Positions 1-64,000 of a stretch of DNA of 64,000 bases are shown piece after piece. Position 1 is the stretch's first letter. Every line of letters begins with the position of its first letter. The stretch spans positions 1 through 64,000 of the forward strand of contig NZ_SLXD01000002.1 of the NCBI RefSeq assembly GCF_004340905.1, given 5' to 3'. The notes below the pieces were generated by a model that saw only the letters and a list, made by a program, of their open reading frames with translations, searched no databases and had not been told where the DNA came from. The position numbers and the translations under genes are program-made. The DNA is from Rubrivivax gelatinosus (GTDB lineage: Bacteria; Pseudomonadota; Gammaproteobacteria; Burkholderiales; Burkholderiaceae_C).

Positions 1-166
1 TTCATCGCCATCAGCGTCTCCTCGTGAGCGGTGCTGCCAGCGTAGAAGTTCACTGGCTCACTGCGTGAGACTGCTGAGGCACGTTGCTAATCAGGAGTGT
101 CGTTGCCGATGGCACGCGCTTGCGCGGCCGGCCAGGATTGGGCTGAACACTTCCAGGAGACAAGTC

Positions 167-904
167 ATGGCAAAGAAGGTTGCGTACGTCACGGGCGGCA
201 TGGGCGGCATCGGCACAGCGATCTGCCAGCGGCTGGTGCGCGAGGGCTTCAAGGTCATCGCCGGCTGCGGTCCCAACCGCGACTTCCGCCGCTGGCTCGA
301 CGAGCAGACCGCGCTGGGTTACGAGTTCCACGCGTCGGTGGGCAACGTCGCCGACTGGGATTCGACGGTCGAGGCTTTCGGCAAGGCCAAGGCCGAGCAT
401 GGGCCGATCGACGTGCTGGTCAACAACGCCGGCATCACGCGCGACCGCATGTTCCTGAAGATGTCGCCCGAGGACTGGCACGCCGTCATCGACACCAACC
501 TGAACAGCATGTTCAACGTGACCAAGCAGGTGGTGCCCGAGATGGTGGAACGCGGCTGGGGTCGCATCATCCAGATCAGCTCGGTCAATGGCGAGAAGGG
601 CCAGGCCGGGCAGACCAACTACTCGGCGGCCAAGGCCGGCATGCACGGTTTCACGATGGCGCTGGCGCAGGAGCTCGCGGCCAAGGGCGTGACGGTCAAC
701 ACCGTCAGCCCGGGCTACATCGGCACCGACATGATCCGGGCGATCAAGCCCGAGATCCTGGAGAAGATCGTCGCGACGATTCCCGTCAAGCGCCTGGGCA
801 CGCCCGAGGAGATCGGCTCCGTCGTCGCCTGGCTGGCGGGGCCGGACTCGGGGTTCACGACCGGCGCCGACTTCTCGTGCAACGGCGGGCTGCACATGGG
901 TTGA
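167..904 (+). CDS. phaB: acetoacetyl-CoA reductase (PhaB type)
   Basis: This is an NADPH-dependent short-chain dehydrogenase of 245 residues that reduces acetoacetyl-CoA to (R)-3-hydroxybutyryl-CoA, the monomer for polyhydroxybutyrate, in the cytoplasm. The Rossmann glycine motif TGGMGGIG lies at residues 9-16 and the catalytic YSAAK has Tyr152 and Lys156; length and N-terminus fit PhaB rather than FabG. The start at 167 is chosen because CAGGAGA lies about 7 nt upstream; the longer in-frame opening from 65 has no homology-like N-terminus. A polymer synthase gene is not in the window. The thiolase at 34253 could supply its substrate. The stop codon lies inside a strong hairpin (896-920). FabG is the alternative call but less likely. 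Confidence 0.93.
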   Translation: MAKKVAYVTGGMGGIGTAICQRLVREGFKVIAGCGPNRDFRRWLDEQTALGYEFHASVGNVADWDSTVEAFGKAKAEHGPIDVLVNNAGITRDRMFLKMSPEDWHAVIDTNLNSMFNVTKQVVPEMVERGWGRIIQISSVNGEKGQAGQTNYSAAKAGMHGFTMALAQELAAKGVTVNTVSPGYIGTDMIRAIKPEILEKIVATIPVKRLGTPEEIGSVVAWLAGPDSGFTTGADFSCNGGLHMG

Positions 905-920
905 GCTTCGCTCAACCCAT
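896..920. terminator. perfect hairpin spanning the phaB stop codon
   Basis: ATGGGTTGAGC (896-906) pairs perfectly with GCTCAACCCAT (910-920) around a 3-nt TTC loop. The phaB stop TGA (902-904) is inside the left arm. There is no T-run after it, so it may protect or block the mRNA end rather than act as a classical intrinsic terminator. Confidence 0.55.
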
Positions 921-942
921 GGCGAGGTCCGTTGCGCTCCCC

Positions 943-967
943 GGGGCCCCCGCCGGAAGGGGGCTCC
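943..967. terminator. GC-rich hairpin between phaB and the YitT-family gene
   Basis: GGGGCCCCC (943-951) pairs with GGGGGCTCC (959-967), one G-T wobble, loop of 7 nt. It sits between converging genes and lacks a T-run. This kind of intergenic palindrome is often dispersed in genomes of this group, so it could also be a small repeat element. Confidence 0.4.
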
Positions 968-982
968 AGTCAGATCGTCGTT

Positions 983-1612
983 TCAGACGGCCGCGTAGCG
1001 GCCGGGGCGGTGGTTGACGGCCAGCGAGAAGTTCAGCGCGACGGCGCCGATGACCGACAGCACCAGCTGCCACCCGCCGACCCAGGGGATCGCGGTCAGC
1101 AGGATCGCGATGTCCAGCGCCATCTGGATCTTGCCGGCGCGCCAGCCGCGTTTTTCCTGCAGCCACAGCACCAGCACGTTGATGCCGCCCAGGCTGGCCT
1201 TGTGGCGGAACAGGATCAGCAGGCCCGTGCCCATCAGCAGGCCGCCGCCGATGGCCGCGAACAGCGGCTCGACCGACTGCAGCACCACCCAGTGCGGCAG
1301 CAGCTCGGACAGCAGCGACAGCAGCGCCACCGCGCAGAAGGTCTTGATCGTGAAGCGTGCGCCCATGCGCTTCCAGGCCAGCCAGTAGAACGGCAGGTTC
1401 AGCACGAAGAAGGCCGCACCGAAGGACACCTGGGTCGCGTAGTGCAGCACGAAGGCCATGCCGGCCGTGCCGCCGGTCAGCATGCCGGCGTGGCGGAACA
1501 TCACCAGTGCCAGCGCCACGAACAGCGCGCCGGTGACGACGCCTTGCACGTCCTCGAACAGGGTGTGCTGCTGGATCGGAAGGGCCGTCATGGGGGGCGT
1601 GGTCGTGCTCAC
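983..1612 (-). CDS. YitT family integral membrane protein
   Basis: This 209-residue hydrophobic protein has about five to six predicted membrane segments, including the glycine-rich MLTGGTAGMAF and the later IGGGLLMGTGLLILF, which is the pattern of the YitT/DUF161 family. No substrate is established for the family, so the transport role is unknown. The start is a GTG at 1612 whose GTGA overlaps the stop of the upstream DUF2788 gene, implying translational coupling; an ATG at 1591 is an alternative. It is the last gene of the minus-strand run map-glnD-selU-DUF2189-DUF2788-yitT. Confidence 0.8.
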   Translation of the reverse strand: MSTTTPPMTALPIQQHTLFEDVQGVVTGALFVALALVMFRHAGMLTGGTAGMAFVLHYATQVSFGAAFFVLNLPFYWLAWKRMGARFTIKTFCAVALLSLLSELLPHWVVLQSVEPLFAAIGGGLLMGTGLLILFRHKASLGGINVLVLWLQEKRGWRAGKIQMALDIAILLTAIPWVGGWQLVLSVIGAVALNFSLAVNHRPGRYAAV

Positions 1613-1827
1613 TCGCCGACCCCGTGCAGGAAGTACTTGATCAAGCCCTTGGCGGCGAAGCCGACGAGGCCGAAACCCAGGGCCAGGAAGAGCACGAAGG
1701 CGCCGAACTTGCCCGCCTTCGATTCGCGTGCGAGCTGGAAGATGATGAAGACCATGTAGAGCATGAAGGCGCTGACGCCGAAGGTCAGGCCGAACTGCGC
1801 GATCTGCTCTTCCGTGAAACCGAACAT
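1609..1827 (-). CDS. DUF2788 family small membrane protein
   Basis: A 72-residue protein with two hydrophobic segments (about residues 12-32 and 43-64) separated by a charged ESKAGKFG stretch, which is the hallmark of DUF2788 proteins of beta- and gammaproteobacteria. The function is not known. Its ATG directly follows the stop codon of the upstream DUF2189 gene, and its own stop overlaps the GTG of the YitT gene, so the three are almost certainly one translationally linked unit. Confidence 0.8.
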   Translation of the reverse strand: MFGFTEEQIAQFGLTFGVSAFMLYMVFIIFQLARESKAGKFGAFVLFLALGFGLVGFAAKGLIKYFLHGVGE

Positions 1828-2616
1828 TCAGGGAAGCTCCGACATCCCGGTGGTGTCCACCAGGTCACGATAGGCATGCCAGCTGGCGTGAGCGAGCCAG
1901 GGCACGACGACGACGAGACCGACCAGCGCCAGCGCCATGCCGATCGCCGTCAGCACGAGGATCAGCGCCGCCCAGATCGCCAGCGGCAGCGGATCCTGCA
2001 TCACGGCGCGCCAACTGGTCAGCACCGCGGCCAGCACACCGGTGTCGCGGTCCAGCAGCAGCGGGATCGAGACGACGGTCGACGCGAACAGCGGCGCCGC
2101 CAGCGCCCCGCCCAGCACCAGCCAGCTCTCGAACAGCCAGGAGTCCCTGGCCAGCACGACGTGCACCAGGAAGTCCCGCGGGCCGTCGATCGGCTGCGGC
2201 GCGAAGCCCACGATCAGCGAGCCCGAGGTCAGGACCCAGCCGGTGCCCGCGAATGCCAGCAGCAGCCCGAAGACCACGAGCCGGCCGTCGCGTGGTTTCC
2301 AGACGGCCAGCGATTCGGCCACGCTGAGCACGCGCCCGCGCTGCAGCGCGCGGCTGACGGCGTAGAGGCCGGTCGCCAGGATCGGCGCGACCAGCAGGAA
2401 GCCGCTGAATGCGCCGGCAATGAGCCAGAAGCGCTGGTTCGACAAGGCCAGCAGCAGCGCGCCGAAGGCCGCGGCCGCCAGGCCGTGCACCAGCCCGGGC
2501 GCAGGGTTGCGGACGAGGTCGCTCCAGCCGCGCGCCAGCCAGCCCAGCGGGCGCAGTGCCGGGATCTCCCGGACGCCGAAACGACGCGATTCCTCGAGTG
2601 CGGTGCTGTGGCGCAT
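1828..2616 (-). CDS. DUF2189 domain membrane protein
   Basis: This is a membrane protein of 262 residues with several hydrophobic segments and the REIPALRPLGWLARGW entry region seen in DUF2189 proteins, which are related to glycerophosphoryl-diester-phosphodiesterase membrane domains but have no proven activity. I place the start at 2616 because CTGGAG lies about 9 nt upstream; an in-frame ATG at 2676 has no ribosome binding site, and the frame is open further back into selU. The stop abuts the ATG of DUF2788. No regulatory signal is seen in the 83-bp gap to selU. Confidence 0.75.
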   Translation of the reverse strand: MRHSTALEESRRFGVREIPALRPLGWLARGWSDLVRNPAPGLVHGLAAAAFGALLLALSNQRFWLIAGAFSGFLLVAPILATGLYAVSRALQRGRVLSVAESLAVWKPRDGRLVVFGLLLAFAGTGWVLTSGSLIVGFAPQPIDGPRDFLVHVVLARDSWLFESWLVLGGALAAPLFASTVVSIPLLLDRDTGVLAAVLTSWRAVMQDPLPLAIWAALILVLTAIGMALALVGLVVVVPWLAHASWHAYRDLVDTTGMSELP

Positions 2617-2699
2617 GGTCTTCGCTCCAGGGATGGCGACGCCTCCCGGTATAGCGGCCATCGTCTGCACGACCATCGGGGAAATCGCCTTGGCCGCGA

Positions 2700-3779
2700 T
2701 CACGGCAAGACTCCTTCCGGCGCCGTCCATGGCGCCAGCGCCTGCGCCGCGCGTGCCAGCGTCGGCGCCTCGCCGTCGTCCAGCAGCACCGGCACGGCCT
2801 GCTCGAAGCGCTCGAAGTTGCGTGCCGTCGAGCGTGCGTAGATCGGGTCGTAGTGCTCGGCCAGCAGCTCGCGCACCAGCGTCGGGAACTCGCCGGCGCG
2901 CGCCAGCGCCTGCCAGCGTTCGACGGTGGCCGTGCCGCGCAGCTCGCGCAGGCGCGCCAGCAGCGCGCACAGCGCCTCGGCGTCGTCGACGAGATGGGCG
3001 TAGTCCTCGATCAGCAGGCGCACGCGGGCCTCGGTGGGCATCTGCACCGCCAGGCAGGCTGCGGCGCGCAGCTGTGCCAGCAGGCTCTCGGGCACGCGCA
3101 GGCGGCCGATCGTGCGGCTCTCGGCCTCGACGAACACGGGGCGCGCCGGATCGAAGGCGCGCAGTACCTGCCAGATGCGGGTTTCGAAGGCCTTCTGCGA
3201 CGGTTGTGCCTGGTCGGGCAGGGGGCCCAGCACCGAACCGCGGTGCGCGGCCAGCGCCTCCAGGTCCAGCACCTGGGCGCCGGCGGCGACCAGCGCGCCC
3301 AGCAGCCGGCTCTTGCCCGAGCCGGTCGGGCCGGCGACGACCTGCAGCGTGAACCGGGCCGGCAGCGTCTCGAGTTCAGCGACGACGGCGCGGCGGAACT
3401 CGCGGTAGCCGCCTTCGAGTACGGTGACCGAGAAGCCGATCTGGTCGAGCACCAGCGCCAGCGCGCCCGAACGGTGGCCGCCGCGCCAGCAGTAGATCAG
3501 CGGCCGCCACTCGCGATCCTTGTCGAGCAGCTCGCGCTCGACGTGGCCGGCGACGTTGCGTGCGACCAGGATCGCGCCGCGTTTGCGCGCCGCGAAGGGC
3601 GAGACCTGCTTGTACTCGGTGCCGATGCTGGCGCGTTCGGCGTCGTTCAGCGATGGCCAGTTGACGGCGCCGGGCAGGCGGTCCTCGGCGTGCTCGCTCT
3701 CGCTGCGAGCGTCGACGATGGCGCTGAACTGGTCCAGCCGGGCGATGGCCTCGGCGGCGCTGATGCGGCGCAGGCTCAC
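2700..3779 (-). CDS. selU: tRNA 2-selenouridine synthase (SelU/MnmH)
   Basis: This enzyme replaces sulfur by selenium in the wobble 2-thiouridine of tRNAs for Lys, Glu and Gln, through a geranylated intermediate, using selenophosphate. The 359-residue protein has an N-terminal rhodanese domain with the active Cys97 in CWRGG (the same number as in the E. coli enzyme) and a C-terminal P-loop domain with GPTGSGKS at 150-157. The start is a GTG at 3779, set by homology of the N-terminus, 37 bp after glnD. The selenophosphate synthetase gene selD is not in the window. Without selD in the genome the enzyme would make only geranylated tRNA. Confidence 0.9.
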   Translation of the reverse strand: MSLRRISAAEAIARLDQFSAIVDARSESEHAEDRLPGAVNWPSLNDAERASIGTEYKQVSPFAARKRGAILVARNVAGHVERELLDKDREWRPLIYCWRGGHRSGALALVLDQIGFSVTVLEGGYREFRRAVVAELETLPARFTLQVVAGPTGSGKSRLLGALVAAGAQVLDLEALAAHRGSVLGPLPDQAQPSQKAFETRIWQVLRAFDPARPVFVEAESRTIGRLRVPESLLAQLRAAACLAVQMPTEARVRLLIEDYAHLVDDAEALCALLARLRELRGTATVERWQALARAGEFPTLVRELLAEHYDPIYARSTARNFERFEQAVPVLLDDGEAPTLARAAQALAPWTAPEGVLP

Positions 3780-3816
3780 GGCGGGCTCGCCCGGCCGGCG
3801 GCGTCGTGGCGGCCTG

Positions 3817-6438
3817 TCATGCCGGGGCCGCGACCGCGTCGAGCAGCTCGCTCTCGATCTGCAGCTGCGTGCGCGGCTGCTGCAGCGCCGGGCCGTCGAC
3901 GAGGAAGGTGTCTTCCACGCGTTCGCCCAGCGTCGTGATCTTGGCGAGCTGCAGGTTGATGTGGTGGCGCCCCAGGACACGGGCGATGGCGTACAGCAGG
4001 CCCGAGCGGTCGCTGGCGGTGACCGTCAGCAGCCAGCGCTGGGCGCGTTCATCCGGTGCCAGCGTGACCCGCGGCACGACGGGGAACGAGCGCACGCGGC
4101 GCGAGACGCGGCCCTGGCTGGGCTGGGGCAGCGGGCCGTCGGAGGCGAGCGCCGCCGTGGCCTGGGTCTCGACCAGCGCGATCAGGTCGCGGTAGGCCGC
4201 CGGGCTCGTGTCGGCCAGCCGCGTGCTGACGACCTGGAAGGTGTCGAGCGCGTAGCCGGCGCGCGTGGTGTGGATCTTGGCGTCCAGGATGCTGAAGCCC
4301 GCGCCGTCGAAGTAGCCGCAGATGCGCGCGAACAGGTCCTGCCGGTCGGGCGAATAGACCAGCACCTGCAGGCCGTCGCCGACCGAGGACGGCCGCGCGC
4401 GCACCACCGGCTCGCGCGTCTCGATGTGGCGCCACAGCGAGCGTGCGTGCCAGGCGATGTCGGCGGCTTCGTGGCGCGCGAAGTAGCTGACCTCCAGCGT
4501 GCGCCACAGCGGCTCCTCGGTGCCGGGCAGCGCGGTGTGCAGCGCCAGGATCTGCCGCGCCTCGTGCATGCGGGCCTCGATCTCGGCGTCGATGTTGGGG
4601 TGCGAGCCGCCCAGTGCCCGCAGCGTCAGGCGGAACAGGTCCTCCAGCAGCTTGCCCTTCCAGGCGTTCCAGACGCGCGGGCTGGTGCCGCGGATGTCGG
4701 CCACCGTCAGCAGGTACAGGCCGATCAGCTGGCGCTCGTTGCCGACCAGGCGCGCGAACGAGGCGATGACCTCGCTGTCCGACAGGTCCTCCTTCTGCGC
4801 GATGCGGCTCATCGTCAGGTGGTGGCGAACGAGGAACTCGACGAGCTGCGTGTCGGCGCGCGACAGGCCGTGGTCGCGGCAGAAACGCCGCACCTCGACC
4901 GCCCCCAGCTCGGAATGGTCGCCGCCGCGGCCCTTGGCCACGTCGTGGAACAGCGCCGCGACGTAGAGCAGCTCCGGGTGGTCCCAGTGCGCGGCCAGCC
5001 GGCTGCAGAACGGGTACTCGTGCGCGTGCTCCGGGATGAAGAAGCGGCGCACGTTGCGCAGCACCATCAGGATGTGCTGGTCCACGGTGTAGACGTGGAA
5101 CAGGTCGTGCTGCATGCGCCCGACGATGCGCCGGAACACCCACAGGTAGCGGCCGAGCACCGACGTCGAGTTCAGCAGCCGGAAGGCGTGTGTCAGCCCG
5201 GTGGGCTGGCGCAGGATCTGCATGAACAGCGCCCGGTTCCTCGGGTCGCGCCGGAAGCGCCCGTCCATCACGCTGCGCGAGTTGTAGAGCGCGCGCAGCG
5301 TGCGCGAGGACAGCCCCTGGATGCCGGGCTCCTGCGCGAAGACGAGGAAGGTCTCGAGGATCGCGTCCGGGTGTTCCAGGTACAGATCGTCGCGCGCGAC
5401 TTCCAGCATGCCGGCGCGGTCGAGGAAACGCTCGCTGATCGGGCGGCCCGGCGCGGCCTCCGACCCGTTGACACGCTCCTCGATGTTCATCATCAGGATC
5501 TGGTTGAGCTGCGCCACCGCCTTGGCCGCCCAGTAGTAGCGGTGCATCAGCACCTCGGAGCTGCGCTGGCCCTTGGTCGGGTGGTAGCCGAAGCTCTCGG
5601 CCACGGCGGTCTGCAGGTCGAAGACGAGGCGGTCCTCGCGCCGCCCGGCGACGACGTGCAGCCGGGCGCGGATCAGCTTCAGCGTGCCTTCATGGCGCGC
5701 CAGCTGCGAGGCCTCGAACGGCGTCACCAGTCCCTTGGCGGCGAGTTCGCCCCAGGTTCGGCCCAGGCCGGCCGCACGGGCCACCCAAATGACGACCTGC
5801 AGGTCGCGCAGCCCGCCGGGGCTTTCCTTGCAGTTGGGCTCCAGCGAGTACGGCGTGCCTTCGTACTTCACGTGGCGCTGCTGCATCTCCAGCGTCTTGG
5901 CGCGCAGGAAGGCCGGGGCGTCGACGGCCTGCGTCGTCGCGTCGCGCAAACCGTTGTAGAGCTTGCGTGCGCCGCAGATCAGGCGCGACTCGAGCAGCGC
6001 CGTCTGCACCGTGACGTCGCGCCGGGCTTCCTGCAGGCATTCGTCGAGCGTGCGCACCGACGAGCCGATCTCCAGGCCGATGTCCCAGCAGGCGGTGATG
6101 AAACCTTCGACCGCGGCACGCAACGCGTCGCCGCCGGCGGCGTCGGCCGGCAGCAGCACCAGCACGTCGATGTCGGAGCAAGGAAACAGCTCGCCGCGCC
6201 CGTAGCCGCCCACGGCCACCAGCGCCGCGCCGGGTGGCATGCCCGCGTGGGTCCACAGGTCGGCCAGCGTCGCGTCGACGTGGCGGGCCAGCGCCTTCAG
6301 CAGCTGACGCGCGGCGGTGCTCGTCGGGCGGGAGCTGCGGAAGTGGCCGACGATCGCGGCCTTGCCGTCACGGAATCGCGCACGCAGCGCGGCGACGCTG
6401 CCCGGAGCACGGGCCGGCGCTTCGGGCAGCGCGGACAT
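3817..6438 (-). CDS. glnD: bifunctional uridylyltransferase/uridylyl-removing enzyme GlnD
   Basis: GlnD senses glutamine and adds or removes UMP on PII proteins, thereby setting nitrogen control. The 873-residue protein has the nucleotidyltransferase motif GGYGRGELFPCSDID at 77-91, an HD phosphohydrolase domain with LFHDVAKG near residue 497 for UMP removal, and two C-terminal ACT domains (about 690-770 and 795-870) that bind glutamine. The length matches the family and key residues are intact. It begins 3 bp after the map stop, an arrangement conserved in betaproteobacteria, so the two are co-transcribed. Confidence 0.97.
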   Translation of the reverse strand: MSALPEAPARAPGSVAALRARFRDGKAAIVGHFRSSRPTSTAARQLLKALARHVDATLADLWTHAGMPPGAALVAVGGYGRGELFPCSDIDVLVLLPADAAGGDALRAAVEGFITACWDIGLEIGSSVRTLDECLQEARRDVTVQTALLESRLICGARKLYNGLRDATTQAVDAPAFLRAKTLEMQQRHVKYEGTPYSLEPNCKESPGGLRDLQVVIWVARAAGLGRTWGELAAKGLVTPFEASQLARHEGTLKLIRARLHVVAGRREDRLVFDLQTAVAESFGYHPTKGQRSSEVLMHRYYWAAKAVAQLNQILMMNIEERVNGSEAAPGRPISERFLDRAGMLEVARDDLYLEHPDAILETFLVFAQEPGIQGLSSRTLRALYNSRSVMDGRFRRDPRNRALFMQILRQPTGLTHAFRLLNSTSVLGRYLWVFRRIVGRMQHDLFHVYTVDQHILMVLRNVRRFFIPEHAHEYPFCSRLAAHWDHPELLYVAALFHDVAKGRGGDHSELGAVEVRRFCRDHGLSRADTQLVEFLVRHHLTMSRIAQKEDLSDSEVIASFARLVGNERQLIGLYLLTVADIRGTSPRVWNAWKGKLLEDLFRLTLRALGGSHPNIDAEIEARMHEARQILALHTALPGTEEPLWRTLEVSYFARHEAADIAWHARSLWRHIETREPVVRARPSSVGDGLQVLVYSPDRQDLFARICGYFDGAGFSILDAKIHTTRAGYALDTFQVVSTRLADTSPAAYRDLIALVETQATAALASDGPLPQPSQGRVSRRVRSFPVVPRVTLAPDERAQRWLLTVTASDRSGLLYAIARVLGRHHINLQLAKITTLGERVEDTFLVDGPALQQPRTQLQIESELLDAVAAPA

Positions 6439-6441
6439 CGT

Positions 6442-7281
6442 TCAGCCGGCGGCGGCGGTGGCCGCGGTGACGAAGGCCGGCGGCGGCGGGCTGCCGGCCG
6501 ACAGCGTCAGCACTTCGTAGCCGCTGTCGGTGACGAGCACGGTGTGCTCCCATTGCGCCGACAGCGAACGGTCACGCGTGACGATGGTCCAGCCGTCGTA
6601 GGGGCGGTTGCCCTTGCGGTCTTCCTTGATCTCGCGCCGGCCGGCGTTGATCATCGGCTCGATCGTGAAGATCATGCCCGGCTGCAGCTCTTCCAGCGTG
6701 CCCGGGCGACCGTAGTGCAGCACCTGCGGCTCCTCGTGGAAGCGGCGGCCGACGCCGTGGCCGCAGAACTCGCGCACGATCGAGAAGCCGGCGTTCTCGG
6801 CGAAGGTCTGGATCGCGTGGCCGATGTCGCCCAGGCGCGCACCGGGGCGCACCTTGACGATGCCCTTCCACATCGCCTCGTAGGTGATCTGCACCAGGCG
6901 CCGGGCGGCGATCGTGCCTTCGCCGATCACGTACATGCGGCTGTTGTCGCCGTGAAAGCCGTCCTTGATGATCGTGACGTCGATGTTGAGGATGTCGCCG
7001 TTCTTCAGCGGCCGCTCGTCGGGGATGCCGTGGCAGACGACGTCGTTGAGCGAGGTGCACAGCGAGGCCGGGTAGGGCGGATAGCCCGGCGGCTGGTAGT
7101 TCAGCGTCGCCGGCACGCCGCCCTGCACGTTGACCATGTAGTCGTGCGCCAGACGGTCGATCTCCTTGGTCGTGATGCCGGCGCGCACGTGCGGCGTCAG
7201 CATGTCCAGCACTTCGGACGCCAGGCGGCAGGCCTGGCGCATCGCCGCGATCTCTTCGGCGTTCTTGATCACAATCGTCAT
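6442..7281 (-). CDS. map: methionine aminopeptidase, type I
   Basis: Map removes the initiator methionine from new proteins after deformylation; the deformylase gene def lies at 43177 in this window. The 279-residue protein shows the metal ligands in [14 protein letters not shown], the catalytic region [12 protein letters not shown] and the MIFTIEPM ligand segment. I choose the ATG at 7281; the frame stays open upstream but into purL. The start has no clear ribosome binding site, and a GATAAT hexamer ends 7 nt upstream, so the mRNA may be leaderless. It is divergent from purL across 40 bp. Confidence 0.95.
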
Positions 7282-7288
7282 CCCCCGG

Positions 7289-7313
7289 ATTATCCCATCG
7301 GCCCCCGTAAAAT
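7289..7313. promoter_or_regulatory. overlapping divergent -10 boxes for map and purL
   Basis: On the minus strand GATAAT (7294 to 7289) ends 7 nt before the map start; on the plus strand TAAAAT (7308-7313) ends 8 nt before the purL start. Only 40 bp separate the two start codons, so both promoters overlap and both mRNAs are predicted to begin at or within a few bases of the ATG. Convincing -35 boxes are not seen. This is sequence reading, not measured transcription. Confidence 0.4.
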
Positions 7314-7321
7314 CCCGGTCC

Positions 7322-10300
7322 ATGGCTTCTTCCGCCCCGCAACTACTGCACTACGAGGGCGGCAACGCGCTCTCCCCGTTCCGGTCCCGCTCGCTGCTCG
7401 CGCGGCTGCAGTCGGCCTGTCCGCGCATCAGCGCCGTTGCCGCCCGCCACGTCCACTGGGCCGCGTTCGACGCCGAGCCCGACGCGGCGACGCGTGAACG
7501 GCTGGCCGCGCTGCTGGCCGTCGGCGACCCCTACGACGGCCCCGCCGACGGCGAGCTCGTCGTCGTGATGCCGCGCCTGGGCACCGTCAGCCCCTGGGCC
7601 AGCAAGGCGACCGACATCGCCCACAACTGCGGCCTGGCCGTGCACCGCGTCGAGCGGGTCACCGAGTACCGGCTGGCGGTCAAGGGCGGCTTCTTCGGCG
7701 GCGCCAGGCCGCTGGCCGACGAGGAACGTGCCGCGGTGGCCGCCGTGCTGCACGACCGCATGACCGAGAGCGTGGCCTTCGAACGCGGCGCGGCAGCGCA
7801 CCTGTTCGACGCCCAGGCCGCCGAGCCGCTGGCCCACGTCGACGTGCTCGGCCACGGCCGCGAGGCGCTGGTGCAGGCCAATGTCGAGTTCGGCCTGGCG
7901 CTGTCGGCCGACGAGATCGACTACCTCGTCGATGCCTTCGGCAAGCTCGGCCGCAACCCGAGCGACGTCGAGCTGATGATGTTCGCCCAGGCCAACAGCG
8001 AGCACTGCCGGCACAAGATCTTCAACGCCGAGTTCACGATCGACGGCCAGAAGCAGCCGCTGTCGATGTTCGGCATGATCCGCCACACCGAGAAGGTGTC
8101 GCCGCAGCACAGCATCGTCGCCTACAGCGACAACGCGGCGGTGATGGAAGGCGGCGCCATCGAGCGCTGGCTGCCGCTGGGCTGGACCGGCGCCCCGGTC
8201 TACGGCCCGCGTGCCGAGACCTCGCACGTGCTGATGAAGGTCGAGACGCACAACCACCCGACGGCGATCTCGCCGTTCCCGGGGGCGGCCACCGGCGCCG
8301 GCGGCGAGATCCGCGACGAAGGCGCGACCGGCCGCGGCGCCAAGCCCAAGGCGGGCCTCACCGGCTTCTCGGTCGGCAACCTGCGCCTGCCGGGCACCAC
8401 CGAGCCCTGGGAGCGCGAGGACATCGGCCGCCCCGGCCATATCGCGAGTGCCCTGCAGATCATGACCGAGGGCCCGCTGGGCGGCGCCGCGTTCAACAAC
8501 GAGTTCGGCCGGCCCAACCTGGGCGGCTACTTCCGCGTCTACGAGCAGACGGTGGCCGGCGTGCAGCGCGGCTACCACAAGCCGATCATGATCGCCGGCG
8601 GCATCGGCGCCATCGCCGACAGCCAGACGCACAAGCTGCCCTTCGGCGCCGGCACGCTGCTGGTGCAGCTCGGCGGCCCGGGCATGCGCATCGGCATGGG
8701 CGGCGGCGCCGCCAGCTCGATGGCCGCCGGCACCAACGCCGCGGCGCTCGATTTCGACTCGGTGCAGCGTGGCAACCCCGAGATCCAGCGCCGCGCGCAG
8801 GAGGTCATCAACCACTGCTGGGCGCTGGGCGAAGCCAACCCGATCGTCGCGATCCACGACGTCGGCGCCGGCGGCATCAGCAACGCCTTCCCCGAACTGG
8901 TCGACGGCGCCGGGCAGGGCGCCCGCTTCGACCTGCGCAAGGTGCCGCTGGAAGAGACCGGCCTGGCGCCCAAGGAGATCTGGTGCAACGAGAGCCAGGA
9001 GCGCTACGTCCTGGCCATCGCGCCCGACAAGCTCGAAGCCTTCGAGGCGATGTGCGTGCGCGAGCGCTGCCCCTTCGCCGTCGTCGGCGTCGCCACCGCC
9101 GAGCGTGAGCTGGTCGTCGAGGACGGCTGCGAAGCCGTCATCGACATGCCGATGGACGTGCTGCTGGGCAAGCCGCCGAAGATGCACCGCGACGTGACGC
9201 GCGTCGAACGCCGCGAAGCGCCGCTGGACCTGACCGGTGTGAAGCTGGAGCAGGTGGCGCTGGACGTGCTGCGCCACCCGACGGTCGCCAGCAAGCGTTT
9301 CCTGATCACGATCGGCGACCGCACCGTGGGCGGCCTGAGCCACCGCGACCAGATGGTCGGCCCCTGGCAGCTGCCGGTGGCCGACTGCGCTGTGACGCTG
9401 GCCGACTACGCCGGCTTCCGCGGCGAAGCCATGTCCATGGGCGAGCGCACGCCGCTGGCCGCGCTGGACGCGCCGGCCTCGGGCCGCATGGCCGTGGCCG
9501 AGGCCATCCTGAACCTGCTGGCCGCGCCGATCGAGCTGTCGCGCGTCAAGCTCAGCGCCAACTGGATGGCCGCCTGCGGCGAGCCCGGTGAAGACGCGGC
9601 GCTGTACGACACCGTCAAGGCCGTCGGCCTGGAGCTGTGCCCGGCGCTGGGCGTCGGCATCCCGGTCGGCAAGGACTCCTTGTCGATGAAAACGCGCTGG
9701 AGCGACGGCGGCGAGACGCGCCAGGTCACCGCGCCGGTGTCGCTGATCGCCAGCGCCTTCGCGACGCTGGACGACGTGCGCGGCACGCTGACGCCGCAGC
9801 TCCAGCAGGGGGACACCACGCTGCTGCTCGTCGACCTGGGCGGCGGCCAGAACCGCCTGGGCGGCTCGATGCTGGCCCAGGTGCTGGGCGGCTTCGGCGA
9901 CCGCGTGCCTGACCTCGACGACCCGGCCCGCCTGAAGGCGCTGGTCGCCGCGATCAACGAGCTGCGCGCGGCCGGCACGCTGCTGGCCTATCACGACCGC
10001 AGCGACGGCGGCCTCTGGGCCGCGGTCTGCGAGATGGCCTTCGCCGGCCACGTCGGCGTCAGCCTGAACGTCGACATCCTGGTCACCGAAGGCGACGGCA
10101 TCGCCGACAGCCGCGCCGACGTCGGCGACTCGAAGAACTGGGCCGCCCAGGTCGCCGAGCGCCGCAAGGAGCTGACGCTCAAGGCCTTGTTCAACGAGGA
10201 GCTCGGCGTCGTGCTGCAGGTGCCGCGTGAACAGCGCGACGCCGCGATCGCGGTGCTGCGCGCCCACGGCCTGTCCCGGGACACGCACGTCATCGGCAAG

Positions 10301-11302
10301 ACCAACGAGCGCGGCGCGGTCGAGGTCTGGCGCGACACCCAGCTGCAGTTCGGCGCCCCGCTGGCGGACCTGCTGAAGCAGTGGGACGAGGTCAGCTGGC
10401 GCATCGCGCGCGAGCGCGACAACCCGGAGAGCGCCGACAGCGAACACGCCAGCGTCGCCGCGGCCGACGATCCGGGCCTGCATGTGCACCTGACGTTCGA
10501 CCCGGCCGAAGACGTCGCCGCACCCTTCGTCAACGTCGCGCGGCCGAAGATCGCGATCCTGCGCGAGCAGGGCGTCAACTCGCACGTCGAGATGAGCTAC
10601 GCGATGCACCAGGCGGGCTTCGACACCTACGACGTGCACATGAGCGACCTGCAGGCTGGGCGCGCGCGCCTCGACGGCTTCCAGGCCTTCGTCGCCTGCG
10701 GCGGCTTCAGCTACGGCGACACGCTGGGCGCCGGCGAAGGCTGGGCGCGCTCGATCCTGTTCAACCCGGTGCTGGAAGCGCAGTTCGCGGCCTTCTTCGC
10801 GCGGCCGGACACGATCGCGCTGGGCGTGTGCAACGGCTGCCAGATGCTGGCCGCGCTGTCGCCGATGATCCCGGGCGCCGAGCACTGGCCCAAGTTCACG
10901 CGCAACAAGAGCGAGCAGTTCGAGGCCCGGCTGTCGCTCGTCGAGGTGCTGGCGAGCCCCAGCGTCTTCTTCGAAGGCATGGCCGGCAGCCGCATTCCGA
11001 TCGCCGTCGCGCACGGTGAAGGTTTCGCCGACTTCTCGCAGCGCGGTGACGCCGCCAAGGTGCTGCGTGCGATGCGTTTCGTCGACCACCGCGGCCGGCC
11101 GACCGAGGCCTATCCGGCCAACCCGAACGGCAGCCCCGACGGCCTGACCTCGGTGACCACCGCCGACGGCCGCTTCACCGCGCTGATGCCGCACCCGGAG
11201 CGTGTCTTCCGCAACGTCCAGATGAGCTGGACCTCGGGTGACAAGAGCGTGTTCAGCCCGTGGATGCGCATGTTCCGCAACGCGCGTCGTTCGCTGGGCT
11301 GA
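7322..11302 (+). CDS. purL: phosphoribosylformylglycinamidine synthase (large single-chain type)
   Basis: PurL converts formylglycinamide ribonucleotide, ATP and glutamine to formylglycinamidine ribonucleotide, step four of purine synthesis. The 1326-residue protein is the single-chain form: N-terminal PurS-like part, tandem ATP-binding AIRS-type domains, and a C-terminal class I glutamine amidotransferase with catalytic Cys1170 in GVCNGCQM and a late MPHPERVF for the His/Glu pair. The length is close to the E. coli enzyme (1295). The start follows from the N-terminus [14 protein letters not shown]; there is no upstream ribosome binding site, consistent with a leaderless message. Confidence 0.97.
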
Positions 11303-11308
11303 AGTCAT

Positions 11309-11342
11309 GCGGGAGACTCGGCCGCCGTGCCGGTTCTCCCGC
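11309..11342 (+). terminator. candidate purL terminator hairpin
   Basis: GCGGGAGA (11309-11316) pairs perfectly with TCTCCCGC (11335-11342), enclosing an 18-nt GC-rich loop, 6 nt after the purL stop. No T-run follows, so termination strength is uncertain. Confidence 0.4.
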
Positions 11343-11392
11343 GCAGAATGCGTGCCGCCGGCTTGGCCGGCCTGAACCAGGAGTCCGCACCC

Positions 11393-11404
11393 ATGCGCCA
11401 TTGA
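11393..11404 (+). CDS. putative leader peptide, Met-Arg-His
   Basis: ATG-CGC-CAT-TGA, 9 nt after a good AGGAG ribosome binding site, in the leader of the ABC-F ATPase gene. Its stop shares the A of TGATG with the next tiny ORF. A three-codon ORF can arise by chance; what supports it is the well-spaced ribosome binding site and the attenuator-like structure downstream. Confidence 0.4.
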   Translation: MRH

Positions 11405-11421
11405 TGCCGCCGTCTGCATGA
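11404..11421 (+). CDS. putative leader peptide, Met-Pro-Pro-Ser-Ala
   Basis: A five-codon ORF coupled by TGATG to the tripeptide ORF before it. It encodes two consecutive prolines, a known slow-translation motif, and it overlaps the first leader hairpin, so a ribosome held here would melt that hairpin and come close to the left arm of the hairpin that buries the downstream ribosome binding site. Existence as a translated peptide is inferred. Confidence 0.3.
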   Translation: MPPSA

Positions 11422-11455
11422 CGGCTTTCGCCCCTCCGGATCACCGGAGGACCGA

Positions 11456-13084
11456 ATGCATCGATCGGAGCCTGGAATGACGGATCCTCTGCTGGCGCTG
11501 GACGGCGTCGGTTTTCTGCTCGCCGACGGCCGGCCGCTGTTTGCCGACCTCCACGAAACCTTCGACCGCCGCCGCACCGGCCTCGTCGGCCGCAACGGCA
11601 TCGGCAAGAGCGTGCTGGGCCGCTTGCTGGCCGGCGAACTCGTGCCGTCCAGCGGCCGGGTGCGCCGCCAGGGGCGGGTTTTCCGCCTCGCGCAGCAGCT
11701 CGCGCCGGCGCCCGGTGCGACGCTGGCGCAGCTTGCCGGCGTGCACGAGGCGCTGGCGGCGCTGCAGCGGCTCGAAGCCGGCGAGGGCGACGAACACGAC
11801 CTGGCCCGACTCGCCGACCGCTGGGACCTGCGCCAGCGCCTGCAGGCCGAACTCGCATACGCCGGCCTGCCGGCCTTGCCGCCCGAGACGCCGGCGGCCA
11901 CGCTCAGCGGCGGCCAGGCGATGCGTGCCGCGCTGGCCGGCGCCTGGCTCGCCGACGCCGACTTCCTGATCTTCGACGAGCCCAGCAACCACCTCGACCG
12001 CGAAGGTCGCCGGGCCTTGCTCGCGCAGTTGCTGCGCTGGCGCGGCGGCCTGCTCGTCATCAGCCACGACCGCGAGCTGCTGGAGACGATGGAGAGCCTC
12101 GTCGAGCTGTCGCCGCTGGGCCTGCAGCGCCACGGCGGCGGCTGGAGCTTCTACGTCGAACGCCGCGACGCGCAGCGAGCCCAGGCCGAAGCGGAGCTGG
12201 AGCGCCGCAAGCTCGAACGTCGCCAGACCGCCGCGCGGCTGCAGCGGGAAGCCGAGCGCCAGCAGCGCCGGCAGTCGCAGGCGCGCCAGGAGCGCGCCGA
12301 CGGCAGCCAGCCCAGGTGCGTGCTCGACTTCCGCCAGGAGCGCAGCGAAGACAGCGCCGGCCGCATGCGCCAGCGCCACGAGGCGGTGCGCGCCGAGCTG
12401 GCCGGAGCGGTGCGGGTGGCTGCGAGCCGTGTCGCGGCCGACGTGGCCATCGTCGTGCCGCCGTTGCCGCCGGCGGTGCTGCCGCACGAGGTGCTGGCGT
12501 TCGACGGCGAGCTGCCGTTCGTCGCTGCGCCGCTGGCCCGGCTGCAGCTCAGGCTGCACGGCGTCGCCCGGCTGGCGGTCTGCGGTCCCAACGGCTGCGG
12601 CAAGTCGACGCTGCTGCAGGTGCTGGCCGGGCGTCTCGCGCCGCGGGCCGGGCGGGTGGAGCGCCCTGTCGTTCAGGCCTGGCTGGACCAGCGCCTGGCC
12701 GGCTTCGACGGCCCGGGCAGCGCGCTCGAACGCATTCAGGACGCCTGCCGGCAGAGGCCCGAGGCGGAGCTGCGCACCCGGCTGGCACAACTCGGCCTGG
12801 GCACGGCGACGCTGGCGACACCCTGCGACGCGCTGAGCGGCGGCGAACGCCTGAAGCTCGCGCTGGCCCGGGCGCTGCTGGCCGACGAGCCGGCGCGCCT
12901 GCTGCTGCTCGACGAACCCGGCAACCACCTGGACGTCGCCGCGCTCGAAGCGCTGGAAGCCATGCTGCGCAGCTGGCGCGGCGCGCTCGTCGTCGTCTCG
13001 CACGACGAGGCTTTCCTCGCGGCGCTGGCGCTCGACGAACGCCTGCAAGCCACGCCCGAGGGCTGGCAGCGGCGCCCGTTCTGA
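11456..13084 (+). CDS. ABC-F family ATPase, non-EttA/Uup/YheS type
   Basis: A soluble protein of 542 residues with two ATP-binding cassettes and no membrane segment: Walker A GRNGIGKS (45-52) and GPNGCGKS (about 377-384), signatures LSGGQ and LSGGE, Walker B with DEPSNHLD and DEPGNHLD where most ABC-F proteins have DEPTNHLD. A charged, helical linker rich in Arg, Glu and Gln (about residues 235-315) corresponds to the P-site tRNA interaction motif. ABC-F proteins act on the ribosome, in antibiotic protection or relief of stalling; which applies here is unknown. The start at 11456 has GGAGG 5 nt upstream inside a hairpin; 11477 (MTDPLL, own GGAG) is equally possible and matches typical N-termini. 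Confidence 0.85.
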   Translation: MHRSEPGMTDPLLALDGVGFLLADGRPLFADLHETFDRRRTGLVGRNGIGKSVLGRLLAGELVPSSGRVRRQGRVFRLAQQLAPAPGATLAQLAGVHEALAALQRLEAGEGDEHDLARLADRWDLRQRLQAELAYAGLPALPPETPAATLSGGQAMRAALAGAWLADADFLIFDEPSNHLDREGRRALLAQLLRWRGGLLVISHDRELLETMESLVELSPLGLQRHGGGWSFYVERRDAQRAQAEAELERRKLERRQTAARLQREAERQQRRQSQARQERADGSQPRCVLDFRQERSEDSAGRMRQRHEAVRAELAGAVRVAASRVAADVAIVVPPLPPAVLPHEVLAFDGELPFVAAPLARLQLRLHGVARLAVCGPNGCGKSTLLQVLAGRLAPRAGRVERPVVQAWLDQRLAGFDGPGSALERIQDACRQRPEAELRTRLAQLGLGTATLATPCDALSGGERLKLALARALLADEPARLLLLDEPGNHLDVAALEALEAMLRSWRGALVVVSHDEAFLAALALDERLQATPEGWQRRPF

Positions 13085-13100
13085 GCGCCGCACAAAAGAA

Positions 13101-13122
13101 AACCGGCCCCGCGGGGCCGGTT
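13101..13122 (-). terminator. bidirectional intrinsic terminator
   Basis: A perfect 22-bp palindrome (AACCGGCCCCG and its complement) lies between the converging ABC-F and Tim44-like genes. Read on the minus strand it is followed by TTTTCTTTTG, a good T-rich tail for the Tim44-like transcript; on the plus strand TTCATTG follows, a weaker tail. Confidence 0.8.
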
Positions 13123-13144
13123 CATTGTCGAGGCGGGGAGTGCC

Positions 13145-14089
13145 TCAGGTCTTGGCCGCCATCTGCTCGATGCCGGCGATGGCCCAGCCGCGGCTGTCGT
13201 CTGCGAGCGGCTTGACCAGGTGCCAGACCTCGTCGAAGGCCACCGGCTCGGCGCCGGCTTCCTCGCGCACCTGGCCGACGTAGCGCACGCTGACGATCTG
13301 GCGACCGTCGTCCTCGGCGACGTCGACGACACGCGCGTCGACCTGGATCACGTCGGTGGTCTGGGGCGCGCTGCCACGTTCCTGGACGTCCATCTTCAGC
13401 TCGGCGAACATCTCCGGCGTCGTGAAACGGCGCAGGTCGTCCAGGTCCGAGGCGTCGTTGGCCGCCTGCAGGCGTACGAAGATCGTCTTCGCGGTGCGCT
13501 CGAAGCTCTCGCTGTCGAAGGCCGCCGGAACGAAGGCCGGCGCGAGCGTGCGCTCGGCCGTGGTGGCGGACGCCAGCGGGGCTGCGGAGGGCAACGGTGC
13601 CACCGGGGCCGGCGGCGGCGTCCAGTCGTTCGAGGCGGTGCGCATCGCGCCGACACCGGCAGCCGCCGGCGTGGCGGCCGGGCGTGGGCCGAAGCGGCGC
13701 AGCAGGAAGCGGATGACGAAGAACGCCACGATGGCCAGCAGCGCGATCGTCAGGAAGTTGGCGAACTCCGCCCCCAACCCAAGGTGGCTCATCAGGGCGG
13801 CCAGGCCCAGGCCGGCGGCGATGCCGGCGATCGGGCCCAGCCACGAGCGTTTGCCCGCGGCGGCAGCGGCGCCAGCGGCCGCGCCGGCCTGCGTCGGGGC
13901 GGCCTGGTTCGGCGCGGCCTGACCAGGCTGCGCCGGCTTGGCCGGCGTGGGTGCCGGGGCGGTGCGATCGGGCATGCTGCGCTGCATGCCGGAGGACTTG
14001 CCGCCGCCCATGCGTTTGGCTTCGCTGAGGTCAGGCGCGAGCGTGAGCGCGAGCGAAGCGGCGAGCGCGACGAGCCAGCCGGATTTCAT
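13145..14089 (-). CDS. Tim44-like domain membrane protein
   Basis: A 314-residue protein with an N-terminal signal peptide (about 1-24), a long Ala/Pro/Gln-rich linker, two adjacent hydrophobic segments near residues 83-125, and a C-terminal Tim44-like domain from about 190 (TAKTIFVRLQAANDASDLDDL onward shows the fold, with conserved VWHLVKP near the end). Bacterial Tim44-like proteins resemble the mitochondrial import-motor anchor, but their task in bacteria is not settled. The start at 14089 has AGAGGA about 8 nt upstream. It is divergent from the DUF456 gene. Confidence 0.82.
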   Translation of the reverse strand: MKSGWLVALAASLALTLAPDLSEAKRMGGGKSSGMQRSMPDRTAPAPTPAKPAQPGQAAPNQAAPTQAGAAAGAAAAAGKRSWLGPIAGIAAGLGLAALMSHLGLGAEFANFLTIALLAIVAFFVIRFLLRRFGPRPAATPAAAGVGAMRTASNDWTPPPAPVAPLPSAAPLASATTAERTLAPAFVPAAFDSESFERTAKTIFVRLQAANDASDLDDLRRFTTPEMFAELKMDVQERGSAPQTTDVIQVDARVVDVAEDDGRQIVSVRYVGQVREEAGAEPVAFDEVWHLVKPLADDSRGWAIAGIEQMAAKT

Positions 14090-14252
14090 CGGAGTGTTTC
14101 CTCTTGTGAGAACTGTCGAGGAGCCGAGTGTGCGCGAGGAGTGGCCCGGCTCCAAACGCGCAGGTCCAATCCCCCAGAGCCTGTCGGACAGCCCTTGAAA
14201 GCGGCGGGGCGTACCCCACGTGCCTGGCACTGCCTATTCCCGGAAGGTCCCG

Positions 14253-14735
14253 ATGTCGATCGTTGTGCTGTGGGTGCTCGCCGTCCTGCTGATGCTCGTG
14301 GGCCTGGTGGGTACCGTGCTGCCGGTCCTGCCGGGCACGGCACTGGTGTTTGCCGGCGTGTGGCTGGGCGCCTGGATCGACGGCTACGAGCGGGTCGGCG
14401 TCTACACCGTCATCGTGCTCGGCCTGATGGCCGTGCTGGCCTGGGCGCTGGACTATGTCGCCGCCCTGATGGGCGCCAAACGTGTCGGCGCCAGCCCGCA
14501 GGCGCTGATCGGCGCGGCCATCGGCACCGTCGCCGGGCTGCTGGCGGGCTTCGTCGGCGTGCTCTTCATGCCTTTCGTCGGCGCCGCGGCCGGCGAATAC
14601 CTGGCGCGGCGCGACGAGCAGCGTGCGATGCAGGTCGGCCTGGCCACCGGCCTGGGGCTGTTGCTGGGCATGGTCGCCAAGGTCGCCATCGCCTTCGCGA
14701 TGGTGGGCGTGTTCGTCGTCGCCTGGCTGGTCTGA
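14253..14735 (+). CDS. DUF456 family membrane protein
   Basis: A 160-residue protein that is almost entirely hydrophobic, with glycine-rich helices and the internal repeat typical of DUF456 (VGTVLPVLPGTALVFAGVW near the N-terminus, YVAALMGAKRVGASPQALIG in the middle). The function of the family is unknown. The start at 14253 has GGAAGG about 6 nt upstream. It converges on the YdcF-like gene with 16 bp between stop codons. Confidence 0.8.
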   Translation: MSIVVLWVLAVLLMLVGLVGTVLPVLPGTALVFAGVWLGAWIDGYERVGVYTVIVLGLMAVLAWALDYVAALMGAKRVGASPQALIGAAIGTVAGLLAGFVGVLFMPFVGAAAGEYLARRDEQRAMQVGLATGLGLLLGMVAKVAIAFAMVGVFVVAWLV

Positions 14736-14751
14736 GGCTTGCGGACTCGGC

Positions 14752-15552
14752 TCAGGCGCCCGCCAGGCGCCCGAGCCATTCGTGCAGCGCCAGCCAGCTC
14801 TGGCGCAAGCCTTCCGGGCCCGGGACGAAGTCGCCTGGCCGGAGCTTTCCCGAGGGCCTCGCTCCGGTGGGGGCGGGGACGAGTTCGATCACCCGGCCTT
14901 CTCGGGCAGCGGCGCGTTCGAAGGCGCCCAGCGCGCGCCGCATGTGGAAGCCCTGCGTGACGAGCACGATTCGTTCGATGCCCGCGGGCCGCAGCATCTC
15001 CAGCGTGTAGCGTGCGTTCTCGCCGGTGTCACGCGACCGGCCTTCGGCCCAGCGCAGCGGCTGGCCCGCCTCGCGAGCTGCCAGCGCGGCGGCGTCGGCT
15101 TCGCTCGGCCCGGGCTCTGCGCCATGGCCCAGCCCGCCGCTGAACGCCAGCGGCAGCCCGGTGCGGCGCGCCAGCCACAGGCCGTAACGAAGTCGTTCCG
15201 CGGCCAGCGGCTTGAGCACCGGGCCGTCGTACTCGGGCGCGTGCGGCTGGCGTCCGGCCCCGAGCACCACGATGGCGGTGTGCGGCGCGTCGCGCAGCGC
15301 CTGCAGCTGGCGCGCCGACAGCGGCGCCGGCGGATCCGTCAGCTGAATCGTCAGCCATTGGCCGGCCGCCGGGGTCGACAGCGCCCAGAGCCCGCCCAGG
15401 CCTGCCAGCAGCGGCAGCCAGCCCAGCGCACGCCGGCGCAGCATCAGCGCGCCGACGAGGATCAGCAGCAGGAGCGGCAGCGGCGGCAGCAGCAGCGTCG
15501 ACAGTGCCGGCTTCCAGGACTCGATGCCGAGGGTCAGCAGGAGGTCGTTCAT
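14752..15552 (-). CDS. YdcF/ElyC family protein (DUF218)
   Basis: A 266-residue protein with two N-terminal membrane segments (about 18-38 and 44-60) followed by a periplasmic DUF218 domain. Family motifs seen are IVVLGAG, LAFSGGLG, the TGENARYT segment and IVLVTQGFHMRRA. Relatives such as ElyC and SanA affect peptidoglycan or envelope polymer synthesis, but the biochemical activity is not defined. The start at 15552 is the only ATG that precedes the first membrane helix closely. It is divergent from the DUF748 gene with 62 bp between. Confidence 0.8.
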   Translation of the reverse strand: MNDLLLTLGIESWKPALSTLLLPPLPLLLLILVGALMLRRRALGWLPLLAGLGGLWALSTPAAGQWLTIQLTDPPAPLSARQLQALRDAPHTAIVVLGAGRQPHAPEYDGPVLKPLAAERLRYGLWLARRTGLPLAFSGGLGHGAEPGPSEADAAALAAREAGQPLRWAEGRSRDTGENARYTLEMLRPAGIERIVLVTQGFHMRRALGAFERAAAREGRVIELVPAPTGARPSGKLRPGDFVPGPEGLRQSWLALHEWLGRLAGA

Positions 15553-15614
15553 GCGGTCGGATCGGGGGGGCAGGGCGGCATTGTGGCGGCGTGTGCCTGC
15601 GGCATCATCGCCGG

Positions 15615-18600
15615 ATGCCTGCGAGACAGACGAGAACGACGACGGGGAGCCGGGGGTTGCGCATCGCGGCCATCCTGGCGGGGGTGGCGGTCCTGGTGGC
15701 CCTGGTGGCGTGGATCGTGGTGCCGCGTGTCGTGCGCACCCAGATCGAGGAGCACGGCGCAGCGCTGCTGGGCCGTGGCCTGCACGTCGAGCAGGTCGCC
15801 TTCTCGCCGCTGACGCTGACGCTGGAACTGCGCGGCCTGGTGCTCGACGCTGCCGCCGATGACACCGAGCGCAGCCCGCAGGCGCGCGTGGAACGCGTCG
15901 CGGTGAACCTGTCGCTGCGCTCGCTGTTCGCCGGCCTGCCGGTCGTCGAGGCGCTGGAACTGGATGCGCCGACACTGCGCCTGGCGCGCACCGGCCCGGG
16001 ACGCTACGACGTCGACGACCTGGTCGCGCGCTTCACCGCGCCGGCGCCTCCCGGGGCGGCGCCGGCGCGTTTCGCGCTCTACAACCTGCGCGTGCAGGGC
16101 GGCCGCCTGGACTTCGACGACCGCCCCGAGGGCCGTCGCCACACGCTGGACATGATCGAGGCCGGGCTGCCCTTCGTCTCCAACGTGCCCGAGCAGGTCG
16201 AGCTGCACGTCGAGCCCAGCCTGTCGCTGCGGCTGGACGGCAGCGCGCTGCGTCTGGCGGGCCGCACACGCCCCTTCGCCGCCGACCGCGAGAGCACGCT
16301 GAAGCTGGAGCTGCCGGCGCTGTCGCTGGACGGCCTGTGGCCCTACCTGCCGCGGTCGCTGCCGCTGCGCGGGCAGGGCGGGGTGCTCTCGGGCAGCGTC
16401 GACCTGCGTTTCGCCCAGCCGCCGGGGCGCCCTGCGCAGCTCGTGCTGAGCGGCGACGTCAGGCTGTCCAGCATCGCGCTGCGGCGCCCCGACGGCGAGC
16501 CGCTGGTGGCCTGGAAGACGCTGGCCGTCGTGGCCGACGAAGTGCGTCCGCTCGAACAGCTCGCCGCCCTGCGCTCGGTGACGCTGGAGTCCGCGGTGCT
16601 GAACCTGCGTCGCGACCGTGCGGGCCGGCTGGAGCTGGCCGCGTTCAGCGCCCCGGCCCAGGAGCCGGCCGGCCCGGCCTGGCGCTGGAGTCTGGGTGGC
16701 GCCGAAGTGCGGACGTCGACGCTGCGCTGGGACGACGCGTCGGTCCAGCCTGCCGCGGCGCTGGAGGCGCGCGAGCTGTCGCTGCAGATCGGCCGCCTGG
16801 CGAGCACCGAGCCGGCCAGGACGGCGCCGGTCTCGGCCCGCCTGGTGCTGGCCGCGCCGGTCGACCGAGGCGCGGTGCTCGGTCGCCTGAAGCTCGACGG
16901 CCAGGCGGGCCTCGCCGCGGCGGCGCTCGGCGTCGAGTTCGACGCGCTGGAGCTGGCCGCCGGCGCGCCCTATCTGCGCACGGTGCTGGCCGAGACGCCC
17001 AGCGGGCGGCTGAACGGTCGCGCCGAACTCGCCTGGGCGGCGGGAGAGCCGGGGCGACTTGCGCTGACGCTGCCGCACGCGGCGCTCGAGGACCTGCGCT
17101 GGGGCCGCCAGCGACTGGCGGCGTTGACGCTGGGCGGCGTCAGCGCCGACCTCGTCGGGCGCCGGCTCGTGGTCGACACGCTCACCCTCGATCGACCGCA
17201 GCTCGACCTGTCGCGCGACGCGGCAGGCCGATGGAACCTGCTGGCCATGCTGAAACCGGCCGCACCCGCACCCGCACCCGCACCCGCACCGACGTCCGGC
17301 GCCGGCCCCGCCTGGCAGGCGGCGCTGAAGGCGCTGTCGGTCACCGACGGTTCGCTGCATCTGGCCGACGCCGCGACTCCGGCGCCGGTCGGTTTCGGCC
17401 TGCAGGCGCTGACGCTGAAAGCCGGTGAGCTGCAATGGCCGGCGGGCAAACGCCCGGCCTCGCTGGAACTGTCGCTGAACCTCGTGCCCGACCACGCGCC
17501 GGGCACGCCGGCGGCGCCACCGGGCCGGCTGCAGGCCCAGGGCACGCTGGTGTTGCAGCCGCTGGCCTGGCGCGGCCGGGTCAGCCTCGCACGGCTGCCG
17601 CTGCAGGTGGCCGAGCCCTACTGGCGCGAGCGCCTGCCGGTACTGGTGCGCCGAGCCGAGCTCGGCTGGCGTGGCGACACCGAGTTCCGCCTGCTGGACG
17701 CCGGCCCGGCGCTGTCGCTGCGCGGCAATGCGATGCTGGCCGACCTGCGTGTGCTGGCGCGCGACGACGACGACGAGGCGGGCGACGAACTGCTGGCCTG
17801 GCAATCGCTGCGCGTCGAGTCGCTGGCGGCGTCGATGGCGCCGGGCGAGCCGACGCGGCTGGCCACCGGTCCGGTGCGGCTGTCGCGGTTCTTCTCGCGC
17901 CTGGTCGTCACGCCGCAGGGCCGGTTGAACCTGCAGGACGTGCGAGGCGGCGACTCGCCGCCGCCGGCCGCGGCGGCCAGCGCCCCGGCCGCCGCGCCGT
18001 CGGCGCCGCTGGAGCTGGACATCGCCGGCATCGAGTTCGTCGACGGCCGTGTCGACTTCCGCGACCGTTTCATCCAGCCCAACTACTCGGCCTCGCTGAG
18101 CGAGCTGAACGGCCGCCTCGGCCGGCTGCGCTCGGGCACCCGCGAGATGGCGACGCTGGAGATCACCGGCCGCGCCGCCGACACCGCGGCGCTGGAGGTG
18201 CGGGGTGCGCTGAACCCGACGGCCGACCCGCTGGCGCTGGACATCGCCGCCAAGGCCAGCGGGCTGGAGCTGGCGCCACTGTCGCCCTACGCCGGCAAGT
18301 ACGCCGGTTATGCGATCGAACGCGGCAAGCTCGGCATGGATGTCGCCTACCGTGTCGACGCCGACGGTCGGCTCGAGGCCCGCAACCGCATCGTGCTGAA
18401 CCAGCTGGCTTTCGGCGACCCGGTCGACAGCCCCGTGGCCACCCAGCTGCCGGTGCGCCTGGCGCTGGCGCTGCTGGCCGACCGCAACGGCGTCATCGAC
18501 GTCGACCTGCCGATCAGCGGCTCGATCAACGACCCCGAGTTCAGCGTCTTCGGACTGGTGCTGAAGGTCATCGGCAACCTGCTGGTCAAGGCCGTGACCT

Positions 18601-19196
18601 CGCCTTTCGCGCTGCTCTCCGGCGGCGGCGGCGACGAGACCGGCGCCGTCGAGTTCCTGCCCGGCACGGCGACGCTGGCACCGTCGGCCGAGACCGCGCT
18701 GGACCGCATCGCCCAGGCGCTGAAGGACCGCCCGGCGCTGCAGACCACGGTGGCCGGCGCCGCCGACGCGCAGGCCGAACACGACGCGATCCAGGCCGCG
18801 GCGCTGGAAGAGCGTTTGCGCAGCGAGCAGGCGCGCGAACGGGCCCGTTCGCGCGGCGTCGGCCCCGGTGCCGCTGCGCCGGCCCCCGAGGAGCGCGAAC
18901 GCACTCTGCGCCGGCTCTACGCCGACACGCGGCTGCCGGACAAACCGCGCAGCCTGATCGGCCTGGCCAAGGACATCCCGCCCGCGGAGATGGAGACGCG
19001 GCTGAAGGCCGCGGTGACGGTCGACGCCGACCTCGCGCGTGACCTGGCGCTGCGCCGCGGCGTCGCGGTGCGCGAGGCGCTGGTCGCACGCGGTCTGCCC
19101 GCCGAACGCCTGTTCCTCGCCGCGCCCAGGCTCGACGCCGCCGAAGGGCAGGCCGGCTGGACGCCGAAGGTCGAGCTGTCTCTGGAGATGCCCTAG
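15615..19196 (+). CDS. DUF748 (AsmA-like) envelope protein
   Basis: A 1193-residue protein with one N-terminal membrane anchor (about residues 15-36) and a very large periplasmic part built from DUF748 repeats, a family related to AsmA-type proteins thought to bridge the inner and outer membranes and carry lipids. Near the C-terminus (about 1013-1190) the FLPGTATLAPSAETALDRIA segment resembles an OmpA-like fold. A (CGCACC)5 tract encodes an Ala-Pro repeat near residue 550. The start at 15615 has CATCAT ending 6 nt upstream and no ribosome binding site, so it may be leaderless. Its stop TAG overlaps the TAG of the converging LysR gene. Confidence 0.82.
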   Translation: MPARQTRTTTGSRGLRIAAILAGVAVLVALVAWIVVPRVVRTQIEEHGAALLGRGLHVEQVAFSPLTLTLELRGLVLDAAADDTERSPQARVERVAVNLSLRSLFAGLPVVEALELDAPTLRLARTGPGRYDVDDLVARFTAPAPPGAAPARFALYNLRVQGGRLDFDDRPEGRRHTLDMIEAGLPFVSNVPEQVELHVEPSLSLRLDGSALRLAGRTRPFAADRESTLKLELPALSLDGLWPYLPRSLPLRGQGGVLSGSVDLRFAQPPGRPAQLVLSGDVRLSSIALRRPDGEPLVAWKTLAVVADEVRPLEQLAALRSVTLESAVLNLRRDRAGRLELAAFSAPAQEPAGPAWRWSLGGAEVRTSTLRWDDASVQPAAALEARELSLQIGRLASTEPARTAPVSARLVLAAPVDRGAVLGRLKLDGQAGLAAAALGVEFDALELAAGAPYLRTVLAETPSGRLNGRAELAWAAGEPGRLALTLPHAALEDLRWGRQRLAALTLGGVSADLVGRRLVVDTLTLDRPQLDLSRDAAGRWNLLAMLKPAAPAPAPAPAPTSGAGPAWQAALKALSVTDGSLHLADAATPAPVGFGLQALTLKAGELQWPAGKRPASLELSLNLVPDHAPGTPAAPPGRLQAQGTLVLQPLAWRGRVSLARLPLQVAEPYWRERLPVLVRRAELGWRGDTEFRLLDAGPALSLRGNAMLADLRVLARDDDDEAGDELLAWQSLRVESLAASMAPGEPTRLATGPVRLSRFFSRLVVTPQGRLNLQDVRGGDSPPPAAAASAPAAAPSAPLELDIAGIEFVDGRVDFRDRFIQPNYSASLSELNGRLGRLRSGTREMATLEITGRAADTAALEVRGALNPTADPLALDIAAKASGLELAPLSPYAGKYAGYAIERGKLGMDVAYRVDADGRLEARNRIVLNQLAFGDPVDSPVATQLPVRLALALLADRNGVIDVDLPISGSINDPEFSVFGLVLKVIGNLLVKAVTSPFALLSGGGGDETGAVEFLPGTATLAPSAETALDRIAQALKDRPALQTTVAGAADAQAEHDAIQAAALEERLRSEQARERARSRGVGPGAAAPAPEERERTLRRLYADTRLPDKPRSLIGLAKDIPPAEMETRLKAAVTVDADLARDLALRRGVAVREALVARGLPAERLFLAAPRLDAAEGQAGWTPKVELSLEMP
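17261..17290 (+). repeat. (CGCACC)5 hexanucleotide tandem repeat
   Basis: Five perfect copies of a 6-bp unit inside the DUF748 gene, encoding alternating Pro-Ala in a linker. Because the unit is a multiple of three, copy-number change would lengthen or shorten the linker without a frameshift. Confidence 0.85.
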
Positions 19197-20098
19197 TCGG
19201 CCGCCACCGCGATGGCGACCTGCTCACGCAACCAGTGATGCGCCGGGTCGCGGTGCAGGCGCTCGTGCCAGAGCATCAGCATCTCGAAACCCGGCAGCTC
19301 GACCGGCGGCTCGGCGACCTGCAGCGTGCCGCCCGGCCGCACCTGGCGCGCCGGCAGCATCGCCACCAGGTCGCTGGCCGCCAGCGCGGCTTCCAGGAAC
19401 AGGAAGTGCGGCACCGACAGCACGACGCGCCGGACCAGCCCTCGGGCGGCCAGAACCTGGTCGGTCGCGCCCAGGAAGCCGCCGCCGTCGGGCGAGACGA
19501 TCGCGTGCTCCAGAGCGCAGAACTCGGCCAGCGTCGGGCGCTGCTTCAGCGCCGGGTGGCCGGCGCGGGCGACGAGCACGTAACGTTCGTGGAACAGCGG
19601 CCGGCGGCGCAACTCGGGCGGCGCCAGTTCGGCGGCGTGGAAGGCGAGATCGAGTTCACCTTGTTCCAGCTGGCGCGCGAGCGCCGGCGGCTTCAGTTCC
19701 AGCACCGCGAGACGCGTGCCCGGCGCCGCGGCGCGCAGCCGGGCCAGCGCCGGCAGCACGATCGTCGAGGCGCCGTAGTCGGTGGCCGCGACGCGCCAGG
19801 TGTTCGTGGCGTGCGCCGGGTCGAAGGCCGCCGAAGGCGCGATCGCCTGGCCGAGCGCGGCCAGCGCCGCGTGCAGCGGCACACGCAGCTCCTGTGCGCG
19901 TGCCGTGGGACGCATGCCGCGTGGGCCGGGCAGCAGCAGCGGGTCGGCAAAGGCCTCGCGCAGCTTGGCGAGCTGCACGCTGACCGCCGGCTGCGACAGA
20001 TGCAGGCGCGCGGCGGCGCGTGTCACGTTGTGCTCGGCGAGCAGGGCGTCGAGCGTGACCAGCAGGTTCAGGTCCAAACGCCTCAGGCTATCTTCCAT
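19193..20098 (-). CDS. LysR family transcriptional regulator
   Basis: A 301-residue regulator with an N-terminal helix-turn-helix (NVTRAAARLHLSQPAVSVQL, about 24-43) and a C-terminal effector-binding domain of periplasmic-binding-protein type. It is divergent from the quinone reductase gene, with an 86-bp gap holding a near-palindromic site, so it probably controls that gene and itself. The start at 20098 gives the typical MEDSLRRLDLNLL opening. Its stop overlaps the stop of the converging DUF748 gene by CTAG. The effector is unknown. Confidence 0.9.
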   Translation of the reverse strand: MEDSLRRLDLNLLVTLDALLAEHNVTRAAARLHLSQPAVSVQLAKLREAFADPLLLPGPRGMRPTARAQELRVPLHAALAALGQAIAPSAAFDPAHATNTWRVAATDYGASTIVLPALARLRAAAPGTRLAVLELKPPALARQLEQGELDLAFHAAELAPPELRRRPLFHERYVLVARAGHPALKQRPTLAEFCALEHAIVSPDGGGFLGATDQVLAARGLVRRVVLSVPHFLFLEAALAASDLVAMLPARQVRPGGTLQVAEPPVELPGFEMLMLWHERLHRDPAHHWLREQVAIAVAAD

Positions 20099-20108
20099 GG
20101 CTATACCA

Positions 20109-20140
20109 GGCGTCATTGCAATTCATTTCCAATATACGCC
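20109..20140. promoter_or_regulatory. candidate LysR operator
   Basis: GGCGT-N1-ATTG-N11-CAAT-N2-ACGCC forms a 32-bp imperfect dyad in the AT-richest part of the gap between the LysR and quinone reductase genes. The ATTG-N11-CAAT core fits the T-N11-A rule for LysR sites. It lies 11 bp from the LysR start codon and 44 bp from the reductase start codon. Confidence 0.55.
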
Positions 20141-20184
20141 CGGCCTGCCTATCGTGCGTCGCATCCTCCGATGGAAAACGACGC

Positions 20185-20964
20185 ATGAAAGTCCTGATCG
20201 TCTACGCCCACCCCGAGCCGCGTTCGCTGAACGGCGCGCTGAAGGATTTCGCCGTGCAGCGCCTGCAGAGCGCCGGCCACGAAGTCCAGGTCTCCGACCT
20301 GTACGCGATGCGCTGGAAAGCGGCGCTCGACGCCGACGACGACCGCGCCCACCCGCCCGGCGCGCGTTTCGACGCCTCGGCCAACTCCAAGCGTGCGTTC
20401 GACACCGGCAGCCAGAGCGCCGACATCGAAGCCGAGCAGGCTAGGCTGCGCTGGGCCGACGCCGTGATCCTGCAGTTCCCGCTGTGGTGGTTCTCGATGC
20501 CGGCGATCCTCAAGGGCTGGGTCGACCGGGTCTACGCCTGCGGTTTTGCCTACGGCGTCGGCGAGCACTCGGACAGCCACTGGGGCGACCGCTACGGCGA
20601 AGGCACGCTGGCCGGCAAACGCGCGATGCTGGTCGTGACGACCGGCGGCTGGGCTTCGCACTACGCGCCGCGTGGCATCAACGGGCCGATCGACGACCTG
20701 CTGTTCCCGATCCAGCACGGCATCCTGTTCTACCCAGGCTTCGAGGTGCTGCCGCCGCATGTGATCTACCGCAGCGGCCGCATTGACGAGGCCGGCTTCG
20801 CGCGTGCCAGCGAAGCTCTGGGCGAGCGCCTGGACGCGCTGTGGACCACCGAGCCGATCGCCTTTCGGCGCCAGAACTTCGGCGACTACCGCATCCCGGA
20901 GCTGGAACTGCGGCCCGAGCTCGCGCCGGGCGAGTCGGGCCTGGGCATCCACGTCCGCCGCTGA
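20185..20964 (+). CDS. NAD(P)H:quinone oxidoreductase, flavodoxin fold
   Basis: A 259-residue cytoplasmic flavoprotein of the NQO1/KefF/MdaB family that carries out two-electron reduction of quinones or similar electrophiles. The N-terminal VLIVYAHPEPRSLNGAL is the flavin phosphate-binding region, FPLWWFSMPAILKGWVDRV is the conserved flavin/substrate segment and TTGGW follows. The gene is likely induced through the divergent LysR regulator. It converges on glutaryl-CoA dehydrogenase with a single base between stop codons. The physiological substrate cannot be told from sequence. Confidence 0.88.
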   Translation: MKVLIVYAHPEPRSLNGALKDFAVQRLQSAGHEVQVSDLYAMRWKAALDADDDRAHPPGARFDASANSKRAFDTGSQSADIEAEQARLRWADAVILQFPLWWFSMPAILKGWVDRVYACGFAYGVGEHSDSHWGDRYGEGTLAGKRAMLVVTTGGWASHYAPRGINGPIDDLLFPIQHGILFYPGFEVLPPHVIYRSGRIDEAGFARASEALGERLDALWTTEPIAFRRQNFGDYRIPELELRPELAPGESGLGIHVRR

Positions 20965-20965
20965 C

Positions 20966-22159
<1,194 letters not shown>

Positions 22160-22245
22160 GTGTCCTCGTCTCCGGATAATCCAGCCCGCAGTGTAAGGAC
22201 CGGGCCGTGGCGGCCCGTCACGGCGGCGACAAGGAGCTTGCAAAG

Positions 22246-22776
22246 ATGGCGGTGCAGACGATCACGCTGGGCGGTGGCTGCTTCTGGTGCGTCGAGGCGG
22301 TGTACGAACTGGTCGACGGCGTGCTCGGCGTCGAGTCGGGTTACAGCAACGGCCAGCTGCGCCAGCCGAGCTACGAGCAGGTCTGCGAAGGGCGCACCGG
22401 CCACGCCGAGGTCGTGCGCGTGCGTTTCGACGACGAGCGCATCCCGCTGCGCGAGATCCTGGAGATCTTCTTCACCGTGCACGATCCGACGACGCGCGAC
22501 CGCCAGGGCAACGACGTCGGCCCGCAGTACCGCTCGGCGATCTACTGGCACACGCCGGAGCAGGAAGCGGTGGTGCGCGAAGTGCACGCCGAGGCCGACC
22601 GGGCGCTGGGCGGGCGTGTCGTCACCGAGCTCGCGCGCGAAGACAACTACTGGCCGGCAGAGGCCTACCACCAGCACTACTTCGCGCAGCACCCGCAGCA
22701 GGGCTACTGCGCCTGGGTCATCGCGCCGAAGGTCGAGAAGTTCCGCAAGACCTTCCGCGAACGCGTGCGCGGCTGA
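22246..22776 (+). CDS. msrA: peptide-methionine (S)-S-oxide reductase MsrA
   Basis: MsrA repairs the S-epimer of methionine sulfoxide in proteins. The 176-residue protein has the catalytic GCFWC motif at 11-15 with Cys12 as nucleophile, followed by the ESGYSNG and EVVRVRFDD segments of the family. The start at 22246 has AAGGAG about 10 nt upstream. A GATAAT hexamer at 22175-22180 is a possible -10 box. The partner msrB lies far away at 62659, so the two are separately controlled. The stop codon is within a 16-bp palindrome shared with the converging gene. Confidence 0.96.
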
Positions 22777-22787
22777 GCGCGCTCAGC
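22772..22787. terminator. palindrome made from two converging stop codons
   Basis: GCTGAGCGCGCTCAGC is a perfect 16-bp palindrome that contains the msrA stop (TGA, 22774-22776) and, on the other strand, the stop of the unknown gene (22783-22785). It is the only structure available between these two genes. Confidence 0.4.
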
Positions 22788-23151
22788 GCGGCAGGCCGGT
22801 CGTGCAGAGGAAGTCGGTCTCGGGCTGGCCGTAGGGAAACAGCGTCGCCAGGCTGCCGCGCAACAGCGGCACCAGTTCCGGCTTGCCGACCGAGCCCAGC
22901 GCGGCGAACACCGTGCCGCGCAGCAGCCACAGGTCCGAAGGCTGCTCGGCGGCGCGGATCTGGCGCCGGATCCAGTCGCCTTGGGAGCCGTCCAGTTCTT
23001 CGGCGGCGACCAGGAAGTCGTGTTTCGTGGTGACGAAGGCGCGGCGTGCGGTCAGCCGCGCCAGGCGCGGGCCGGCCAGCCCGATGGCGCCGACCACCGG
23101 GTGCACCGGCAGGCGCGGACGCTCGACGGCGTGCAGGGATGGGCGGTTCAC
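22783..23151 (-). CDS. hypothetical protein, second gene of an overlapping pair
   Basis: A 122-residue protein I do not recognise. It has no signal peptide or clear membrane helix; a helix-rich stretch contains SDLWLLRGTVFAALG near residue 72, similar in style to ELWHLRAEIYRVVAL in the gene upstream. The ATG overlaps the stop of that gene by ATGA, so the two are translated together. Codon use (GC-rich third positions) is like that of its neighbours, which supports a real gene. Function cannot be assigned. Confidence 0.6.
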   Translation of the reverse strand: MNRPSLHAVERPRLPVHPVVGAIGLAGPRLARLTARRAFVTTKHDFLVAAEELDGSQGDWIRRQIRAAEQPSDLWLLRGTVFAALGSVGKPELVPLLRGSLATLFPYGQPETDFLCTTGLPR

Positions 23152-23561
23152 AGCGGCATCAGGCGCGAACGGCCGCGCTTCGGAAAATACTGGTTCAGCC
23201 CGGCCAGGCGATGCTCGGCTTCGGACTGGCTGTGGTGGAGCGCGACGACTCGGTAGATCTCGGCGCGCAAGTGCCAGAGTTCACGCAGCGTGCGGGCCTG
23301 CTGGATGCGTTCGGCGAGCTGATGCACCTCGCGGCCCTGCAGGTCCAGCAGGGCGTCGACGAAGGCCTGGCGGGCCACCGGGAGCTGGCTCAGCGGCGGG
23401 GCCGCGTCCAGCGCGGCCGGCGCGGTGAGCCAGAAGACGAACCGGTCCCAGGCGGCCGTCGGCGCGGTGCGCAGCGACGGCGGCGGCACCGGCACGCGGC
23501 CGAAGCCGACGGTGTCGGCGTGTCGGGAGACGCTGTAGGGTGACATGCTGGAACTGGTCAT
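23148..23561 (-). CDS. hypothetical protein, first gene of an overlapping pair
   Basis: A protein of about 137 residues with no domain I recognise. After a Pro-rich N-terminal part it is predicted helical, with LWHLRAEIYRVVALHHSQSE near the C-terminal third and a basic tail (PKRGRSRLMPL). The start is uncertain: ATG at 23561, ATG at 23546, or GTG at 23588, none with a good ribosome binding site. Its stop overlaps the start of the next gene. The repeated LW-x-LR theme in both proteins suggests they may be related or interact, which is inference only. Confidence 0.55.
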   Translation of the reverse strand: MTSSSMSPYSVSRHADTVGFGRVPVPPPSLRTAPTAAWDRFVFWLTAPAALDAAPPLSQLPVARQAFVDALLDLQGREVHQLAERIQQARTLRELWHLRAEIYRVVALHHSQSEAEHRLAGLNQYFPKRGRSRLMPL

Positions 23562-23741
23562 GAACGTGATATCGGCCACGGATGGCACGGCTTAAGCGCA
23601 TTGTGGTGAGCCGGGCAACGCGTTAAGGCCCGAACAAAGGCCCCGAAGCGGGTCAGTTCATGGGTCGTTCATCACCCGGGCAGCGGCCGAGTGCCCGGCT
23701 GCCAGCGACAGCCGAGGCGATGGTTCAAGAGGAGAAAGTGC

Positions 23742-23765
23742 CGCGGCGGCTGCGCGGCCGCCGCG
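23742..23765 (-). terminator. intrinsic terminator of the lexA-Cdd1 transcript
   Basis: CGCGGCGGC (23742-23750) and GCCGCCGCG (23757-23765) form a 9-bp GC stem with a 6-nt loop. Read on the minus strand it follows the Cdd1 gene stop by 14 nt and is followed by CACTTTCTCC, a moderately T-rich tail. Confidence 0.6.
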
Positions 23766-23779
23766 TCAACGGCCGGTGC

Positions 23780-24169
23780 TCAGACCGTGCCGTAGACCGC
23801 CTTGCGTTCGGCGGTGTAGGTCCACCAGGGGCGCGGCTCGGCGCCGCGCATGAAGTCGACGGCGGACATGAAGGTGTCGAGCACGCAAGGATCCTGGCGC
23901 TTGCCGCTGGCCTCGCAGAGCGCGCGGTACAAGGCCAGCGCGTCGCGCTCGGCCAGTTCGCGCGGGTGATGGATGCCCAGCTGGCGCAGGTCGCTGGCGA
24001 TCGACGGGCCGATGTTGGGCAGTTGCTCGAGCACTTCGCACTCGTCGGCCGAACGAGCCTTCAGCGGCCGGGGAGCCTTGGGCGCACGCGGCGCCGGCTC
24101 CGGCCGCGCCCTGGGCGGGGGCGCTGAGGGCAGCGTGCGGCGGGCGTACGGCGTGTCCATCAGACTCAC
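23780..24169 (-). CDS. Cdd1-type helix-hairpin-helix protein
   Basis: A 129-residue protein with a Pro/Arg-rich N-terminus (1-40) and a helix-hairpin-helix motif, [20 protein letters not shown] at about 47-66, followed by the Cdd1 family signature DPCVLDTF and a conserved WW near the end ([12 protein letters not shown]). The family (pathogenicity locus Cdd1) is of unknown function; helix-hairpin-helix motifs usually contact DNA without sequence preference. It starts with GTG overlapping the lexA stop (GTGA), or with ATG at 24160. Co-transcription with lexA would put it under the SOS response. Confidence 0.8.
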
Positions 24170-24861
24170 ATCAGCATCGTGTTGCGGATCAGCCCGACCG
24201 CGATGCCTTCGAGCTCGAAACCCTGGTCGCTGCCTTCCAGCGGCACGACGATGGTCTGGAAGTCGGGGTTCTCCGGGATCAGCTCGATCGCGGCCTTGGT
24301 GCGGCGGAAACGTTTGACGGTGACGTCGTCGCCCAGGCGCGCGACGACGATCTGGCCGTTCTTGGCTTCGTGCGCCTTCTGCACCGCGAGCAGGTCGCCG
24401 TCCATGATGCCGGCGTCGCGCATGCTCATGCCGCGCACCTTGAGCAGGTAGTCGGGCTTGCGCTGGAACAGCGAGGCCTCGACGACGTAGCTCTGGTCGA
24501 TGTGCTCCTGCGCCAGGATCGGGCTGCCGGCGGCGACCCGGCCCACGAGCGGCAGCGTCAGCTGCGCCAGGCTGGGCAGCGGCAGGCTGAACTGCTTGCC
24601 GTGCTGCGACAGGCGCGCCTCGGCCAGCGCACGCAGTGTGTCAGACTTCAGCCGGATGCCACGCGAGGTGTTGCCGACGAGTTCGATGACGCCTTTGCGG
24701 GCGAGCGCCTGCAGGTGCTCCTCGGCCGCGTTGGCCGAACGGAAGCCCAGCTCGGCGGCGATCTCGGCCCGGGTGGGCGGGGCGCCGGTGCGCTCGATCG
24801 CGCTTTGCACGAGGTCGAGGATCTGCTGCTGTCGCGGCGTGAGCTTGGGGCTGTCGTCCAT
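24166..24861 (-). CDS. lexA: SOS repressor LexA
   Basis: LexA represses DNA-damage genes and cleaves itself when stimulated by RecA filaments. The 231-residue protein has an N-terminal winged helix ([20 protein letters not shown] onward), the Ala111-Gly112 cleavage site in VAAGSP, Ser146 in RGMSMRD and Lys183 in TVKRF, the complete autoproteolysis set. The start at 24861 gives the family-like [12 protein letters not shown]. Two LexA boxes lie 22-57 bp upstream, so it is autoregulated. A Cdd1-type gene follows with a 4-nt overlap. Confidence 0.97.
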
Positions 24862-24882
24862 CGCGTGATCCGGTCTTTGAGA

Positions 24883-24898
24883 CTGGAGATTCATCCAG
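24883..24898. promoter_or_regulatory. LexA box 1
   Basis: CTGGAGATTCATCCAG fits the CTG-N10-CAG consensus of LexA boxes in beta- and gammaproteobacteria. It lies 21 bp upstream of the lexA start codon and 31 bp upstream of the asparaginase start. Confidence 0.8.
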
Positions 24899-24902
24899 AT
24901 CA

Positions 24903-24918
24903 CTGTATTTTCATCCAG
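24903..24918. promoter_or_regulatory. LexA box 2
   Basis: CTGTATTTTCATCCAG is the better match to CTG-N10-CAG, with the TGTAT start of the consensus. It is exactly 20 bp from box 1, about two helical turns, so two dimers would sit on the same DNA face. It ends 11 bp before the asparaginase start and touches that gene's ribosome binding site. Confidence 0.85.
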
Positions 24919-24929
24919 AGGACCACGGA

Positions 24930-25874
24930 ATGCAAAGCGAATCGCCTGTCGTCGCGCTGGTCGCCACCGGCGGCACGATCGCCGGCACGGCGGCGCGCGG
25001 CGACGATCTCGTCGGCTACGACGCCGGCGCGCTGTCGGCCGAGCAGCTCACCGCCGCGGTGCCGGCGCTGGCCGGCGAGGCGCTGGAGACCTGGACGCTG
25101 GCGCGGCTGGACAGCTGCGACATGGACCACGCGACCTGGGCGCTGCTGCGCCGCGAGCTGCAGTCACGGCTGGCGCGGCCCGAGGTCGCCGGCGTCGTCG
25201 TCACGCACGGCACCGACACGCTGGAGGAGACCGCCTGGTTCCTGCACCGCACGCTGGCCGCGCCCAAGCCGGTGGTGCTGACCGCGGCGATGCGCCCGGC
25301 CAGCGCGCCGTCGCCCGACGGCCCGCAGAACCTGCTCGACGCCGTGCGCCTGGCGCGTGAGCCCGGCGCCCGCGGCGTGCTGGTCGCTTTCGGGGGCAAG
25401 GTGTACGCAGGGGAAGAACTGCGCAAGCTGCACGGCTGGCAGCTCGACGCCTTTTCGGCGGGTGACGCCGGGGCCTTGGCGCTCGTCGAGGACGGCGCCT
25501 TGCGCCGGCTGCGCGACTGGCCGGTGCCCGAACTGCATCGCGCGCCGGTCGGCGAAGTGCCGCCGGCGCAATGGCCGCGAGTCGAGATCGTCACCAGCCA
25601 TGCCGGCGCCAGCGGGCGCATCGTCGATGCGCTGGTGGCCGACGGGGTGCACGGCCTGGTGATCGCCGGCACCGGCAACGGCACGGTGCACACGGCGCTG
25701 CGCGAAGCGGCGGCGCGGGCGCTGGCGGCCGGGGTGGCCGTCGTGCGCGCCTCGCGCTGCCTGGCGGGCGGCGTCGTCGGCACGACCGACGGCGCCTTGC
25801 CGCACTACGGCGCGGCGACACCGGCGCAGGCCCGCATCGAGCTGATGCTGGACCTGCTGGCGCGCCGCGCCTGA
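24930..25874 (+). CDS. asparaginase
   Basis: A 314-residue amidohydrolase that splits asparagine to aspartate and ammonia. Both active-site threonines are present: ATGGTIAG near residue 13 and THGTDTLEE near residue 92; the family lysine region is altered in sequence but lies at about 120-140. There is no signal peptide, so it is probably cytoplasmic despite a type II-like core. AGAGG lies 8 nt before the start. The gene sits directly behind two LexA boxes shared with lexA, so it may be repressed by LexA; that is not a usual SOS member. Confidence 0.85.
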
Positions 25875-25888
25875 ACCGCCGTCAGGCG
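25868..25888. terminator. hairpin built on two converging stop codons
   Basis: CGCCTGA (25868-25874) pairs with TCAGGCG (25882-25888) around a 7-nt loop. The two arms hold the asparaginase stop and the ohr stop. Confidence 0.45.
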
Positions 25889-26316
25889 ACGGCGAGCGCG
25901 ACGTCGACGTTGCCGCGCGTCGCGTTGGAGTACGGGCAGACCTCGTGCGCCTCGGCGACCAGCGCCTCGGCTTCGGCCTTCTCGAAGCCCGGCAGCGAGA
26001 CCGTCAGCGCAACGGCGATGCCGAACGCGCCCGGCTTGCCGGCGTGCGGTCCGATCGAGACTTCGGCGTGGATCGACACGTCGGCGGGAATCGCCTTCTT
26101 GTGGCGGGCGCCGACAGCCTTCAGGGCGCCGATGAAGCAGGCGGCGTAGCCCGCGGCGAAGAGTTGCTCGGGGTTGGTGCCGGCGCCGTCGTCGCCGCCC
26201 AGCGCCTTGGGCGTCGACAGCTGGATGTTCAGCCGGCCGTCGTCGGACTTGGCGGTGCCGGTGCGGCCGCCGGTGGCGGTGCCGCGGGCGGTGTAGAGCG
26301 CTTTTTCGATGGCCAT
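25882..26316 (-). CDS. ohr: organic hydroperoxide resistance protein Ohr
   Basis: Ohr is a thiol peroxidase that reduces organic and fatty acid hydroperoxides using lipoylated proteins. The 144-residue protein has the reactive Cys60 in AAGYAACF and the resolving Cys127 in EVCPYSNATRGN, which separates it from OsmC. The start at 26316 has AAGGAG 8 nt upstream. It lies 37 bp after ohrR on the same strand, so both are expected from one promoter controlled by OhrR. Confidence 0.95.
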   Translation of the reverse strand: MAIEKALYTARGTATGGRTGTAKSDDGRLNIQLSTPKALGGDDGAGTNPEQLFAAGYAACFIGALKAVGARHKKAIPADVSIHAEVSIGPHAGKPGAFGIAVALTVSLPGFEKAEAEALVAEAHEVCPYSNATRGNVDVALAVA

Positions 26317-26353
26317 GGAATGTCTCCTTGCAGTGGCGTCGTGAAGGGCGGCC

Positions 26354-26815
26354 TCAGGCCGCGCGGGGAAGGGATTCGTTGATGCGCTGTCGCAGGGCCT
26401 GCACACGCTCGACGAGCGCGGCGAGTTCGGCGGCGTCGCAGTCGACACCGGCGAGCAGCCGGCCTTGCAGTTCGACGGCCTGGGCTTGCAGTGCCCGGCC
26501 GGCGTCGGTGGGTTCGACGTGCACGCGGCGCTGGTCGGCCGCGTCGCGCTCGCGGCGCACGAGGCCGGCGCGTTCAAGCCGGCGCAGCAGCGGCGTCAGC
26601 GTGCCGGACTCCAGGTCCAGGCGTTCGCCGATGCCCGACACCGTCTGCCGGCCTTCGTGCCACAGCACCAGCATCACGAGGTACTGCGGGTAGGTCAGGC
26701 CCAGCGGCTCGAGCAGCGGCCGGTACAGCCGCGTCATCGCCAGCGAGCCCGCGTACAGCGCGAAGCAGAGCTGGCGTTCCAGCGGCAGCAGGGCGGGGGC
26801 GTCGGGCGAGGCCAT
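26354..26815 (-). CDS. ohrR: MarR-family organic peroxide sensor OhrR
   Basis: OhrR represses ohr until a conserved N-terminal cysteine is oxidised by organic peroxides. The 153-residue protein has that Cys17 in [10 protein letters not shown], then the MarR winged helix with [16 protein letters not shown] and the wing [13 protein letters not shown]. The start at 26815 gives [17 protein letters not shown]; frames further upstream run through the operator. Two palindromic sites lie 18-44 bp upstream. Because ohr follows, the pair forms an autoregulated operon. Confidence 0.93.
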
Positions 26816-26832
26816 GCGGCGCACTGTAGCCA

Positions 26833-26859
26833 GTTGCACGCAACTCGGTTGCGCACAAC
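26833..26859. promoter_or_regulatory. tandem OhrR operator
   Basis: GTTGCACGCAAC (26833-26844) and GTTGCGCACAAC (26848-26859) are two near-identical palindromes with centres 15 bp apart, just upstream of ohrR. Paired sites fit cooperative binding of a MarR-type dimer. Assignment to OhrR is by position. Confidence 0.7.
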
Positions 26860-26910
26860 TTGATACGCCGACCGGCCGAAGGGTTGAAGCCGGCAGCGCC
26901 GGCATCGAAC

Positions 26911-28889
26911 TCAGTTATCGGCTTGAAGCGCCTCGATCTCGGTCTGCAGCTCGAGCCAGCGCTCCTCGAGCAGGCCGGTCTCGGCCGCGGCATGGTTCAG
27001 GCGGCGGCCGGCTTCGGCGATCTCGGCGCCGGACATCGTGCCGCTAGCGAGCTGGGCCTCGAGCGCGGCGCGTTCTGCGGCCAGCTTCTCCAGCCGGGTG
27101 TCGATCTGCGCCAGCTCGTTGCGCAGCGGGCGGGTACGGTTGGCCAGCGCCTGGCGCGCGTGCGCGGCCTGCTTGCGGTCTTCGCGGCGGTCACCGGCGG
27201 CCTGCGGTGCCGGACGCGCCGGCGGCGCGGCCTTGCTCTCGACCGGTGTCGCCGGCACAAAAGCCGCCGGCCGCGGCGGCGGTGGCGGCTCCTGGCCACG
27301 CGCCGTGGCACGCGACACCTCCAGCAGCCAGCGCTGGTAGTCGTCGAGGTCGCCGTCGAAGGGCTCGACACCGCCGCGGCTGACGAGCCAGAACTCGTCG
27401 CAGGTCTCGCGCAGCAGCGCGCGGTCGTGGCTGACCAGCATCACCGTGCCTTCGAACTCGTTGAGCGCGATCGACAGCGCCTCGCGCGTCGTCAGGTCCA
27501 GGTGGTTGGTCGGTTCGTCGAGCAGCAGCAGGTTGGGGCGCTGCCAGACCAGCATCGCCAGCACCAGGCGCGCCTTCTCGCCACCGGACAGCGAACCGAC
27601 GGCCTGCGTGACCATGTCGCCGGTGAAGCGGAAGCGGCCGAGGAAGTCGCGCAGCTCCTGCTCGCGTGCCGCCGGGCCGACGTCGCGCGCCAGCCGCACC
27701 ATGTGCATCAGCGGGCCGTCGTCCAGCGACAGCACGTCCAGCTCCTGCTGGGCGAAGTAGCCGATGACCAGGCCCTTGCCCTCGGTCATCGTGCCGGCCA
27801 GCGGCGGCAGCGCGCGGGCGATGGTCTTCACCAGCGTCGACTTGCCCTGGCCGTTGGCGCCGAGGATGCCGATGCGCTGGCCGGCGAGCACCGAGCGGCT
27901 GACCTTCTGGACGATCGGGATGCGGCCGTAGCCGCAGACCAGGCCGTCGAGCGACAGCATCGGGTTCGGCAGGCTGGCCGGTTCGCGGAACTCGAACTCG
28001 AAGTCGCTGGCGGTCAGCACCGGCGCCAGCTTCTCCATGCGCGCCAGCGCCTTGACCCGGCTCTGCGCCTGCTTGGCCTTCGTCGCCTTCGCCTTGAAGC
28101 GGTCGATGAAACGCTGCAGGTGCGCGATCTTCTCCTGCTGCTTGGCGAACGCCGCCTGCTGCTGGCTCATGCGCTCGGCACGCATCTCCTCGAAGGTGCT
28201 GTAGTTGCCGCCGTAGCGCGTCAGCGTGCAGTCGTCGAGGTGGACGGTGACGCGGGTGATCGCGTCGAGGAACTCGCGGTCGTGGCTGATGACGACCATC
28301 AGGCCGTCGAAGCGCTTGAGCCAGGCTTCGAGCCAGACCAGCGCGTCCAGGTCCAGGTGGTTGGTCGGTTCGTCGAGCAGCAGCAGGTCGGCCGGGCACA
28401 TCAGCGCGCGCGCCAGCTGCAGCCGCATGCGCCAGCCGCCGGAGAAGCTGTTGACCGGCGCGTCGAGCTGGTCGCTGCGGAACCCCAGGCCCAGCAGCAG
28501 CGCCTGGGCGCGCGAGCGCGCGTCGAAGGCGCCGGCTTCGTCGAGCCGCATGTGGGCTTCGGCGATCGCGTGGCCGTCGCCCGAGGCTTCGGCCGCGGTC
28601 AGCGCGGTCTGCGCCTCGACCAGCGGGATGTCGCCCTGGAGCACGAAGTCGGTCGCACCGTCGTCGGTCTCGGGCATGTTCTGGGCCACCTCGCCCAGGC
28701 GCCAGCGCGGCGGGATCTCGACGTCGCCGGTGTCGGCCTGCAGCCGGTTGGTCAAGAGCGAGAACAGGCTGGACTTGCCGGCGCCGTTGCGGCCGATCAG
28801 GCCGACCTTCTCGCCCGGCTGCAGCACCAGGTTGGCGTTCTGCAGCACGACCTTGACGCCGCGGCGCAGCGTGATGTTGCGCAGCGTGA

Positions 28890-28893
<4 letters not shown>
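26911..28893 (-). CDS. yheS: ABC-F ATPase YheS
   Basis: A 660-residue ribosome-associated ABC-F protein: first cassette with Walker [10 protein letters not shown] near residue 35 and FSGGWRMRL signature, second with [18 protein letters not shown] and [12 protein letters not shown], an [20 protein letters not shown] linker, and a charged C-terminal coiled coil after a Pro/Ala-rich segment. The order and motifs fit YheS rather than Uup. The role is probably resolving problematic translation. The start is GTG at 28893, overlapping the prmB stop (GTGA). It is the last gene of the dapC-dapD-pilU-dapE-prmB-yheS run. Confidence 0.9.
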
Positions 28894-34142
<5,249 letters not shown>

Positions 34143-34149
34143 GGCGCGG

Positions 34150-34155
34150 ATTATC
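34150..34155 (-). promoter_or_regulatory. -10 box of the dapC operon
   Basis: GATAAT on the minus strand, flanked as GGGATAATCC, with 7 nt to the dapC start codon. The identical GGGATAATCC with the same 7-nt spacing precedes map. No clear -35 box. Confidence 0.45.
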
Positions 34156-34252
34156 CCGGAGGGACTTGTCGCCACCGGCCGCCACAATGGACCGCACAGC
34201 CGAGCGTGCCGGACTGCACGCACCCAACGTCCGCCAGAGCCAGGAGACCCCC

Positions 34253-35440
34253 ATGAGCCTTCCCCGCGAACTGTTCGTCGTGTCTGCCGCCCGCACCGCC
34301 ATCGGCACCTTCGGTGGCAGCCTGAAGGACTTGCCGCTCGCCGACCTGGCCACGCTGGCCGTCAAAGCCGCACTCGAGCGCAGCGGCGTACCGGCCGACG
34401 CCGTCGGCCACCTGGCAATGGGCACGGTGATCCCGACCGAGCCGCGTGATGCCTATCTGAGCCGGGTGGCCGCCGTCGGCGCCGGGCTGCCGCACGAGGT
34501 GCCGGCCTTCAACGTCAGCCGCCTGTGCGGCTCGGGGCTGCAGGCCATCATCTCGGCAGCGCAGGCGATCACGCTGGGCGACTGCGAGATCGCCGTCGGT
34601 GCCGGTGCCGAGAACATGTCGCGCGGCGCCTACCTGATACCGGGTGCCCGCTGGGGCACGCGCATGGGCGACGCCCAGATCCTGGACTTCATGATCGGGG
34701 TGCTGAACGACCCGTTCCACAAGATCCACATGGGTCTGACGGCCGAGAACGTCGCCGAGCGCTACGGCATCACGCGCGAGCAGATGGACGCGCTCGCGGT
34801 CGAGAGCCAGCGCCGTGCCACCGCGGCCATCGAGGCGGGCCACTTCCGTACGCAGATCGTCCCGGTGGTGCAGCAGACGCGCAAGGGCGACGTCGTCTTC
34901 GACACCGACGAACACGTCAAACCGGCGACGACGCTGGAGACGCTGACGAAGATGAAGCCGGCGTTCAAGAAGGACGGCATGGTCACGGCCGGCAACGCCT
35001 CGGGCATCAACGACGGCGCGGCCGCGCTGGTGCTGGCCAGCGCCGAGGCGGTCAAGGCGCACGGCTTGAAGCCGCTGGCGCGGCTGGTCGGCTACGCCCA
35101 CGCCGGCGTCGACCCGGCGCTGATGGGCATCGGCCCGGTGCCGGCGACCCGCGCGCTGTTGGCGCGAACGGGCCTGCGCATCGGCGACTTCGACGTCATC
35201 GAGGCCAACGAAGCCTTCGCCGCCCAGGCCTGCGCGGTGTCCAAGGAACTCGACCTGGACCCGGCCAAGGTCAACCCCAACGGCTCGGGCATCTCGCTGG
35301 GCCACCCGATCGGCGCCACCGGCGCGGTCATCACCACCAAGGCGATCTACGAGTTGCAGCGCATAGCCGGCCGTTATGCGCTGGTGACGATGTGCATCGG
35401 CGGCGGCCAGGGCATCGCGGCGGCCTTCGAAAGGGTTTGA
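34253..35440 (+). CDS. acetyl-CoA acetyltransferase (thiolase, BktB/PhaA type)
   Basis: This thiolase condenses two acyl-CoA units (acetyl-CoA plus acetyl- or propionyl-CoA) or cleaves 3-ketoacyl-CoA. The 395-residue protein has the nucleophile Cys92 in [10 protein letters not shown], the GHPIGATG His motif and the second Cys in MCIGGGQG. Similarity in style to BktB makes a polyhydroxyalkanoate role with the reductase at 167 plausible, but beta-oxidation cannot be excluded. AGGAGA precedes the start. It is divergent from dapC. Confidence 0.9.
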
Positions 35441-35448
35441 GCCGTCCT

Positions 35449-35478
35449 GCCCCCTCTCCCGCGCGCGGGAGAGGGGGC
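35449..35478. terminator. perfect 30-bp palindrome after the thiolase gene
   Basis: Left arm GCCCCCTCTCCCGCG (35449-35463) is exactly mirrored in 35464-35478. It sits between two converging genes, without a T-run. The CCTCTCCCGC/GCGGGAGAGG core is a familiar dispersed intergenic palindrome in such GC-rich genomes, so it may be both a terminator and a REP-like repeat. Confidence 0.6.
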
Positions 35479-35488
35479 CATGCAGCCG

Positions 35489-35929
35489 TTACAGCGCGCC
35501 GCGGCAACCGGGCGCGCCGCAGCGGCACGGCAGCGTGCCGCCGTGGTGCGTCTCGCCGTAGTCGACGGTGATCTCCTCGCCCGGGGCGATGGCGCGCAGC
35601 GAGAAGAACTCGACGCGGCCGTTGTCCAGCACCAGCCGGGCGTTGGGCCGGCAGCTGTGGTTGGTGTAGCGCATCGGGTCGGTCGACAGCGTGAAGTCGA
35701 TCGCGCGCCTGGGCGACAGCTCGACGATCATGATGCGTTCGTGCCGCGTCGCGCGGATGCGCGCCTGCTCGACGCTCAGCGCCTCGCCGCGGATCTCGCC
35801 GATCTTCACGCGCTCGGGAATGGCCTCGGCGGCAAAGACGCCTTGGCCGTCGATCGTGCTGGCGGCGACGTCGACCGCGTACTTCTGGTAGGGCCGGCGC
35901 TCGACCTGCGGCGCCTGGCGCTCGTTCAC
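35489..35929 (-). CDS. SET domain protein-lysine methyltransferase
   Basis: A 146-residue protein made of a minimal SET domain: [18 protein letters not shown] near the N-terminus, the pseudoknot motif [10 protein letters not shown] around residue 91, GEEITVDYG, and a post-SET-like cysteine cluster CRCGAPGC at the C-terminus. SET enzymes methylate protein lysines with SAM; bacterial substrates are mostly unknown. The start is GTG at 35929, overlapping the queF stop (GTGA), so it is co-translated with queF. SET domains are mainly eukaryotic, though small ones occur in bacteria. Confidence 0.85.
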
Positions 35930-36369
35930 GCCTGCGGCGCCGGCAGCACGACCGGCGCGGCCGGCTTCCAGCCCTTGGCGCGGTGCTCGACGGTCACGTG
36001 GGTGCCGATGCCGCCGCGCACGAACCAGTTGCCGTGGATGCGCAGGAAACGCGGCTGGATGGCCTTCACGATGTCCTCGAGGATGGTGTTGGTCACCTTC
36101 TCGTGGAACGCGCCTTCGTCGCGGTAGCTCCAGAAATAGAGCTTCAGGCTCTTCAGTTCGACGCAGAGCTTGTCGGCGACGATCTCGATCGTGAAGTGCG
36201 CGAAGTCGGGCTGGCCGGTCAGCGGGCACAGGCAGGTGAACTCGGGCACGTCGAAGCGGATCACGTAGTCGCGTTCGGGCGCCGGGTTCGGGAAGACCTG
36301 CAGCTCCTTGCTGGGCTGGGTGGGGGGCACCGCGGGGGCGGTGCGCTGGCGGGCGGGGGTGCGGGCCAT
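35926..36369 (-). CDS. queF: NADPH-dependent 7-cyano-7-deazaguanine reductase QueF
   Basis: QueF reduces the nitrile preQ0 to the amine preQ1 in queuosine tRNA synthesis. The 147-residue protein is the short single-domain type, with the reactive Cys48 and Asp55 in [13 protein letters not shown] and the QueF signature [14 protein letters not shown]. Other queuosine genes are not nearby. It is divergent from smc and overlaps the SET-domain gene downstream. Confidence 0.93.
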
Positions 36370-36412
36370 CGGGTCGGGCGGGCGGAGCCGGGGGAGGGAA
36401 GGGGCGCGATGC

Positions 36413-36460
36413 TATCATCCGGCCACCAGCGCGCTCCCCCGTCGAGCGCGTTTTGCCATG
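36413..36460 (+). promoter_or_regulatory. smc leader: -10 box, small hairpin with T-run, start-stop codon pair
   Basis: TATCAT (36413-36418) is a likely -10 box. Downstream, CGCGCT (36430-36435) pairs with AGCGCG (36445-36450) and TTTT follows, a weak terminator-like element inside the predicted smc leader. At 36458-36463 an ATG is directly followed by TAG. Any attenuator role is inference. Confidence 0.35.
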
Positions 36461-36507
36461 TAGATCAAGCACTTGCGTGTTTTGACCCGCCGTCAGCGGC
36501 CGCCTCG

Positions 36508-43176
<6,669 letters not shown>

Positions 43177-43177
<1 letters not shown>

Positions 43178-43713
43178 TGGCCGTGCACGAGATCCTGAAG
43201 ATGGGCGATGCGCGCCTGCTGCGCATCGCGAAGCCGGTGCAAGCCTTCGACACGCCCGAGCTGCACGCGCTGGTGGCCGACATGATCGAGACCATGGCCG
43301 CCGCCAACGGCGCCGGCCTGGCCGCGCCGCAGATCGGTGTCGACCTGCAGCTCGTCGTCTTCGGCTTCGAGCGCAACGAGCGTTACCCCGAGGCGCCGGC
43401 GGTGCCGATGACGGTGCTGTGCAACCCGGTGATCACGCCGCTGGGCGACGAGAAGGTCGACGGCTGGGAAGGCTGCCTGTCGGTGCCGGGGCTGCGCGGC
43501 GTCGTGCCGCGTTTTGCGCGCATCCGCTACCGCGGCTTCGATGCCCAGGGCCGGGCCATCGAGCGCGAGGCCGAGGGTTTCCACGCCCGCGTCGTGCAGC
43601 ACGAGTGCGACCACCTGATCGGCCGGCTGTATCCGACGCGCATGGACGACCTGACGAAACTCGGCTTCACCAGCGTGCTCTTTCCCGATCTGGACCCGGC
43701 GGGCGACGACTGA
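43177..43713 (+). CDS. def: peptide deformylase
   Basis: Def removes the N-formyl group from new proteins, before methionine aminopeptidase. The 178-residue protein has all three motifs: [10 protein letters not shown] (45-54), EGCLSVP with metal ligand Cys100, and QHECDHL with His142, Glu143 and His146. The ATG overlaps the ligA stop as TGATG, so it belongs to the smc-zipA-ligA-def operon. A second def copy may exist elsewhere, as in many betaproteobacteria. Confidence 0.95.
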
Positions 43714-43786
43714 GCGCAGCGGGCGGGATACAGCGGGTTACCCCGGCGCCGGTCGGCGTCATGCCCGCGTCACGCGTTGGAGCTTC

Positions 43787-45781
43787 ATGAACCCCGCTGA
43801 ACGCCTCGTGCGCCGGCTCGTCGCCGGCCTGCTGACCGTCGTGGCACTCGCCGTCCCGCTGCAGGCGGCGGCGCAGGACGACCCACCGGGCCGTGTCGGC
43901 CGCATCGCCGCCGCCGACGGCCGCGTCTGGATCTACGACGACGCCCAGGGCGCCTGGATCGACGCCTCGACCAACCGGCCGCTGACCCGCGGCGACCGCA
44001 TCTCCACCGACGGTGACGCGCGCGCCACGCTGCGCATCGGCTCGACCACGGTGCGCCTGGCCGGCGGCACCGAGCTGGAAGTGCAGCGCCTGGACGACCA
44101 GCGCGTGTCGCTGCGCCTGCACAGCGGCAACGCCGCGTTGCGTGTTCGCTCCAGCGAGGTCGCCGACGAGACCGAACTCGTCACCGACGAAGCCACGCTG
44201 CGCCCGCGCCGTGCCGGCTACTTCCGCGCCGACCGTGTCGACGACGTCACCTGGGCCAGCGCCTGGCGCGGCGAGCTGCGTGTCGACCCGCGCAACGACG
44301 AGGCCTTCACCGTCGACGACGGCCGCCGTGTCGAGGTCTGGAGCGAACGCGGCCGGGCACAGCGCCGCTGGGACACGCCGCTGGACGACGAGTTCGCCGA
44401 CTGGGCGCGGCGCGAGGACCGCGCCGACGAACGCAGCGCCGCCTACCGCTACGTCTCGCCCGAGATGACCGGCGCCGAGGACCTGGACCGTTACGGCAGC
44501 TGGGACCGCCACCCCGAGTACGGCAACGTCTGGGTGCCGACGGCGGTGCCCGTCGGCTGGGCGCCGTACCGCTACGGCCACTGGGCCTGGATCGCGCCCT
44601 GGGGCTGGACCTGGGTCGACGACGCCCGCTGGGGCTTCGCGCCCTTCCACTACGGCCGCTGGGTGTACTGGGGCCGGCGCTGGGCCTGGTACCCGGGGGC
44701 CTACGTCGCGCGGCCGGTCTACGCGCCGGCGATGGTGGCCTGGGTCGGCGGCTCGAACTTCAGCGTCTCGGTCAACGTCGGCGGCCCGCCGGTCGGCTGG
44801 GTGCCGCTGGCGCCGCGCGAGGTCTTCGTGCCCTACTACCGCGTCACGCCGGTCTACATCGACCGCGTGAACCACCGCCCGCACGGCCCGAGGCGCGTGC
44901 AGACAGGGCCCATCATGTACACCAACCAGGGCGTGCCCGGCGGCGTGACGGTCGTCTCGCGCGACGTGCTGGTGCGGCGCGAGCCGGTGGCGCGCTCGGT
45001 CGTCGACGTCAAGGTCGGCACCCGCCCGCTGCGGGTGGACAGCCCGTCGGCGCTGCCCAGGCCGCCGGTGGCGGAGCCCGGCCGCCGCCCGGCGCCGCCG
45101 TCACCGCGCTGGACCAGCGCCGACGACGGCCGCCGCGGGGCGCCGGCCATCGACCGGCGTGACGACCGCCGCGACGAGCGCAGGGACGACCGCCGAGACG
45201 AGCGGCACGACAACCGCAGCCCCGTGCAGGCGGACAGCCCGCGAGACAGCGAACGCCCGGGCATGGCCGTCGGCCGCCCGGTGCCGGTGCCGTCCAAGGC
45301 GGCGGACGATGGCCGGGACGATCGCCGCAACGACCGGCGCGACGAGCCCCGGGACGATCGTGGCACGGCGCGGCCGCAGCAACCGGCGGTCAAGGTCGGC
45401 CCCGACCACGCGATGCCCCGGCGCGAGCCGGTCGAGCGTGACGATCGCCCGGCCAACGAGCGCCGCGGTGCCAGCTGGACGACGCGTCCCGATGACGAGC
45501 GCAGCACGCGCCCGGCGCCGCCGCAGACTGTCGAGCGCCGCGCGCCCGATCAGGGCGTCGAACGCCCGGGTCGAGGGGTCACGCGGCTGCCGGTCGAACC
45601 GCCGACACGTCAGGCGATGCCGGAGCGGCCCACCGAAACCCAGCAGGAGCGCCAGCCCGAACGTGCGCCGGAGCGCCCCCAGATGGCGGCACCGCGCCAG
45701 CCGGACCGCACCGAGCGTCGCGACGACGGCAAACGCGGTGGCGACGAGCGCCGCGCCGGCCCTCGGCAGGACGAACGCTGA
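43787..45781 (+). CDS. FecR-domain/DUF6600 secreted protein
   Basis: A 664-residue exported protein with a signal peptide (about 1-30), a FecR-like domain (about 35-150, with GRIAAADGRVWIY and the ARATLRIGSTTVRLAGG core), a Trp/Tyr/Gly-rich DUF6600 region (about 230-330, with repeated W-x-W and YG motifs such as YRYGHWAWIAPWGWTWVDD), and a low-complexity Arg/Asp/Glu tail from about 440 with DRRDERR repeats. The function is unknown; DUF6600 proteins are envelope proteins of Burkholderiales. It has no neighbouring sigma factor gene. Confidence 0.8.
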   Translation: MNPAERLVRRLVAGLLTVVALAVPLQAAAQDDPPGRVGRIAAADGRVWIYDDAQGAWIDASTNRPLTRGDRISTDGDARATLRIGSTTVRLAGGTELEVQRLDDQRVSLRLHSGNAALRVRSSEVADETELVTDEATLRPRRAGYFRADRVDDVTWASAWRGELRVDPRNDEAFTVDDGRRVEVWSERGRAQRRWDTPLDDEFADWARREDRADERSAAYRYVSPEMTGAEDLDRYGSWDRHPEYGNVWVPTAVPVGWAPYRYGHWAWIAPWGWTWVDDARWGFAPFHYGRWVYWGRRWAWYPGAYVARPVYAPAMVAWVGGSNFSVSVNVGGPPVGWVPLAPREVFVPYYRVTPVYIDRVNHRPHGPRRVQTGPIMYTNQGVPGGVTVVSRDVLVRREPVARSVVDVKVGTRPLRVDSPSALPRPPVAEPGRRPAPPSPRWTSADDGRRGAPAIDRRDDRRDERRDDRRDERHDNRSPVQADSPRDSERPGMAVGRPVPVPSKAADDGRDDRRNDRRDEPRDDRGTARPQQPAVKVGPDHAMPRREPVERDDRPANERRGASWTTRPDDERSTRPAPPQTVERRAPDQGVERPGRGVTRLPVEPPTRQAMPERPTETQQERQPERAPERPQMAAPRQPDRTERRDDGKRGGDERRAGPRQDER

Positions 45782-45789
45782 CGCCGGCG

Positions 45790-45943
45790 CTCAGCCCTCG
45801 CGCGTGAAATCGCGCGCGGGCCTTCGGCAGGCGCAGAACGCCTTCCGGCGTCCTGCGTCCAGGCTCAGCCCTCGCGCGTGAAATCGCGCGCGGGCCTTCG
45901 GCAGGCGCAGAACGCCTTCCGGCGTCCTGCGTCCAGGCTCAGC
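45790..45943. repeat. tandem duplication of a 74-bp unit
   Basis: Two perfect copies, 45790-45863 and 45864-45937, followed by the first six bases of a third (45938-45943). Each unit contains CGCGCG-TGAAAT-CGCGCG and ACGCC-TTCC-GGCGT hairpins, so the region folds into four stem-loops between the converging DUF6600 and tesA genes. The second boundary coincides with the tesA stop codon. It may act as a multiple terminator. Confidence 0.9.
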
Positions 45944-46583
45944 GCAGCAGCGGCTTGAGCACCGGCCAGACGTTGTCGAGCATCGTCGGCTGGGCCTGCG
46001 CGGTGGGGTGGATGCGGTCGGGCTGGAACAGCGTCTCGGCCTCGGGCACGTCGGCCACGCCGCGCAGCAGGAAGGGCACGAGCGCCGCGCCGGTCTCGCG
46101 CGCGACCTTGGCGAACGAGGCCGAGAAGTCCTCGGCGTAGCGCCGGCCGTAGTTCGGCGGCACTTCCATGCCGACGACGACGACCTTGGCGCCGGCCTCG
46201 CGTGCGCTGCGTGCCATCGTCGCCAGGTTGTCGCGCGTGTTGGCGATCGGCAGGCCGCGCAGCGCGTCGTTGCCACCCAGCTCCAGGACCACCAGGTCGG
46301 GCCGGTGCTGCTTGAGCAGCGCCGGCAGCCGCGTGCGGCCGCCGGAGGTCGTCTCGCCGCTGATGCTGGCGTTGACCAGTTTCCAGCCCGGCGCCTGCGC
46401 ATCCAGGCGCTTGTCCAGCAGCGAGACCCAGCCGCTGCCGCGCGCCAGGCCGTACTCGGCCGACAGGCTGTCGCCGAGCACGAGCAGGGTGCGCGCGTCG
46501 GCCGCCGCCGCCGGGCCCGCAAGTGCCGGGGTGACGACGAGCGCGCTAGCATGCGCCAGCCACTGCCGGCGGGTCCACCGCAT
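45939..46583 (-). CDS. tesA: GDSL lipase/arylesterase (TesA-like lysophospholipase)
   Basis: A 214-residue exported esterase of the SGNH/GDSL family with broad thioesterase and lysophospholipase activity. Ser39 lies in LGDSLS, the GGND block follows in LELGGNDALRG and the Asp-His pair is in PDRIHP. The N-terminus has twin arginines and a signal peptide ending near AGPAAAA. It is divergent from ybbA, as in E. coli, but here the two start codons are only 4 bp apart; neither has a clear ribosome binding site. The stop is at the end of the tandem repeat. Confidence 0.9.
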   Translation of the reverse strand: MRWTRRQWLAHASALVVTPALAGPAAAADARTLLVLGDSLSAEYGLARGSGWVSLLDKRLDAQAPGWKLVNASISGETTSGGRTRLPALLKQHRPDLVVLELGGNDALRGLPIANTRDNLATMARSAREAGAKVVVVGMEVPPNYGRRYAEDFSASFAKVARETGAALVPFLLRGVADVPEAETLFQPDRIHPTAQAQPTMLDNVWPVLKPLLR

Positions 46584-46587
46584 CCGA

Positions 46588-47271
46588 ATGTCCGATCCGA
46601 TCATCTCCGTCCAACGCCTCTCGAAGCAGGTCGCCGATTCAACCGGCACGCTGACGATTCTCCACGACATCGATTTCGCGCTTTTTCCCAGGGAGACGGT
46701 CGCGATCGTCGGCGCCTCCGGCTCGGGCAAGAGCACGCTGCTGGCGATCCTGGCCGGGCTGGACACGCCGACGGCGGGCACGGTGACGCTGGCCGGCACC
46801 GACTTGTTCGCGCTCGACGAGGACGAGCGTGCCGCGCTGCGTGCGCGCCAGGTCGGTTTCGTCTTCCAGAACTTCCAGCTGCTGGGCCATCTGACGGCGC
46901 TGGAGAACGTGATGCTGCCGCTGGAGCTGATGGGCCGGCGCGACGCGCGCGCCGCCGCCACCGAGATGCTGCAGCGGGTCGGCCTGTCCGAACGCCTGGG
47001 GCACTATCCGAAGCTGCTGTCCGGCGGCGAGCAGCAGCGCGTCGCGCTGGCGCGCGCCTTCGTCGTGCGCCCCGCCGTGCTGCTGGCCGACGAGCCGACC
47101 GGCAGCCTGGACTTCGCCACCGGGGCCAAGGTGATGGAGCTGATGTTCGATCTCAACCGCGAGGCCGGCACGACGCTGGTGCTGGTGACCCACGACCCGC
47201 AGATCGCCGCACGCTGCGAACGCCAGCTGCGCATCGAGGCGGGGCGCTTGGCGCAGGCGCTGGCGGCCTGA
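46588..47271 (+). CDS. ybbA: ABC transporter ATPase YbbA
   Basis: A 227-residue ATPase of the LolD/MacB type with Walker A GASGSGKST, signature LSGGEQQRVALARA, Walker B LLADEPTGSLD and the His loop VTHD. In E. coli ybbA is followed by ybbP, a large permease gene. Here no permease follows; the next gene is on the opposite strand with its stop codon directly abutting. The permease must be elsewhere or lost. The start at 46588 gives the family-like MSDPIISVQRLSKQV. Confidence 0.88.
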   Translation: MSDPIISVQRLSKQVADSTGTLTILHDIDFALFPRETVAIVGASGSGKSTLLAILAGLDTPTAGTVTLAGTDLFALDEDERAALRARQVGFVFQNFQLLGHLTALENVMLPLELMGRRDARAAATEMLQRVGLSERLGHYPKLLSGGEQQRVALARAFVVRPAVLLADEPTGSLDFATGAKVMELMFDLNREAGTTLVLVTHDPQIAARCERQLRIEAGRLAQALAA

Positions 47272-49899
47272 TCAGACCCCGGCGCGCTCCAGCCGTGCCT
47301 TGAGCGCCAGCCGGATCGTCTGCGCGCTGTCGTCCAGGTGGGCGCGGGTGGCGGCGTCGCGGCGTGCCGGGCGGGCGGCGGCGGCGTCCAGGCGCGCCAG
47401 CAGCGTCCTGGCCTGGCTGCGCAGCAGCGCGCGGGCATCGGCGCGTGCCGAGGGCTGCAGCAGCGCGGCTGCCACGCGGTTGGCGTGCTCGCGCTGCAGT
47501 TCGCGGCGCGCCGGCGCGATCGTGCTGCCGGCGCCGAGTTCGCTCCAGACCTCGCGCATCAGCCGGCCGTAGAGCTCGGCCAGCCCGAAGGCGTCTTGCG
47601 GGTGGTCGACCTTGGCGGCGGCGTCCAGCACACGGCCCGCCAGCGCGTCACCCGACAGCGCGACGAGCACGCTGCGTTGCAGATCCAGCAGGCGCTGCGG
47701 CAGCGCGAAGTCGGTCGGCGTGCCCGACTCGCCACGTTCCAGGTAGTCGGGCGCCAGCCGGCGCTGCAGCGCGGGGCTCAGCGCCAGGCCGTCGGCGCCC
47801 AGCACGTCTCGCATCAGCAGGTCCAGCGCCTGGCGCTGGGTGTGCGCGGGCAGCGGCTGCAGCGGGTCGCGCCCGCTGCCGGGGTAGTCGCGCAGCGTGC
47901 GCACGCCGCCGATCTGGCGCAGCAGCAGCTGCGCGCTTCGGCCGACGTCGTTGAGCGCGAAGGCGATCGATCGCCTCAGCACCGAATAGTCCTCGTCGGG
48001 GGACAGCGTGCGTGTCTCCTGACGGCGGAACAGGTCGCGCGCGATCTCCAGGCGTTTGGCGGCGAAGGCGATCGGGTCGGCGCCGAGGTCGAAGACCGCG
48101 ACCTCGGGGTCCAGGCCGAGCGTGTTGTCCTCGTCGCTGGCGAAGGCGAGCAGCGGGTCTCGGCCGCGTGCGGCGATGCGCTTCAGTTCGGCCTCCTCGT
48201 CGGCGGCGGCGATCGGCTTGTAGGCGTACTCGATCGCCCAGTAGTCGTACGGGCCCAGCGTGGTCTGGAACGGCGCGGCCAGCGGCGCGCCCGGGCGCGG
48301 CAGGTTGATCGCGTTGTATTCCATCACCGAGCCGGTGGTGCCGTGCTCGCGCGTGAACGCCGGGTCGGCGAGCTGGGCCTCGGTGTAGATGCGCGAGGCG
48401 CGGAAGTTGTGCCGCAGGCCGAGCGCATGGCCGACCTCGTGCATCACGGTGTCCTTCAGATAGTCCTGGACGTAGCGCTGGGTGCGCGGGTCGCCGGGCG
48501 GCAGGTCCTCGCGCGCGGCGAGCACGTCCAGGCCGTAGGCCAGCTGCGCGGCGGCTTCGTCGGCGAAGCTGCAGGCGGCGTCGTGGCCATCGTGTGCCGG
48601 CGCGCCCGCGATACCGGCCAGCACCTGGCTGCGCTCCACGCGTTTGAGTCGTGTCATCAAGGCCTCGACACCGATGTCGGCGTCCAGGATCTCGCCGCTG
48701 CGCGGGTCGACCTGGGACGGACCGATCGCGGCGAAGCCCGGTTCCGGGGTGGTCATCCAGCGTACCGAGGCGCGGCCGGCGTCCAGCGTGTCGAAGTCGG
48801 CGTCGTCGGGCTGCTGGCGCACGACGATCGCGTCGCGGAAGCCGATGCGTTCGAAGGCCTTGTTCCATTCGAGGATCGCGTCGCGCACGGTCTCGCGCCA
48901 GGCCAGCGGCACGTTGCGGTCGATCCAGAACGTGATCGGCTTGACCGGTTCGGAGAGCGGCGCGGCCGGATCCCGCTTCTCCAGGCGCCAGCGGTTCACC
49001 CAGCGCTGCCGCGGCGACGTGCCGAGATCGCCGCCGACCTCGAAGCTGCGCGTGGTGAAGCTGCCGATGCGGGGGTCGGCTCGGCGCGCGTGCATCGGCT
49101 CGGCCGGCAGCGGCGCCAGCGAGTAGTGCAGACCAACGACGAGGCTGCGTGCGTCGGGCACCCAGCGCGGCAGCGACGGACCGCCCGGCGCCGGCGCGGC
49201 CAGTGTCGCGGCGTAGAAATGGTTCGTCGTCTCGATGACCGTGGCCTCGGGCGTATTGCGCACCGCGGCGATCGCGGTGTTGCGTGCGTCCAGCGTGTAG
49301 GGCTGGCGGAAGGCGCGCTGCAGCGACATGCCGACGCCCAGCAGGTCGCCCAGGAAGAGCGCGTTGGCCTCGACGAGCACCGCGCCGGTCTGCGGCTGCG
49401 GCAGGCTGGCCACCGGCGCGCTGGCCAGCAGGCTGGAGGCGAACGAGGCCGCGGCCGCGCGTGCCTCGGGCGTGCCGGGCTCGGCGTTGGCGACGACGTT
49501 GCGCGCCTGCAGCCGCACCTGCTGGTGCTGGCGCACGAACTCGACGAGCTGCGTGCCACCGGCACCCGACACCGGGAAGGCCATCAGCCCGCCCAGCACG
49601 CCCGCTTCGGCGATGCCCGAGGCGATCTTGGGCGACAGCAGGAAGGGCCGGCCCCAGGCGGCGGGCGCGAGTTCGATCCAGACCCTGTCGTCCTTGCGCC
49701 ACAGCGGCAGCGGGCCATCGACGCGGCGGGCGTCCTTCACGACGGCAGCGAAGGCAGGCAGCGCCGCGCTGGCGGGCACCGCCACCCGCGGCGCCGGCAC
49801 CGCAGCCGGCGTGGCCGCGGGAGGCGTCGCGCAAGCCGCGAGCAGCAGCGCGGCGGCCAGCGGCAGCAGCGGGCGGAGGGGTCGGGGCAGGGCGTTCAC
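47272..49899 (-). CDS. zinc-dependent lipoprotein metalloprotease (DUF5117/DUF5118)
   Basis: An 875-residue exported protein. The N-terminus has a hydrophobic helix ending in a lipobox with Cys23 (LLAACA), so it is probably a lipoprotein. The extended zincin motif HEVGHALGLRH lies near residue 487, and the N-terminal part resembles DUF5117/DUF5118 domains found in this protease group. Substrates are unknown. The start is GTG at 49899; no ATG stands between the upstream stop-free frame and the signal sequence. Its stop abuts the ybbA stop as TGATCA. Confidence 0.85.
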   Translation of the reverse strand: MNALPRPLRPLLPLAAALLLAACATPPAATPAAVPAPRVAVPASAALPAFAAVVKDARRVDGPLPLWRKDDRVWIELAPAAWGRPFLLSPKIASGIAEAGVLGGLMAFPVSGAGGTQLVEFVRQHQQVRLQARNVVANAEPGTPEARAAAASFASSLLASAPVASLPQPQTGAVLVEANALFLGDLLGVGMSLQRAFRQPYTLDARNTAIAAVRNTPEATVIETTNHFYAATLAAPAPGGPSLPRWVPDARSLVVGLHYSLAPLPAEPMHARRADPRIGSFTTRSFEVGGDLGTSPRQRWVNRWRLEKRDPAAPLSEPVKPITFWIDRNVPLAWRETVRDAILEWNKAFERIGFRDAIVVRQQPDDADFDTLDAGRASVRWMTTPEPGFAAIGPSQVDPRSGEILDADIGVEALMTRLKRVERSQVLAGIAGAPAHDGHDAACSFADEAAAQLAYGLDVLAAREDLPPGDPRTQRYVQDYLKDTVMHEVGHALGLRHNFRASRIYTEAQLADPAFTREHGTTGSVMEYNAINLPRPGAPLAAPFQTTLGPYDYWAIEYAYKPIAAADEEAELKRIAARGRDPLLAFASDEDNTLGLDPEVAVFDLGADPIAFAAKRLEIARDLFRRQETRTLSPDEDYSVLRRSIAFALNDVGRSAQLLLRQIGGVRTLRDYPGSGRDPLQPLPAHTQRQALDLLMRDVLGADGLALSPALQRRLAPDYLERGESGTPTDFALPQRLLDLQRSVLVALSGDALAGRVLDAAAKVDHPQDAFGLAELYGRLMREVWSELGAGSTIAPARRELQREHANRVAAALLQPSARADARALLRSQARTLLARLDAAAARPARRDAATRAHLDDSAQTIRLALKARLERAGV

Positions 49900-49986
49900 G
49901 GCGGAATTGTCGAAGCCGTGCGCCCGCCGGGTCCTCGTGATAAGGCGCAGGATTGACCCTCTGCTGCTTCTATCGACCTTCCGTCC

Positions 49987-50988
49987 ATGAGCACGATCCA
50001 GCCGCTGCGCTGGGGCCTCGTCGGCCCCGGGACGATCGCCCGGCGGTTTGCCGACGCCCTGGGCGTGGTGCCCGGCGCCCGCCTGGTGGCCGTGCACGGC
50101 GGCCGCCCGGGCCATGCCGAAGCGTTTACCGCGCGCTGGCCGGCCACCGTGCACCACGAACTGGCGGCGCTGCTGGCCGACCCGCAGGTCGACGCCGTCT
50201 ACATCGCCACGCCGCACAGCGCGCACGCCCAGGCCATCGCCGCGGCGCTGGACGCCGGCAAGCCGGTGCTCTGCGAGAAGCCGCTGGTGGCCACCGCGGC
50301 CCAGGCGCGCGCCGTCGTCGCCCGTGCCGCCGAGCGCCGCGTGTTCCTGATGGAGGCGCTGTGGTCGCGTTTCCTGCCGTCGTGGCAGCAGCTGCGCGCC
50401 TGGCTGGAAGCCGGCGAGATCGGCACCGTGCACGCGGTGCAGGGCACGTTCTGCCTGCGGCTGCCCTTCGACCCGGCCTCGCGGCTGTTCGCGCCGGCGC
50501 TGGCCGGTGGCGCGCTGCTGGACATCGGCGTCTACGCGCTGTCGCTGGCGCAGTGGGTGATGCAGGCCCAGGGCGGCGGCGAGCCCGAGGGCTTCGACGT
50601 CACCGGCACGCTGGCGCCGACCGGCGTCGACCTGCACCTCGCGACGCAGCTGCGCTGGGACGGCGGCGCGGTGGCGCAGTTCGTCATCGGCTTCGACGGC
50701 GCGGCCGACAACGCCTGCCGCATCCACGGCCAGCGCGGCACGATCACGCTGCAGCCCAACTTCTGGGAGTGCACGCGCGTCACGCTGCAGCGCCGCGGCG
50801 AGCCCGGGCAGACGCTCGAGCTGCCGTTGCGCCAAAACGGCTTCGAGTACCAGATCGAGGCCGCGACGGCCTGCATCGCCGCCGGCCAGCTGGAGAACGC
50901 GGCGATGCCGCTGGCGCAGACGCTGGCGGTGGCCGAGCTGAGCGACGCGATGCGCCAGCGCCTGGGCGTGCGCTACCCGTTCGAGTGA
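49987..50988 (+). CDS. Gfo/Idh/MocA family oxidoreductase
   Basis: A 333-residue NAD(P)-dependent dehydrogenase with an N-terminal Rossmann fold (WGLVGPGTIARRFADAL) and the family EKP motif in VLCEKPLVATAAQAR, then the C-terminal alpha/beta substrate domain. It resembles the dimeric dihydrodiol dehydrogenase/trans-1,2-diol group. The substrate, likely a sugar or diol, cannot be deduced. No pathway neighbours; it is divergent from the zinc protease and its stop is one base from that of the converging ABC permease. Confidence 0.87.
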   Translation: MSTIQPLRWGLVGPGTIARRFADALGVVPGARLVAVHGGRPGHAEAFTARWPATVHHELAALLADPQVDAVYIATPHSAHAQAIAAALDAGKPVLCEKPLVATAAQARAVVARAAERRVFLMEALWSRFLPSWQQLRAWLEAGEIGTVHAVQGTFCLRLPFDPASRLFAPALAGGALLDIGVYALSLAQWVMQAQGGGEPEGFDVTGTLAPTGVDLHLATQLRWDGGAVAQFVIGFDGAADNACRIHGQRGTITLQPNFWECTRVTLQRRGEPGQTLELPLRQNGFEYQIEAATACIAAGQLENAAMPLAQTLAVAELSDAMRQRLGVRYPFE

Positions 50989-50989
50989 T

Positions 50990-52129
50990 TCAGTCGATGG
51001 TCTGGCGGTAGCGCAGCATCGCCACCCCGCCGGCGGCCAGCGCGAAAGCGGCGATCGCCGCCGCTTCGGGCCACAGGTCGGCGAAGTCACTGCCCTTGAG
51101 CATCACGGCGCGCACGATGCGCAGGAAGTGCGTCAGCGGCAGCACTTCGCCGATCGTCTGCGCCCAGCCCGGCATGCCGCGGAACGGGAACATGAAGCCC
51201 GACAGCAGGATGTTCGGCAGGAAATAGAACATCGTCATCTGCATCGATTGCATCTGCGAGCGCGCGATGGTGCTGAAGGTGAAACCCACCGCCAGCGTGG
51301 CGACGATGAACAGCAGCACCATCGCCGACAGCAGCACGAAGCTGCCGGCCATCGGCACGTGGAACAGCACGCGCGCCGCGGCGAAGACCAGCAGCACCTG
51401 GCCGTAGCCGATGATCACGTAGGGCAGGATCTTGCCGGCCATCATCTCCACCGGCCGCACCGGGGTGGCCAGCAGGTTCTCGAGCGTGCCGCGCTCGCGT
51501 TCGCGGGTCATCGCCATCGAGGTCATCATCACCAGCGTCATCGTCAGGATGACGCCCATCAGCCCCGGCACGACGTTGAACGCGGTGATGCCCTCGGGGT
51601 TGTAGCGCTTGTGCACGCGGACCTCGAACGGCGCCGCGCCGCCGGCCAGCGGCGCCAGCGGGCCGGTGAGCTCGCTGCGCAAAGCCAGCGTCGGCAGCGC
51701 CGCCAGCGCGGCCACCGCCTGGCCGGTGGCCGCCGGGTCGCTGGCGTCGGCCAGCACGACGAGCGGCGGCGTCTCGCCGCGCAGCAGCCGGCGCGTGAAG
51801 TCGCCCGGGAAGACGAGCGCGAACTGCACCTCGCCGCGCGCGATCAGGTCCTCGGCACCGGCTTCGCTCGGCGTGGCGACGATCTCGAAGTAGCCGGTGT
51901 TGCGCACCGCGGCGACGACGCTGCGCACGACGGGCGACTCGTCCAGCGCGACGACGGCCGTCGGCAGGTGCTTGGGGTCGCCGTTGATCGCGTAGCCGAA
52001 CAGCACCAGCTGCATCAGCGGCACGCCGATCAGCATCGCGAAGGTCAGCCGGTCGCGGCGCAGCTGGATCAGCTCCTTGCGCAGCACCGCGAGGATGCGG
52101 CCCCAGCTAAGCGAGAGGATCCTGGGCAT
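50990..52129 (-). CDS. ABC-2 type export permease
   Basis: A 379-residue inner-membrane permease of the YhhJ/YbhR type with one N-terminal helix, a periplasmic domain (about 50-180), and five C-terminal membrane helices. RERERGTLENLLATPV is the typical cytoplasmic coupling segment after the first helices. It is the third gene of the tetR-hlyD-ATPase-permease operon; its start overlaps the ATPase stop by 23 bp. A second ABC-2 permease, often present in such loci, is absent. Confidence 0.9.
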   Translation of the reverse strand: MPRILSLSWGRILAVLRKELIQLRRDRLTFAMLIGVPLMQLVLFGYAINGDPKHLPTAVVALDESPVVRSVVAAVRNTGYFEIVATPSEAGAEDLIARGEVQFALVFPGDFTRRLLRGETPPLVVLADASDPAATGQAVAALAALPTLALRSELTGPLAPLAGGAAPFEVRVHKRYNPEGITAFNVVPGLMGVILTMTLVMMTSMAMTRERERGTLENLLATPVRPVEMMAGKILPYVIIGYGQVLLVFAAARVLFHVPMAGSFVLLSAMVLLFIVATLAVGFTFSTIARSQMQSMQMTMFYFLPNILLSGFMFPFRGMPGWAQTIGEVLPLTHFLRIVRAVMLKGSDFADLWPEAAAIAAFALAAGGVAMLRYRQTID

Positions 52130-53030
52130 GCTGGGTCAGCGAGATGAAGACGTCCTCGAGCCCGGTGGCGATGGGCTCGACGGTCCAGCGGTGGCCGGGC
52201 GCGGCACTGTCCAGCCAGGCGGCGAAGTCCTCGCCGGCGCGCGCGCTGACGTGCACCGAACCGCCGAAGGGCACCGCCATCCAGCGTTCGTCGTGCGCCA
52301 GCAGCGCCACCGCGTCGGCCAGGTGTTCGCCGCGCAGCGTCCAGGTGCGCAGCCCTGCGGCGGCCACCACCTCGGCGGCGGTGCCGGCGGCCAGCAGCCG
52401 GCCGTAGCTGATGTAGGCCAGCCGGTGGCAGCGTTCGGCCTCGTCCATGTAGTGCGTCGACACGAGCACCGTCAGCCCCTCGGCGGCCAGCGCGTGGATC
52501 TGCTGCCAGAAGTCGCGCCGCGCCTTGGGGTCGACGCCGGCGGTCGGCTCGTCCAGCAGCAGCAGTTCGGGCTGGTGCAGCATGCAGGCGGCCAGCGCCA
52601 GGCGCTGTTTCCAGCCACCCGACAGCGCGCCGGCGAGCTGGGTGCGCCGGCCGGCCAGCCCGAGGCGCTCCAGCGCGCCGTCGACCGCCTGGCGGCGCTC
52701 CGGCATGCCGTAGACACGGGCGACGAAGTCCAGGTTCTCCTCGATCGACAGGTCTTCGTAGAGGCCGAAACGCTGCGTCATGTAGCCGACGCGGCGCTTG
52801 ATGCGGCGCGCGTCGCGGCGCAGGTCCAGGCCCAGGCAGCGGCCTTCGCCGGCGTCGGGCTCGAGCAGGCCGCAGAGCATGCGGATCGTCGTCGTCTTGC
52901 CGCTGCCGTTGGGGCCGAGGAAGCCGCAGATCTCGCCGCGGCGCACCTGGATCGAGATCGCGTCGACGACGGTGCGCGTGCCGAAACGTTTGCTCAGGCC
53001 GCGCACGTCGATCGCGAGCTCGGCGCTCAT
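52107..53030 (-). CDS. ABC exporter ATPase (drug efflux type)
   Basis: A 307-residue ATPase with Walker A GPNGSGKTT, signature LSGGWKQRLALA and Walker [13 protein letters not shown], and a C-terminal extension of about 80 residues as in DrrA/YbhF-like drug exporters. It energises the permease encoded next. The ATG overlaps the hlyD-like stop (ATGA), and the 3' end overlaps the permease by 23 bp, so expression is tightly coupled. Confidence 0.92.
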   Translation of the reverse strand: MSAELAIDVRGLSKRFGTRTVVDAISIQVRRGEICGFLGPNGSGKTTTIRMLCGLLEPDAGEGRCLGLDLRRDARRIKRRVGYMTQRFGLYEDLSIEENLDFVARVYGMPERRQAVDGALERLGLAGRRTQLAGALSGGWKQRLALAACMLHQPELLLLDEPTAGVDPKARRDFWQQIHALAAEGLTVLVSTHYMDEAERCHRLAYISYGRLLAAGTAAEVVAAAGLRTWTLRGEHLADAVALLAHDERWMAVPFGGSVHVSARAGEDFAAWLDSAAPGHRWTVEPIATGLEDVFISLTQHAQDPLA

Positions 53031-53989
53031 CGTGCGGCGTCCGGCAGCGACACCTGCACCGGCTGCCCGGGCTTGAGCGCCGAGACGCCGTCGGGCCAGG
53101 CTTCGGCGCGGAAGACGAGCTTGCTGCGCGACTCGTTGCTGTAGATGACCGGCGGCGTGTACTCCGCCTCGTGCGAGACGTGGCCGATGCGCGCGGTGAG
53201 GCCGGCCGGGCAGCCGTCGCAGGCCACCGCGACGCTGGCGCCGACCTGGGCGCGCGCCAGCAGCGCCTCGGGCACGAAGAACCGCAGCTTGACGGCGCCC
53301 GGCGGCAGCAGCACGACGACCGGCGAGCCGGCCGGCACCCATTCGCCGGGGCGGTACAGCGTGTCGTAGACCTGGGCGGCGACCGGCGCGGCGCGTGCCT
53401 TCTGGTCTTCGTGCCAGCGCGCCAGCGCGGCATCGGCGCCGGCGCCGCGCGCGCTGGCGGCGGCCGCGGCCACCGCGTCGGCGCGTGCCGCTTCGTCGGC
53501 CAGGCGGCGGTCGGCCTCGAGCTCGTGCACACGCGCGGCGTCGGCGTCGCGCGCGGCGACGAGTTCGTCCAGCCGCGCCGCCGAGACGAAACCCTGGTCC
53601 ACGAGCGCACGCTGGCGCTTCAGCGCCGACTCGCTGGCCGCCAGCGCGGCGCGGGCCTGGGCGAGCTGGGCGTCGAGCGCCGCCCGTTCCAGCGGACGTT
53701 TGCCTTTGCGCAGGTCGTCGGCCTGCGACTCGGCCGCCGCGCGACGGGCGTCGGCGGCCTGGCGCGACAGCGCTTCGGCGTCGGCGTCGAGCGCGAACAT
53801 CGGCTGGCCGGCCTGCACCGCGTCGCCGCGTCGCACGTGCAGGGTGCGCAAGGTGCCACCGGCCGAGGCGGCGACGTAGACCAGCTCGGCTTCGGCATAA
53901 CCGGCCAGGGGCGCGTCCGTGCGCTGGCCGCAGCCGGCCAGGAAGAGCAGGGCGGCGAGCGCCGCAGCACGTTGGGGCAGGGCGTTCAT
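53027..53989 (-). CDS. HlyD-family periplasmic adaptor, lipoprotein type
   Basis: A 320-residue membrane fusion protein that links an inner-membrane exporter to an outer-membrane channel. The lipobox LFLAGC places the lipidated Cys at residue 20. A lipoyl half-motif (GGTLRTLHVRRGDAVQAGQPMF) is followed by an alpha-hairpin coiled coil rich in Ala, Arg and Asp (about 70-190) and beta-barrel domains. It overlaps tetR upstream and the ATPase downstream by 4 nt each. Confidence 0.92.
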   Translation of the reverse strand: MNALPQRAAALAALLFLAGCGQRTDAPLAGYAEAELVYVAASAGGTLRTLHVRRGDAVQAGQPMFALDADAEALSRQAADARRAAAESQADDLRKGKRPLERAALDAQLAQARAALAASESALKRQRALVDQGFVSAARLDELVAARDADAARVHELEADRRLADEAARADAVAAAAASARGAGADAALARWHEDQKARAAPVAAQVYDTLYRPGEWVPAGSPVVVLLPPGAVKLRFFVPEALLARAQVGASVAVACDGCPAGLTARIGHVSHEAEYTPPVIYSNESRSKLVFRAEAWPDGVSALKPGQPVQVSLPDAAR

Positions 53990-54636
53990 CGTCGAGGCTC
54001 CGGGTCGGGGGCCAGGCCACGCAGCGCCCAGTCCAGGCGTTCGGCGATGCGTTCGGGAGCCACGGCCAGCGGTGTCAGCCGGGAGACGAAGGCCGGCGGC
54101 GCGATCTCGCGCCCGCTCATCAAGCGCGTCACCAGCACCGGCAGCGCCAGCGAGGCCAGCAGGAACATCAGCTGGTGCAGCGGCTCGGCGCGGCGCAGCC
54201 GGCCGGCGTCCTGCGCCTGGGCGATCAGGCCCAGCAGCACCGCGGGGTGGCGCTGTTCGATCGTCGCGACGAAGCGCCGCACCGCCGGTTCGCCGGCCGC
54301 GGCGTCGGCCAGCAGGAGGGCGAGGAAGTCGCGGTGGCGTGCGACCCAGCCGACGAACTCCAGCAGCGCATCACGCAGCGCCGGCAGCGGGTCGCCGGGG
54401 CGCCGGGCGAGGTCCTGCAACTGGCCGAACATCGGCGCGTACCAGCGTTCGATCAACTCGGCGACGAAGGCGTCGCGGGTGCCGAAGTGATGCACGAAGC
54501 TGCCGAGGTTGGCACCGGCCTCGGCGGCGACGGCACGCACCGTCAAGGCCTTCAGACCACGTTCGCGCGCCAGCGCCAGGCCGGCCTGCAACAGGCGTTC
54601 GCGGGCGCCGGGGTCGGCGGCGGGGCGGGAGCTCAT
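53986..54636 (-). CDS. TetR-family repressor of the efflux operon
   Basis: A 216-residue regulator with an N-terminal helix-turn-helix (LKALTVRAVAAEAGANLGSF, about 29-48) and a ligand-binding C-terminal domain. It is the first gene of the operon with adaptor, ATPase and permease, so it probably represses them until a toxic ligand binds. The stop overlaps the adaptor start (ATGA). A palindrome lies inside the promoter immediately upstream of its ATG. Confidence 0.92.
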   Translation of the reverse strand: MSSRPAADPGARERLLQAGLALARERGLKALTVRAVAAEAGANLGSFVHHFGTRDAFVAELIERWYAPMFGQLQDLARRPGDPLPALRDALLEFVGWVARHRDFLALLLADAAAGEPAVRRFVATIEQRHPAVLLGLIAQAQDAGRLRRAEPLHQLMFLLASLALPVLVTRLMSGREIAPPAFVSRLTPLAVAPERIAERLDWALRGLAPDPEPRR

Positions 54637-54642
54637 GCGATG

Positions 54643-54671
54643 TTTATACGCGTGTACAAGCGTGACCGCAA
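54643..54671 (-). promoter_or_regulatory. promoter with TetR operator
   Basis: On the minus strand TTGCGG (54671 to 54666), 17 bp, then TATAAA (54648 to 54643) make a well-spaced promoter for the tetR operon. TTATACGCGTGTACAA (54644-54659) is an imperfect palindrome (12 of 16 positions symmetric) that covers the -10 box and the spacer, the expected position for repression. Confidence 0.65.
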
Positions 54672-54691
54672 TCCTGGGCCCGGAAACGAAA

Positions 54692-54713
54692 ACGGCGGCC
54701 CGCAGGCCGCCGT
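54692..54713 (-). terminator. intrinsic terminator of ettA
   Basis: ACGGCGGCC (54692-54700) pairs with GGCCGCCGT (54705-54713), loop CGCA. Read on the minus strand it lies 24 nt after the ettA stop and is followed by TTTCGTTTCC. Confidence 0.8.
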
Positions 54714-54737
54714 CCATTCAGGCGTCGCCGCCCGGCC

Positions 54738-56402
<1,665 letters not shown>

Positions 56403-56439
56403 GGAGTCCTGTTCGGTTCTTTCGGAAAGGTTGGAGCAC

Positions 56440-56470
56440 GGCCGCGCGGCGCGGCCAAACCGCTATTGTC
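56440..56470 (-). promoter_or_regulatory. ettA promoter element and leader hairpin
   Basis: On the minus strand GACAAT (56470 to 56465) is a likely -10 box. The leader then forms GGCCGCG-CCG-CGCGGCC (56456 to 56440), a 7-bp GC hairpin about 40 nt before the start codon. Confidence 0.35.
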
Positions 56471-56566
56471 GCCGTTCCGGGGCCGCCCATCGCCACCCTT
56501 CCGGCAAGGACGGGCCGGTGCACACGGGGGACGCCGCCGCCCGTAGGGTCTCGTCCTGCAGCTTTG

Positions 56567-56584
56567 ATCTGCATCAGATAGAAT
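56567..56584 (+). promoter_or_regulatory. rhlE -10 box with overlapping small palindrome
   Basis: TAGAAT (56579-56584) is a likely -10 box. Just upstream and overlapping by one base lies ATCTG-CAT-CAGAT (56567-56579), a short perfect dyad that could be an operator. No good -35 box is seen at 17 bp. Confidence 0.35.
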
Positions 56585-56595
56585 TTTCGGTACCG

Positions 56596-56715
56596 ATGCA
56601 GAGCCCAGTCGCTGCATCGACGTCGAGCCCGACGCCGCCTCGCGGCCCCATGATCCGACGCCTGCGACTGGCGCCCCCGAGCGGGCGACAGGCCGACCGA
56701 ACACCAAATCCATGA
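56596..56715 (+). CDS. 39-codon upstream ORF coupled to rhlE
   Basis: The ORF starts 11 nt after the candidate -10 box and its TGA overlaps the rhlE ATG (ATGA at 56712-56715). The peptide begins [17 protein letters not shown] and has two Pro-Pro pairs (TPPRG, APPSG). The last codons before the stop include CGA, ACA, CCA, AAT and CCA, all unusual in this GC-rich window. rhlE itself has no ribosome binding site, so ribosomes reaching it probably come from this ORF. Translation is inferred. Confidence 0.45.
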
Positions 56716-58115
56716 ATTTTTCCGATCTCGGCCTTGCCGAGCCGCTGCTGCGCGCCGTGCGCGAACAGGGCTACGACGTGCCGACCCCGATCCAGGCCCA
56801 GGCGATCCCCGCAGTGCTGCAAGGCGGCGACCTGCTGGCCGGCGCGCAGACGGGCACCGGCAAGACCGCCGGTTTCACGCTGCCGATGCTGCAGCGCCTG
56901 TCGGCCGCCAAGCCGGTGCGCGACGCGCGTGGCCGCATCGCCGTGCGTGCACTGGTGCTGACGCCCACGCGTGAACTCGCCGCCCAGGTCGAGGAAAGCG
57001 TGCGCGCCTACGGCAAGTACCTGCCGCTGACGAGCATGGTGATGTTCGGCGGCGTCGGCATGCAGCCGCAGATCGACCGCCTGAGGAAGGGCGTCGACAT
57101 CCTCGTGGCCACGCCCGGCCGGCTGCTGGACCACCACGGCCAGGGCACGCTGGACCTGTCGCAGGTGCAGATCCTGGTGCTCGACGAAGCCGACCGCATG
57201 CTCGACATGGGCTTCATCCACGACATCAAGAAGGTGCTCGCGGTGCTGCCGCAGAAGAAGCAGAGCCTGCTCTTCTCGGCCACCTTCAGCGACGAGATCA
57301 AGGCCCTGGCCGACCGGCTGCTGAACCAGCCGGCGCTGATCGAGGTCGCGCGGCGCAACGCCACCGCCGACACCATCGCGCAGAAGGTGCACCCGGTCGG
57401 GCGCGAGAAGAAGAAGGAGCTGCTGGCGCACCTGATCCGCCAGGGCGACTGGCACCAGGTGCTGGTCTTCACGCGCATGAAACACGGCGCCAACCGCCTG
57501 GCCGAGTACCTGAACGAGCAGGGCATCACGGCGATGGCGATCCACGGCAACAAGAGCCAGGGCGCGCGCACCAAGGCGCTGGCCGAGTTCAAGGCCGGCA
57601 CGCTGCAGGTGCTGGTGGCCACCGACATCGCCGCGCGCGGCATCGACATCGACCAGTTGCCGCACGTCGTCAACTACGAGCTGCCCAACGTGCCCGAGGA
57701 CTACGTGCACCGCATCGGCCGCACCGGCCGCGCCGGCGCCAGCGGCGAGGCCGTCTCGCTGGTCTGCCTGGACGAGGAGATCTTCCTGCGCGACATCCAG
57801 CGCCTGATCAAGCGCGAGATCCCGGTGCAGGCCATCCCGGGTTTCGAGCCGCCGGCGGGCGAGCGTGCCGAGCCGATCGTGCTCGGCCGCATGACGATCG
57901 GCGTCGGCGGCACGCGCCGCAACGCCGGCGGCGGCGGCGGCGGCGGCGCGCCTTCGCGCGGCGGGCGCCCGGGCGGCGGCCGGCCGCAGGGCCAGTCGGC
58001 CGGGCAGGGCGGTGGCCAGCGGGCCGGTGGCGGCACGCGCAGCGGTGCACCGTCCGGCGGCCATGGCCACGGCGGCGGCCGCGCCGCGCAAGGTCCGCGC
58101 GGCCCGCGCCGCTGA
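56712..58115 (+). CDS. rhlE: DEAD-box ATP-dependent RNA helicase, RhlE type
   Basis: A 467-residue RNA helicase for ribosome assembly and RNA turnover, often cold-induced. It has the Q motif near residues 3-31, AQTGTGKT (45-52), PTRELA, the DEAD box in [11 protein letters not shown] in LLFSATF, ARGID and HRIGRTGR. The C-terminal 70 residues are a Gly/Arg-rich disordered tail with a run of seven glycines, typical for RNA contact. The start fits the family ([16 protein letters not shown]) but lacks a ribosome binding site; a 39-codon ORF overlaps it. Confidence 0.93.
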
Positions 58116-58186
58116 GCGCACGCTTCCTGCGGGCGCATCAGGGTCGGCGCCGCTGAACGGCGCCCCTGAAGGCCGCCTCGCTTATG

Positions 58187-58214
58187 CTCCCGGGGATCTG
58201 CAGGATCCCGGGAG
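58187..58214 (+). promoter_or_regulatory. hairpin that buries the ribosome binding site of the next gene
   Basis: CTCCCGGGGATC (58187-58198) pairs with GATCCCGGGAG (58204-58214), 11 bp with a single bulged G and a 5-nt loop. The right arm ends in GGGAG, the ribosome binding site 5 nt before the ATG at 58220. The structure should strongly limit translation unless opened. Confidence 0.5.
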
Positions 58215-58219
58215 TGGCG

Positions 58220-60718
58220 ATGAGCCCACGCGCGCGTGTCGCGCATTGCACGATCGACTTCGAGTCGCGTCGCCTTCTGCTTGACGGAGAGCCCGCCCGG
58301 CTCGGCCCCCGCAGCTTCGATCTGCTGGTCACCTTGCTGGAAGGGCGATCGCGCGTGATCTCGCGCGCCGAGCTGATCGAACGCGTCTGGCCCGGCCCCG
58401 CGGTCGAGGACCACGCGCTGTCGGCCCAGGTCTCGCTGCTTCGCAAGCTGCTCGGCCCGGGTTCCATCAGCACCGTGGCGGGGCGCGGCTACCAGCTCGT
58501 TTGTGAAGTCGAGGAGCTCGTCGACGAGCCCGACGGGCTGGCGCCGTCGTCCCGGGTGATGGAACTGCCGGCAGGCCCGGCGGGCTTCGTCGGCCGCGTG
58601 GACGAGCAGCAGGCCTTGACGGCGCTGCTGCAGCAGGCGCGCCTGGTCTGCGTCTGCGGCCCGGGCGGTGTCGGCAAGACGGCGCTGGCGCTGCGGGTCG
58701 CCCAGGAACGCCGGCGTGCCGGGCAGGCGGTGCTCTGGGTCGAGGTGGGCGTGGGCTGCAGTGTCGACGAGATCGCCGCGTCGATCGCCGACCGCCTGGG
58801 GGTGCCGCAGACGCGCCATGTCGGCCCGCTGCCGGCGGTGCTGGCGGCCCTGCGCCAGCGTCCGGCGCTGCTGGTGCTCGACGGGGCCGAGGCCTGCTCG
58901 GCAGCCGTCTACACCATCGTCGACCAGCTCGCCGGGGCGGCGGCGCTACACGTCCTCGTGGTGTCGCAGACGGCGCTGCATCACCCCCAGGAGTGCGTGA
59001 TGGCGCTCGCCGGTCTGGCGCTGCCTGCGGAGCAGGCCGCCCGCCAGGCGCTGGTGTCCGGCGACGCGATGCGGCTGTTCCTGGCGCGTGCCGGGCTGGG
59101 CGACGGGCGCGACCTGGACTTCCTTCAGCTGGAGCTGGCCGCCCGTGTGTGCCGGCAGGTGGGGGGCTCCGCGCTTGCGATCCGTCTGCTCGCCTCGCGG
59201 CTGCGCAGGCTCGGCGGCGACGGGCTTCCCGGGCTGCTGCACCTCAAGGACACGAGCCAGCCCGCGAGCCGCCAGACACTGTTGGCGACGCTGCAGTGGA
59301 GCTACCGCCTGCTGCCGCCGCTGGGCCAGCTGCTGCTGCGCCGCCTGGCCTGGTGCGTGCGCGGCTTTTCGTTCGAACTCGCTCTGGCGATCGGCCGCCA
59401 GGAGGTCGTCGAAGAGGCGGTTCACGGTGCCCTGGACGCGCTGATCGACTGCGGCCTCGTCGCCGTGGACGCCGGCGAACCGCTGCGTTTTCGCCTGCCC
59501 GAACCGATCCGTCAGTTCGTGCTGCTGCAGGAGCCGCTGCCCGCGCACGCGGCGGAGGTCCACGCACGCGCGCTGCTGGCGGTCTACGCCGACGCGGACG
59601 AGGCGCGATTGCGCTGCACCGAGCGTGCCTGGCGGCGGCGCTACGAACCCGATCTGGACAACCTGCTCGCGGCGCTGCGCTGGGCCAGCGTGCACGATGC
59701 GGCGCTCGCGTACGAGCTGCTGGGGGCCACGCCGATGCTGTTCTCGCTGCTGTACCGGCAGCAGGAGTTCCTGGCGTTCGCCCAGCGCACCGAGGCCCTG
59801 GTGCCGGCGGCGCGGCTCGCACCCGCGGCGCTGGCACGCCACAAGCTCGCGCTGGCCAGGGTGCAGACGACGCCCTGGCCAGCGCGCGCCGTGGCACCGG
59901 CGCAGGAGGCGCTGGCGCTGCTGCGCGAACTGGGTGACCCGCGGGCGGCTTTCGTCGCCCAGGTGCTGCTGGCCAGCATCGTCGACGGCGCGCCCCAGCG
60001 GCTGGCCGAAGCCCAAGCCATGCTCCCCGAGATCGTGGCTGCGGCGCAGCAGGGTTTCCCGCCGCTGCTCGCACGTTACCGCTTCCAGGCCGAGGCGCTG
60101 GTCTATTCCTTCCTGGGCCGGACTGCCGATGCGCTCGTCGCCTGCCGCTGCTGCGCGGCATTGGCGCGCGAGGCGGGCTGGGACTTCTACGCCAGGTCGG
60201 ATCTCTCCAACCTGGCCTACCTGCATCTGGAAGTGGGTGACACCGCCGAGGCGATCCGCATCGGCGAAGAGCTGGCGGCGCTGCACCGCGGCGCCATCGG
60301 CTCGCAGGCCTGCTTCGCGCTGGGCAACCATGCGCACGCGCTGCTGCGGGGAGGCCGGCTCGCCGAGGCCCGGGCGGCGCTGGAAACCTACGTCGAGGTC
60401 GCGCGTGCCAGCGACTGGGCCTCGTTCGAGGTGCTGAGCGCGCAGTTCGCGCTGTTCGCCGCGCGCGAAGGGCGGCTGCACGCCGCCGCCTTCCTGCTGG
60501 GTTATGCCGACCGCTGCGTCGAGCGCGGGGCGCGGCGCTTCAGCGCCTACACGCGTTCGTACGGCGAGGCCGCCGAGTGCGTGCGCCAGGGGCTGGCGGG
60601 GGAGGTCGCCGCGCACTGCCGGCGTGCCGGCGGCGAGGCCGATCAGCATCAGGTCGTCGTTGCGACGCTGGACGCCGGCGACTACGCCCCTCTCACGCTG
60701 GTGGACGACGCCGGCTGA
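58220..60718 (+). CDS. winged-helix/NTPase/helical-repeat transcription regulator (STAND-like)
   Basis: An 832-residue regulator: an OmpR/PhoB-type winged helix (about 8-95, with RSFDLLVTLL and a GRGYQL end), a P-loop NTPase domain with GPGGVGKT (147-154) and Walker B LLVLDG (217-222), then a long region of TPR-like helical repeats (about 480-800). Such proteins are signal-transduction ATPases that oligomerise on ligand binding. There is no receiver domain, so no phosphorylation input. Target and signal are unknown. The start at 58220 has GGGAG; ATG 58184 is in frame but unlikely. No neighbour suggests its regulon. Confidence 0.85.
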   Translation: MSPRARVAHCTIDFESRRLLLDGEPARLGPRSFDLLVTLLEGRSRVISRAELIERVWPGPAVEDHALSAQVSLLRKLLGPGSISTVAGRGYQLVCEVEELVDEPDGLAPSSRVMELPAGPAGFVGRVDEQQALTALLQQARLVCVCGPGGVGKTALALRVAQERRRAGQAVLWVEVGVGCSVDEIAASIADRLGVPQTRHVGPLPAVLAALRQRPALLVLDGAEACSAAVYTIVDQLAGAAALHVLVVSQTALHHPQECVMALAGLALPAEQAARQALVSGDAMRLFLARAGLGDGRDLDFLQLELAARVCRQVGGSALAIRLLASRLRRLGGDGLPGLLHLKDTSQPASRQTLLATLQWSYRLLPPLGQLLLRRLAWCVRGFSFELALAIGRQEVVEEAVHGALDALIDCGLVAVDAGEPLRFRLPEPIRQFVLLQEPLPAHAAEVHARALLAVYADADEARLRCTERAWRRRYEPDLDNLLAALRWASVHDAALAYELLGATPMLFSLLYRQQEFLAFAQRTEALVPAARLAPAALARHKLALARVQTTPWPARAVAPAQEALALLRELGDPRAAFVAQVLLASIVDGAPQRLAEAQAMLPEIVAAAQQGFPPLLARYRFQAEALVYSFLGRTADALVACRCCAALAREAGWDFYARSDLSNLAYLHLEVGDTAEAIRIGEELAALHRGAIGSQACFALGNHAHALLRGGRLAEARAALETYVEVARASDWASFEVLSAQFALFAAREGRLHAAAFLLGYADRCVERGARRFSAYTRSYGEAAECVRQGLAGEVAAHCRRAGGEADQHQVVVATLDAGDYAPLTLVDDAG

Positions 60719-60733
60719 GCGACCGCAACAAAA

Positions 60734-60753
60734 AAGGCCCCTCGCGGGGCCTT
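60734..60753 (-). terminator. intrinsic terminator of the parvulin gene
   Basis: AAGGCCCC (60734-60741), loop TCGC, GGGGCCTT (60746-60753). On the minus strand it is followed by a run of T (complement of the A-run 60730-60735), a textbook terminator for the gene ending at 60777. Confidence 0.88.
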
Positions 60754-60776
60754 GGCTGCTGCGGCGGGAAGCCGGC

Positions 60777-61589
60777 TCACTCGGCGCCGAACTTGTAGTC
60801 GGTGCGGGCCTTCTTGCGCAGCTCTTCCTGGTACTGCTGCAGGCTGGCCTGCTCCATGCGCTGCTTGAGCTGGTCCTTGACTTCCTCGAATGCCGGGAAC
60901 TGCGCCTCGCGCGTGTCGTCCAGGCGGATGATGTGCCAGCCGAACTGGCTCTTCACCGGCGTCTGCGTCATCTCGCCCTTCTTCAGCGCGACCATCGCCT
61001 GGCTGAACTCGGGCACGTAGGCGTCGGGCTTGGCGAAGTCCAGGTCACCGCCGTTCTCGCCGGAGCCCGGGTCCTTGGAGTTCTTCTTGGCCAGCTCCTC
61101 GAAGCTCGCACCGCCCTTGATCTGGGCAATCAGGGCCTTGGCCTCGTCCTCGGTCTCCACCAGGATGTGGCGGGCGTGGTACTCGGTGCCGGCGGCCGAG
61201 GCCTTGATCTTCTCGTACTCGGCCTGGGCGGTGGCGTCGGCCACCGGGTGCGTCTTGCGGTAGCTGTCGAACAGCTCGCGGATCAGGATGCTCTGACGCG
61301 CCAGCTCCATCTGCGCCTTGTAGTCGGCGCTGGTGGCCAGGCCCTTCTTCTCGGCTTCCTGGACGAAGATCTCGCGCAACACGACCTGGTCGCGGGCCTG
61401 CTGCTGCAGTTCCGGGCCGACCTGCTGGCCGGCTCGAGCGGCCTGCTGCAGCAGGGTCTCGACGCGGCTCTTGGGCACGGGCTTGCCGTTGACGACGGCG
61501 ATGTTCTGCGCCTGGGCGGCCAGCGGCATCAGCAGTGCGGCGGCCGCGGTGGCGAGCGCCGTGCGCACGGCGAAGGACTTCGAACTCAT
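60777..61589 (-). CDS. periplasmic parvulin-type peptidyl-prolyl isomerase
   Basis: A 270-residue exported foldase with a signal peptide (about 1-28, ending AAQAQ), a helical N-terminal chaperone part and a PpiC rotamase domain (about 130-235; HARHILVETEDEAKAL, FEELAKKNSKDPGSGENGGDL, FGWHIIRLDD). It assists folding of exported proteins. The start at 61589 is the first ATG before the signal sequence. It has a good terminator downstream and lies in the same direction as bolA-yciB. Confidence 0.92.
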   Translation of the reverse strand: MSSKSFAVRTALATAAAALLMPLAAQAQNIAVVNGKPVPKSRVETLLQQAARAGQQVGPELQQQARDQVVLREIFVQEAEKKGLATSADYKAQMELARQSILIRELFDSYRKTHPVADATAQAEYEKIKASAAGTEYHARHILVETEDEAKALIAQIKGGASFEELAKKNSKDPGSGENGGDLDFAKPDAYVPEFSQAMVALKKGEMTQTPVKSQFGWHIIRLDDTREAQFPAFEEVKDQLKQRMEQASLQQYQEELRKKARTDYKFGAE

Positions 61590-61659
61590 GGATGGCACTT
61601 TCGGATGGGACACGGGTCGCCCGCGGCGGCCGCGCGTCGATGGAGTTGTTCGAGGGGTG

Positions 61660-61923
61660 TCAGTCCTGGCGGGGCGGCTGCGCGTCGATCGCGAGTGCAT
61701 GCACGCCCCGTTGGCCCAGAGGGCCGAGGGCATCATACACAAGGCGATGACGCGCCAAGGGCGCCAGCCCGGCGAAGCGCGCGCTGCGGATGCGCACCTG
61801 GAAGTGGCCGCCTTCGCGGGCGCCGGCGTGGCCCGCGTGGCGGGCGCTGTCGTCGATGACTTCGAGCTCCACCGGCTCCAGCGCGGCGCGCAGCGCGGCT
61901 TCGATCTCGGCGGCGCGGCTCAC
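61660..61923 (-). CDS. BolA family protein
   Basis: An 87-residue BolA protein with the class II KH-like fold; HFQVRIRSARFAGLAPLARHRLVYDAL covers the conserved core, and GVHALAIDA the last strand. BolA proteins bind monothiol glutaredoxins and iron-sulfur clusters. The start is GTG at 61923, overlapping the yciB stop (GTGA); there is no ATG alternative close by. Its position after yciB is conserved in betaproteobacteria. Confidence 0.88.
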   Translation of the reverse strand: MSRAAEIEAALRAALEPVELEVIDDSARHAGHAGAREGGHFQVRIRSARFAGLAPLARHRLVYDALGPLGQRGVHALAIDAQPPRQD

Positions 61924-62561
61924 TGCTTGCCCTCGTTCGTCGCGGCCGGTTCCTCGATGTAGCGGCCGAGGTACAGGCCCTGGGCGATCGTGAAGGCGAA
62001 CATCAGGCCGATGCCGCCGAAGAGCTTGAAGTTCACCCAGGTGTCGGTGCTGAAGCTGTAGGCCACCCAGATGTTGAGCAGGCCCATCGCGGCGAAGAAA
62101 GCGACCCAGGCGAAGTTCAGGCGGTGCCAGACACGCTCGGGCAGCACCATCTGCGCGCCCAGCAGCAGCTTCAGCAGGTTCTTGCCGGCCAGCAGCGGCG
62201 CCAGCCACAGCGCGGTGCCCATGGTCCAGTACAGCACGCTGGGCTTCCACTTGATGAAGGTCTCGTTGTGGAACCAGATCGTCAGGCCGCCGAAGACGAC
62301 GACCAGCACCAGGCTGATCCACAGCATCGCGTCGATGCGCTTGCCGCGCAGCTTGAGCACCAGCACCTGGGCCAGCGTCGCGAGGATCACGACGACGGTC
62401 GCCAGCAGCACCGGCGCCTCCTTCGGGCCGACGACGCCGCCGGAGACGAGCGCACCGAAGTTGGCGGTGGCGAAGTCCGCCGCCCATTCCGGGCGGCCCT
62501 CGGCGAGCTTGAAGCAGGCGAAGAAAAGGACGATCGGCAGGAAGTCCAGCAACAGCTTCAT
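61920..62561 (-). CDS. yciB: inner membrane septation protein A (YciB)
   Basis: A 213-residue inner membrane protein with five to six membrane helices, the YciB/IspZ family, needed for normal septation and envelope integrity. Conserved signatures include LLLDFLPIVLFF at the start, IWFHNETFIKWKPSVLYW in the middle and RLNFAWVAFF. The stop overlaps the bolA GTG. The 97-bp gap to msrB shows no clear signal. Confidence 0.93.
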   Translation of the reverse strand: MKLLLDFLPIVLFFACFKLAEGRPEWAADFATANFGALVSGGVVGPKEAPVLLATVVVILATLAQVLVLKLRGKRIDAMLWISLVLVVVFGGLTIWFHNETFIKWKPSVLYWTMGTALWLAPLLAGKNLLKLLLGAQMVLPERVWHRLNFAWVAFFAAMGLLNIWVAYSFSTDTWVNFKLFGGIGLMFAFTIAQGLYLGRYIEEPAATNEGKQ

Positions 62562-62658
62562 GCGAGGCGAGGGGAGCGGTTCATGGGGCGATTGTGCCGG
62601 CTGCCTCGGGTGGGCTGCGGCGAAGCCGTGGCGGCGGCGGGCCGATACGGGCCGGGGT

Positions 62659-63105
62659 TCACTCGGCCTCGGGCTTGAAGTCGATCGCCGCGGAGTTGAT
62701 GCAGTAGCGCTGGCCGGTCGGCGCCGGGCCGTCCTCGAAGACGTGGCCCAGGTGGGTGCCGCAGCGGCGGCAGCGCACCTCGACCCGCACCATGCCGTGG
62801 CTGGTGTCGCGCACCTCCTCGATGACGTCGGCCTCCAGCGGCTGCCAGTAGCTCGGCCAGCCGCAGCCGGCGTCGAACTTCGTCTCGCTGGAGAACAGCG
62901 GTGCGCCGCAGCCCACGCAGTCGTAGCGGCCGCGGCCCGTGTGGTCCCAGTACCGGCCGGTGAAGGGCCGCTCGGTGGCCGCGTGGCGCGCCACCTGGTA
63001 CTGCATCGGGTCGAGCTGGGCGCGCCATTCGGCGTCGCTCTTGCGGACCTCGTAGCGCGGGTCGTCGTGCGGGTGGACGGCGGGTTTCTTGTCGAACAGG
63101 CTCAT
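62659..63105 (-). CDS. msrB: peptide-methionine (R)-S-oxide reductase MsrB
   Basis: MsrB repairs the R-epimer of methionine sulfoxide. The 148-residue protein has the zinc CxxC pairs CVGC and CRRC, the GCGWPSYW motif, [12 protein letters not shown], and the catalytic Cys in RYCINSAAI. The ATG overlaps the selO stop (ATGA), so methionine repair and SelO are co-translated here. Confidence 0.96.
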
Positions 63106-64000
63106 GACGAACAGGAGACCTCGAGCTGGCGTGCCCAGTCGGGCGGGAAACCGGCGAGCGCCTCGTGTTCGGGCCGCTCGTCGAACGGATGCTGCAGCGC
63201 GGCCAGCAGCCGCGAGACCTCGCCGAAGTCGCCGGCCTCGGCCTGGCGGATCGCGGTCTCGGCGAGGTGGTTGCGCAGCACGAGCTTGGGGTTGGTGCGC
63301 TGCATGCGGACCCGGCGCTCGGCGTCCACGCTGGCCTCGGCGCGCAGGCGCTCGGCGTAACGCAGCGCCCAGGCGTCGAAGGCCTCGCGGTCGAGGAACA
63401 GGTCGCGCAGCGCGTCGTGCGTTGCGCCGGGCGTGCTGTCGAAACGCGCCAGGCGGCGGAAGGTGATCGTGTAGTCGGCACCGTCGGCGGCCATGCGGCG
63501 CAGCAGGTCGTCGACCAGCGCACCGTCTTCGGGGCGCTCGTCGTGCAGGCCGAGCTTGGCGCGCATCGCCGTCTGCAGCGCGACCAGGAACTCGCTCTTG
63601 TAGGGCTCCAGCGCGGCCACCGCGGCGTCGGGGTCGCCGATCAGCGGCAGCAGCGCCTGGGCCAGCGCGTGCAGGTTCCAGAACGCGACGTTGGGCTGGC
63701 GCGCATAGGCGTAGCGGCCCTGGTGGTCGGAATGGTTGCAGACGTGGCCGGGGTCGAAGGCGTCAAGGAAACCGAAGGGTCCGTAGTCGATCGTCAGCCC
63801 CAGCAGCGACATGTTGTCGGTGTTCATGACGCCGTGGCAGAAGCCGACGGCCTGCCACTGGGCGACCAGCCGCGCGGTGCGCCGCGCGACTTCCTCGAGC
63901 AGCGCGGCGTAGCGGTTGGCAGCCTCGGCCTGCGCCGGGAAGTAACGCTCGATCGTTTCGTCGGCCAGCCGGCGCAGCGCCGCCTCGTCGGCCGCGGTGT
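63102..64000 (-). CDS. selO: protein adenylyltransferase SelO (5' end beyond the window)
   Basis: About 299 C-terminal residues of SelO (YdiU), a pseudokinase-like enzyme that transfers AMP to proteins and is linked to redox control. [13 protein letters not shown] and [10 protein letters not shown] match the active-site loop and metal-binding DYG segment. The final CSS holds the C-terminal cysteine that in E. coli forms a regulatory disulfide. The N-terminal half lies past base 64000. It overlaps msrB by 4 nt. Confidence 0.93.

Follow-up and report, generated by a model that had tools for sequence, protein, structure and literature searches.

An ABC-F gene of Rubrivivax gelatinosus is probably controlled by a ribosome-operated switch at a three-codon upstream open reading frame (uORF) in the leader that precedes it. 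The window analysed here is the stretch of 64,000 nucleotides at positions 1 to 64,000 of contig NZ_SLXD01000002.1. Comparison of sequences shows that the uORF is conserved, that a stem (P1) joining the uORF to the Shine-Dalgarno region of the ABC-F gene is kept with covariation, and that both are associated with this ABC-F family. The initial annotation had proposed an attenuator-like leader in front of the ABC-F gene, encoding tiny ORFs and with a ribosome binding site buried in a hairpin. All the leader elements it listed are present in the sequence, and the general arrangement, with one tiny ORF, proved to be conserved among relatives, with compensatory changes (Table 1).

Table 1. Elements of the ABC-F leader and gene, in window coordinates, with the evidence for each.
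Feature	Coordinates	Strand	Evidence
Shine-Dalgarno (AGGAG) of leader uORF	11379..11383	+	Sequence; GGAGT retained in 4/4 Rubrivivax loci
Three-codon uORF Met-Arg-His-stop (ATG CGC CAT TGA)	11393..11404	+	Conservation; synonymous and stop-codon changes keep the ORF
P1 5' arm (CCATTGATGC), anti-Shine-Dalgarno side	11398..11407	+	Fold, pair counts, permutation test, later set
MPPSA ORF (ATG CCG CCG TCT GCA TGA), judged not functional	11404..11421	+	Length and codons not conserved
P2 hairpin GCCGTC-TGCAT-GACGGC	11409..11425	+	RNAalifold, pair counts, changes on both sides
P3 hairpin CCTCCGG-ATCA-CCGGAGG, perfect 7-bp	11433..11450	+	Sequence, fold
P1 3' arm (GCATCGAT, then GG), runs into ABC-F Shine-Dalgarno	11458..11468	+	Fold, pair counts
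Shine-Dalgarno (GGAG) of ABC-F gene	11467..11470	+	Modelled opening cost
ABC-F ATPase, 535 aa, start ATG 11477	11477..13084	+	Start conserved in congeners; NF000355 best; fold

Searching 81 genomes of the genus, 299 of the family, 399 of the order and 274 of the class (samples that overlap) with the protein yielded 43 loci, of which 42 were read; the remaining one (L041), whose ABC-F match starts at residue 135, was excluded from all counts. A three-codon uORF stood at the expected place in 41/42 of these loci, the exception (L032) having ATG-TGA only. The encoded peptides were MRH (24 loci), MRL (6), MRR, MRM, MRN and VNN (2 each), and VRN, MSL and MIL (once each). M/V-R-x-stop occurred within 200 nt upstream at 37/42 loci, compared with 0.76 loci on average, and never more than 3/42, in 200 dinucleotide shuffles. 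A later search of 279 genomes across the phylum matched 38 of them and gave 33 new loci; for eight of the 38 matched genomes, four of the window's class and four of others, the upstream stretches were fetched separately. All 11 later loci of the same class had a three-codon uORF (MRN 3, MRH 2, MRY 2, MRQ 2, MNH and VNN), as did four further same-class loci, all from one genus (L108-L111; MNN, MNH, MKY and MKY), where the uORF sits 198-315 nt before the ABC-F match and the P1 arrangement does not apply as such. The total was 56/57 class-level homologous loci read, from 40 genera, with Arg at codon 2 in 46/57. This class, as defined in GTDB, joins the beta- and gammaproteobacteria.

The changes seen within the uORF preserve the reading frame. 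They include synonymous exchanges (His CAT/CAC, Leu CTC/CTG/CTT, Arg CGC/CGT/CGG) and exchange of the stop codons TGA and TAA, with UAG as the stop in one locus, and the length of three codons is retained where the peptide is VNN, MIL, MSL, MNN or MKY. One of five Shine-Dalgarno-like 4-mers preceded the uORF in 42/53 loci, and none of the five did in 11/53. The bases of the uORF double as bases of P1, so pairing explains part of its conservation. The two ABC-F paralogues of the window's own genome with a readable start have no three-codon uORF in the 200 nt upstream; the start of a third is unreadable. Outside the class, no conserved three-codon uORF was found among the 18 homologues read (14 + 4). 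Longer ORFs that might serve as leaders occur in several of these, and in L096 and L102, both of another class, a start codon is followed directly by a stop, ATG-TAA and ATG-TGA. Two cases look like chance: L100 has M-R-D with a TTG start, and L114 has M-R-I lacking a Shine-Dalgarno sequence, with ATC replacing the ATG in its relative L107.

The gene upstream is purL, which ends at 11302 (NF003672, 2008 bits, cut-off 783), and the same purL end precedes the ABC-F gene in 4/4 Rubrivivax loci. The ABC-F start was initially annotated at ATG 11456, 5 nt downstream of a GGAGG (11446-11450) contained in the right arm of P3. This start was rejected because its codon is not conserved among congeners, being ACG in locus L023 and missing in locus L025. 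The ATG at 11477, 21 nt further on, is retained in 4/4 Rubrivivax congeners (MTDPLL, MTQTLL) and was therefore taken as the start. The relevant Shine-Dalgarno sequence is then the second GGAG (11467-11470), not the GGAGG of P3; this GGAG can also pair with CTCCG of the P3 left arm.

Leader positions 11379-11476 fold more stably than shuffled sequences (z = -3.7; 0/200 shuffles as stable), and the stable fold is a three-way junction of P1, P2 and P3. In this fold the stem over the Shine-Dalgarno sequence of 11477 is the closing stem P1, not the CCTCCGG hairpin. The 5' arm of P1 comprises the last base of codon 2, codon 3, the stop codon and three further bases. We aligned 20 of the 24 MRH leaders (L027, L028, L031 and L061 were excluded for length or shape), in which RNAalifold found P1, P2 and a short P3 unaided. 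Across P1 and P2, 88% of alignment cells were paired (83.9 in shuffles, 0/500 as high); the 3' arms of L064 and L067 are misaligned, so that these two loci weigh against the structure. Changes on both sides were seen in 11 cells, against 2.9 in shuffles (0/500 as high), and shifting the partner by 1-3 columns lowered pairing to 20-47%. Compensatory pairs in P1 included GATGC/GCATC to AATGC/GCATT, where the stop codon is TAA, and GATGCC/GGCATC to GATACC/GGTATC; further examples of the pairing are TAAAGCTTT/GAGAGCTTTA and TTAATTTCTTTTC/GAAAAGAGATTAA. The comparison across relatives that the initial annotation had proposed, covering both small ORF and stem, thus came out in favour of the MRH uORF and P1.

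Outside the MRH clade the leader RNA differs, and the same pairing rule is found in most loci. We tested pairing between the 24 nt before the ABC-F start and a segment that begins at codon 2 and extends 12 nt beyond the stop codon. Over 33 genera the summed energy of the loci's own pairings was -433.7, compared with a permuted mean of -301.6 and a minimum of -363.2 (0/20000 permutations), and in the 11 later loci the observed value was matched by 1/20000 permutations; since the loci are related and not independent, these counts are not probabilities. The stop codon lies within the pairing arm in the loci of both tests. In a test in which the arm was shuffled, z fell below -1.64 in only 18/33 genera. 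For the window itself the local duplex test is weak (own rank 13/33, z -0.29), although both the full fold and the opening cost give a strong signal.

The cost of opening the ABC-F site was modelled with and without a ribosome on the uORF, using one locus per genus. The site cost 7.1 kcal/mol to open in the free leader, 3.3 when the ribosome was placed at the start of the uORF and 3.1 when codon 3 occupied the P site, compared with 6.1 for control footprints. Relief of more than 2 kcal/mol was obtained in 27/33 genera with the modelled ribosome and in 3/30 with control footprints. The six genera lacking such relief are those of L030, L031, L038, L040, L048 and L058, and in L040 and L048 the modelled ribosome worsened opening of the site. 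The later set behaved similarly (7.2 kcal/mol free, 4.1 with a ribosome, 6.1 in controls), with 2/11 loci (L088 and L091) not relieved by more than 2 kcal/mol. For the window, the cost was 9.7 kcal/mol free, 4.8 with the ribosome on the start and 3.9 with codon 3 in the P site (control mean 6.8). P3 remained folded in both modelled ribosome positions, and the CCTCCGG hairpin was rejected as the switch.

A ribosome would translate the three-codon uORF, M-R-H in the window. In the modelled leader without a ribosome, the 5' arm of P1 would pair into the ABC-F Shine-Dalgarno sequence and keep the site closed, with P2 and P3 lying inside P1. A ribosome held at the start or stop codon of the uORF is predicted by the same model to cover the 5' arm with its footprint, so that P1 could not form, the Shine-Dalgarno sequence of 11477 would open and the ABC-F factor would be made. 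By analogy with VmlR, CplR and toiL, the most likely signal would be a drug, or another stress, by which ribosomes become trapped on the first codons; the ABC-F factor may then protect or rescue ribosomes, closing the loop.

The ribosome might instead be held at the stop codon, through slow termination or release-factor inhibition and not through a drug block in early elongation, a reading that we consider possible but rather unlikely. It draws on the position of the stop codon inside the pairing arm, on the loci where a start codon is followed directly by a stop (L032 and the two of another class), and on the slightly better relief in the window with codon 3 in the P site (3.9 compared with 4.8). 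MsrDL is described as holding ribosomes at its stop codon (PMC10314930). Across genera, however, the two ribosome positions relieve the site about equally (3.1 and 3.3 kcal/mol), and the use of UGA, UAA and, in one locus, UAG is contrary to the sensing of one release factor.

It is improbable that the tiny ORF is incidental and the leader acts as a structured RNA only, its three-way junction serving as a riboswitch, a thermometer or a site for a protein. The strong structure of P1, P2 and P3, the double use of uORF bases in P1 and the lack of any Rfam family at threshold in the leaders searched would fit such an RNA. Yet the start codon and the length of exactly three codons are retained in clades with unrelated downstream RNA (MRL, MRR, MRM, VNN, MIL, MRN and MKY), third positions change synonymously and stop codons are exchanged, all of which argues against it. 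A known Rfam family at the leader was rejected: Rfam 15 gave a single match up to E 5 in window positions 10900-11700 (a microRNA model, E 1.2, outside the leader), and at the 12 loci searched no family reached its gathering score at a leader, the only match being an ALIL element far upstream in L034.

Control might be mainly by transcription attenuation (terminator against antiterminator, or Rho), as in most Gram-positive cases, but we think this unlikely. A -10-like hexamer (at least 5/6 matches) occurs 34-51 nt before the uORF in 19/42 loci, compared with 4.8 expected. The Rubrivivax leader has a -10 hexamer of 4/6 at best and no promoter-like match in the scan, and is therefore likely transcribed by read-through from purL. 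A terminator-like hairpin with a T run takes the place of P3 in the L034 leader, and the leaders of L033, L035, L036 and L049 resemble it by eye. Terminator-like sites in the region numbered 3, against 0.4 in shuffles, and one consensus match (11490-11512) falls just within the start of the ABC-F gene. These hairpins and terminator-like sites could be read in favour of attenuation, but the scan found no terminator-like site in the window leader or in that of L036, and the covariation involves the Shine-Dalgarno region. Control in the window is thus probably exerted at translation, perhaps with loss of the untranslated transcript, as in toiL-topAI, and some members of the family may have an intrinsic terminator in addition, as L034 suggests.

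Of the two tiny ORFs initially annotated, the three-codon uORF was borne out, but the second, MPPSA, was not. In the window TGATG joins the stop of the MRH uORF to the ATG of MPPSA, and an overlapping ATG is found in 23/24 MRH loci. The second ORF ranges from 4 to 231 codons across these loci and has five residues in only 8/24, and in L068 its ATG is lost (ATA) while the P1 pairing is kept through a change on the other arm. MPPSA was rejected as a functional element, neither its length nor its codons being conserved, and stalling at its proline pair consequently found no support. The proposal that coupled ORFs and Pro-Pro stalling on MPPSA release the GGAGG (11446) to serve a start at 11456 can hardly be correct. 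Its elements exist and MPP is common in the second-ORF frame, but neither the start nor the five-residue ORF is conserved, the MRL-type leaders that were read have no TGATG overlap, and neither modelled ribosome position opens the GGAGG hairpin.

The best family for the window protein was NF000355, ribosomal protection-like ABC-F, at 293.6 bits, which is below its cut-off of 380; the Msr and EttA models scored 201 and 162 bits. NF000355 and other ABC-F models were matched by 37/37 proteins scanned (E <= 0.001). In an alignment of 37/42 proteins, the other 36 were 29-94% identical to the window protein. The nearest solved sequence was 5zlu, deposited as a macrolide efflux protein, which we take to be MsrE. 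The structure model (pLDDT 87.5) contains two linker helices (52 and 40 residues), and the structures nearest to it are those of VgaL (Z 38.7), VmlR2 (Z 38.0) and VgaA-LC, with EttA and YbiT close by; resistance ABC-Fs are not clearly separated from the latter two in this ranking (Z 38.7 to 35.0). In a tree of 42 proteins, with 12/39 inner branches open, uORF types mostly follow clades: MRN, VRN and VNN form a deep clade of 4, and MRL, MRR, MRM, MSL, MIL and VNN a clade of 12. L040 (MRL) stands apart, and the remainder carry MRH or belong to L032. A protein search of related loci gave one close orthologue, from R. benzoatilyticus, and nine weak partial relatives. No plasmid-borne copies were found at E <= 1e-60 (tblastn, in which records close to the window's genome may be missing). 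Patchy presence within a genus is given as a hint of an antibiotic-resistance (ARE) ABC-F in one account (PMC6723617), and the gene was present in 4/81 genus genomes, the window's included (E <= 1e-80).

As in VmlR of Bacillus subtilis, with its uORF(MIN), a three-codon uORF with its own Shine-Dalgarno sequence precedes the ABC-F gene and lies within a stem, and a Shine-Dalgarno sequence is sequestered, there in read-through transcripts; the leader is reshaped there by a ribosome on the uORF, as the modelling predicts here (PMC9226507). VmlR control as described in that account centres on an anti-antiterminator, an intrinsic terminator and NusG pausing, whereas the window leader lacks a terminator-like site, and it is the end of the uORF with its stop codon that pairs with the Shine-Dalgarno region itself. 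CplR of Clostridioides (uORF MR[I/M]) shares the three codons, Arg at codon 2, an ABC-F target and an anti-Shine-Dalgarno element, and stalling by drugs that act right after initiation has been proposed for it (PMC10201436). Unlike the window leader it is Gram-positive, its terminator hairpin itself holds the Shine-Dalgarno sequence, and its codon 3 is Ile or Met, whereas here it is mostly His, Leu, Asn, Tyr, Gln, Arg or Met. In toiL-topAI of Escherichia coli, uORF bases likewise pair with the Shine-Dalgarno sequence of the next gene, which is freed when any of several antibiotics stalls the ribosome on the uORF, and control in this Gram-negative is translational (PMC12121999). The toiL uORF is longer, however, its target is a toxin-antitoxin operon, and Rho-dependent termination follows. 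Short uORFs (MLV, MRS) also precede the ABC-F genes are5sc and tiaA of Streptomyces coelicolor, where toeprinting showed drug stalling on translated uORFs, only MLV and the tiaA uORF being translated; these are actinobacterial and under terminator/antiterminator control (PMC12421871). The MsrDL-msrD leader differs in having six residues (MYLIFM), macrolide specificity and transcription attenuation at an intrinsic terminator (PMC10314930). Macrolides have been described to stall short MRLR peptides (PMC8298421), which is a lead for the inducer, not evidence.

The window leader probably works like the VmlR and CplR attenuators but, with no terminator-like site inside it, is not filed in their terminator type. 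The toiL-type pairing is found here, and membership of that type is not claimed, as target and uORF differ. Control of ABC-F genes by uORFs is already known, mainly from Gram-positives, as is the wiring of a uORF to a Shine-Dalgarno sequence in toiL-topAI. What is new is the combination of a three-codon uORF with a stop codon inside the Shine-Dalgarno stem, before a Gram-negative ABC-F family. A search of the open-licence literature turned up no leader of this kind ahead of any ABC-F gene in Pseudomonadota. On balance we favour the view that a chromosomal, patchily distributed family of ABC-F ribosome-protection genes in this class shares a three-codon sensor whose stop codon usually lies in the anti-Shine-Dalgarno stem, that any early-codon trap of the ribosome would induce the ABC-F factor, and that this control is a Gram-negative counterpart of VmlR and CplR with toiL-like wiring, kept or spread with the gene through at least 40 genera. 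On this view, many Gram-negative genera should possess intrinsic ribosome protection that can be induced. It also becomes possible to ask whether a three-codon uORF that has Arg at codon 2, as clostridial CplR does, responds to drugs through position alone or through peptide context.

The leader also provides a cheap sequence signature for locating such ABC-F genes. A 20-base pattern of the uORF and the bases that follow it matched 8/399 order genomes, the window's included, compared with 0 for the reversed pattern, and all eight matches precede the same ABC-F gene. An RNA model trained on MRH leaders missed the MRL-type locus of one genome (G083) and so tests the MRH type only. It matched 6/200 family genomes, all at known ABC-F leaders that were also among its training sequences, and in the window's own genome the next best place had E = 4.9.

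The locus L032, in the genome G375, has its uORF reduced to ATG-TGA and is a natural test of whether codons 2–3 of the uORF are needed. In the opening-cost model, its ABC-F site is closed, at 10.2 kcal/mol, falling to 3.3 kcal/mol with a ribosome in place.

At L108–L111, four loci from one genus within the window's class, the uORF lies 198–315 nt upstream of the ABC-F match and encodes MNN, MNH or MKY, with TAA or TAG as the stop codon. Conserved bases, GGGTTAGTrGGCGT, are present approximately 30–60 nt 3' of this uORF and look able to pair back with it. The leader plan of these loci appears to be a different one.

The conserved three-codon uORF was absent upstream of the homologous ABC-F genes at L094–L107 and L112–L115, the loci read outside the window's class. 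Start-stop codons occur there in L096 (ATGTAA) and L102 (ATGTGA), with an SD-like stretch nearby. Within each of the groups L098/L099, L100/L106/L115, L101/L105 and L107/L114, the loci have in common a longer candidate leader ORF that extends into the ABC-F gene.

In the congener L023 the purL–leader gap is only ~32 nt and contains neither of the window's GC-rich hairpins. The strong hairpin beyond the stop codon may be the terminator of the ABC-F gene.

Hairpins and terminator-like site around the window's ABC-F gene
Feature	Window position	Location	Sequence
GC-rich hairpin	11309-11342	purL-leader gap	
GC-rich hairpin	11357-11371	purL-leader gap	
Terminator-like consensus match	11490-11512	just within ABC-F coding sequence	
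Strong GC hairpin	13101-13122	3' of ABC-F stop	AACCGGCCCCGCGGGGCCGGTT

Two of the ABC-F homologues look broken: the match at L041 begins only at residue 135 and carries one in-frame TGA, and that at L103 also has one in-frame TGA. The ALIL pseudoknot is known from IS3-family elements; an Rfam ALIL match lies at L034:14-130, ~1.3 kb 5' of the leader at that locus.
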